Below, piece by piece: positions 1 to 35,161 of a stretch of DNA of 35,161 bases (position 1 is its first letter; every line of letters begins with the position of its first letter). This DNA is from a virus. The notes under the pieces were generated by a model that saw nothing but the letters and a program-made list of their open reading frames with translations, did not search any database and had not been told where the DNA came from. Where the stretch lies: IMG/VR virus record IMGVR_UViG_3300023179_000291, positions 1-35,161 of that record; one strand, 5' to 3'. The translations under genes and the position numbers were made by a program.

Positions 1-870
1 TTTATTGATTTTAATCGTAAGGTTTATGGATTGGGCGTTGATACTTCTATGAGTGCACCAATAAAAGAGTTTGCAATTAATAACCCGTTAATGTCTCCCG
101 GAAAATTTTTAGAATCAACAGATTTTTCAAAAATTAACCCAGCATACGCAACAAATGCAAATTATGCTAAAGGCATTTCGCAGGGTGAAGATTTAATCAG
201 CACATTAAAAGTTGGAACACCGGAATATGATATTGCTCAAAAAGTTATTGCAACGGCACGACAACAAGGCCAAAATCCAAGATTACTACTAGCAAGTGTT
301 TTACATGAAACTGCGGGGTTTAAACAATATCCACAAAATAATCCGGGCGGTGTAAAGCCATCGGCAGCTATAAATCAATTTATTAAAAATAACCCGGATA
401 CAAGAAACGTATTAACGCAACTAAAGAGTACGAGAGAGCAGTTATTTGATAGCAAAAATCCATTGACTATTAATAAGTTAAAGGAGATGTTTTCAGATCC
501 CAGAATAAAGTTTGAAACAAACTACCCCACAGACAAAAAAGGAAATGTTCAGGGAGACATAATCAATTTAAAAGATAGCCTATTAAATAAATTAAATGCG
601 CAGTTAAAAACTGCTCAGGAAAATAATACAAATACAGAGTGGAAAAAGCTTTTTACTCAATTAAAAACTATTCAACAACTAAACCCAAAAAAAGCTAACT
701 TTTGGATTTCACAGCCCTTTATGAGATACGATACAAAAGAAGCTGGACTTGTAGATATGATTCGTGCTCAAAAAGGGGGGCGAGATACAAGTTCACTAGT
801 AAAAAATGAAGACGGTACCATAGAAAGATTTATGCCAAACGGTACAAAAATTACATACGGAAAAAAATAA
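1..870 (+). CDS. C-terminal part of a virion protein with a lysozyme-like motif (5' truncated)
   Basis: The frame is open to the left edge, so the true start lies outside the window; 289 residues are visible. Just after a helix resembling those of lytic transglycosylases comes the segment LLLASVLHETAGFKQYP (around 286-336) followed by NNPGG. The Glu of HETAGF (codon 307-309) sits where the catalytic acid of lysozyme-fold enzymes would be. The rest is helical and lysine-rich, ending in a polar tail. By position, upstream of membrane-protein genes and probably at the end of the late operon, it could be a tail-associated or internal virion protein that opens peptidoglycan at infection. The enzymatic assignment is inference from one motif; a purely structural protein is possible. 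Confidence 0.55.
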   Translation, partial: FIDFNRKVYGLGVDTSMSAPIKEFAINNPLMSPGKFLESTDFSKINPAYATNANYAKGISQGEDLISTLKVGTPEYDIAQKVIATARQQGQNPRLLLASVLHETAGFKQYPQNNPGGVKPSAAINQFIKNNPDTRNVLTQLKSTREQLFDSKNPLTINKLKEMFSDPRIKFETNYPTDKKGNVQGDIINLKDSLLNKLNAQLKTAQENNTNTEWKKLFTQLKTIQQLNPKKANFWISQPFMRYDTKEAGLVDMIRAQKGGRDTSSLVKNEDGTIERFMPNGTKITYGKK

Positions 871-871
871 T

Positions 872-1012
872 ATGGATCTTACAAACATAGCAGAAATTTT
901 ACAAGACATTCTTGCCGTCATAGGTGCTCTTAAAATCATAGCAAGATACACACCTTGGAAATGGGACGATGCAATCTTTAACTTTTTCGATAAGAAGGAT
1001 AGTGTCAAATGA
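872..1012 (+). CDS. Small membrane-associated protein, 46 aa
   Basis: It starts with ATG one base after the preceding stop and ends in an ATGA overlap with the next gene. The middle is a hydrophobic helix (AEILQDILAVIGALKIIA), followed by the segment YTPWKWDDAIFNFF. A hydrophobic stretch followed by a TPxxxDD-like tail recalls small phage proteins often found in lysis cassettes and sometimes annotated as holin-like. There is only one possible membrane segment and no further domain. A holin or holin accessory role is inferred from its neighbours, an XhlA-like gene and a rhomboid gene. The tight coupling supports a real gene; the function is open. Confidence 0.55.
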   Translation: MDLTNIAEILQDILAVIGALKIIARYTPWKWDDAIFNFFDKKDSVK

Positions 1013-1230
1013 ACCTCGAAGGGTTATTCCACAATATTGATAAACGCCTTGCCGTTATAGAGGCTCTTAGTGAAGCCCATGCTATTGAAACTACAAAACA
1101 AACAGAAGAAATTAAAAGAGATTTACAACAAATGAGAGAAGAAGTAAGTCGCCTTAAAGTTCGTATTGCTGGGGTTTCTACTAGTGTGTCTATTATCATT
1201 GGAATCGTTTTTAAATATTGGGGAACTTGA
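1009..1230 (+). CDS. XhlA-like coiled-coil protein with C-terminal membrane anchor
   Basis: The protein has 73 residues. Residues 8-50 form a charged heptad-rich helix, including TKQTEEIKRDLQQMREEVSR, and residues 52-70 form one hydrophobic segment (IAGVSTSVSIIIGIVFKY). This layout is that of XhlA/hemolysin-type phage proteins, which sit at the inner membrane and help holin and endolysin in lysis. The start overlaps the previous stop by ATGA and its own stop overlaps the rhomboid start (TGATG), so the three small genes are translationally coupled. The lysis role is inferred from architecture and position. An unrelated small coiled-coil membrane protein is the alternative. Confidence 0.6.
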   Translation: MNLEGLFHNIDKRLAVIEALSEAHAIETTKQTEEIKRDLQQMREEVSRLKVRIAGVSTSVSIIIGIVFKYWGT

Positions 1231-1826
1231 TGATTACTTTATTTTTATTTCTTATTAGCATACTGTCCCTAGTATTTTTTGATCCAAATACTACAGCATT
1301 TTATTATACCCCACCAGACAGCATAATGTGGTTTATTAGGATAATCAGCCACATGGTTTCACACGGTAATTTACGCCATCTACTGGGTAATTTTTTATTT
1401 GGATTACCGTTTATGCTATATGCCGAATATAGGCTTAAGAGCCACAAAAAATTCCTAAAACTGTTTTTTTATACGGGACTTGCTGCACTTTTTGGGCAAC
1501 GCATGATAGATATATTTTCGGTTGCACCGGCCCAAGCTGTTATTGGTAGTAGTGGAGCTATTTTTGGTATTGTTGCTTTTTCACTTGCGATTGCAAATGA
1601 AAACAGGTGGGTAAGGCTAATGAGTCTTAGCACACTATCTTTTCATATTTATAACCAAGCTTCTATGACTTGGTATGCTATTAAGGGATTTGGATTTGGA
1701 ATTGCTTTTGGAGCCCATCTCTCAGGTATTTTAGCTGGGGTTGCAATTGCCTTTATTCTTCGTCATCATCTTCGTCGTCCGTATCTCCCCAAGGGTCGTC
1801 AACGTCGAAGTCGCTCTCGAAAATAA
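1230..1826 (+). CDS. Rhomboid-family intramembrane serine protease
   Basis: This 198-residue, strongly hydrophobic multipass protein has the full rhomboid signature. HLLGN (His50, Asn54) occupies the oxyanion-hole helix, GSSGAIFG carries the nucleophile Ser108, and FGAHLSGILAG carries the catalytic His163. The dyad is therefore intact and the protein should be able to cleave transmembrane substrates in the host inner membrane. I chose the ATG at 1230 because it overlaps the previous stop as TGATG; a TTG at 1218 is possible but less likely. The last 20 residues are strongly basic and are encoded opposite the acidic C-terminus of the convergent gene at 1753-1980. Rhomboids are unusual in phages. 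The substrate is unknown; lysis, host-protein release or superinfection control are guesses. Confidence 0.88.
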   Translation: MITLFLFLISILSLVFFDPNTTAFYYTPPDSIMWFIRIISHMVSHGNLRHLLGNFLFGLPFMLYAEYRLKSHKKFLKLFFYTGLAALFGQRMIDIFSVAPAQAVIGSSGAIFGIVAFSLAIANENRWVRLMSLSTLSFHIYNQASMTWYAIKGFGFGIAFGAHLSGILAGVAIAFILRHHLRRPYLPKGRQRRSRSRK

Positions 1827-1980
1827 CATCCTTAGTTTCTTTGTACTGCGTCCCAATTTGCTCTTCTAATGCAATAACGCGGTCTTCTAATCTATCCAAT
1901 AAAATTCTTGCGTATTTAAACTGCTCGTCCATTATATTAATTTTTTTAACCAGTATGACAATTTGCTCTTTTTGTGTCAT
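1753..1980 (-). CDS. Small coiled-coil protein with acidic C-terminus, 75 aa
   Basis: The N-terminal two thirds form an amphipathic helix (EQIVILVKKINIMDEQFKYA, then LLDRLEDRVIALEEQI) of coiled-coil type. The last 20 residues are nearly all Asp and Glu. Its start overlaps the stop of the next leftward gene by ATGA, which supports a real gene at the end of the leftward operon. Its 3' 74 bases lie antisense to the end of the rhomboid gene. No family is recognised. An acidic tail of this kind could bind a basic protein or mimic DNA, but nothing here shows that. Confidence 0.65.
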   Translation of the reverse strand: MTQKEQIVILVKKINIMDEQFKYARILLDRLEDRVIALEEQIGTQYKETKDVIFESDFDVDDPWGDTDDEDDDEE

Positions 1981-2237
1981 TGTTTTCTCCTTGGCAGTTT
2001 TAATTTTGGCCCTATGTGCAGTCGTCTCATTTCAATAATAGCCCCTTTTACAATAGCAAACTGTTCCGCATTCTCATCAATTCTCCGATCGCAAATCCAT
2101 ACCGCTACAGTATATGCAACGTCATCTTCGTCAATAACCACACCAGTAACTTCACATTGAATCGCTCTAGCCTTACTCCCAGACCAATGTGCATGATCCC
2201 AAAATCTAAAGTAGACTACATTAGTGCGTCGCTTCAT
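1977..2237 (-). CDS. Hypothetical protein, 86 aa
   Basis: A compact mixed-charge protein with predicted beta strands around YFRFWDHAHW, AIQCEVTGVVIDEDDVAYTV and VWICDR, ending in a basic tail. It begins inside the end of the zinc protease gene (overlap 2221-2237) with a GGGG-type ribosome site a few bases upstream, and ends with an ATGA overlap to the next gene. No signal peptide or membrane segment is seen. I do not recognise the family; it resembles the many small cytoplasmic accessory proteins of tailed phages. Confidence 0.65.
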   Translation of the reverse strand: MKRRTNVVYFRFWDHAHWSGSKARAIQCEVTGVVIDEDDVAYTVAVWICDRRIDENAEQFAIVKGAIIEMRRLHIGPKLKLPRRKQ

Positions 2238-2694
2238 ATAGCCCCCTAAAAAATTCCTCTTTCATTTGTTGCGAATAAGAAGTTATAGGGTAACTATATT
2301 TGTACATAATATTTCTGGAATCATTACTATGTCCAAGACCCACACAATGTCCTATTTCATGCCAAACTACTGAAACAACTAAATCTCTACCATATTTAAA
2401 AGTTCTATCTGCTATATAAATCTCACAAAAATCTCCACTATATAACGCAACCCCTAAAACATTTTTTCCAAATTTTTCTACTAACTGCTCATTTGTAGCA
2501 TATTTAATTATGATGTTATGGTCATGTTCAGTACCACTTTTTAATTTTTTATTATTGCTTTCTTGTCGTAGTATGCTATATGCTCTTGAGATTTCAGAAT
2601 AGTTATTGCCTTCTAAAGCCATATACACTTTGTATTCGTCTGCTCGTCCACAAGACGACAGAAAAAGAAGACTTATGATCAGTAGATTATTCAT
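2221..2694 (-). CDS. Metzincin-type zinc metalloprotease, lipoprotein
   Basis: The protein of 157 residues starts with a lipoprotein signal, MNNLLIISLLFLSSCG, with lipobox LSSC and Cys15 as the lipid anchor. The zinc motif HEIGHCVGLGHS matches HExxHxxGxxH (His112, Glu113, His116, His122), and NIMYKY (Met130) fits the Met-turn that defines metzincins. An active extracytoplasmic protease is therefore expected, tethered to a host membrane in the periplasm. The start at 2694 overlaps the stop of the exonuclease gene by ATGA and fits the signal peptide; a longer in-frame start would bury the signal. Host-encoded relatives degrade proteins outside the cytoplasm. The target here is unknown; envelope remodelling during lysis or superinfection defence is inference. 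Confidence 0.85.
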   Translation of the reverse strand: MNNLLIISLLFLSSCGRADEYKVYMALEGNNYSEISRAYSILRQESNNKKLKSGTEHDHNIIIKYATNEQLVEKFGKNVLGVALYSGDFCEIYIADRTFKYGRDLVVSVVWHEIGHCVGLGHSNDSRNIMYKYSYPITSYSQQMKEEFFRGLYEATH

Positions 2695-3407
2695 CTGCTT
2701 TTCCTTGTTAAATAATAACCCCCACACGATTTACAATGCCATTGTTGCTGAATAGACATTGAATTAGCTCTAATACCGTCTTTAATTACTTCTGAACTAC
2801 CACATTTAGGACACCCAGTTCGGTCTTGGAGTAGTGCCATATGTGGGTGTTTATCCATCCACGGCAATAACTTATTGTATACCTTTTCTAAAAGTGCAAC
2901 ATCTTGTTTATTGTATTTTTTAAGCAGTGCCCAGCTTTTGGTTTTATCTTGCATACACCCAAGCCACAAATCAAAACCAGTATGTTTTACTTTTTCACCG
3001 ACTTTAAGATACATGCCGAGATCATTTAGTTTATTGCTGTTAAAGTTGAAATATTGCTTGGCCACTTTGTATGTGTCTACGGTTGCGAATTTAGAGGGGG
3101 GTTTAACTCCATGAAATATAAAGCGGGCTCTTGCCTTTTTAATATCAAAGGCATCACCATTGTGAGCAATTACAATGTCGGCTTGATGAAAAAGTTCCCT
3201 AAGTTTTGCTACTAATTTTTTATCGTTGCCCTTTTGTCCTTGAATTGTGACACAATGTATCTCGTTTTCTCCAAGCCACTTATAGGCAACCGAAAGAATA
3301 TACCATTCGGATTTAAAAGCAATAACATCCTGTTCGTATTTACCCCATACATACGCTAAATTTGGAGCCGTTTCTATATCAAACAATAAAACTTTTGGTT
3401 TACTCAT
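2691..3407 (-). CDS. DEDDy 3'-5' exonuclease with C-terminal zinc ribbon
   Basis: The ribonuclease H-like exonuclease fold is clear. LLFDIETAPN at residues 7-16 gives motif I (DxE), IVIAHNGDAFDIKKA gives motif II, and YNKQDVALLEKVY gives motif III with the Tyr and Asp of the DEDDy class. A C-terminal zinc ribbon follows, built from CPKCGS and CKSCGG. The enzyme should trim DNA or RNA 3' ends during phage replication or host DNA turnover. It lies in the replication block, separate from the exonuclease domain carried by the phage polymerase. The zinc ribbon probably adds nucleic-acid binding. Its stop overlaps the metalloprotease start by ATGA. Confidence 0.88.
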   Translation of the reverse strand: MSKPKVLLFDIETAPNLAYVWGKYEQDVIAFKSEWYILSVAYKWLGENEIHCVTIQGQKGNDKKLVAKLRELFHQADIVIAHNGDAFDIKKARARFIFHGVKPPSKFATVDTYKVAKQYFNFNSNKLNDLGMYLKVGEKVKHTGFDLWLGCMQDKTKSWALLKKYNKQDVALLEKVYNKLLPWMDKHPHMALLQDRTGCPKCGSSEVIKDGIRANSMSIQQQWHCKSCGGYYLTRKSR

Positions 3408-3522
3408 GGGCCCGCTCCTTGTGGTTTTTTAACTCAACAGTACACCGATTTAACTCGCGAACTGCAATAGCTGCTATTGCTAACACAATTAAATATACAA
3501 TTAATACTGGTGTAAATCTCAT
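3400..3522 (-). CDS. Single-span membrane peptide, 40 aa
   Basis: It has an N-terminal hydrophobic helix (PVLIVYLIVLAIAAIAV) followed by a short charged tail that contains one Cys. The start overlaps the resolvase stop by ATGA, and the end runs 8 bases into the exonuclease gene. This coupling is the main evidence for a real gene. The orientation would place the charged tail in the cytoplasm or, if inverted, in the periplasm. No family is recognised. Confidence 0.55.
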   Translation of the reverse strand: MRFTPVLIVYLIVLAIAAIAVRELNRCTVELKNHKERAHE

Positions 3523-3974
3523 TGCTTTCTCTTTTTCTTTTTAGCTACCCCGCCTTCGGAGGTTCTGGCGGTATGCCAGAGTCCCATTCCGATTGCCGCG
3601 AGTTCGTCTTCGGAGCCAACCCGCCTCTTATAAATTTGAAGTGGCGTTCTCTCTTCTTTCCACTCTGTAAACTTTTGCCAGCTTGAGATAGGAATGTCTG
3701 CGTCCACCTGAACACCGCTATGAAACACACCAAGAGCAATAACAGATACAGACCAGTGAGTAAATATATGAGTGTTACGAACGAGTTGTTCAATATGGAC
3801 TTCATCAGCTTTAATTCCTAGTTTTTTGTATCCTGAATATATTTGATACAGCCTCTTAAATACGTTAGCTTTTTTATCAGCCAATACCGTACCGCTGTCT
3901 TGCAATTGCCCATTGACAAAAAGGGCCCAGCCAGAGGATATACTGGCTGGGTCCACGTATAATATACTAGCCAT
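3519..3974 (-). CDS. RuvC-like Holliday junction resolvase
   Basis: The protein of 151 residues has the order of acidic motifs expected of RuvC/RNase H-fold resolvases. ILYVDPASISSGWALF carries Asp8, VHIEQL carries Glu62, and SEDELAAIGMG carries the late acidic pair Asp123/Glu124. The C-terminus is a Lys/Arg-rich tail that would bind DNA. The likely job is cutting branched DNA that arises during recombination-linked replication before packaging. It follows a 106-residue gene with an overlap of 8 bases and precedes a tiny membrane peptide. Family assignment rests on motif order and spacing. Confidence 0.8.
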   Translation of the reverse strand: MASILYVDPASISSGWALFVNGQLQDSGTVLADKKANVFKRLYQIYSGYKKLGIKADEVHIEQLVRNTHIFTHWSVSVIALGVFHSGVQVDADIPISSWQKFTEWKEERTPLQIYKRRVGSEDELAAIGMGLWHTARTSEGGVAKKKKRKQ

Positions 3975-4287
3975 TCACCACTTCGGTTTTAGCGGATTGA
4001 GGTGTTACCTTTTCTTGAGCAGCATTAATGACCTTTCGCAGATCACTATCATCAATAGTGATATCCAATGTCAACGCTGCAGTAGCATCATCTTGAAATG
4101 ACGACAGGGCTGCTTTATATTTTCTCAAAGCAGTTTTTACTTGCTCAACAGATAAGTTTGCTTGTGGTGCTAAAATAACCCCAACCTGCAAATTAAACAT
4201 TTTATCAGGGGACGCAAGTTCCATTGAATCATGCAGTGCGTCCACCGCTTGCTTGATCCGACCGATTGTTGCTATGTTGTTGCTCAT
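3967..4287 (-). CDS. Hypothetical helical protein in the replication block, 106 aa
   Basis: An alpha-helical protein with no recognised domain. The clearest segments are GRIKQAVDALHDSMELA and VEQVKTALRKYKAAL. A good ribosome site (AAAGGAG, 8 bases before ATG) and its own promoter at 4308-4336, embedded in the end of the polymerase gene, support the start. The first 59 bases lie inside the 3' end of the polymerase gene in another frame. It could be a small partner of the replication machinery, but only location supports that. Confidence 0.7.
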   Translation of the reverse strand: MSNNIATIGRIKQAVDALHDSMELASPDKMFNLQVGVILAPQANLSVEQVKTALRKYKAALSSFQDDATAALTLDITIDDSDLRKVINAAQEKVTPQSAKTEVVNG

Positions 4288-6184
4288 TATTTGTCTCCTT
4301 TGTATGTATTATATCTGACTCCGATAATGAAGTCAAGAGTTTTATATCAGCCTTTAATGGGACTGAAACTGGATAAACATTTTCAGCAATATGTTGAATT
4401 TCTGACACCCTGTCAGTCTGATTTTCGGGTAATGAAATTACAACAGAATCGTGTACTTGAGTAACAATTTTATAATTTCTTCTATGAAGTTCAATCATTG
4501 CAAGTTTTGTTATGCTTGCACCAAGGCTTTGAATAGGAAAATTATACCCCTGTTTTAACGCGTGATTCCAATCTTTGGTACGTTCAGGAAATTCATGCAA
4601 TGCTGGAAGACGACGTACTCTACCCATTTCAGAAATGACGCAGCCAAAACGCACCATAAACTTTTTCTGATCTTCGAGATATTTTTTATATCCTTTGTAA
4701 AGGCTATAAAATTCCCCAATAATTACTTTACATTCGTCAGGTGTTTTGCCTAAAATATCGGCAAGTCTCCAAGGGCTTGCATCGTAAATCATGGCAAAAT
4801 TAGTTGTTTTTCCAGTTTGCCGGTCCGCACCGATAGTCTCACCAGTTAGCTGATGAAGATCTAAACCATCGGTATATGCCTGCATTAATAAAGGGTCTTT
4901 AGACAAATGCGCAGCGAGTCTTAGTTCCAATTGGCTATAGTCAAAATATACAAACACATGTCCGGGATCTGGTATAAAAAACCTTTTAATCTCCGAACCG
5001 CGTGGTAGATTCTGCATGTTTGGGTTACGGGATGACAGGCGGCCTGTTACTGTACCGCCCGTCTTCCCTTCCTTGCCCCTACCAGCCTGCAGGTATTCTG
5101 CATATATTCTACCAGAATCAACCTGAGATAATAACCCCTTGTCTTCACCGGTGTAAGTTGTAATTAGTTTTATGTTTTTTTTCCACGTCTTATACGTTGC
5201 AAGTACACGTGCGAGTAAATCATTTGGGTCCAAAGTTTTGTGCAAAGATTCAAGTGAACTTTCCGAAGTTGACGGTTTCCCGGTTTCAGTTTTTTCAACC
5301 GCTGAAATAGGAACTCCAAAACGGTCGAATATGAGCGTAGACAAGTGCTCATTACTTTGCCAATTAAATTTCGTACCATGCTTTTCACTCCTTTTTTGGA
5401 CATTGGCTTTCCCTTTGTCCGACTTTTTCGTTGCGATGACTTCCTCATATAAACCCTCCTCTATTGAATTTATTTCTTTACCTGCCAATAAACTAAGCTG
5501 TGCCATATGTTGTCTATTTTCAGATAAAAGTTTTTCTTTATACTCAATAAGTTTGTCAACGTTAATGCAGATTCCATTTAATTCCATATGCATTAGCACG
5601 CGTTCAAGTGGCATTACTTCTTCTTTATAGTATGTGAGGGGTGTTTTGGTATACCCCGCTGCTACCATTTTTTCATGCCCCTTCTTTAAGGCTTCGCCCA
5701 ATTTATAAAACAGCGTGAGTGTATTAACACAATCCTCTAAACAATATTGTTTAATCACATGGTAGTATGGTTCTGTCTCGTCTTCCAAATCACGCAAACA
5801 AAGGTCTGCAACAGAGCGTCCATTAATAGAAGAGATTACACGATCTAATTCCCGTTTGTTATCTAATGAACCAACACCCAAATATTTTTGGGATAATGGT
5901 TTTAATCCCAGTTCTTGGTTTTCATCTAACATCTGTGCCAATAATTTTGTATCCCAAATTTGGCAGTTGATAGTAAGGCCAGCATGTATTAAAAACTTTA
6001 AATCAAATCTGATGTTATGGCCTACAATGTGGTTTTCTGGATTGGCTAAATAATCCCGTAGCCCATTATCAGTTGGGTCTAGGTATGCTAAATCCGTTGG
6101 GCTTTTAGCAACTCCCACCCCATGTATTCTATCTTTACGTGGGTTAAGTCCAGTGGTTTCGATGTCGAGTGCAATTAGTTTCAT
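4229..6184 (-). CDS. polA: Family A DNA polymerase with 3'-5' proofreading domain
   Basis: The protein has 651 residues and lacks a 5' nuclease domain. The proofreading exonuclease is shown by LDIETTGLNP (Asp7, Glu9), GHNIRFDLKFL and YCLEDCVNTL. The polymerase shows TGRLSS, motif A YFDYSQLELRLAA (Asp415), the O-helix with Arg455, Lys459, Phe463 and Tyr467, and motif C QVHDSV (Asp579). Phe occupies the position equivalent to E. coli Phe762. Motif C reads HDS rather than HDE, and O-helix glycines are replaced by Ala and Asp. I chose the ATG at 6184, directly after the stop of the ATPase gene, because it brings the exonuclease motif to residue 7. It is the replicative polymerase of the phage. 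Confidence 0.95.
   Translation of the reverse strand: MKLIALDIETTGLNPRKDRIHGVGVAKSPTDLAYLDPTDNGLRDYLANPENHIVGHNIRFDLKFLIHAGLTINCQIWDTKLLAQMLDENQELGLKPLSQKYLGVGSLDNKRELDRVISSINGRSVADLCLRDLEDETEPYYHVIKQYCLEDCVNTLTLFYKLGEALKKGHEKMVAAGYTKTPLTYYKEEVMPLERVLMHMELNGICINVDKLIEYKEKLLSENRQHMAQLSLLAGKEINSIEEGLYEEVIATKKSDKGKANVQKRSEKHGTKFNWQSNEHLSTLIFDRFGVPISAVEKTETGKPSTSESSLESLHKTLDPNDLLARVLATYKTWKKNIKLITTYTGEDKGLLSQVDSGRIYAEYLQAGRGKEGKTGGTVTGRLSSRNPNMQNLPRGSEIKRFFIPDPGHVFVYFDYSQLELRLAAHLSKDPLLMQAYTDGLDLHQLTGETIGADRQTGKTTNFAMIYDASPWRLADILGKTPDECKVIIGEFYSLYKGYKKYLEDQKKFMVRFGCVISEMGRVRRLPALHEFPERTKDWNHALKQGYNFPIQSLGASITKLAMIELHRRNYKIVTQVHDSVVISLPENQTDRVSEIQHIAENVYPVSVPLKADIKLLTSLSESDIIHTKETNNEQQHSNNRSDQASGGRTA
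4308..4336 (-). promoter_or_regulatory. Sigma70-type promoter inside the end of polA
   Basis: Reading leftward, TTGACT (4336-4331), a 17-base spacer and TATAAT (4313-4308) match the bacterial housekeeping consensus closely. Transcription should begin near 4301, giving a leader of about 14 bases with AAAGGAG before the ATG at 4287. It would boost the genes from 4287 downward independently of the polymerase. Confidence 0.75.
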
Positions 6185-6185
6185 A

Positions 6186-7025
6186 TCAATCAAATATCCC
6201 ATGTTCTGCTTCAAGTTTAAACGTGAAGCTGTGTTCATTACTTTCGTCTTTTAGAGTACGTCTTAATGGAACACGCATTCCCTTGGGCCCATCACGATTT
6301 AACGTACACTCAATAATGATATGCTCACCGTTGTTTCTCAAATCTAGTTGCTGTTCTACTTTGTATTCAATACGTCCTGATTCTTTAGCTGCGTCCACAG
6401 TTGCCTCACCGTATGTACCACGACGCTTTTCACAAATAATAATAAAACAAACTTGACCATCATACTTAAGTTTTAAACTATCAAGATCAATAACCCATTG
6501 GTCAACTGACAATCGCATTTCAGATAGATTGCGAGCTACGGATTGCAATGAGTCTACAATCACTAACGCTTTTTTGTTAGGATGTGCTGCAATCATTTCC
6601 TTAAGCATACTCTCAATATCTTCAATCTCAATACGACCGAAGTTAAAGTACAGAGGCAGCTTAGAGAGAGCCTCATACTTCTCTCTAAGCCCCTCCATAT
6701 GTCTCACAGTAGACCAAGACTCCCCATGAAGGTGGCAAAGCAAGCGCTCTGTGATACGCTGCTTACCATTCTCTTGATCTATGAACAGTACTGGATTACC
6801 AATCTTCGCGTTGTATGCTGCTAGTTGCATTGCAAAAGTTGATTTACACGCTTTCGGTTCACCGATGATCGATACAAATCCAGCCAAGCCGAGAAGTTGA
6901 CGATCCAACTTCTCAATTCCAGTCTGAATGCCGCTAACTTTACGCGATACATTATGCATAAACTTATCAACATCCTGACCTAACCTTTTATTAAAAAGGG
7001 AATTTGCTTGATCCTGTTGCGACAT
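6186..7025 (-). CDS. RecA/DnaB-type AAA ATPase (AAA_25-like)
   Basis: The 279-residue protein has a P-loop domain. The Walker A region is IIGEPKACKSTFAMQLA (Lys61, Ser62), with Cys60 where a Gly is usual. The Walker B strand is ALVIVDSLQS. Such single-domain ATPases in phage replication blocks are usually annotated as DNA repair or helicase-like (RadA, DnaB or RecA related). I start at 7025, where GGGAGA lies five bases upstream; a start at 7067 would overlap the upstream gene much further. It sits directly before the polymerase, so helicase or recombinase loading at the fork is likely, although no primase is seen in this window. Confidence 0.85.
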   Translation of the reverse strand: MSQQDQANSLFNKRLGQDVDKFMHNVSRKVSGIQTGIEKLDRQLLGLAGFVSIIGEPKACKSTFAMQLAAYNAKIGNPVLFIDQENGKQRITERLLCHLHGESWSTVRHMEGLREKYEALSKLPLYFNFGRIEIEDIESMLKEMIAAHPNKKALVIVDSLQSVARNLSEMRLSVDQWVIDLDSLKLKYDGQVCFIIICEKRRGTYGEATVDAAKESGRIEYKVEQQLDLRNNGEHIIIECTLNRDGPKGMRVPLRRTLKDESNEHSFTFKLEAEHGIFD

Positions 7026-7293
7026 TTGTTCTCCCGCTTGCTTGGGTTGATTTTGCTGCTGCCCCACCGCGACTCAAAGTGGGTTTAACTGTGAAGTCAG
7101 GACTATTAGCTTTTTTCTTGTCTCCCAATTGTGGGAAAACAGATAGCTTAATGATCCCGCCTTCTGCTTGTAGCTCACCAAGCTGCTCTACTCGAATCAT
7201 AAGTTTCAAGTATGGCTGCTCTGCACCACTTTTGTCTTTGTAGGTAGCCTTATAGCCGATACCTACATCCGGCTTTCTTACTGTCTGGCTCAT
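6991..7293 (-). CDS. Small replication-block protein, possible ssDNA-binding protein
   Basis: The protein has 100 residues. The centre is beta-rich (YLKLMIRVEQL, then GGIIKLSVFPQL) and contains NSPDF, which recalls DUF736-like phage proteins. The end is a flexible Ala/Ser/Thr-rich linker finishing in GSSKFPF. A short linker ending in a Pro-Phe tip resembles the partner-binding tip of single-stranded DNA binding proteins, but the acidic residues of a classical SSB tip are missing. The start at 7293 has a perfect AAAGGAGG six bases upstream. Its position between a nuclease and an ATPase fits a replication accessory role. An SSB role is only inference. Confidence 0.75.
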   Translation of the reverse strand: MSQTVRKPDVGIGYKATYKDKSGAEQPYLKLMIRVEQLGELQAEGGIIKLSVFPQLGDKKKANSPDFTVKPTLSRGGAAAKSTQASGRTNVATGSSKFPF

Positions 7294-7303
7294 TCGCCCT
7301 CCT

Positions 7304-8236
7304 TTAAATTTTACTTCGAGGATGTCTTTTTCGGTATTCTGCACGTGCTAAGTTCCTCTCTTCCTCAGTACGTTCAGGCACTATGTTATCCAAAGCAAGT
7401 TGTTTATCCTTGAACCGTGAATACATAGGTTGCCAGTCACCAAAAATTAAAGTACCCTCCACAATTTTTTTAAGCTTTGTATCAGGGATTTCTTGAAGAG
7501 TTTCTGGGGTCAGTGGGTACTTATACTGGTACTCACCAGCAGGAACGGTATTAGTAGCAAGATGCTTATCCAATACTTTCCATCGCTCAAGAGCGCCAGT
7601 AAGACAAAGAGACATATCTAGATTATAAGTAGTACCATCGCTACGCTCAGCACTAGTACATACGACACTGTCAGTTTTTGAATCGTAGTGTGAGTAAACA
7701 CTAACTAGTTCTCCAAAATGGCTATCCGATAACAACAAATAAAGAAAACTTCCGTGGTCTGTTACTCCCTTGTGATGCAAGTCTCGTAAATATAAGCCCA
7801 ACTGCGTCATGTATTCAGGAGACGGTTCCGGTCTTTGCCAAAATAAATCGGCACCAAATCCAGACTTTGACTTGATTTCTACTACAAACTTATCCCAACC
7901 AGTTTCGGTTTTCTTAGCCATCAACAAATCAAGATAACCATCCCAGTTTGGATTGCTTCCACCAACAGGAACTTGGGTTCCGATAACATGCCAACCAATA
8001 AAATGTAGACGAGAGATTAGATTTTTAACTAACCCGTCTTCAACTGCATTACCAACCATCATCTTCATACTACCTAAAAAATCGGTTGGATTAGTCTCAG
8101 GTTCTTTTTTCCATTGCCAATATTGATCACGAAGACAAGTAAGATTACCGCTTGCGTAATGTGCTCTACGGTCACGATAATTTACTCGGTCTGTTTCAGA
8201 TACTACTGCTTGCATTGCTTGTATTAATGTTTTCAT
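7304..8236 (-). CDS. PD-(D/E)XK nuclease, RecB/Cas4-like
   Basis: This 310-residue protein contains the nuclease core NWDGYLDLLM, followed by KFVVEIKSKSGFG, giving the D...ExK pattern of PD-(D/E)XK enzymes. A later YMTQLGLYL segment matches the QxxxY helix of the RecB/Cas4 branch. It probably acts as an exonuclease in phage recombination or host DNA breakdown. There is no Cys cluster for an iron-sulfur site, unlike Cas4. The start ATG at 8236 lies seven bases after a TATAAT box, so the message is probably leaderless, and no ribosome site is seen. A RecT-type annealing partner is not evident. Confidence 0.85.
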   Translation of the reverse strand: MKTLIQAMQAVVSETDRVNYRDRRAHYASGNLTCLRDQYWQWKKEPETNPTDFLGSMKMMVGNAVEDGLVKNLISRLHFIGWHVIGTQVPVGGSNPNWDGYLDLLMAKKTETGWDKFVVEIKSKSGFGADLFWQRPEPSPEYMTQLGLYLRDLHHKGVTDHGSFLYLLLSDSHFGELVSVYSHYDSKTDSVVCTSAERSDGTTYNLDMSLCLTGALERWKVLDKHLATNTVPAGEYQYKYPLTPETLQEIPDTKLKKIVEGTLIFGDWQPMYSRFKDKQLALDNIVPERTEEERNLARAEYRKRHPRSKI

Positions 8237-8243
8237 ATCATGT

Positions 8244-8272
8244 ATTATACTCCCACTAAATAAAAATTGCAA
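8244..8272 (-). promoter_or_regulatory. Promoter for leaderless nuclease message
   Basis: Reading leftward, TTGCAA (8272-8267), a 17-base spacer and TATAAT (8249-8244) are followed by only seven bases before the ATG at 8236. A normal discriminator would place the transcription start at or within one base of the start codon. The -35 box is also a copy of the TTGCAA word that clusters at 18.0-18.5 kb. Confidence 0.7.
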
Positions 8273-8275
8273 GTA

Positions 8276-8389
8276 CTAAAATGGAACTACTGAAAATTGT
8301 GCCTCTTTCCAACTTGTGCCTTCATAAATTAGCGTATCATTTTTCCATACCTGAATAATACCAGAACCTAATAAAATATATCTAATCAT
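8276..8389 (-). CDS. Small hypothetical protein, 37 aa
   Basis: The peptide contains IRYILLGSGIIQVW, then NDTLIYEG and TSWKEAQ. The order of a beta hairpin and an SWxEA helix recalls short phage proteins of unknown function. It starts inside the end of the 66-residue gene (8 bases shared) and stops just before the nuclease promoter. No signal or metal site is seen. Coupling and protein-like composition are the only support. Confidence 0.5.
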   Translation of the reverse strand: MIRYILLGSGIIQVWKNDTLIYEGTSWKEAQFSVVPF

Positions 8390-8582
8390 TTTTACCACAC
8401 TTCACCATGTATCTGTGCTCATCTAGTTTAATAAACTTTTTTAAACAAGGATAATCTGGATATACTTGTTTACATCTCATAGTTGCTCTTTCAAATGCTA
8501 ACTGATCATTTGCATTCCAAACCTTTGTAAAATTTTCAATTGCACCTGTTGGGAGACAAAGAAAAAAAATACCAACAAACAT
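8382..8582 (-). CDS. Small secreted protein with signal peptide, 66 aa
   Basis: The N-terminus MFVGIFFLCLPTGAIE is a signal peptide with plausible cleavage near Gly-Ala. The mature part contains RCKQVYPDYPC and a late VKCG, giving three Cys after the signal. The ATG at 8582 lies three bases after the upstream stop; an alternative GTG at 8588 would make a GTGA overlap. Export to the periplasm is likely. The family is not recognised. Confidence 0.6.
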   Translation of the reverse strand: MFVGIFFLCLPTGAIENFTKVWNANDQLAFERATMRCKQVYPDYPCLKKFIKLDEHRYMVKCGKND

Positions 8583-8584
8583 AA

Positions 8585-8812
8585 TCACCCCGGTATAAAT
8601 TTAGGACACCACGCACTATGTGTGTTATTTGCTACTGCTCCACCACCGCATTCGCATTTTAATTGATTGCTTACACGATTATCTTGTTCGTTCCAGTAAG
8701 CCTCGTGCATTGCGGCTTCAAAATCTGGGTCGGAAAAATATGCGTTGTAACATGACTCGCACATTTCATACATATTTAATTTATCCAAACAGCAAAAGTT
8801 TTTATTAGACAT
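8585..8812 (-). CDS. Cys-rich small protein with HSxWCP motif, 75 aa
   Basis: Cysteines occur as FCCLD, CESCYNAYF, KCECGGG and HSAWCPKF, suggesting one or two zinc sites. Small proteins ending in a CECG...HSxWCPK pattern are common among tailed phages and have no known function. The gene is the first of the leftward operon. Its ATG at 8812 follows TATAAT by six bases, so translation is probably leaderless; there is no ribosome site. The first-gene position suggests early expression. Confidence 0.65.
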   Translation of the reverse strand: MSNKNFCCLDKLNMYEMCESCYNAYFSDPDFEAAMHEAYWNEQDNRVSNQLKCECGGGAVANNTHSAWCPKFIPG

Positions 8813-8818
8813 TGGTAT

Positions 8819-8846
8819 ATTATAACACAAACTAGTAAAAACACAA
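8819..8846 (-). promoter_or_regulatory. Leftward early promoter, extended -10, leaderless
   Basis: Reading leftward, TTGTGT (8846-8841), 16 bases, then TGTTATAAT with TATAAT at 8824-8819. The ATG at 8812 begins six bases later, where transcription would be expected to start. The -35 box is three bases from that of the divergent promoter at 8850. Confidence 0.7.
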
Positions 8847-8849
8847 GTC

Positions 8850-8878
8850 TTGACAAACTCGGTTTATTTTGATAAAAT
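8850..8878 (+). promoter_or_regulatory. Rightward promoter, consensus -35 and extended -10
   Basis: TTGACA (8850-8855), a 17-base spacer and TGATAAAAT (-10 at 8873-8878) make a strong sigma70-type promoter. Transcription from about 8885 would run through the G-run and palindromes before the gene at 9024. Confidence 0.7.
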
Positions 8879-8892
8879 ACCTAGTGTTGTTG

Positions 8893-8938
8893 GGGGGTGG
8901 TATAGATAGCGTATGCTATACGTATAGCTATCGATAGC
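8893..8938. repeat. Palindromic element, left copy
   Basis: After a GGGGGTG run there is a perfect 14-base palindrome GCTATACGTATAGC (8915-8928) that overlaps a perfect 12-base palindrome GCTATCGATAGC (8927-8938), with a further GATAGC half-site at 8905. The 19-base core 8915-8933 occurs again in inverted orientation at 19191-19209, also next to a GGGGGTG run. It lies between two rightward promoters, so an operator array is the simplest reading. A replication or recombination site is the alternative. Confidence 0.75.
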
Positions 8939-8948
8939 ACAAGCATGT

Positions 8949-8963
8949 GTATAATAGTTATAC
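8949..8963. promoter_or_regulatory. Operator-like palindrome
   Basis: GTATAA, spacer TAG, TTATAC is a perfect inverted repeat 26 bases before the -35 box of the promoter at 8989. It also contains a TATAAT that could act as a -10. A dimeric regulator site is plausible; no regulator gene is recognised. Confidence 0.4.
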
Positions 8964-8988
8964 AGCATAGGTAATTATTAAAAAAAGC

Positions 8989-9016
8989 TTGACATATACT
9001 GAAGTTATGATATAAT
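8989..9016 (+). promoter_or_regulatory. Rightward promoter for leaderless message at 9024
   Basis: TTGACA (8989-8994), a 16-base spacer, and TGATATAAT with TATAAT at 9011-9016. The ATG at 9024 follows after seven bases, so the transcript should begin at or next to the start codon. Confidence 0.75.
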
Positions 9017-9023
9017 GTGTATT

Positions 9024-9260
9024 ATGAGTGGTAGGGGCAGGCCAAAACATATCCTAGACTTACTAGTCTTGGCGCAAGCTGTCGAAGACGTATTGCGTTT
9101 TGAATTAGGTCTGCCCTTGGAGGGGGTTGCTAAAAAAAAGCGAGACGAATCCTACGAAGATGCCCTAGTCTATATCATGAAGTTTCCAAAATTGCGAGAG
9201 CGCTACAAAAAATTAAATAAGCGTCGTTGGTTGAAGGATGTGCAGCATGCAAGACAATAA
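9024..9260 (+). CDS. Small basic protein, first gene of rightward early block, 78 aa
   Basis: The N-terminus MSGRGRPKH is an AT-hook-like GRGRP segment. A helical middle (LDLLVLAQAVEDVLRFELGL) and a basic end with FPKLRERYKKLNKRRW follow. Minor-groove binding by GRGRP makes DNA binding likely. I start at 9024 rather than 9015, because the -10 box overlaps the earlier ATG and the promoter would start transcription at 9024. Its place directly after the palindromes makes it a candidate to bind them, which is inference. The gene end overlaps the next start by 14 bases. Confidence 0.7.
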   Translation: MSGRGRPKHILDLLVLAQAVEDVLRFELGLPLEGVAKKKRDESYEDALVYIMKFPKLRERYKKLNKRRWLKDVQHARQ

Positions 9261-9744
9261 GATTTACGTACAAAAAAGGGGTAATGTTTATAGGGTTCCG
9301 GTTGACTTAGGAAGTGGACGACCAATCCCGGTTGCAACCGTAAACGACGATCCCCCCGGATTTCCCATGACCTTTACATCCGAGCACGAATTGCGTGCTG
9401 CATTTCCCGGACGAGAATTTGTATACCTAACAGAAAAAGTGGTTGAGAGAACAAGCCTGCCATATGATCCAGAAATAGAAAAGCAAGCGCTTGCTATGAT
9501 GAACAAAGAGGCAATCCCCAAACCCCCTCCAACCCAAACCCAGCGTGATGTTAAACTTACGACTGTTGGTATTGCTGTTGAAAGTCAACGCATTTTAGAG
9601 CAAACTGCACTTGGACCTAAAGGCAGGGCAGAAGAGTTTTTAAAGCGGTTACAAACCGCGCTCCAATATGCTAGCAAAAAACACGAGAAAAAATTGCAAG
9701 ACCAAGTTGCTATCATCGAGGAGTTGATTCGTGAAGTATTCTAA
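9247..9744 (+). CDS. Hypothetical protein upstream of small terminase, 165 aa
   Basis: The N-terminal half is beta-rich (KIYVQKRGNVYRVPVD, then FTSEHELRAAFPGREFVYL). A proline-rich linker IPKPPPTQTQ follows, and the C-terminal third is a long helix (RAEEFLKRLQTALQYASKK, then LQDQVAIIEELIREVF). The start at 9247 has AAGGA eight bases upstream. I do not recognise the family. Its position just ahead of the small terminase suggests a DNA-handling or virion role, without direct evidence. Confidence 0.7.
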   Translation: MQDNKIYVQKRGNVYRVPVDLGSGRPIPVATVNDDPPGFPMTFTSEHELRAAFPGREFVYLTEKVVERTSLPYDPEIEKQALAMMNKEAIPKPPPTQTQRDVKLTTVGIAVESQRILEQTALGPKGRAEEFLKRLQTALQYASKKHEKKLQDQVAIIEELIREVF

Positions 9745-9925
9745 AGTACCGTATGCAACAGTAATGACTTTGGTTACTTATTGTACCGAACATCAACAAG
9801 ATGAGCCGTGGTTAATAATTGGATTTATATTAAATGAAAGTAAAGAAACTCCAGAAAAACGTAGGCAGTTTATAAACTATTTATGGGAACGCGGATTTGA
9901 GGATAACCTATGTCTGAAAATTTGA
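9731..9925 (+). CDS. Hypothetical protein, 64 aa
   Basis: A compact protein containing VTYCTEHQQDEPWLIIGFIL and KRRQFINYLWERGF. It starts with GTG inside the previous gene, with GAGGAG seven bases upstream, and overlaps the terminase start by 16 bases. No domain is recognised. The tight overlap on both sides supports it as a coupled member of the rightward operon. Confidence 0.65.
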   Translation: MKYSKVPYATVMTLVTYCTEHQQDEPWLIIGFILNESKETPEKRRQFINYLWERGFEDNLCLKI

Positions 9926-10284
9926 CCGGAAAACAAAAAAGATTTGTTGCTGCATATGCTCAAGGAACGTCCGGCAAAGAGGCGGTTATTCAGGCGGGCT
10001 ATAATGTAACAACAGAAGAAAGTGCAAAAACCATTGCAAGCAGACTTCTTAATAGTGATAAAATTCAGAATGCGTTAGACGCAGCAATCCAAGAGCAATT
10101 TCCGAATGTCCCACAATTAGCTGCGCAAAGGTTAGTTAACATCTTAATTGATGAGCAAAGTCGTCCCGGAGATATTATCAAAGCAATTGAATTATTATCT
10201 AAAGTTTGTGGTTGGCAGGCACCAAGTAAATCTGCTAGTCTCAATGTTACTCTACGAGAAAAATTTAAACTACCGGAGGAATAA
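9910..10284 (+). CDS. terS: Small terminase subunit
   Basis: The N-terminus LTGKQKRFVAAYAQGTSGKE, followed by AVIQAGY, is the hallmark DNA-binding helix-turn-helix region of terminase_2 family small subunits (residues 5-31). An oligomerising helical middle follows. The 124-residue length is normal. It recognises phage DNA and directs the large subunit to cut and package. The large subunit is about 15 kb away at 25338, an unusual separation. The start overlaps the previous gene, and the stop shares a base with the next start (TAATG). Confidence 0.88.
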   Translation: MSENLTGKQKRFVAAYAQGTSGKEAVIQAGYNVTTEESAKTIASRLLNSDKIQNALDAAIQEQFPNVPQLAAQRLVNILIDEQSRPGDIIKAIELLSKVCGWQAPSKSASLNVTLREKFKLPEE

Positions 10285-10511
10285 TGATATTTAAAAAGAA
10301 AAGAGATGATGGTACATATGTTCAAATGCGTATATCAGAAGATGCAACATGGGCAGAAGCAGCAGATGAGTTTGTTTATTTTTTACAGGGGTGCGGCTAC
10401 ATCGTTCAAGGCATCGAAGTAGCTGAGCATTTAATGGACCAATATGCCTTTCAAAAAGAGGAGAGAAAAGTATGCCGGGACACTACAAAAAAGGAAAAGT
10501 CGAAAAAGTAA
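10284..10511 (+). CDS. Hypothetical protein, 75 aa
   Basis: An N-terminal strand pair (IFKKKRDDGTYVQMRI) precedes an acidic helix (EDATWAEAADEFVYFLQG) and a basic tail KKEKSKK. The start shares one base with the terminase stop (TAATG), a typical coupling. The last 40 bases overlap the next gene. No family is recognised; the charge pattern is typical of small phage cytoplasmic proteins. Confidence 0.65.
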   Translation: MIFKKKRDDGTYVQMRISEDATWAEAADEFVYFLQGCGYIVQGIEVAEHLMDQYAFQKEERKVCRDTTKKEKSKK

Positions 10512-10681
10512 TGGGCGAATACAAACGGGGTGCGCTACATAGTGGTAGCAAGAAAGGCCCTAAAGTTAAGAGTCGAAAGCAGGCGATTGCTATTGCTCTG
10601 TCAGAGGCGCGCGATGCAGGGGAAATGCCTAAGATGAGTAAGTCGTCTATGAAGAGACTTGCAATGCGCAGAAAGAAATAG
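10472..10681 (+). CDS. Small basic DUF6496-type protein, 69 aa
   Basis: The segment HSGSKKGPKVKSRKQAIAIA followed by LSEA matches the DUF6496-type motif found in many small phage proteins of unknown function. It is strongly basic and ends in KRLAMRRKK, a peptide repeated at the end of the next gene. GGAGAG lies seven to eight bases before the ATG. Nucleic-acid binding is likely from composition. It is part of the overlapping early block with the small terminase. Confidence 0.75.
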   Translation: MPGHYKKGKVEKVMGEYKRGALHSGSKKGPKVKSRKQAIAIALSEARDAGEMPKMSKSSMKRLAMRRKK

Positions 10682-10682
10682 T

Positions 10683-10853
10683 ATGGCTAAGTCAAGAGCA
10701 AAGTGCGGATGTTGGAAAGGCTATAAACGCGTGCCGGGTACTAAACCCTGCAGCGAAGGTTCGTGCATGAAGATGGGAGAACAGCGTGAGGAAAAACAAA
10801 AAGCAAAATCTCCGGCAAGCAAACGACTCGCAATGCGCAGGAAAAAAGTTTGA
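10683..10853 (+). CDS. Small Cys-containing basic protein, 56 aa
   Basis: It begins MAKSRAKCGCWKGYKRVPG and contains PCSEGSC, giving four Cys that may bind zinc. A Lys-rich tail ending KRLAMRRKKV nearly repeats the C-terminus of the preceding protein. The ATG lies one base after the preceding stop. The last 68 bases overlap the MazG-like gene in another frame. No family is known to me. Confidence 0.6.
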   Translation: MAKSRAKCGCWKGYKRVPGTKPCSEGSCMKMGEQREEKQKAKSPASKRLAMRRKKV

Positions 10854-11151
10854 CGGTGGTAAGGTCCGAGTAGACCTGTTACCGACTGAAAGTTTATTTG
10901 AGGTTGCTAAAGTCTTAGGCTTTGGCGCTGACAAATATGGTGAGCACAATTGGCGTAAAGGGATTGAGTGGTCAAGAGTTTACGCTGCGGCCCAACGACA
11001 CATGATGAAATGGAATGCAGGTGAGACACACGATGAGGAGAGTGGCATGAACCACCTTGCCCATGCATGTGTCAACCTGCTTTTCCTGTTGTCTTATGAC
11101 AAGAATCATCCTGATTTGGACGACCGTTACCGTTCGGATAATACGCCATAA
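10786..11151 (+). CDS. MazG-like dATP/dGTP diphosphohydrolase family protein (DUF5664)
   Basis: The 121-residue protein contains KKFDGGKVRVDLLP, LGFGADKYGEHNW, YAAAQRHMMKWNAGE and ESGMNHLAHACVN. These are the conserved blocks of the DUF5664 / dATP-dGTP diphosphohydrolase N-terminal family, a MazG relative that hydrolyses purine dNTPs. It starts with GTG, with GGGAGA five bases upstream, inside the previous gene. The family includes enzymes that deplete dATP or dGTP in phages with altered bases, but many ordinary phages carry it too, and no purZ is seen here. It most likely adjusts the nucleotide pool during replication. Confidence 0.8.
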   Translation: MRKNKKQNLRQANDSQCAGKKFDGGKVRVDLLPTESLFEVAKVLGFGADKYGEHNWRKGIEWSRVYAAAQRHMMKWNAGETHDEESGMNHLAHACVNLLFLLSYDKNHPDLDDRYRSDNTP

Positions 11152-11198
11152 AGAAAACCGGCAATTGCTCCAACTATAATTGCAATAGCTGTAATCAT
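11127..11198 (-). CDS. Tiny membrane peptide, 23 aa
   Basis: The sequence is almost one membrane helix (AIAIIVGAIAGFLYGVL) with an SER end, containing GxxxG-like spacing. The ATG overlaps the preceding leftward stop by ATGA. Its last 25 bases are antisense to the end of the MazG-like gene. Coupling is the only support. Confidence 0.4.
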   Translation of the reverse strand: MITAIAIIVGAIAGFLYGVLSER

Positions 11199-11425
11199 TT
11201 GGTATAACCCAATTTTTTAGCGATTTTATCAAACGTCCTAGTTTTTAAATAAACTTCTGCAAATTCACCTTTCGTATTCTCAATAATAATATACTTATTA
11301 TTATGAGAGACCGTTACATACCCGTTAATTTGTTCTATTTCAAATAGAACGTCATTCAGTTTTACTCCATTTTCAATCACGGATTTAAGTGCTTTTTTTA
11401 CTTCTACTTTTTCTTTATTAGTCAT
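11195..11425 (-). CDS. Hypothetical protein, 76 aa
   Basis: An N-terminal Lys/Glu helix (NKEKVEVKKALKSVI) is followed by beta segments (VLFEIEQINGYVTVSH, then YIIIEN) and a basic end. GGAGG five bases before the ATG at 11425 fixes the start against longer options. No family is recognised. It lies near the end of the leftward accessory operon and is followed by the tiny membrane peptide. Confidence 0.65.
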   Translation of the reverse strand: MTNKEKVEVKKALKSVIENGVKLNDVLFEIEQINGYVTVSHNNKYIIIENTKGEFAEVYLKTRTFDKIAKKLGYTK

Positions 11426-11442
11426 CGGTTCCTCCAAGTCTA

Positions 11443-11589
11443 TTATTTGCATATGTTTATCCATTGACAATTCTGCCCATTAGAATTACAAATATAAACT
11501 AGTTGACATTGTTGAGTACCTATGGGTGGAATGGGTTGCAATGGTGGTATCGGTGCGACATTCATAAGTATAGATAATATAATACTCAT
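11443..11589 (-). CDS. Small exported Cys-rich peptide, 48 aa
   Basis: A short hydrophobic N-terminus (MSIILSILMNVAPIPP) leads to a proline-rich stretch and then four Cys in QQCQLVYICNSNGQNC and INICK. This pattern suits a small disulfide-bonded peptide exported to the periplasm, though the hydrophobic part is short for a signal. It starts in an ATGA overlap with the upstream stop. No homologue is recalled with confidence. Confidence 0.5.
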   Translation of the reverse strand: MSIILSILMNVAPIPPLQPIPPIGTQQCQLVYICNSNGQNCQWINICK

Positions 11590-11813
11590 CCTAACCTCTC
11601 TATAATTTTGCCTTTGACAATATAATCAACCCAAGTATTCATTCGGTCGTCAACACTATTAATTTTTTTAGCGAATTTTTTAGCCTCAGTTAATGAAGCA
11701 AACTTCCTAACTTTAGGTTCGTTATCTTTTACATAGAATACAATATATTTTTTCTCTAATTCCCTTTGTGCCCTGTTAGATGGACCAAAGGCTTCACTCA
11801 TCCCATCGCTCAT
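11586..11813 (-). CDS. Hypothetical protein, 75 aa
   Basis: The middle reads YIVFYVKDNEPKVRKFASLT, then EAKKFAKKIN, a strand pair and helix typical of small phage proteins. Near the end is WVDYIVKGKIIERLG. AGGAGG four bases before the ATG supports the start, and both ends couple to neighbours by ATGA. The function is not recognised; no signal or metal site is present. Confidence 0.65.
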   Translation of the reverse strand: MSDGMSEAFGPSNRAQRELEKKYIVFYVKDNEPKVRKFASLTEAKKFAKKINSVDDRMNTWVDYIVKGKIIERLG

Positions 11814-12040
11814 GATTCCTCCTTTTTAATTCTAGTTTTAAGTTGCATTTTTTTAGTTAAGTCTGGTGGCATTTCACGCATACTATCATATAGAGTTACT
11901 TCACATTCTCTATCTTCCGCGTCTTTAAACGTGAAGTACGCAGCAAAATTAGCATGCACTACTTCAACATCAATAAACTCCACCAACTCTTTTTCTGCAT
12001 AGTCCAATAACATTTTTAAGTCATCTGTTTTTAGTCTCAT
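11810..12040 (-). CDS. Hypothetical protein, 76 aa
   Basis: Composition is mixed, with an acidic N-terminal helix (LKMLLDYAEKELVEFIDV), a beta segment (FAAYFTFKDAEDRECEVTLY) and a basic end rich in Lys. It starts in an ATGA overlap with the tiny peptide upstream and ends in another with the next gene. No domain is recognised; the position inside the accessory operon gives no clear clue. Confidence 0.65.
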   Translation of the reverse strand: MRLKTDDLKMLLDYAEKELVEFIDVEVVHANFAAYFTFKDAEDRECEVTLYDSMREMPPDLTKKMQLKTRIKKEES

Positions 12041-12093
12041 TTTTTCACCACTATGTAATAGATTAATAAAATAACAATAATGATATAACTCAT
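12037..12093 (-). CDS. Tiny membrane peptide, 18 aa
   Basis: The whole product is MSYIIIVILLIYYIVVKK, a single membrane helix with a Lys-Lys end. The start shares a base with the upstream stop (TAATG) with GGAG six bases before it, and the stop overlaps the next start by ATGA. Coupling at both ends makes it credible despite its size. Confidence 0.5.
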   Translation of the reverse strand: MSYIIIVILLIYYIVVKK

Positions 12094-12389
12094 TACCATC
12101 TCCAAGCTAGTTGCGTACCTATAAAAGATTGTCCCAGTGTAACTCTAGCATCTGCCTCAATATAGTCAATGCGCTGTCCAAAATCTACTTGTCTACGATA
12201 CCCAACATTATACCCGAATGCAACACCATTCGCAATATAATTATTACCAAGATGCTCTACTATAGGTTGCAATTGTTCTTCTATTCTAACAGTATATGGA
12301 GCAGCCAATTGTTGCGCTGTCACAGTACACATACGGACTTGTGTCGATAAAGTTAATCCGCAAATTGCTGCTAAAAAAGACGTGACCAT
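12093..12389 (-). CDS. Exported protein with outer-membrane-like C-terminus, 98 aa
   Basis: The N-terminus MVTSFLAAICGLTLSTQV is a signal-like hydrophobic stretch, without a clear lipobox. The later part alternates polar and aromatic residues (GVAFGYNVGYRRQVDF, YIEADARVTLG, FIGTQLAWRW) and ends in Trp. A final aromatic residue after alternating hydrophobics is the C-terminal signature of outer-membrane beta-barrels. With only about three strands visible it cannot form a barrel alone. It may insert as an oligomer or bind barrel proteins. This is inference from pattern. Confidence 0.6.
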   Translation of the reverse strand: MVTSFLAAICGLTLSTQVRMCTVTAQQLAAPYTVRIEEQLQPIVEHLGNNYIANGVAFGYNVGYRRQVDFGQRIDYIEADARVTLGQSFIGTQLAWRW

Positions 12390-12502
12390 ATATATTTTAC
12401 CCCATCGTAAATTGCTAAACTAATACCTATTGTTAAGCAAAGCCAAACGGTTGCTAACAGCAACCACAAATAAATATACATTGCCGGAATTATAAATTCC
12501 AC
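12371..12502 (-). CDS. Single-span membrane peptide, 43 aa
   Basis: A hydrophobic segment (YIYLWLLLATVWLCLTIGI) fills the middle and a YIWSRLF tail follows. A perfect AAGGAGG lies six bases before the GTG at 12502, which shares a base with the upstream FmdB stop (TAGTG). An internal ATG at 12481 is less well supported. No family is recognised. Confidence 0.6.
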   Translation of the reverse strand: MEFIIPAMYIYLWLLLATVWLCLTIGISLAIYDGVKYIWSRLF

Positions 12503-12693
12503 TAGTAGCCTCCTTTTTTAAACCAACCATCACCTTTTAGAATAAAACCACCACTATTTAGCGCGAACTGTTTGGTGGTCTCCATATGCCCGCATTTAGG
12601 GCATGGTGGCGGTGGGTCTCCAGCCTCTGAGATAGGGGCATCATACTCAAATAAATGTTGACATTTTTCGCATTTAGCGTCATATTTAGGCAT
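12502..12693 (-). CDS. FmdB-family zinc ribbon protein
   Basis: At 63 residues it matches the small FmdB-type zinc ribbon. YDAKCEKCQHLFEYDAPI carries the first CxxC, PPPPCPKCGHME carries the second, and the end GGFILKGDGWFKKGGY is the family hallmark. Such proteins are scattered through bacteria and phages; one was proposed to regulate a formamidase operon, and nucleic-acid or protein binding is presumed. The start at 12693 brings the first motif to its usual place near the N-terminus and overlaps the upstream gene by 8 bases. Confidence 0.8.
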   Translation of the reverse strand: MPKYDAKCEKCQHLFEYDAPISEAGDPPPPCPKCGHMETTKQFALNSGGFILKGDGWFKKGGY

Positions 12694-12874
12694 CTTCTTC
12701 ACCGATATCCTTATCACCTACAACTTTTTCATATGTTGCAACAGCCTCAAGTGCGTATTGCATAGCCTCGTCAATTAACTCTTTTCGTTTGTGTGACGGA
12801 GCCCGATGAGCGTCGCGATTAATCAAGGCTGCTATGTTTAAAGAAAATATATGAAATACTCTTTCCCGGTCCAT
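12686..12874 (-). CDS. Hypothetical helical protein, 62 aa
   Basis: The protein is mostly helical: RERVFHIFSLNIAALI, KRKELIDEAMQYALEAVATY, then an acidic end. I start at 12874, where the ATG shares a base with the upstream stop (TAATG). No signal or metal site is seen. It separates the FmdB gene from the candidate spanin pair; the function is unknown. Confidence 0.6.
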   Translation of the reverse strand: MDRERVFHIFSLNIAALINRDAHRAPSHKRKELIDEAMQYALEAVATYEKVVGDKDIGEEDA

Positions 12875-13164
12875 TATCTTACTCCTGTTAAAACGATACC
12901 GCCAGCGGCTCCAATGAGCACCCAGAAGTACCACGGTTGTGAAGACTGTTTATTTTCTAAATCTTTAATCGTAGAATCCTGACGTTTAATAGCGTTTGCT
13001 AAAAAGTCACGCTCTACTTCTAAAGTTTTAACGTAGTCGAGACACGAATTTAAAACGTCGTCGCACTTAGGCTTTTCCTTCTGGTCCGCGATAGTGGTCG
13101 AGCAAATCACGCAACCTATCACGAGCAGCATCGCGCTCTTTTTGAATGAGTTTAAGTTTTTCAT
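12874..13164 (-). CDS. Signal/coiled-coil/membrane protein, possible spanin partner
   Basis: The product has 96 residues. A hydrophobic N-terminus (SAMLLVIGCVICSTTIA) could be a signal peptide or a lipoprotein signal with VIGC as the lipobox. A coiled-coil middle with two Cys (CDDVLNSCLDYVKTLE) and a C-terminal membrane segment (PWYFWVLIGAAGGIVLTGV) follow. Its first 98 bases lie inside the end of the neighbouring i-spanin-like gene in another frame, an arrangement typical of Rz/Rz1 genes. The C-terminal membrane helix is not typical of an o-spanin, so the spanin assignment is tentative. Confidence 0.5.
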   Translation of the reverse strand: MKNLNSFKKSAMLLVIGCVICSTTIADQKEKPKCDDVLNSCLDYVKTLEVERDFLANAIKRQDSTIKDLENKQSSQPWYFWVLIGAAGGIVLTGVR

Positions 13165-13279
13165 CGTGGTGGTCCCTTTCAATCGTTCTGAGTTTTTCTT
13201 CAACTCTCTTTCGTTTATTTGCATTAAACAGGTTTAATATGCCAAGAATCGCTGCAATTATCACCAGTATACTATTCAT
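13067..13279 (-). CDS. i-spanin-like (Rz-type) membrane coiled-coil protein
   Basis: The protein has 70 residues: an N-terminal membrane helix (SILVIIAAILGILNLF), then a basic turn and a long charged coiled coil (VEEKLRTIERDHHDEKLKLI, then QKERDAARDRLRDLLDHY). This is the plan of an i-spanin, which spans the periplasm and helps fuse the two host membranes at lysis. The overlap with a second gene that carries its own export signal supports the idea. The location in an accessory operon away from the presumed lysis genes is odd. An unrelated membrane coiled-coil protein is possible. Confidence 0.5.
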   Translation of the reverse strand: MNSILVIIAAILGILNLFNANKRKRVEEKLRTIERDHHDEKLKLIQKERDAARDRLRDLLDHYRGPEGKA

Positions 13280-13532
13280 AATGAACCCACCTTCCATTTT
13301 CTTTCAAAGAAAGAGTACCGTTCACTACGTAGGCTTTTTTCTTAAAGTCTACTTTGATACATTGGTGCGCTGGTTTTAAACAATGAATGCACTTGTTTGC
13401 AATGTTTTCAATAGTCAATTCACTATTGTCACTATAGCCACAACTTATACAATGCCAGCTTGTAGCAGCATGCAATTGCATTCTTTCATTGTCAATGAAC
13501 TCTTGATTACAACCCAATATACTACACTTCAT
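13272..13532 (-). CDS. Cys-rich zinc-binding protein, 86 aa
   Basis: Seven Cys are arranged as KCSILGC, CISCGYS, CIHCLKPAHQC, consistent with one or two zinc fingers in the N-terminal two thirds. A basic beta segment (FKKKAYVVNGTLSL) follows. GGAGG five bases before the ATG at 13532 fixes the start. It could bind nucleic acid or a host protein; the family is not recognised. Confidence 0.65.
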   Translation of the reverse strand: MKCSILGCNQEFIDNERMQLHAATSWHCISCGYSDNSELTIENIANKCIHCLKPAHQCIKVDFKKKAYVVNGTLSLKENGRWVHYE

Positions 13533-13662
13533 CAATTCCTCCATATGCATGCAAAAATTTAAGAATCTCAGCTAAGTTGTTAGCCTCCACTGTAAACGAT
13601 GGAGACAATTGAACCGCGTATCTTACTTTCCCATTTACTGAATAGTGTTTAATGTTGCTCAT
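13522..13662 (-). CDS. Hypothetical protein, 46 aa
   Basis: A short product with beta segments (IKHYSVNGKVRYAVQL) and a helix (NNLAEILKFLHAYGG). AAAGGA eight bases before the ATG and a strong promoter just upstream support it. It overlaps the next start by 11 bases. It is the first gene after that promoter, so early expression is likely. No family is recognised. Confidence 0.6.
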   Translation of the reverse strand: MSNIKHYSVNGKVRYAVQLSPSFTVEANNLAEILKFLHAYGGIDEV

Positions 13663-13680
13663 ATTTACCATCCTTTCTAT

Positions 13681-13709
13681 ATTATATCATACTACTAACT
13701 AGAAGTCAA
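13681..13709 (-). promoter_or_regulatory. Leftward promoter inside the end of the upstream gene
   Basis: Reading leftward, TTGACT (13709-13704), 17 bases, and TGATATAAT with TATAAT at 13686-13681. The -35 box lies in the last codons of the gene at 13699-14004. Transcription should start near 13674 and feed the genes from 13662 downward. Box sequences and spacing equal those of the promoter at 4308-4336. Confidence 0.75.
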
Positions 13710-14004
13710 ACATCAATATAGTTGCCGACGCTGCGCCAGTACCAAGTATGTTAGCCTTGATATCCCCTCCATCCATTATTGAACCAGGACCGCCCATATA
13801 TTCGGCAGCCGTTGTCAACAAAATAGTAGTGAATGCTGAAAAAATCAGTGCATCTGTTTTCTTCATCCTAAATGCTTTTTTGCTGAACCCGTACATAGTT
13901 GTTTGAAATGCGTAACTTACTCCAAAATGTGCAGCCTTATCAGTCTCGATTGCGCGAGCCTCTAGGCTTATACAGATTGCAATAATTAATAATAGTTTTT
14001 TCAT
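13699..14004 (-). CDS. Exported/membrane protein, YfiM-like
   Basis: A signal peptide (KKLLLIIAICISLEARA) is followed by ETDKAAHFGVSYAFQTTMYG, a hydrophobic helix (LIFSAFTTILLTTAAEYMGG) and SIMDGGDIKANILGTGAA. The DKxxHFxxS and DxxANxxG blocks are those of YfiM/DUF2279-type envelope proteins, which are common in phages and lack a firm function. AAGGAG lies seven bases before the ATG. The product probably resides in the host envelope. Confidence 0.7.
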   Translation of the reverse strand: MKKLLLIIAICISLEARAIETDKAAHFGVSYAFQTTMYGFSKKAFRMKKTDALIFSAFTTILLTTAAEYMGGPGSIMDGGDIKANILGTGAASATILMFDF

Positions 14005-14006
14005 TG

Positions 14007-14177
14007 TTAGTCTCCTTCGTATTCATATTCGAACGGTTCGTCTGATTCGTAGTCAATACTCTCAAGTTGTTTGCCGCACGACATGCAAACTAAATGGTCA
14101 GTCTCCATGTGGTAGCAACATTCTTGACAGGCTTCATTTTCACACCATCCTTCGACTTCGTGCGTAGGCTTTTTCAT
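14007..14177 (-). CDS. Small zinc-binding protein with acidic tail, 56 aa
   Basis: Cys occur as GWCENEACQECCYHMETDH and CMSCGKQL, enough for a zinc ribbon, followed by an Asp/Glu/Tyr-rich tail. The ATG at 14177 shares its A with the upstream stop (TGATG) with GGGGAG eight bases before; an ATG at 14192 has no good ribosome site. Function is unknown; protein or nucleic-acid binding is plausible. Confidence 0.65.
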   Translation of the reverse strand: MKKPTHEVEGWCENEACQECCYHMETDHLVCMSCGKQLESIDYESDEPFEYEYEGD

Positions 14178-14779
14178 CAACACGCTCCCCATCCTGCAAC
14201 GAGGGTTTTAACGTTTTTATCCCCGTTCTTCTCCATTGCTTTTTCGCGAGCCGCTTTGCTTAACACGTCAATGCGTGCTTTCAACTTATCAATTTGGTCT
14301 GCAATGCGACTACTCTTTTTCAGTTCAGTTGCAGTCTTAAGAGAGTTGCCACACAAAGGGCATTGCTTATAGCGCATGTGAGCAATTGCCAATTTTGAAC
14401 CGCATTGAGAACACCTAGCATACTTGTTTTTTGTAGTAAATATAGCTAAGTTGTTAAGTTGTTTTTGTAAATCATTGATGCGTTTTTCTAAGTTGACTTG
14501 TGTTTTTGATTTTTCTAGGTCAAGTTGAACGTAGTAGACTGCAATCACACTACTCCATTTTTCTGCAACCGATAAGCAGTAGTCCATTGCCTCGCGGTGA
14601 CTGGTGAACAACTTATCTAGGTGACATTCAACTCCATCAACGGTCTGAAAGTCCCCGCTATACCCCCCTTGATGTCCATTGTATTCACGGTCACGCTCTT
14701 TAACTTTCTTGAAGTTGTCAAGAATTTCACTTCGCGTAGCCTTTTTCCCTATAGTAAATGATATATCACACGCACCCAT
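14177..14779 (-). CDS. Phage conserved protein with zinc ribbon and coiled coil, 200 aa
   Basis: The start MGACDISFTIG and the following GHQGGYSGDFQTVDG resemble a widespread phage protein family of unknown function that begins MGAC. The middle is a coiled coil (KRINDLQKQLNNLAIF) interrupted by a zinc ribbon (CSQCGS, CPLCGN), and a basic helix ends the protein. It probably oligomerises through the helix. AAGGAT lies six bases before the ATG. Confidence 0.7.
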   Translation of the reverse strand: MGACDISFTIGKKATRSEILDNFKKVKERDREYNGHQGGYSGDFQTVDGVECHLDKLFTSHREAMDYCLSVAEKWSSVIAVYYVQLDLEKSKTQVNLEKRINDLQKQLNNLAIFTTKNKYARCSQCGSKLAIAHMRYKQCPLCGNSLKTATELKKSSRIADQIDKLKARIDVLSKAAREKAMEKNGDKNVKTLVAGWGAC

Positions 14780-14806
14780 ACTTTATCCTTTCTTGAATTA
14801 ATTAAA

Positions 14807-15019
14807 TTAAGCAGCGTCGCCGTAGTCTCCATCGTCGTCGCCGTCGAACCAACCTTCTTTTTCAAAATGGTCCCATGCTATATCGTAGACGTGCGCTGGA
14901 GGGTCGCAACCCTCTACTTCAACCGAATAGTCTCCGTCGTCGTGTTCGCATACGTAGCATACGTATGGTACACCGTCGATTGTTAACGTAGTCCTGCTTT
15001 CGTCTTCAATTGAATACAT
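14807..15019 (-). CDS. Hypothetical acidic protein, 70 aa
   Basis: The N-terminal half is beta-rich (TLTIDGVPYVCYVCEHDDGD) and the end is very acidic (GWFDGDDDGDYGDAA). I start at 15019, after AGGTTAAC, a ribosome-site context shared with the genes at 15671 and 17957. The preceding stop is one base upstream. Strong acidity could reflect DNA mimicry or partner binding, but there is no direct evidence. Confidence 0.65.
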   Translation of the reverse strand: MYSIEDESRTTLTIDGVPYVCYVCEHDDGDYSVEVEGCDPPAHVYDIAWDHFEKEGWFDGDDDGDYGDAA

Positions 15020-15020
15020 G

Positions 15021-15671
15021 TTAACCTGCCTTTCTCTTGTATTCGGGGACTTTCCCCCAATTTGTATTCTCAATGTTTTTTGTGCCGTGGTACACTAGAC
15101 CGATTTTTGGGTTTTTCCCAAGCGCGACGTCGTCTTGATTCGATGCGTCAGCATATCCGCACGCTTTCAGTTGTGCAACGGTCTCAAAGACTAGTGAATG
15201 CCGGTCTTTCTCTACGTCGATAAGCTTATCCTCAGTACCGCCAAACGAATAAATCACGGTGAAGTTCTTAGGCAGGTCTTGAGACCGCCTCTTAAATAGA
15301 GAGACCATCTTAGTATACGCATAGAACTCGACTTCAGGTCTCGCCCGCATGATTCGAATCCAGCGGTCTAGGTATTCCTCGTTGTAAAAATCCCCAGAAT
15401 CGTGAATTCGAATGCGCTCGGCTTTCTGCTTATCTATATCTGAAAGCATTGCGTCGATAAATAAATTGGATTGCGTTGCGGCTAAACGTCTTTCGAAAGC
15501 TTGTGCTACGTTCGAAAAACGATAAGCGCCTGAAAGCGCGTAGCAACCTTTCGCGCACGCACCGGCATTCGGGCACGTCTTAAGGCCCGTTGACGATTGA
15601 TAAGCCGGTATTCCAAAATTAAACGTGCGTTTAGCGCTCTTTTTGATTTTTGAATTGCGAACCAAAAACAT
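15021..15671 (-). CDS. GP88-family protein with radical-SAM-like Cys cluster
   Basis: The protein has 216 residues. TGLKTCPNAGACAKGCYALS gives Cys33, Cys39 and Cys43, as in the GP88 family of phage proteins. RIHDSGDFYNEEYLDRWIRI follows, a conserved block, and later strands include VEFYAYTK and NFTVIYSFGG. The Cys spacing is not the canonical radical SAM CxxxCxxC, but an iron-sulfur cofactor is plausible. The natural substrate is unknown. A hairpin with a U-tract lies between it and the upstream gene, so its expression may be separately controlled. Start at 15671 after GAGGTTAAC. Confidence 0.75.
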   Translation of the reverse strand: MFLVRNSKIKKSAKRTFNFGIPAYQSSTGLKTCPNAGACAKGCYALSGAYRFSNVAQAFERRLAATQSNLFIDAMLSDIDKQKAERIRIHDSGDFYNEEYLDRWIRIMRARPEVEFYAYTKMVSLFKRRSQDLPKNFTVIYSFGGTEDKLIDVEKDRHSLVFETVAQLKACGYADASNQDDVALGKNPKIGLVYHGTKNIENTNWGKVPEYKRKAG

Positions 15672-15683
15672 GTTAACCTCGTG

Positions 15684-15716
15684 AAAAAGTAGGGGCAATC
15701 TTAATTGACTGCCCCT
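15684..15716 (-). terminator. Intrinsic terminator or attenuator before the GP88 gene
   Basis: Reading leftward, AGGGGCA pairs with TGCCCCT (15716-15710 with 15697-15691), with further inner pairing across one mismatch, a six-base loop, then ACTTTTTC. This is a good rho-independent terminator inside the leftward operon, 13 bases before the next start codon. It probably lowers rather than ends transcription. Confidence 0.7.
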
Positions 15717-15731
15717 TTGTAGCGGTCGCGT

Positions 15732-16466
15732 TCAGGCGGCAATCTTAGTGATTGCGTCAAAAAGCGCACCATTGACTTTAATTTGCGGGTGAGCACCTGT
15801 CAATCGTCGCGCGGTCTTAATCCGCTGCTCTTCAAGGTCCGTATACTCGAACCCGTTGACGCTGTATTCTTGAATGCGGTTAAGCACAGCCCATGCGTTA
15901 AGTCCTTTATCTTCTTCGCGTCGTGGCACGTGCAATTGCTCTGCAGTCACCTTATGAGGTGTTAACCCTCGAATGATAAGAGCAGCGTTAACGAATGCGG
16001 TGTATTCCTCAACGCTTAACACGCGCGCCTGCAATCGGTCTACTAGTTCTTGAATGCGTTGCGACTGCTCGATAAGCGACGCCAAGGCGGTCTTAACCTT
16101 CTCTGCAGCGTAGCCGACGTGCCTGATATAGACCGGCTGAATTATGTTTTTTCCGACAACTAGACCGTTTGCGCATACTAGTCTATAGATGCCAAGCGAC
16201 AATTGAAAGCTTGTGGTACCGTCGTGCGAATTAAGCACGACAATCTCAAGAAAGTCACCTGCTCTTAACTTAAGCGCGGGGTTGCGAAAGCGCATTGCGT
16301 GCTTTCCAAGTCCCGTGCGCGTTCTGTTAACAGTGTTCACTAGGTCCCATCCATTGATGCGCATATCCTCAATGAATTGTCCACTTGAAATGAACTTGTA
16401 TTTTGATGATACGCGTTCGCTCGGTCCAGTTGCCGTTAGAGCATTTACTTGTGTTAGTGTATTCAT
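15732..16466 (-). CDS. DUF932-family protein
   Basis: The protein has 244 residues. Conserved blocks are SSKYKFISSGQFIEDM, KHAMRFRNP, LEIVVLNSHDGTTSFQLSLG, IYRLVCANGLVVG and PVYIRHVGYA, in the order seen in DUF932 proteins of phages and plasmids. The C-terminal half is helical. The biochemical role is not established; the family is common on mobile DNA and some members are suspected to act in host takeover. AAAGGAT precedes the start by about nine bases. Confidence 0.85.
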   Translation of the reverse strand: MNTLTQVNALTATGPSERVSSKYKFISSGQFIEDMRINGWDLVNTVNRTRTGLGKHAMRFRNPALKLRAGDFLEIVVLNSHDGTTSFQLSLGIYRLVCANGLVVGKNIIQPVYIRHVGYAAEKVKTALASLIEQSQRIQELVDRLQARVLSVEEYTAFVNAALIIRGLTPHKVTAEQLHVPRREEDKGLNAWAVLNRIQEYSVNGFEYTDLEEQRIKTARRLTGAHPQIKVNGALFDAITKIAA

Positions 16467-16471
16467 TTTTC

Positions 16472-16999
16472 TTATCCTTTCACTAGTGTTAGTTTTTGAA
16501 AGCGTGGCAATTGCGTTGCCGTTGGTCCTTGGTATTCCCGAATCGTTTTAGGAATGCTAAGGGTTTTTAACTTAAGCACATTCTTAGCTAAGCGCAATCC
16601 TTCTTTCCAATCGTCGCTATATCCGTCGCTTGAGACTACTATTAAGTCCTTCAATCGATGCTTAAGAACGATAAGGCACGCGACTACGACTATATCATAA
16701 GGCTTTCGAGCGGTCTTACAGAAGGTGTAGCGGTCGAATACGTCACCTTCAAAATTTTGCCTATAATGCTCTCTCAATGAGAATTCCTCGTGCGCGTCGT
16801 CACCTTTGCCGTTAACCTGCAATCCACCATATTTGCCAATTGGCGTATGCGCGGTGAACCCTGAAAGTCCACCATTGACAGCGTAGTATGCCTTAACGAT
16901 GCGCGCGCATTCCTTAATTGCGCTCTGATAAGTTTTTTCGGTCTTATCAGCGGTACCTTTTTTGGGCTTTTTGAATTCCCAATAGTGAGTGTATCCCAT
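16472..16999 (-). CDS. Phage conserved hypothetical protein (MGYTHYW family)
   Basis: The N-terminus MGYTHYWEFKK is the hallmark of a phage family of unknown function. Conserved later parts include GPTATQL near the end and YDIVVVACLIVLKHRL in the middle. The protein has 175 residues and no signal or membrane segment. It forms a leftward pair with the DUF932 gene, five bases apart. Confidence 0.7.
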   Translation of the reverse strand: MGYTHYWEFKKPKKGTADKTEKTYQSAIKECARIVKAYYAVNGGLSGFTAHTPIGKYGGLQVNGKGDDAHEEFSLREHYRQNFEGDVFDRYTFCKTARKPYDIVVVACLIVLKHRLKDLIVVSSDGYSDDWKEGLRLAKNVLKLKTLSIPKTIREYQGPTATQLPRFQKLTLVKG

Positions 17000-17003
17000 G
17001 GTC

Positions 17004-17207
17004 TTATCCTTTCTTAAGTGAAAAAGGTTGATTGAATCGGTCTCTTCTTAACTTCAATTCGATTGCAATGGTTGCAACGGCATCGTGTATGCATTCTTGG
17101 CATATGTACAGCGTCTCATCTGCGTTGCCCTTAAGAAGTATTCCTTGACTACGCTCTTTCGAATTGCAGAAAGAGCATACTTTCGAACTATTATAAGTGT
17201 TCTTCAT
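17004..17207 (-). CDS. Free-standing ClpX-type zinc finger protein
   Basis: The 67-residue protein contains KVCSFCNSKERSQ at residues 10-22, then LLKGNADETLYICQECI, with zinc ligands Cys11, Cys14, Cys36 and Cys39. This is the N-terminal zinc-binding domain of ClpX, which dimerises and docks adaptors and substrates, but here it has no ATPase domain. The short basic tail is helical. It may compete for ClpX adaptors, mimic an adaptor or redirect ClpXP proteolysis. This is inferred from domain identity. It overlaps the upstream gene by ATGA. Confidence 0.8.
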   Translation of the reverse strand: MKNTYNSSKVCSFCNSKERSQGILLKGNADETLYICQECIHDAVATIAIELKLRRDRFNQPFSLKKG

Positions 17208-17461
17208 GCTTTTTCCCTTTCAATTGGTACAGTGTTTAAGATTGCGTCTGCAACTTTCAGTATACTAGTACCATTATACGCTTTGTCGCCTGTTAACACA
17301 AGTAGCTCAAAGAATACGCAATCGGGTTCGCCTGCAGCGATGCATTCTAAGATATATTGCGCTAAACCCATGCGGTCCCCTTCGAAGTTGTCGTGCATCC
17401 ACCTAAACATTGCGCGATAAGTATTCGCGTAGTCCTGAAAGGTTAATAATTGCTTATCCAT
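17204..17461 (-). CDS. Hypothetical protein, 85 aa
   Basis: The protein is helical with segments FQDYANTYRAMFRWMHDNFE, LAQYILECIAAG, then FFELLVLTGDKAYNG. It is acidic and has no signal or metal motif. The ATG at 17461 overlaps the upstream gene end by 8 bases; a GTG at 17470 is possible. The coupling to the ClpX-type zinc finger by ATGA suggests co-expression and perhaps shared action, which is inference. Confidence 0.65.
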   Translation of the reverse strand: MDKQLLTFQDYANTYRAMFRWMHDNFEGDRMGLAQYILECIAAGEPDCVFFELLVLTGDKAYNGTSILKVADAILNTVPIEREKA

Positions 17462-17675
17462 ATAATTCACCGCTTTCTTGGAATTCCAAACATGCCTCGT
17501 GTATTAAGTCGGCATTTTGTGCCTCAAGTAGAAGAACCTCGTGCTCTCTTAAGTATTCGCCTGTATTCTCGAATACTGCCTCTACTACGTAGGCATCCTT
17601 AAACCCGCTCTCTACGTATACCGTTGCAATCACTGCCTCTCTTAACTTTCCATATATCATTCTGTATTCTCTCAT
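17454..17675 (-). CDS. Hypothetical protein, 73 aa
   Basis: It begins MREYRMIYGKLREAVIATVY and continues with acidic helices (TGEYLREHEVLLLEAQNA). AAAGGA six bases before the ATG fixes the start. No family is recognised. It is one of the early genes of the leftward accessory block, with the tail of its sequence shared with the next gene. Confidence 0.65.
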   Translation of the reverse strand: MREYRMIYGKLREAVIATVYVESGFKDAYVVEAVFENTGEYLREHEVLLLEAQNADLIHEACLEFQESGELYG

Positions 17676-17688
17676 ATGTATTCCTTTC

Positions 17689-17814
17689 TTATTTAAGAAC
17701 CCGTTCCCATTTTTGGACTTCTAGTTCTAGTTGTTTAATTTTATCGTTTGCAACCATCAATGCCAGTACTAAGCAAACAATTAATATTCCTATTAAATAG
17801 ATATATGCTCTCAT
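17689..17814 (-). CDS. Single-span membrane peptide with coiled-coil tail, 41 aa
   Basis: A hydrophobic N-terminus (YIYLIGILIVCLVLALMV) precedes a charged helix (KIKQLELEVQKWERVLK) in heptad register. The ATG overlaps the upstream stop by ATGA. The plan resembles a miniature i-spanin or membrane-tethered inhibitor. No homologue is recognised. Confidence 0.6.
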   Translation of the reverse strand: MRAYIYLIGILIVCLVLALMVANDKIKQLELEVQKWERVLK

Positions 17815-17957
17815 ACGTCAATACCCTCCAATAGCAATCTTATCAAGAATTCCAATTGGGTGCAACTGTGAGTTTGCAATTCCTGAATGCTATGTCTCAG
17901 TGTTAATTGTCTTATATCCTTAATTAACTGCAATCGTTTTTCTGTTAGCGTATACAT
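17811..17957 (-). CDS. Hypothetical Leu-rich protein, first gene of leftward block, 48 aa
   Basis: The product is helical (KRLQLIKDIRQLTLRHSIQ, then LEFLIRLLLEG). GAGGTTAAC directly precedes the ATG, the same context as at 15671. A promoter lies about 40 bases upstream, so it is the first gene of the 6.8 kb leftward accessory transcript. No family is recognised. Confidence 0.6.
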   Translation of the reverse strand: MYTLTEKRLQLIKDIRQLTLRHSIQELQTHSCTQLEFLIRLLLEGIDV

Positions 17958-17995
17958 GTTAACCTCTGTTGATTATATAATGCATTCTAGGTGCC

Positions 17996-18024
17996 ATTAT
18001 ATCACGCGGGTGCAATTGTGAAAA
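17996..18024 (-). promoter_or_regulatory. Promoter of the leftward accessory operon
   Basis: Reading leftward, TTTTCA (18024-18019), a 17-base spacer and TGATATAAT with TATAAT at 18001-17996. The -35 box is weak, but the extended -10 compensates. Transcription would begin near 17989, about 32 bases before the first gene. Confidence 0.6.
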
Positions 18025-18645
18025 ACTGAAGAACTAGTTAACACCATTGCAATCGCATGCATCCCAACTCGTTGCAATCGCTAAGCAATCATTGCAACTG
18101 TCAAACTTATATTGGCAACTGTCTAAGAAGTGTATACATTGGTCCATGGGTTAGGGTACCTTTGCAATTGCAATCGATTGTAGGGCATTTAAACGCAAAG
18201 GAATTCTGCAATGATATTAATGGGTTATGCAATTGTGTTGCAATTGTGTGGGCATGAATATTGCAAGCGCCAGTAAACACCCCAACCCCTAGAGGGTGGA
18301 GCCCATTTGCAATGGTCCCCCCCCACCCCAAACGTCTTATTAAATTTTTAAGTTCGTGTGGATATCAGCGTAAATTTTTTATTTTTTGGGCGGGTCTAAA
18401 ATAACCCCCCTCCACTCTACCAACGTTATTTTGCACCACAGTGCGAAATGGCCCTAGAACCATTGCAAACCATAAGGTGGTAGGATACCCCTAGGGGGTG
18501 TAATAGCAAGCGATTGTAAGGCATTCTAGCACTATTTTTGAGCGTAAAATATCAAAGTTTGCGAGCCCTTGGCGGTTCGCTGGTGGTGGTTGGAGGGTTT
18601 AGGTACTAGATGATCCGCCGGTACGCATTAATTAAACGTAAAAAA
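18025..18645. other. Non-coding region dense in TTGCAA, candidate origin or control region
   Basis: No credible gene fits here: the frames lack ribosome sites and protein-like composition. The palindromic word TTGCAA occurs nine times between 18047 and 18468 (starts at 18047, 18072, 18092, 18162, 18168, 18238, 18261, 18307 and 18463), far above chance. GCAATTG variants add to this. An imperfect 21-base direct repeat lies at 18170-18190 and 18506-18526. C-runs, a CCCCTAGGGG palindrome near 18488 and an AT-rich stretch around 18370 complete it. Repeats plus an AT-rich stretch between divergent transcription units suggest a replication origin or a packaging signal; neither is proven. Confidence 0.6.
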
Positions 18646-18649
18646 ATAC

Positions 18650-18678
18650 TTGACAAACGTAAATTTGTATGTTATAGT
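18650..18678 (+). promoter_or_regulatory. Strong rightward promoter, extended -10
   Basis: TTGACA (18650-18655), a 17-base spacer and TGTTATAGT with TATAGT at 18673-18678. Transcription should begin near 18685, at the foot of the structured leader. Confidence 0.75.
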
Positions 18679-18684
18679 TGTGTT

Positions 18685-18838
18685 AGAATAGCCGAACTTC
18701 GCAGTTCGGATTTCTTACCACTAGCTATTCACCGTAGCTGGTATTGGCGTCACCTGCCCGGCCATGAGGGAAGCATGGCCCTTCTCTACTAAAAGTGGTG
18801 AGCGAGCGTCCAGCGGCTACTGGCGCACCTTTAAAACT
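18685..18838 (+). ncRNA. Candidate structured leader RNA or small RNA
   Basis: About 154 bases separate the promoter from the next ATG, and they fold strongly. GAATAG (18686-18691) pairs with CTATTC (18725-18730) around a hairpin CCGAAC/GTTCGG (18692-18709). GGCCATG pairs with CATGGCC (18760-18780). GCG-CCAG pairs with CTGG-CGC (18806-18826) with one bulge. A GGTG at 18797 can pair with CACC at 18751 or at 18826, so two folds compete. The following gene has no ribosome site. A regulatory leader or an independent RNA are both possible; no known RNA class is recognised. Confidence 0.5.
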
Positions 18839-19156
18839 ATGAGCAAACTAAAAACAAAACTAAGGCTTGCAAAAGCTGCACGAAAAGCTGGTTCCGGGTC
18901 TGAGGACCCGTTCATCGGTTACACACCTAGCAAACACTCTAAAGAGGGCGGACTTAACGACGAGTATCGCCGTAAGTACAATCGTGAAACTGGTAGTAAT
19001 CTTAAAAGGCCGGTTACCGGCAAGGTTAAGCCGGGGTCTGAGGCAGCAAAAAGACGTAAATCTTTTTGTGCTAGGATGAGCGGTGTAAAAGGGCCGACGA
19101 GTAAAGATGGAAAGCTTACACCAAAAGGAGCAGCGCTTAAGCGGTGGAAATGCTAA
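18839..19156 (+). CDS. Small basic conserved phage protein (DUF6321-like), 105 aa
   Basis: Conserved blocks are GGLNDEYRRKYNRETGSNLK, RPVTGKVKPGSEAAKRRKSF, CARMSGVKGP and the end ALKRWKC. This matches a basic protein family found in many phages, remembered as DUF6321-like, whose role is unknown. DNA or RNA binding is likely from the charge. The ATG at 18839 starts the conserved part; no ribosome site is visible and a structured leader precedes it. A hairpin follows the stop. It forms a single-gene transcription unit, which suggests separate control. Confidence 0.75.
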   Translation: MSKLKTKLRLAKAARKAGSGSEDPFIGYTPSKHSKEGGLNDEYRRKYNRETGSNLKRPVTGKVKPGSEAAKRRKSFCARMSGVKGPTSKDGKLTPKGAALKRWKC

Positions 19157-19164
19157 CGTGTGCA

Positions 19165-19185
19165 AGCAGGTCTTATTGACCTGCT
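19165..19185 (+). terminator. Hairpin after the basic protein gene
   Basis: AGCAGGTC pairs with GACCTGCT around a TTATT loop, an eight-base perfect stem 9 bases after the stop. There is no U-tract, so it is a weak or factor-assisted terminator, or a 3' end stabiliser. Confidence 0.55.
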
Positions 19186-19190
19186 GCTAA

Positions 19191-19236
19191 CGATAGCTAT
19201 ACGTATAGCTAACGTATGCTATACATAAGCACCCCC
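19191..19236. repeat. Palindromic element, inverted right copy
   Basis: On the minus strand this reads GGGGGTG, then spacer, then the core GCTATACGTATAGCTATCG (19209-19191) followed by TTAGCA. The left copy at 8893-8938 has the same order with the core identical over 19 bases and a five-base shorter spacer. The palindrome GCTATACGTATAGC occupies 19196-19209. It lies 88 bases before the -35 box of the late promoter. Confidence 0.75.
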
Positions 19237-19296
19237 GACGCTAGCATTAGGGATTATAGCATAAATTGTTGATTTTGTCAAGAAAAAAAATATAAC

Positions 19297-19325
19297 TTGA
19301 CATTTTTATTACAATATGTTATATT
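19297..19325 (+). promoter_or_regulatory. Rightward promoter of the fibre and virion genes
   Basis: TTGACA (19297-19302), a 17-base spacer and TGTTATATT with TATATT at 19320-19325. Transcription would begin near 19332, just ahead of AAGGAG and the ATG at 19355. It is the only strong promoter seen before the virion genes. Confidence 0.75.
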
Positions 19326-19354
19326 ATACAAAATAGTCCAAGGAGACTTTGACG

Positions 19355-21568
19355 ATGGGTTTTTTACTAACGTTTTCAGATGCAGCCTCTAAAACATACA
19401 AAGAAGCGGTTAGAACTGCATCTAGCCCAGCCGAAAATGTAAATTTAGCTTCTGCTCCTGCAACAGTAGGTACAATAAGCTTAAATGCAAAAGATAGAAT
19501 TCTTTTAACCCAACAGTCAATTGCAAGCGAAAACGGTATTTATGTCTTTTCATCTGTCGGCGCTCCTTTAATTCGCGCTGTTGATGCTAATACAAGTAAA
19601 GAATTTACCCCCGGAATGCTTGTTCCTGTGGCTGAAGGAACATACGCTGATAAAATTTTTGAACTTGTTACTGATGGTGCCATAACATTAGGCACAACAG
19701 CACTAAACTTCCAATTAGCTCTACTCCCAATTAATCTTACTACCGATGTAACCGGAGTTCTTCCAGTTGCAAATGGTGGAACTAATCGTTCTTCATGGAC
19801 ACAAGGACGTGTTGCATTTGTTGACGCTGGTGGAACTTCTTTAACCGAAGATTCTGGATTACATTGGGATAATAGTAATAAACGATTAGGTGTTGGGACT
19901 TCTACACCAAGTGCTAAATTAAACGTTGTAAATTCTAGTAACCAAGCAGCACTCTCTGTTTACTCAACTGGAGCTAGTGGAAACACTGTCCAATTTTTTA
20001 ATCAGGGTACTGCAGGTTGGACACTTGAATTAAATAGTGCTGCAAATTCTGCATATACTGGTGCAAGTATTGGTGGGTATTTTGCAAGAGGTACATTAGC
20101 AGCAAGAGCACAAACTCTAGCAAATGACACACTATTATCTTTATCAGGTAGCGGTTATACCGGAACTGCACCTTCTGGAATTAGTGCTTCTGTTGTTTTA
20201 GCTGCTGATGAAAACACCTCAGCATCTGCTTTTGGTGGACAAATTGTTTTTGCTACAACACTGAACAGCACTACTCAACCTTTACCAACTCCACGAATGG
20301 TGGTTAAAAATGATGGTAAAGTTGGTGTTGGTACTTTATTGCCAAGCGAACAATTAGAAGTTGTTGGTAATGCTAAAGCTAGTGTTGTAATAGCACCAAC
20401 CCTTAGAGCTATTGATAATACTGCCGTTGTTGCTGATCGTACTTTAATTGTTAGAGGCGGTGATCAAACTTCTGGAAACGCTAACGGTGGAAACGTCCTT
20501 ATTTATGGCGGTAAAAAATCTGGAACCGGGCTTGCTGGATCTATTTCGTTTTTAACCGATAATTCAGTACGCATGGTAATTAGCAGTACTGGAGCAATTA
20601 ACTTATTCGATTTAACCGCATCTCAACTTTTAGCACTTGATGCTTCTAAAAACATACAATCATTAGATACTACCACATACCCAAGTTTAACTGAAATTTC
20701 GTATGTTAAAAACGTTACAAGTGCAATACAAACCCAGTTAAATGCAAAAGTAAGTTCTGTATCTGGTACCTCCCCCATTATTTCAAGTGGCGGTACAACA
20801 CCCGCAATATCAATTCAACAAGCAAGTTCAATTCAAGACGGTTATTTATCTGCTGCAGATTGGACCACGTTTAATAATAAACAACCTGCAGGAAATTATG
20901 CTAATGATACCCTAAGTAATTTGGGTGTAACTGCTATTAATGCGTCATTATTATTTAACCTAGATAACAGTTTTGATATTGGTGCAGATGGTGCTAGTAG
21001 ACCGGCTGGAATTTATGCTGCAAACCACGTAACTGCTCCCACAATTAGAGGTCGTGACAACGTAAATGGGTTAGGACAGCACGATATTACGGTTAGAGCG
21101 GGTAGTGGAATTACAGGTAATAAAGATGGTGGGGATTTAACACTTGCCGGTGGAACTGCTAGTGGTAGCGGTACTCATGGGGAAATTGTTGTACAAGTTG
21201 CTGGGAGTGAAATTGCAAGATTTGAAAAAGAAAGTGTTTTAAAACTTTCTGGTGGTTTAAAAGTAAAATCATTACACAATGCGGTTGGTACTTTAGATAT
21301 TATTACCGTTGCATTAAATGATTATTACATTGGAGTTGATTGCTCATCTGCTGCAAAACGCGTTGATTTACCTTCTGCAGCAACTGCAGAAGCTGGTAAA
21401 GTTTATGTAGTTAAAGATGAAAGCGGAGATGCAACGACAAACAATATTTCGGTATATCCAAACGGAACTGATAAAATTGATGGCCTTGCTTCGGCTGAAG
21501 TTCTTGCTGTGGATAACGAATCAATAACTCTCGTCTGCAATGGTGTAGACGGGTGGTTTATAATATAA
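19355..21568 (+). CDS. Tail fibre or appendage protein, 737 aa
   Basis: The protein is Gly/Ser/Thr/Asn-rich with beta repeats. It contains TGVLPVANGGTNRSSW, two copies of the fibre motif RLGVGTSTPSAKLNVV and KVGVGTLLPSEQLEVVG, and blocks such as LIVRGGDQTSGNANGGNVLI and DLTLAGGTASGSGTHGEIVV. The last 70 residues form a beta module ending NGVDGWFII that recurs at the end of the next protein. AAGGAG lies nine bases before the ATG at 19355. It should form part of the host-binding tail structure. The N-terminus probably attaches to the tail. No S74 chaperone domain is seen. Confidence 0.85.
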   Translation: MGFLLTFSDAASKTYKEAVRTASSPAENVNLASAPATVGTISLNAKDRILLTQQSIASENGIYVFSSVGAPLIRAVDANTSKEFTPGMLVPVAEGTYADKIFELVTDGAITLGTTALNFQLALLPINLTTDVTGVLPVANGGTNRSSWTQGRVAFVDAGGTSLTEDSGLHWDNSNKRLGVGTSTPSAKLNVVNSSNQAALSVYSTGASGNTVQFFNQGTAGWTLELNSAANSAYTGASIGGYFARGTLAARAQTLANDTLLSLSGSGYTGTAPSGISASVVLAADENTSASAFGGQIVFATTLNSTTQPLPTPRMVVKNDGKVGVGTLLPSEQLEVVGNAKASVVIAPTLRAIDNTAVVADRTLIVRGGDQTSGNANGGNVLIYGGKKSGTGLAGSISFLTDNSVRMVISSTGAINLFDLTASQLLALDASKNIQSLDTTTYPSLTEISYVKNVTSAIQTQLNAKVSSVSGTSPIISSGGTTPAISIQQASSIQDGYLSAADWTTFNNKQPAGNYANDTLSNLGVTAINASLLFNLDNSFDIGADGASRPAGIYAANHVTAPTIRGRDNVNGLGQHDITVRAGSGITGNKDGGDLTLAGGTASGSGTHGEIVVQVAGSEIARFEKESVLKLSGGLKVKSLHNAVGTLDIITVALNDYYIGVDCSSAAKRVDLPSAATAEAGKVYVVKDESGDATTNNISVYPNGTDKIDGLASAEVLAVDNESITLVCNGVDGWFII

Positions 21569-21585
21569 TTGAAAGGGATAAATAA

Positions 21586-22971
21586 ATGGCGTTTATTAGA
21601 AATACTGATAAACTCGTTGAAGGAAGTAGTAAGCTTTTCTTCACGAACACACGTGCTAAAGCCGCTGTACAAAGCGATTTAGATGCTTTAAGTAATAGCA
21701 TCTCTAGCTTAGAAACGTCGAGCGGAAGTGATATTAGCGCTCTTGATGCAAGACTCAACATTATTGAAGGTGGGTCTGGAGTTGCTGGATCTATTGCAAA
21801 AGCGCAAGCTGATGCACAAGCCTATGCTGACCAACAAGTTGCTGCACTTGTAAATAGCGCTCCTTCAGTATTGGACACTTTGAAAGAATTGTCTGATGCT
21901 ATTGGTGGAGATGCTTCATTTGCTGCTACAGTTGCTGGCCAGATTGGTGCTGTTGACGATAAAGTTGATCAAGAAATTCTTGATAGACAAACTGCAGTTA
22001 GTGGTTTAGATTTAAGACTTGATGTTCTTGAATCAGACCCAACTACAAAATCGTATGTAGACGGCATTCAATCATCATTGGATGGTAGACTTGATGTTTT
22101 AGAAGGCGCTGATTCTGTTGAGGGGTCAGTAGCTAAAGCTGAAAAGGATGCTAAAGATTACGCAGATTCATTGGACAGTGCAATGGATTCTCGCGTTAGT
22201 TCTTTGGAATCCGATCCTACTACAAAGTCATACGTTGATGGAATTCAATCTGCACTTGATGGTAGATTGGATATTATCGAAGGTGCTGATTCGGTAGAAG
22301 GTTCAGTTGCTAAGGCAGAAAAAGATGCTAAGGACTATGCTGATTCGCTAAATAGTGCAATGGATTTAAGAGTTGCTGCTCTTGAGTCTGATCCAACTAC
22401 TAAGTCTTATGTCGATGGAGAAATTTCTTCTTTGCAAAGCGCACTTGATGGTCGTCTTGACGTCATCGAGGGTGTAGGAGAAGGCTCTGTTGCAAAAGCA
22501 GAACAAGACGCAAAAGATTATGCTGATGGTCTTAACTCTGCAATGGACGCACGCGTTGATTCGCTGGAAGCAGATCCTACAACTAAAACATATGTTGACG
22601 GCGAAGTTTCTAGCCTTGAATCAGAAGACTTGACATTCTTTAAATTGGATGGAAGTCGTGCAATGACTGGTGGCCTGCGTGTAAAAAGCGTAGAAAAGTC
22701 TGCTAATTACAACGTTAGTACTAGTGATTATATCATTGGTGTTACAAGTGTTACTGGCGGAAAAACTATGACGCTACCATCTGCATCTAGTATGGGTGCT
22801 GGAAAGATGTTTATTATTAAAGATCAATCTGGCTCTGCAAGCGTGTCTAATTATATTAGACTTTCTTGTCAACCCGGACAAACAATCGATGGGCAAAGCT
22901 CATACGATATTGATGCACCTTATGAGTCTGTTTCTGTTTATTCAAATGGAACTAATTGGTTCATAATGTAA
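21586..22971 (+). CDS. Coiled-coil repeat tail fibre protein, 461 aa
   Basis: The N-terminus contains FTNTRAKAAVQSDLDALSNS, a common fibre start. The middle is a long coiled coil made of 59-residue repeats (22027-22620) with blocks LESDPTTKSYVDG, LDGRLD, EGADSVEGSVAKAEKDAKDY. The end, beginning LPSASSMGAGKMFIIKDQSG, is a beta module like that of the preceding fibre. Such proteins form thin trimeric shafts with a receptor-binding tip. The gene follows 17 bases after the previous stop with GAAAGGGA as the ribosome site. Confidence 0.85.
   Translation: MAFIRNTDKLVEGSSKLFFTNTRAKAAVQSDLDALSNSISSLETSSGSDISALDARLNIIEGGSGVAGSIAKAQADAQAYADQQVAALVNSAPSVLDTLKELSDAIGGDASFAATVAGQIGAVDDKVDQEILDRQTAVSGLDLRLDVLESDPTTKSYVDGIQSSLDGRLDVLEGADSVEGSVAKAEKDAKDYADSLDSAMDSRVSSLESDPTTKSYVDGIQSALDGRLDIIEGADSVEGSVAKAEKDAKDYADSLNSAMDLRVAALESDPTTKSYVDGEISSLQSALDGRLDVIEGVGEGSVAKAEQDAKDYADGLNSAMDARVDSLEADPTTKTYVDGEVSSLESEDLTFFKLDGSRAMTGGLRVKSVEKSANYNVSTSDYIIGVTSVTGGKTMTLPSASSMGAGKMFIIKDQSGSASVSNYIRLSCQPGQTIDGQSSYDIDAPYESVSVYSNGTNWFIM
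22027..22620 (+). repeat. 177-bp in-frame repeats in the fibre gene
   Basis: Copies start at 22027, 22204, 22381 and, with a small insertion, at 22564. The encoded 59-residue units are nearly identical but the codons differ at many synonymous positions. The fourth copy is incomplete. Confidence 0.8.
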
Positions 22972-22984
22972 TTAATTAGGGAAG

Positions 22985-23008
22985 GCCCCCTTGTTAACTC
23001 AAGGGGGC
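22985..23008. terminator. Intergenic hairpin between fibre genes
   Basis: GCCCCCTTG pairs with CAAGGGGGC around the loop TTAACT, a perfect nine-base stem. No U-tract follows, so partial termination or RNA processing is more likely than full stop. The next gene lacks a clear ribosome site. Confidence 0.6.
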
Positions 23009-23033
23009 TAACCTACTAATAGAGTAATTAAAT

Positions 23034-25043
23034 ATGTCGTATAATCCACCTACCCAGCAAATCGTTGATAACGATACCAGAAATACAGCCTCAAACGAAG
23101 CTATTTTTGAAGCTTTAAAAAATAAGGCTGATACAAATTTACAAAATCTTTCCTTTTCTGGGTCAAATGGGAATGTTTTAACTTTATCGGGTGGCATCCC
23201 GGTATGGGCTGCTCCTGCAGCAGCGGGAGTTACTTCAGTCTCTGCTACAGCCCCTTTAGCTTCAAGCGGGGGATCTACTCCTACAATTTCTATTACCCAA
23301 GTATCTGGGGATGCTAATAAAGTTTTGGCAAGTGATGGTACAGCCGCAAGTTGGCAGTATGCAGGACTCGGAGCAGGGTCTTTAGGCACCAATAACGTTA
23401 TTCTTGGTCGAAGTAAACCAACAAATTTAACCGGAATTGGTACTACAATTGTCGGAGTTGGTGCTGGAAATGCTTTAACTACTGCAAATGGTACGATTGC
23501 AATCGGTTCAAACGCTCTTACCTTGCAAACTACAGCTTCGGAAAACGTTGCAATAGGCGGTTCAGCAGGTCAATACAGCGTTAGTACTGGTCAGAATACA
23601 TTTGTAGGAACCTACGCCGGTCGAGGAAACGCTGACGGCGTTTCAAGCACTGGAGCAAACAATACATTTTTAGGCTATAGCGCAGGACTCACAATTACCT
23701 CGGGAGGCTCAAACTCCGCAGTCGGAATGTCCGCGCTTAACGCCATTACAACTGGTTTCGGTAACACTGCCATGGGCCATGCTACTGCGACGGCAGTTAA
23801 CACCCAGAACGCCAATACTTCAATTGGTTATGCAGCTGGAAGGTACGTTGCAGCCGCTAGTAATACTTTTATTGGTTATTCTGCTGGTACGGGTGTAAGC
23901 GGATCTTCTACTGGGACAAATAACGTTGGAATTGGCGTAAGTTCTTTGACAGCCTTAACTACCGCTTCAGGCAACGTAGCCATTGGACGTGACGCTGGAC
24001 TTGCAATTACTACTGGAAGTAGCAATACCGTAATGGGCAATGGAGCAGGAGGAGCTAATTTAACTACAGGTAGCGGTAACGTTTGTATTGGAAACGGTGC
24101 CGTTTTATCAGTCAACGGCTCGGATGCGGTTGTAATAGGTAATGGAGCATTAGTACCTGGAGGCGTATCTGTTGCAATAGGTTCTGGAGCAAAAACTGAC
24201 GGGGATCAAGCAATTTCAATTGGATATCAAGCTTATGCCGGAAACGCCAGATCGATAGCTATAGGTAGAGCTTCGTTAACTACAAATGCTGACAATATTG
24301 TTATTGGGCATTATGCACGTATTTCAGGACCCGGCGTACTAATAGTTCCTAATGGAAATAACCAAACGCAAGCAGTAGCAAATTCGATTGGACTGAACGG
24401 TATCTGCCAAGTAGCAAACTCAACATTAATTGGAAATTCTTTAAATTTATATTTTAACAACCACGGCAGTCAAAGAGTCTCAGTTGCTGCCTTATCTGAA
24501 AATCAAATATTTGCAAATTCCTATATAACTGGCGGGGCCACAAACAACGGAAATGCTTCGGGCGGTATTTTTACTATTAATGGAGCACAGGGCACCGGAA
24601 CTGGAATTGGCGGTGACATTCGATTTAAAACTGCACCGCCGGGCGCTGTAAGTAATAACGTCCAAAATGCTTTAGTCGAACAAGTAAGAATTACCTATGA
24701 TGGTAAAGTAGGAATAAACACAAATACCCCTGCTGAAAAATTAGAAGTGGTTGGAAATATTAAGGTCACAAGTGGCGGGGTAAATATTGACACCGTTGGA
24801 AAAGGTTTAACAATAAAATCAGGCAGCGATGCAAAAATTGGGGTGGCAACTTTTACCAATGTTTCGTCTGTTACAGTAAGCACAACTGCGGTCACCGCAA
24901 ATTCCATAATTTTAATAACAACTCAAAGCGGAGGCTATGCTCCAATGTGTGTTAATAGTATTATTGCTGGCACTTCTTTTGTTATTCAACATAATAATAC
25001 TTTTACTGGAACTGTTGCTTGGATGATTGTTGAGCGATCTTAA
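23034..25043 (+). CDS. Tail fibre with YadA-like head repeats, 669 aa
   Basis: After an N-terminal fibre-like start (PTQQIVDNDTRNTASNEAIF), residues 120-430 carry many degenerate repeats such as NTFIGYSAG, NTAMGHATA, NVAIGRDAG and VVIGNGALV. These are typical of the left-handed parallel beta-roll of trimeric autotransporter adhesin heads. Later, KVGINTNTPAEKLEVVG is the fibre motif also found twice in the first fibre. The protein probably forms a trimeric receptor-binding fibre. The start ATG follows a hairpin and has no good ribosome site. Position and repeat type make a host-range role likely. Confidence 0.85.
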   Translation: MSYNPPTQQIVDNDTRNTASNEAIFEALKNKADTNLQNLSFSGSNGNVLTLSGGIPVWAAPAAAGVTSVSATAPLASSGGSTPTISITQVSGDANKVLASDGTAASWQYAGLGAGSLGTNNVILGRSKPTNLTGIGTTIVGVGAGNALTTANGTIAIGSNALTLQTTASENVAIGGSAGQYSVSTGQNTFVGTYAGRGNADGVSSTGANNTFLGYSAGLTITSGGSNSAVGMSALNAITTGFGNTAMGHATATAVNTQNANTSIGYAAGRYVAAASNTFIGYSAGTGVSGSSTGTNNVGIGVSSLTALTTASGNVAIGRDAGLAITTGSSNTVMGNGAGGANLTTGSGNVCIGNGAVLSVNGSDAVVIGNGALVPGGVSVAIGSGAKTDGDQAISIGYQAYAGNARSIAIGRASLTTNADNIVIGHYARISGPGVLIVPNGNNQTQAVANSIGLNGICQVANSTLIGNSLNLYFNNHGSQRVSVAALSENQIFANSYITGGATNNGNASGGIFTINGAQGTGTGIGGDIRFKTAPPGAVSNNVQNALVEQVRITYDGKVGINTNTPAEKLEVVGNIKVTSGGVNIDTVGKGLTIKSGSDAKIGVATFTNVSSVTVSTTAVTANSIILITTQSGGYAPMCVNSIIAGTSFVIQHNNTFTGTVAWMIVERS

Positions 25044-25044
25044 T

Positions 25045-25335
25045 ATGTCTTTTGTTAAACTACAAGACGGTAGAAGTGTATATGCATTAGACAGTATTCG
25101 CATGCGCAATCAACGCGATGCCAGTGTTGCACCACAAGCTAATACTGTAGAGTTATACATGAAAGAAGGCATTCTTTATCAAATAGATGAGCAAGGAATT
25201 GAACAACAGTTAGGAATTCCAGTAGTTACAACTGTACAAAAGTTGGCTATTGACATTGTTGGTGCAATAGTGTATGATAAGGATATTGGTAAGCATTTTG
25301 GACGCAACCAAAGTGGCTGGCAAGCCTTATATTAA
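25045..25335 (+). CDS. Small virion-associated or fibre-linked protein, 96 aa
   Basis: It begins MSFVKLQDGRSVYALDSIRM and has beta segments (VELYMKEGILYQIDEQG) and a compact end with GRNQSGWQALY. I start at 25045, one base after the preceding stop, rather than upstream inside it. It lies between fibre and large terminase genes. A small structural or assembly protein is likely, but the family is not recognised. Confidence 0.65.
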   Translation: MSFVKLQDGRSVYALDSIRMRNQRDASVAPQANTVELYMKEGILYQIDEQGIEQQLGIPVVTTVQKLAIDIVGAIVYDKDIGKHFGRNQSGWQALY

Positions 25336-25337
25336 TA

Positions 25338-27050
25338 ATGTCTCAGCACTACACTAAAAAATTTAAAGATGCCTACGAAAAGGTTTTATTGATAGCGGAA
25401 CTCGAAGGGCCAGAGAGGGGCAAGCTGGCCTTTCGGGACGCTATGTTAGAACTAGGTCATGAAGAACGAGTTCGTAATTTATACCGAGTTCAAGACAAAT
25501 TAACAAAACAAGCAAAGTTTTTTGTTCCCAATGCTCCACAAGAGAAGTACTTAAAAACAAAACATGTTCGAAACATTATCCTAAAGTGTAGACAAGTTGG
25601 ATTTACCACGCTTAATTGTATTCGTGCTTTAGATTATGCACTTTGGGAAAGTAATATGAGGACTGGCATTTTATGCCACAAATTACAAGTTGTTAAAACG
25701 ATTTTTAATGATATCACAAAATTCTGTTATAATTGGTTTATACGGGATTGGGGCCATCTTTACAAACCAGTGGAAAAAAGCGACTCTAATACGGCGCTTA
25801 GTTTTGCTAGTGACGGTCTTGGTCGCCCCTTGGAGTCTTCTATTCTTGTACTTCATGATTTCCGAGGTAAAACGATTCATTTTATGCACGTTTCGGAAGC
25901 GGCCCGTATCGAAAAAGATAGGCTCGTAGGATCATTAAACGGTGTGCCAGATAATGGCGAGATTACTTTAGAGTCAACTGCTGCTGGTAGGTCTGGAGAA
26001 TTTTATAGACTATGGCAAAGTTGGCGTAGCAAAGGACCGACAGCGCCATATAAAGGTTGTTTTGTACCTTGGTATAAACACTATCCAGAAAATCTTGGTG
26101 AGTGGGAAATGCCAGAAGATGCAGTTCTTACAAACCGCGAACGCGAGTTGTTAGCTAGCTATAAAGGTAAAATTACTGAAGCACATATTTTTTGGCGTCG
26201 TTGGTGTATTGAAGCAAAATGTGGTGGTGATGAAGAACTTTTTGAAAATGAGTATCCTACTAACGACCAAGATTGTTTTTTAACGGGGGATGCAAATGTT
26301 TTTTCTAGCAGCATCCTTAAGATGCAAGATCGCAACACACGCGATCCAATTTTTGTTGGCCACTTAATTGCCGATGGTAACAAAATGGAAATTCATGATG
26401 ATCCCAAAGGTTGCATCGCCATTTGGGAAGAGCCCGATCCATCTCATACCTATTCTATCGGTGCAGACCCAAGTGGCGGTGTAGGGCAAGATAATGGAGC
26501 AGCTTATGTTAAAGACAACAAAACAAACAAAATGGTTGCTCGTATTTGGGGCGATCTTACTCCTTCCGACTTTGGTAAAGAGCTTTATAAGCTTGGCAAG
26601 TTTTATAATAATGCTTGGCTTTGTGTTGAGTCTAACAATCATGGGCATGTTGTCTTACATGTTCTAAAAGAAATGAATTACCGCAATTTATATAAGCGGT
26701 CTACGATTGATGAGATGACAAATAAGCCTACTAAAAAAGTAGGATTTGTTACTACAAATCAGACAAAAATAATGATTACCGAAAAGTTCAAAACAGCAGC
26801 AAAAGAAGGTAAAATTGTTATTTTAGATAAAGAGTTAATTTCTGAAATGTCAACCTTTGTGCAAATATCTAGCAAAAATGGTGGCACAGTAAAACGCGAG
26901 GCTACTTCAGATGCACACGATGATCTTGTAATGGCTGCTGCGTTGACAGAAGAAATGAGCAGTTCAAGAGATTGGGATTCTGATGAATCCACATATCGAG
27001 AAACCAACGAATATGTTATTGACCCTGAAACGGGCTTTATCGTAGGATAA
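25338..27050 (+). CDS. terL: Large terminase subunit
   Basis: The 570-residue protein has a packaging ATPase and nuclease. Walker A is a variant, ILKCRQVGFTTLN (residues 81-93), without the usual GK pair. Walker B ends in FMHVSEAA (Glu187), and LESTAAG (211-217) is the coupling motif. The nuclease residues are Asp377 in IGADPSGG, Glu431 in LCVES and Asp528/529 in AHDDLVMAAAL. It pumps DNA into the capsid and cuts the concatemer. The start ATG follows the previous stop by two bases. It lies about 15 kb from its small subunit. Confidence 0.95.
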   Translation: MSQHYTKKFKDAYEKVLLIAELEGPERGKLAFRDAMLELGHEERVRNLYRVQDKLTKQAKFFVPNAPQEKYLKTKHVRNIILKCRQVGFTTLNCIRALDYALWESNMRTGILCHKLQVVKTIFNDITKFCYNWFIRDWGHLYKPVEKSDSNTALSFASDGLGRPLESSILVLHDFRGKTIHFMHVSEAARIEKDRLVGSLNGVPDNGEITLESTAAGRSGEFYRLWQSWRSKGPTAPYKGCFVPWYKHYPENLGEWEMPEDAVLTNRERELLASYKGKITEAHIFWRRWCIEAKCGGDEELFENEYPTNDQDCFLTGDANVFSSSILKMQDRNTRDPIFVGHLIADGNKMEIHDDPKGCIAIWEEPDPSHTYSIGADPSGGVGQDNGAAYVKDNKTNKMVARIWGDLTPSDFGKELYKLGKFYNNAWLCVESNNHGHVVLHVLKEMNYRNLYKRSTIDEMTNKPTKKVGFVTTNQTKIMITEKFKTAAKEGKIVILDKELISEMSTFVQISSKNGGTVKREATSDAHDDLVMAAALTEEMSSSRDWDSDESTYRETNEYVIDPETGFIVG

Positions 27051-27053
27051 TAC

Positions 27054-28928
27054 ATGAAAAATCCATTTGATAAGGATATGACTGAAACTCCTGAACGTGA
27101 TAAGGAGCTTCATGCAGTTCGTGTTGTTCGTGCTTTTATGAAAAAAAGCGATGAATATCGGGAACCTCATATTGAAATTGCTCGTAAATCTCGTGAAATT
27201 TACGAAAATTGGTCCCCATCTAGTAAATCAATGGTACAACGAGCCAACTTAAAGTTGCCTTTTGGCTTTACAATTATCGAAACACAGACACCCCAGATTA
27301 TCGACATCTTTTTTAGAGGGGGTAGTGTAATACAATTCCGTGGTCAGGGTGCTGAAGATGCGAAATTTGAAGATGCGATGACCGATTTTCATATCCACCA
27401 ATTTGAAGAAATGGGTTTTCAACCTAAAACAGCAGCATTTATCAAAGCAATGCTTTTAGACGGTACAGCCTTTGCAAAAGTACCCTATCGCTATAAAGAA
27501 ATTGAGACAATGCGTCGCTTTAGTCAAGTTGACCCACTATCGGGTGTAACTGTATCAACCAAACGGCCTGTAACGGAAGTTTTGTTTGATGGTCCCGATC
27601 TCGAAGTAATCCCAATATATGACTTTTTTCCAGACTGGACTGTTAAAAAACCCGGCGATGTTGCAGCAATGCGCGGATGCGTCCACAGGACATTTAAAAC
27701 ACTGGCGTCGCTACAAAACAACCCCCTCTACAAGAACACAGAAGAGTTAGAATACAGCGTTTCAGCAAAAGGCGCTGATGCGTGGTCTCGTCCGTACTAT
27801 TCCGATGCCTATAAAGATGAGTTTGATAAACTAAACGATAATGAAGAGGGTATTAAAGAAGAAGGTCCCATTGAAGTTTGGGAATATTGGGGTCTATTTG
27901 ACCCCAAAGACGACGGTAATTTTGAAGAGTATATCATTGTTGTAGCAAATGGAGACGTTGTACTACGTTGCGAACCTAATTTTTATGATTACAAATTTAA
28001 ACCTTTTGTAGCATGTCCTAATTATCTTCGTGAATCAGAATTTTATGGCGTTCCTGAACTTATGGCCGTTAGGTCACTCATTAAAGAAGCTAATACCCTT
28101 CGCAACGCACGCCTTGATAATATTAACCTATCTGTTAATCCCATGTGGATTGCTGATCGTGCAGCAGGTATCAATACTAAAAGCTTGTTCTCGCGACCAA
28201 ATGGGGTTATCTGGACTAATGATGTCAATGCAATTAGACCCTTACCGCCCATGGACCCATCAATTGGTTCACGTGAAGAAATGGCCTTTATACAAAATGA
28301 TATCCAAAATGCCACGGCTATGGTAAATGCTGCCCCAGTTGCATCCAATTTAGGAAAACAATTTGGACGTTCAGCAACTGGCGTTAATTTTATTCAAAGT
28401 TTTGCAAGTTCTCGTATTAGTTTGAAAGCACGTATGCTTGCAGAAATGTACTTTAAACCAGTTGCAAAAATCATGCTTTTAACTAACCGGCAATTTGTGA
28501 CTGAGGAAAAATGGGTACGGGTTTTAGATCCCAATACACCAAACCCATTCATTCAGTTGCCACCTGACGCATTTTTCAGGGCCTTTGATTTCCTTGTTGA
28601 GACGACATTGGAAAACGGAGGCCCAGAGGGGCAGTTTCAAAAAATTCAAACTGTTTCTCAGATTTTACAAGCAGTAGAATCTAGTCAACCGGGCACAATT
28701 AAAAGTGAGGTTGTACTCGAAGCACTATTAAGACCTTTATTAGGACGCCAAATTAAACGTTTTGTCAATAGTCCTGAAGAACGACAACAAATGCAAATGC
28801 AACAATTGGCAGCACAGCAGGCAGTTAATCAGCAACAAGGAATGGCAGCACCGCAACCCAATGCCGGGGAATCGGGACTTGGAGTAAACCCAACACTTGA
28901 TGCATTAGCCGGTTTAGGTATTAGATAA
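27054..28928 (+). CDS. Portal protein (podovirus type)
   Basis: At 624 residues it has the size and composition of portals of short-tailed phages. Evidence is the location between terminase and scaffold, the segment EIYENWSPSSKSMVQRANLK, the central ELMAVRSLIKEANTLRNARL typical of the portal stem and crown region, and a Gln-rich C-terminus (QMQMQQLAAQQAVNQQQG). The portal forms the dodecameric channel for DNA packaging and ejection at the capsid vertex. The start is three bases after the terminase stop. Confidence 0.85.
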   Translation: MKNPFDKDMTETPERDKELHAVRVVRAFMKKSDEYREPHIEIARKSREIYENWSPSSKSMVQRANLKLPFGFTIIETQTPQIIDIFFRGGSVIQFRGQGAEDAKFEDAMTDFHIHQFEEMGFQPKTAAFIKAMLLDGTAFAKVPYRYKEIETMRRFSQVDPLSGVTVSTKRPVTEVLFDGPDLEVIPIYDFFPDWTVKKPGDVAAMRGCVHRTFKTLASLQNNPLYKNTEELEYSVSAKGADAWSRPYYSDAYKDEFDKLNDNEEGIKEEGPIEVWEYWGLFDPKDDGNFEEYIIVVANGDVVLRCEPNFYDYKFKPFVACPNYLRESEFYGVPELMAVRSLIKEANTLRNARLDNINLSVNPMWIADRAAGINTKSLFSRPNGVIWTNDVNAIRPLPPMDPSIGSREEMAFIQNDIQNATAMVNAAPVASNLGKQFGRSATGVNFIQSFASSRISLKARMLAEMYFKPVAKIMLLTNRQFVTEEKWVRVLDPNTPNPFIQLPPDAFFRAFDFLVETTLENGGPEGQFQKIQTVSQILQAVESSQPGTIKSEVVLEALLRPLLGRQIKRFVNSPEERQQMQMQQLAAQQAVNQQQGMAAPQPNAGESGLGVNPTLDALAGLGIR

Positions 28929-28929
28929 T

Positions 28930-29271
28930 ATGCTATACGAAAATGAAGATGTTAAAATTTGGAATCCAGTTACTGGAGAAATGTCTGGTAAAACTGAAAT
29001 TCTAGATGAGCAAGTTTTAAAAGCAATTGAAGATGCGCAAGCATTAGATGCAATGAAACGTAGTGCTGGATGGGCACTTATTGAAAGTTTATTAACCGAT
29101 ACTTGTTCAGACCTTAAAGAAAAACTAGTATCCGAAAACGATTTAGAACGGTTTCGACGCCTCCAAGAAGCCGTAAAAGCTTACCAGAACGTACTATCTT
29201 TTGTCGAGTTTAAAATCGCAGAAGGTAGGGCTTTGGAAGAACAACAAAAACAGTCCCCTGATGAGGGCTAA
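28930..29271 (+). CDS. Hypothetical protein between portal and scaffold, 113 aa
   Basis: The product is an acidic, largely helical protein (EDAQALDAMKRSAGWALIES, then LERFRRLQEAVKAYQNVLSF). The start is one base after the portal stop. Such small genes between portal and scaffold often encode head assembly factors. No family is recognised and the role is inferred only from order. Confidence 0.7.
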   Translation: MLYENEDVKIWNPVTGEMSGKTEILDEQVLKAIEDAQALDAMKRSAGWALIESLLTDTCSDLKEKLVSENDLERFRRLQEAVKAYQNVLSFVEFKIAEGRALEEQQKQSPDEG

Positions 29272-29287
29272 ACTGTAGGAGGATAAC

Positions 29288-30106
29288 ATGATAGACGAGA
29301 AAATCGCAGCGCCACAAGCGACCTCGCAAGAAAGTCAGGCTGTTGAACAGCCACAGTCCCAAGAGATCTCTACTCTTGGTCAAACTGCGTCAGTGGAAGA
29401 GACAAACTCAATACCTGAGAAATTCGTCGGAAAGTCTCCAATGGAGATTATCCATGCCTATCGCGAACTTGAAAAAGAGCGTGGAAGGTTAGCATCAGAA
29501 TTGGGTTCTACTCGAAAAGAGAGGGAGTCGTTAGAAGAACAGTATCGTACGCTTGAGCGGGAACGAATCGCTCAAACGCAGATGCCTACACAACGGCCTC
29601 CAAAAATGGTTCAAATGGAGGAAGAGGAACTGGACCCTGTATCTGTCTTCGAAAGTAAGTTTGAAGAAGATCCGAAAGAAGCTATTAAGCTTGCGCTTAA
29701 AGGGCTTAATCAATCGGTATCTAGCAAACTTAAACAGCAGTCAATCCAACAGATTCAAGCTGAAGGAGCAGACTACTATTGGAAACAGAAAAAGGAAAAT
29801 CCTGATTACTCTCGTCGTGAACCATTAATGCAACAGCTTGCTGCTGAACTCCAAGACGTTGTTAAACCTGAATATCTTAACTCTGCAAAAGTCTTAAGAG
29901 CTTTGGATTTAATGTCTAGAGGTGCAGATGTAGATTACTACTCAAAGCAAGCCGTTGAGCGCGTGCAGAAAGATGGTCTTTCTGTACGATCTGAAAAACA
30001 ACGTGCTCAGTCCGAATCGTCTTTTTCACAAGGCGATAAATCGGTACCCTTCGAAAAACTGTCTTTAGACGAAATGCGTCGGGTATTGGGACGGAGCGAC
30101 GATTAG
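29288..30106 (+). CDS. Capsid scaffold protein
   Basis: The 272-residue protein is Gln/Glu-rich. After a disordered N-terminus it shows IPEKFVGKSPMEIIHAYREL, a motif common in scaffold proteins, then a coiled coil (KERGRLASELGSTRKERESL) and a helical C-terminus rich in charge. It lies directly before the major capsid gene, where scaffold genes normally sit. It would guide capsid shell assembly and then leave. AGGAGG lies five bases before the ATG. Confidence 0.85.
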   Translation: MIDEKIAAPQATSQESQAVEQPQSQEISTLGQTASVEETNSIPEKFVGKSPMEIIHAYRELEKERGRLASELGSTRKERESLEEQYRTLERERIAQTQMPTQRPPKMVQMEEEELDPVSVFESKFEEDPKEAIKLALKGLNQSVSSKLKQQSIQQIQAEGADYYWKQKKENPDYSRREPLMQQLAAELQDVVKPEYLNSAKVLRALDLMSRGADVDYYSKQAVERVQKDGLSVRSEKQRAQSESSFSQGDKSVPFEKLSLDEMRRVLGRSDD

Positions 30107-30115
30107 GAGTAAACA

Positions 30116-31060
30116 ATGCCACAAACTACACTAAGTGCTGGTAGCTTAGCGCAACTGCACTTGTATTATGAGAAAAAGCTATTGTCAACCCTTGAACCTC
30201 GTCTTGTATTGATGCCTCTTGGAAAAAAACAAAGACTTCCAAAAGGAACTGGCAAACAGGTTAAATGGTTACGATATGCTGCAATTGCTGGTTCAACCAG
30301 CCCTCTAACGGAAGGAACTCCGCCATCTGAAATTAGCTTCAGCACCTCAAACGTAACTGCAGATGTTGTTCAATACGGACAATTTGCTAAAATTTCTGAC
30401 CTTTTGTCAGATGTAGCAATCGACCCGGTATTGGAAAATCTCTCGGAGCGTTTTGGTATTGCAGCTTCTAAGACAATCGAAGAACTCATTGTCTCTGAAC
30501 TTGCAAATAACTGTGCAAATCAGAACGTAAATGGCAGACTTAACTTTGCCAATATTCAAGCTGGCGATGTTCTCAACCATAAAGAACTCATCGAAGCCAT
30601 GATTCGTCAAAAGGCCGATTTTATTGGACCTCACGAATCTGGACAATATGTTGTAGTTCTACACCCAAGAGCCGAATACGACTTGATGGTTTATGATCAA
30701 GCCGGTGGTTGGCTCGATATTAACAAAAACGTAGATAACAAGCCTTTACTAAATGGTGAAGTTGCTCGTATGTACGGAATGCGCTTCCTTGTTTCTGACA
30801 AGATGTTAACATCTGTTGGAACTGGACAAGGTGGAATCGATGTTCACCAATCATTTGTTATTGGTGAAGAAGCGTTCGGAGTGGTGGAGCTTAACGGCGA
30901 CTCTATGAAGATGTTCATTAAGAGACACGGATCTGCTGGAGCTAACGATCCTTTGGATCAGTTTGCTACAGTTGGATACAAGATTCATGGCTTTGCTGCT
31001 AAGTATCTTGATCAAAACTCTAAACGAGTAATTGCAATCAATGGTGCCTCTGGTATCTAA
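30116..31060 (+). CDS. Major capsid protein, N4-gp56 family
   Basis: The N-terminal half shows the N4-gp56-type pattern: LYYEKKLLSTLEPRLVLMPL, GKQVKWLRYAAIAGSTSPLT, EGTPPSEISFSTSNVTADVV and QYGQFAKISDL. The 314-residue size fits this HK97-fold family. The protein forms the capsid shell. Strong ribosome site AGGAG six bases before the start, and a hairpin after the stop, agree with high expression. Codon use is smooth and like the rest of the late genes. Confidence 0.92.
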   Translation: MPQTTLSAGSLAQLHLYYEKKLLSTLEPRLVLMPLGKKQRLPKGTGKQVKWLRYAAIAGSTSPLTEGTPPSEISFSTSNVTADVVQYGQFAKISDLLSDVAIDPVLENLSERFGIAASKTIEELIVSELANNCANQNVNGRLNFANIQAGDVLNHKELIEAMIRQKADFIGPHESGQYVVVLHPRAEYDLMVYDQAGGWLDINKNVDNKPLLNGEVARMYGMRFLVSDKMLTSVGTGQGGIDVHQSFVIGEEAFGVVELNGDSMKMFIKRHGSAGANDPLDQFATVGYKIHGFAAKYLDQNSKRVIAINGASGI

Positions 31061-31072
31061 TTGAGTGTGGGA

Positions 31073-31094
31073 GGGGGTGGGATTTCCTGCCCCC
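31073..31094. terminator. G/C-rich hairpin after the capsid gene
   Basis: GGGGG pairs with CCCCC around a loop that can pair partly (GG with CC). No U-tract follows. It probably stabilises or sets the end of the capsid message, with partial read-through to the tail genes. Confidence 0.55.
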
Positions 31095-31107
31095 GACCTT
31101 ATTGTAA

Positions 31108-31602
31108 ATGGCGTTTACACTAATACCTTGGGAACAACCAAAAATGTTGTTAACAGACTTTCAAGCAAAGCTTCGTCGAATAGATACGAGACTTTATATC
31201 GACTCCAGTAGACCATTTACTAGAGAAAATGGCTTAAGATTTGTCCCACTTTATCTTAAAAAAGCCCGCAAGTCTGAAATTACTGTACAAAGATCAGACA
31301 GAAACTCTGTTAGCGCAGCACATGCACAATACTTAGACGCTTTAGAAAGTGGTGTAATGGATACTTACATAACTGCGATTTGTCTTGACTTTATTCCAGA
31401 ATATGATATATTCAATATGGAGTATACAAAATTAGCGGTCATGGGTTGGAGATCAATTGGGTTGTTATTGCGGAACATGAAAATTGCAGATATAGATAGA
31501 ATTAAAAAAGCTTTTGATTGCAAAGGTCTAGGAGAATCAGATTACGATCGTGCCAGTTATTTTGGCAAACTAGAAATTGCAAAGAGGTTAGCAAATGTTT
31601 AA
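31108..31602 (+). CDS. Hypothetical structural-module protein, 164 aa
   Basis: It follows the capsid gene and hairpin, with no clear ribosome site. The sequence is mixed helix and strand with no signal: LTDFQAKLRRIDTRLYIDSS, then VPLYLKKARKSEITVQRS. It overlaps the adaptor gene by 8 bases. Head-completion or tail-completion genes usually occupy this place, but the family is not recognised. Confidence 0.7.
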   Translation: MAFTLIPWEQPKMLLTDFQAKLRRIDTRLYIDSSRPFTRENGLRFVPLYLKKARKSEITVQRSDRNSVSAAHAQYLDALESGVMDTYITAICLDFIPEYDIFNMEYTKLAVMGWRSIGLLLRNMKIADIDRIKKAFDCKGLGESDYDRASYFGKLEIAKRLANV

Positions 31603-32329
31603 CGGTTTATCATACGAAGATATAGTATCTCATGTTGTTACCTATACCGGAAATGAAGATCCTAATTTTCGTAACTATTTAAGACAACTTGTATTACTGG
31701 CGGAACTTCGTTATTTAAAAATGCATGACTGGAGTTTTTTAAGAAAAACAGATTTAGTTCTTCCAGTGGTTTCTGGAACTTCCGAATATAACCTATCATT
31801 CACACTAGGAACCCCCCCAAATACCACCACGTACTTAATGGCTGCTAATGAGATCGAAACAATTAGAGCAGAAGACGACAACGTTATTTTAAAACGAGTG
31901 ATGCTGGATGAAATCCGACGCTTAGATCCAGATAATTCAGATGGGTCGTCCACGGATACTCCTGCCTACTGGGCAGTTGCAGGCCAAAATCGTATCAGAA
32001 TTTGGCCTCCACAAACAAAAAGCATGAATCTACAAATTGATGGAAAAGTATTTCCGCAACAGCCAGATCCAACACAGGCTGGATTTTCGGCCTATCCAAT
32101 TATCCCAGCTAAGTTTCAAGAAGCTTTTATTGAATATGTTAAGGCAATGGCTCTTGACCGCGAAAATGATGATAGAGCGTTGCAAAAAAAGCAAGAAGCT
32201 TTAACGTTAATACTACAAGATATTCAATCGGACTTAGAGGTTGATGATAGAATTCGTTCTATGGAAGAGTTTAAATATGATGGTGTAAGCGGTCTTTTGG
32301 ATATACCGGGATTTAGACCTTGGGATTGA
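31595..32329 (+). CDS. Head-tail adaptor protein (podovirus tail-tube adaptor-like)
   Basis: The 244-residue protein shows LVLLAELRYLKMHDWSFLRK near the N-terminus, then SGTSEYNLSF, YWAVAGQNRIRIWPP and KFQEAFIEYVKAMALDREND. This is the pattern of short-tail adaptor proteins (P22 gp4-like), which bind under the portal. GAGG precedes the start inside the previous gene. The position between capsid and nozzle genes agrees. The assignment rests on pattern and order rather than a single catalytic motif. Confidence 0.75.
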   Translation: MFNGLSYEDIVSHVVTYTGNEDPNFRNYLRQLVLLAELRYLKMHDWSFLRKTDLVLPVVSGTSEYNLSFTLGTPPNTTTYLMAANEIETIRAEDDNVILKRVMLDEIRRLDPDNSDGSSTDTPAYWAVAGQNRIRIWPPQTKSMNLQIDGKVFPQQPDPTQAGFSAYPIIPAKFQEAFIEYVKAMALDRENDDRALQKKQEALTLILQDIQSDLEVDDRIRSMEEFKYDGVSGLLDIPGFRPWD

Positions 32330-32330
32330 T

Positions 32331-34418
32331 ATGGGTACCAAAAGCTACGTAGAAGAATTAGAATATACGGATGCAAAGGGATTGGATACTACTTCTCCAA
32401 TTAATTTGCTTTCGTCTGGTTTTGTTCGCGTAGCCAATAATGTTAATTTAGGATACACTGGTGGGTATACAAAACGAGAAGGGTATCTTAATCAATTTAC
32501 ACCAGCAAATCAACTTAATGGGTATAGAATTGAGCAAGGTTTAGAATATCGTAGACGATTTCAACCGAATATTACACCCAATATAGATTTAGTTTTATAC
32601 GCTACAAATGGAACAACTGGAAAATTAGGTAAGTTGGTAGTAGGTTCATTTGTTGAATTTGTAGACAATACCAATACGCCAATTTCTACCGCTGTGCCAA
32701 TTTTATCGCCAACAAATCGACCGTCATTTGCTCAAGTAAACAACAGTTTGTTTGTAATTAATGGTGCTAATGAGCCTTATGTATATGAGGAAAATGGAAA
32801 CTATACGCGTAAAATGGGGATCTCAGCGCCAACTACTGCACCTAGTGCTGCTGTTAATGCCATAAGTGGAAAACTCAACATAGGGCAGTATTTGTATGCC
32901 TATAACTATGCATTTTACCATGATGGGCAGTTAATTGCTGAAAGCAGCCCTTCTGAAGTTTCTGCAACCGTTACAACTACTGCAGGTAATACACAAGTCA
33001 CATTAACACTAACAGGATATCCACAAGCCAGTGATGCAAATTTATCCCATTTAGATATTTACATACGAGTTTTTAGAACTGTAGTAAATGGGTCAATTCT
33101 GTTTTTAGAAAGCGAATTTATTGCTGGAACTGGGTCAATTACCTATGTTTCTGGAGCACCTGTTACTGGAATTTCAGATGACGGTTTACAATCTGAACAA
33201 CTATCATTTGATAATACAAAACTAATCGACTATGTTGATTACACGTCAGCACGTTTTCCAGTTGTAGCGCGAAATAGAATTATACTTTTTCACAATACTG
33301 CGAATATTGGTAGGTTTTCAAAAATCGGTGTTAATGGTCCATTGCCTGAAAGTTTTCCAGTAGCGAATGAGTTTAGTATTGAGGGTAAATTTGGTGCTGC
33401 TGATGGTTTGGTAGGTGCTGGACAAATTAAGGGCGTACCAATTATTTTAAAAGAACGTTCAATTGGTAGACTAGAAGAGGTTGGTTTACCAGACTTGGGA
33501 AATAGTGATGACTCGGTTGCAATGGTTTATCGTGAGATCTCTGAAACTGTTGGTGCAGTTTCCCACTTTGCACAATGTCAAGTGTTTGACGAATTGGTAT
33601 TTTTAGGTAGAGATAATGTGTATGCTACTGACGGTCAAAATGTAAGACCAATTGCTACGCAAATACAGAGTTTAATCAAAGTTTCCGATTTTAGTGGGAC
33701 TAAGGCTTCAAAACTAAGTGCTATAAATGACACTAAAAATAGACGCGTTTACATTCAAATTTTTAAAGATACAAACTCAGTTGAACCGGACGTTACATTA
33801 GTTGGTGATTACCAACAATATCCTGCTTTTCGTTGGACAACCTACGAAAAAGGTCCAGAAGCAGATATGCCCGGGATAAAAGCAGGTTGCTTTTTTCAAA
33901 CTGAGGCCACAGTTAATGGTGGATTAGACGTATATTTTGGATCTGCTACGGATGAGGGGCAGTATTACAAAATGAACACTGGCAGGTCAGACTACAAGTC
34001 TGCGTTAAACGCGATCTCCATAACCCCCTCTAAAATATACATGAAGCTGATAAGCAGGCCATACATGCTTGCTCAACCAATGGTCACTAAACTCTATAAA
34101 TCAGCAAGAATTTATGCCGAGGGTAATGCACAATCTTATACCTTTGATTTTGGTGCAATATATGATCTTGGTCAAAATGAAGTTGGAACAACTGAGTTTT
34201 TAGTTCCGGGAACTAACACTACTTGGAATAACTATAATTGGTCGCCACCTATAGACGTTAACACACTATTTTGGTCTGGCCAAGCTTTAAATGAATTTGT
34301 TTTTAGAATGCATCGTAAAGCAAAAATGATGCAACTAGCTTTCACACAAAACGACTTAGACGCTCCAGTGACTCTCCTCGGTTGGGGAGTATCGGGTAGT
34401 GTCTTTTCGGGTATTTAG
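32331..34418 (+). CDS. Tail nozzle or stabilisation protein, 695 aa
   Basis: The beta-rich protein begins with AKGLDTTSPINLLSSGFVRV and ANNVNLGYTGGYTKREGYLN, a pattern of podovirus tail nozzle and DNA-stabilisation proteins whose propeller forms the tail tip tube. Repeated strand blocks follow (PSFAQVNNSLFVINGANEPY, VVARNRIILFHNTANIGRFS), in keeping with a beta-propeller. It should close the DNA channel and lead into the tail tip. The start is one base after the previous stop. Confidence 0.8.
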   Translation: MGTKSYVEELEYTDAKGLDTTSPINLLSSGFVRVANNVNLGYTGGYTKREGYLNQFTPANQLNGYRIEQGLEYRRRFQPNITPNIDLVLYATNGTTGKLGKLVVGSFVEFVDNTNTPISTAVPILSPTNRPSFAQVNNSLFVINGANEPYVYEENGNYTRKMGISAPTTAPSAAVNAISGKLNIGQYLYAYNYAFYHDGQLIAESSPSEVSATVTTTAGNTQVTLTLTGYPQASDANLSHLDIYIRVFRTVVNGSILFLESEFIAGTGSITYVSGAPVTGISDDGLQSEQLSFDNTKLIDYVDYTSARFPVVARNRIILFHNTANIGRFSKIGVNGPLPESFPVANEFSIEGKFGAADGLVGAGQIKGVPIILKERSIGRLEEVGLPDLGNSDDSVAMVYREISETVGAVSHFAQCQVFDELVFLGRDNVYATDGQNVRPIATQIQSLIKVSDFSGTKASKLSAINDTKNRRVYIQIFKDTNSVEPDVTLVGDYQQYPAFRWTTYEKGPEADMPGIKAGCFFQTEATVNGGLDVYFGSATDEGQYYKMNTGRSDYKSALNAISITPSKIYMKLISRPYMLAQPMVTKLYKSARIYAEGNAQSYTFDFGAIYDLGQNEVGTTEFLVPGTNTTWNNYNWSPPIDVNTLFWSGQALNEFVFRMHRKAKMMQLAFTQNDLDAPVTLLGWGVSGSVFSGI

Positions 34419-34427
34419 GAGAACAAA

Positions 34428-34808
34428 ATGGGAGTACCTTCAGTAACAGCAAGCGCAAGCAGTGCTACATTTCATAGTTATAGCGCAACCCTAGATGCCA
34501 CGCCAGTTTTGGTATTTTCTGGCCGAGGAAACCTTTATGGTTTTTTGGTTGAAGATAACAGTGGTGATGACATCTTTGTGCAAGTGTTTGATGCTGCATC
34601 GGCAGGATCAGTCACAGTGGGAACGACAACGCCAGTTTTTACTTTTAGAGTAAAAGCTGATCAAGCTCTTGGGAAGGATGTTAACGACAGTCCTTACAAG
34701 TTTTTTGCAAATGGTTGCGTTGTAGCTGTAACTACACTGCGTAATAATGCGGTTTCACCCTCACCTGCTGCAACAGCACAGTTTTGGTTTGTAAATCGTC
34801 AACCTTAA
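34428..34808 (+). CDS. Small beta-rich virion protein, 126 aa
   Basis: Beta strands alternate with short loops (SYSATLDATPVLVFSGRGNL, then FLVEDNSGDDIFVQVFDA). The composition is Ala/Ser/Thr/Val-rich as in decoration or small tail proteins. AGGAG seven bases before the ATG and position between nozzle and fibre-like genes support a virion role. No family is recognised. Confidence 0.7.
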   Translation: MGVPSVTASASSATFHSYSATLDATPVLVFSGRGNLYGFLVEDNSGDDIFVQVFDAASAGSVTVGTTTPVFTFRVKADQALGKDVNDSPYKFFANGCVVAVTTLRNNAVSPSPAATAQFWFVNRQP

Positions 34809-34820
34809 TAGGAGTCAACC

Positions 34821-35161
34821 ATGGCTCAGCTTTCACCATTAATACAGTTTACAGCAGGAACTCCAGCAGTTGCATCCGACGTAAACGCAAATTTTTCAGC
34901 AATTCGAAACCACATCAATAGTGCAAATATTGATACTGAAAATATTGCAGCAACTTTGACATCTCGTGCTGGTGGACCTATTTTATTTTTAGATCAAACA
35001 TCTCAAAATGAAATTGTATTTAGTTTGCAAAATAGCCAAACAAATACGGCAATGCAGATATTGCAATCTGCTCAACTTGCGTCAAATAAAGCTGTATTAA
35101 AACTTGAAGATACTTATACACAAGCTGCAGGTAAAGCTGAGTTATGGTTATCATTGGCAAC
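34821..35161 (+). CDS. Virion protein, 3' truncated, fibre-like N-terminus
   Basis: The start is MAQLSPLIQFTAGTPAVASD with AGGAG seven bases upstream. The next segment, VNANFSAIRNHINSANIDTE, has the PAxAxxVNxNF pattern seen at the start of tail fibre and appendage proteins. The frame runs open through the right edge, with 113 complete codons visible. It probably anchors a further fibre to the tail; the rest lies outside the window. Confidence 0.7.
   Translation, partial: MAQLSPLIQFTAGTPAVASDVNANFSAIRNHINSANIDTENIAATLTSRAGGPILFLDQTSQNEIVFSLQNSQTNTAMQILQSAQLASNKAVLKLEDTYTQAAGKAELWLSLA

Follow-up and report, generated by a model that had tools for sequence, protein, structure and literature searches.

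Background

Several phages carry multi-site operator arrays, for example lambda OR/OL and the stoperators of mycobacteriophage L5. In these arrays, short and frequently symmetric sites are grouped in a regulatory region that is central or divergent, and in L5 further copies of the site are scattered. Iteron-type replication origins, such as lambda ori within gene O and the P1 and P4 origins, also combine clusters of short repeats with neighbouring AT-rich DNA, in small phage or plasmid genomes. At the RNA level, GOLLD and ROOL are structured phage and metagenome RNAs represented in Rfam (PMC2864571, PMC12286853).

The locus described here shares traits with all of these systems. It lies in an IMG/VR virus record of 35,161 bases –the window, that is, the whole stretch of DNA analysed– from an uncultivated tailed water phage. 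Its TTGCAA array resembles the operator arrays in site type and regulatory position, but it packs nine sites into 422 bases, is found in some relatives only, and comes with no recognised repressor gene. Its clustered repeats, AT-rich DNA and small genome recall the iteron origins, whereas its sites are palindromic and irregularly spaced rather than tandem direct repeats in phase, no initiator gene adjoins the array, and the AT-rich part is not conserved. The candidate RNA beside the array is, like GOLLD and ROOL, a conserved folded RNA mainly from uncultivated phages or metagenomes, but it is much smaller (core of about 55-100 nt) and no Rfam model matches it.

Genomic context

Gene order in the window and in the near-complete relatives G001 (39,334) and G002 (39,973) fits a circular map of about 40 kb, and by this comparison the window is short of the map by roughly 5 kb. 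The ends of G002 share 158 bp at 98% identity, and both are located at the DUF6321 gene.

The largest non-coding gap of the window (693 nt) sits at the divergence of two gene arms and is mostly filled by the TTGCAA cluster. Left of the gap, leftward genes encode an exonuclease, a family A DNA polymerase, a DnaB-like ATPase, a Cas4-like nuclease, GP88, and DUF932. Right of it are the structural genes: tail fibre-like, terL, portal, and capsid, assigned by position and similarity. Promoter-like sequences are found on both sides of the divergent arms. The stretch is best explained as the central control region between a leftward replication arm and a rightward structural arm of a phage of about 40 kb.

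No close cultured phage was found, with terL identity of at most 35%, and the host search retrieved no terL relative in GTDB genomes. Pattern searches with the conserved block and the array returned only the relatives already known and otherwise probable chance matches. For this uncultivated phage group without a close cultured relative, the array represents a defined and testable control region.

The TTGCAA cluster

The array (18047-18468, no strand) contains TTGCAA at positions 18047, 18072, 18092, 18162, 18168, 18238, 18261, 18307, and 18463, with irregular spacings of 25, 20, 70, 6, 70, 23, 46, and 156. The sequence-only reading had reported nine copies in 422 bases; the count was right and the local excess is far above chance. 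A first-order model of the gap predicts 0.64 copies in its 693 nt (maximum of 5 in 5000 runs), and the rate elsewhere in the window predicts 1.03 (Poisson p 1.4e-6). That reading had also proposed counting the word along the genome, and its density in the window is indeed uneven: 13 per kb in the gap, versus 1.4 in coding and 1.9 in other non-coding DNA. Outside the neighbourhood of the cluster, the maximum is three copies per 500-base stretch.

The word is also mildly enriched across the window, with 60 copies versus 23 in dinucleotide shuffles, and within genes, with 45 versus 23.6 in codon-shuffled genes. Part of the excess in the gap may follow this general richness. A system of scattered sites was considered from the same enrichment and set aside as weak once trinucleotide content was modelled, since the second-order model leaves only 51 copies versus 37 outside the gap.

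The same word had been proposed to serve as a -35 box at 8267. This is plausible: the minus strand there reads TTGCAATTTTTATTTAGTGGGAGTATAAT, that is, TTGCAA, 17 bases, and TATAAT. In phage 7-11, TTGCAA is an ordinary -35 element (PMC4331800). Nothing on TTGCAA operators was found among the literature titles and abstracts listed.

Conservation in relatives

The gap aligns at 78% with the nearest relative, G004 (also L010, contig 3300035670_001072). Seven of the nine TTGCAA sites are intact there, compared to 40% of all 6-mers (binomial p 0.024; circular-shift p 0.010), in a modest test based on a single close relative. In G006, eight copies lie within 620 nt at different positions, and a 38-nt site-bearing piece (18168-18205) is inverted in it (L032 167-204, 89%). 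Such inversion and rearrangement are to be expected if the array is orientation-independent and its sites turn over.

The picture differs in more distant relatives: G002 has three copies in the gap and G003 none in 1000 bases, despite the same genome plan in both. Thus, the array is not essential to the group, nor a universal component of its replication or packaging, and it belongs to a subclade.

These comparisons also bear on whether the array has any function. A word favoured by the phage could build up by chance or mutation in DNA free of coding constraint, and both the window-wide enrichment and the absence of the array in some relatives fit such a build-up. However, other non-coding DNA of the window does not reach a comparable density, the sites are more conserved than their surroundings, and the divergent relative G006 keeps its eight copies, so we regard a functionless cluster as rather unlikely.

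Other elements of the gap

A 21-base direct repeat had been described in this region. The repeat is present, but as two inexact 27-nt copies on the plus strand (18163-18189 and 18499-18525) that are 85% identical. The inverted repeat ACCCCTAGAGGGTG occurs twice (18285-18298 and 18487-18500, no strand), and L010, L032, L031, L013, and L113 retain an ACCCC/GGGGT-like inverted repeat there with changed letters. This inverted repeat with a GGGC...CCCCC block is widely common to the relatives, and in three of them a G-rich tract comes next. The tract is of quadruplex type (GGGAGGGGGGATGGAGGGGGGTGGG in its L113 form, L113:984-1008) and lies in the same gap of L031, L013, and L113; the window is without it.

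The G/C-rich block at 18280-18520 represents real homology among six relatives, and inspection by eye gave no convincing single structure for it. DNA folding of 18262-18640 was not unusual (z -1.06). At the left edge of the gap, the motif TTTTCACAATTG is also found in L032, L031, and G001.

Possible roles as replication origin or packaging site

The earlier reading interpreted the region as a protein-binding array for replication initiation or packaging. The dense palindromic sites, their partial conservation and their location support the part of this reading that concerns a protein-binding array in divergent non-coding DNA, whereas neither of the two proposed roles found support.

In a replication origin, the array would bind an initiator, the AT-rich stretch would melt, and forks would leave the point of divergence. 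The gap has the size and place for it, and its palindromes –nine partly conserved words that could act as repeated initiator-binding sites–, its AT-rich stretch and, in relatives, the quadruplex-type tract are suitable components. A DnaA-like box, TTTTTCACA, is present at 18017-18025, and its motif TTTTCACA occupies the corresponding position in G001, L031, and L032. However, DnaA boxes occur at chance level (6 versus 5.95), no initiator gene was recognised, and relatives built on the same plan are without the array. The AT-rich stretch exists as described (18341-18384, no strand), but its second half is not AT-rich in the nearest relative, L010, so an unwinding element is not preserved between the two.

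Cumulative GC skew, which had been proposed as a check, does reach its minimum at 18 kb. This minimum is explained by gene orientation: the skew follows gene direction and not the arms, and it turns positive at 9-11 kb, where genes inside the left arm run rightward. With no skew switch independent of gene orientation, we rejected GC skew as evidence for an origin. Altogether, a replication origin at this site seems doubtful.

As for packaging, the array could be part of a packaging or genome-end site, and several contigs of relatives end in or beside the gap: G001 with both ends, G002 with both ends at DUF6321, and G005, G006, and L013 with their starts. These ends are suggestive only; they differ between contigs and may come from breaks in the assembly of a variable region. 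Moreover, the small terminase subunit gene (terS, 9910-10284) is 8 kb away from the array, and the array is missing in G003. A pac or cos function is thus very improbable.

A probable multi-site operator beside the leftward promoter

We favour, with slightly better than even confidence, the reading of the cluster as an architectural array or multi-site operator that lies upstream of the left arm's leftward promoter. Promoters were called as matches to the sigma-70 consensus. The sigma-70-like leftward promoter (17996-18024, minus strand) reads TTTTCA-17-TATAAT with TG before the -10 box and overlaps TTTTCACAATTG; its hexamers at 18024 lack clear conservation among the other relatives. Symmetric sites cluster upstream of it, and they are conserved or turned over in G004 and G006, with few or none in G002 and G003. 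Operators are favoured over iterons because the spacing is irregular and the sites are palindromic.

In the mechanism that we propose from the sequence, the TTGCAA copies would be palindromic sites, roughly RTTGCAAYYG, for a predicted DNA-binding protein. Measured from the leftward promoter, the array starts about 20 bases upstream and spans about 450 bases. The bound protein would most likely set the output of this promoter, as a repressor or as an activator, and may also organise the DNA for replication. A DNA-binding regulator was not recognised among the window proteins scanned, a set drawn from all but about 5 kb of the genome and including part of its small reading frames.

Predicted convergent promoters and the DUF6321 gene

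Beside the array, the rightward sigma-70-like promoter P_R (18650-18678, plus strand) reads TTGACA-17-TATAGT with TG before the -10 box, and G001-G006 carry its equivalent. The hairpin CCGAACTTCGCAGTTCGG (18692-18709, plus strand) is located at the expected 5' end of its transcript. P_R would produce a structured RNA of about 100-150 nt. Convergent with it, P_L (19253-19281, minus strand; TTGACA-17-TATAAT) matches the consensus at 12/12 positions and is antisense to both the DUF6321 gene and the RNA, with an equivalent in each of G001-G006, L021, and L228. Transcription from P_L would be directed leftward across the RNA, toward the array and the left arm. The tail-fibre-like gene has its own predicted promoter at 19297-19325 (plus strand, TTGACA-17-TATATT).

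Between P_R and P_L, the DUF6321 gene (PF19846; 18839-19156, plus strand, with the start inferred from relatives) encodes a small basic protein. The gene is absent beside the RNA in G003, L021, and L228, and in G006 P_L is located before it. Thus, the constant unit consists of P_R, the RNA, and P_L, and DUF6321 seems to be a passenger. Genes for DUF6321 abound in viral contigs (at least 576 relatives), usually without the RNA at 18741-18827.

A candidate structured RNA

The candidate structured RNA (18741-18827, plus strand) is located in the 5' leader of DUF6321, downstream of P_R, and its pattern of hairpins and pseudoknots is strongly conserved, with strong covariation. All copies have two hairpins and one pseudoknot, and a long form adds a second pseudoknot. 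In the window, the loop of the hairpin GGC-GUCACCU-GCC pairs with GGUGA (pseudoknot 1), the loop of GGCCAUG-AGGGAAG-CAUGGCC pairs with CUUCUC (pseudoknot 2), and a third hairpin reads CCAG-CGGCUA-CUGG, where the loop in the family is NGGCUA.

Compensatory changes are found in the proposed helices. The stem of the first hairpin varies among GGC/GCC, CGC/GCG, and GGU/ACC. Pseudoknot 1 pairs UCACC with GGUGA, and in L010 CCACC with GGUGG. In the long form, pseudoknot 2 pairs GAGAAG with CUUCUC; the window has GGGAAG with one G-U, and L228 pairs GAAGAUC with GAUCUUC. In the core alignment, 94.9% of the 195 cells pair, and in 7 of 15 pairs both positions change with pairing kept; in the long-form alignment, these values are 96.9% and 8 of 13. 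Shuffles and slid controls show less covariation. The aligned sequences were themselves the source of the structure, the shuffles leave relatedness in place, and the two alignments were spliced by hand, with the variable middle part removed and single bases dropped in L007, L021, L032, and L228.

A pattern scan retrieved the same RNA core in contigs with no other similarity noticed. In L121 and L228, the RNA precedes a tail-fibre-like gene, and it has like positions in L118, L119, L122, and L126; L227 departs from this, with different neighbouring genes. With a covariance model, there was one copy per phage, detected as two partial matches where the RNA is interrupted by a long insert. The model also recovered L021, which was outside it and shows both pseudoknots by eye.

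Rfam gave no plausible match for 18741-18827, even at E up to 5. A ribozyme was considered and set aside: Rfam includes the hammerhead, HDV-like, and twister families, and none of them matched. No convincing match to the motif was found in cultured phages and bacterial genomes, and nothing on a phage RNA of this shape was found among the literature titles and abstracts listed.

The layout between P_R and P_L suggests that this is probably a separate small RNA with an antisense counterpart and not simply a leader. Tentatively, and at a little under even confidence, we propose a new class of small structured pseudoknot RNA, located near tail-fibre genes in several unrelated uncultivated phages; in this phage group, between strong convergent promoters and with its antisense transcript, it could switch between the two arms on either side of the TTGCAA control region. 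The RNA is the stronger result of this locus. The array alone is of moderate interest, and an RNA absent from Rfam beside the array raises the value of the locus. If real, the RNA would be a new conserved element of phages that seem unrelated in the rest of their genes. It is usually near host-recognition (tail-fibre) genes, where phages exchange modules, and the question would then be which role a conserved folded RNA plays at such a site.

Other genes of the window

Elsewhere in the window, the gene at 10786-11151 (plus strand) carries a dATP/dGTP diphosphohydrolase domain (PF18909) that phages with modified adenine are known to encode. This gene led us to search for PurZ, which was not found in the window or in G001-G004, G008, and G009. 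At 1218-1826 (plus strand), a rhomboid-like membrane protein was recognised by eye from a GSSGAIFG motif, with homologues in the same part of the map in G001, G002, G003, G008, and G009. Finally, a small protein at 2221-2727 (minus strand) presents a lipoprotein-like start and, by eye, the zinc-metallopeptidase motif HEIGHCVGLGH, which is unusual for a phage; G008 and G009 carry relatives of it at 37-41%.
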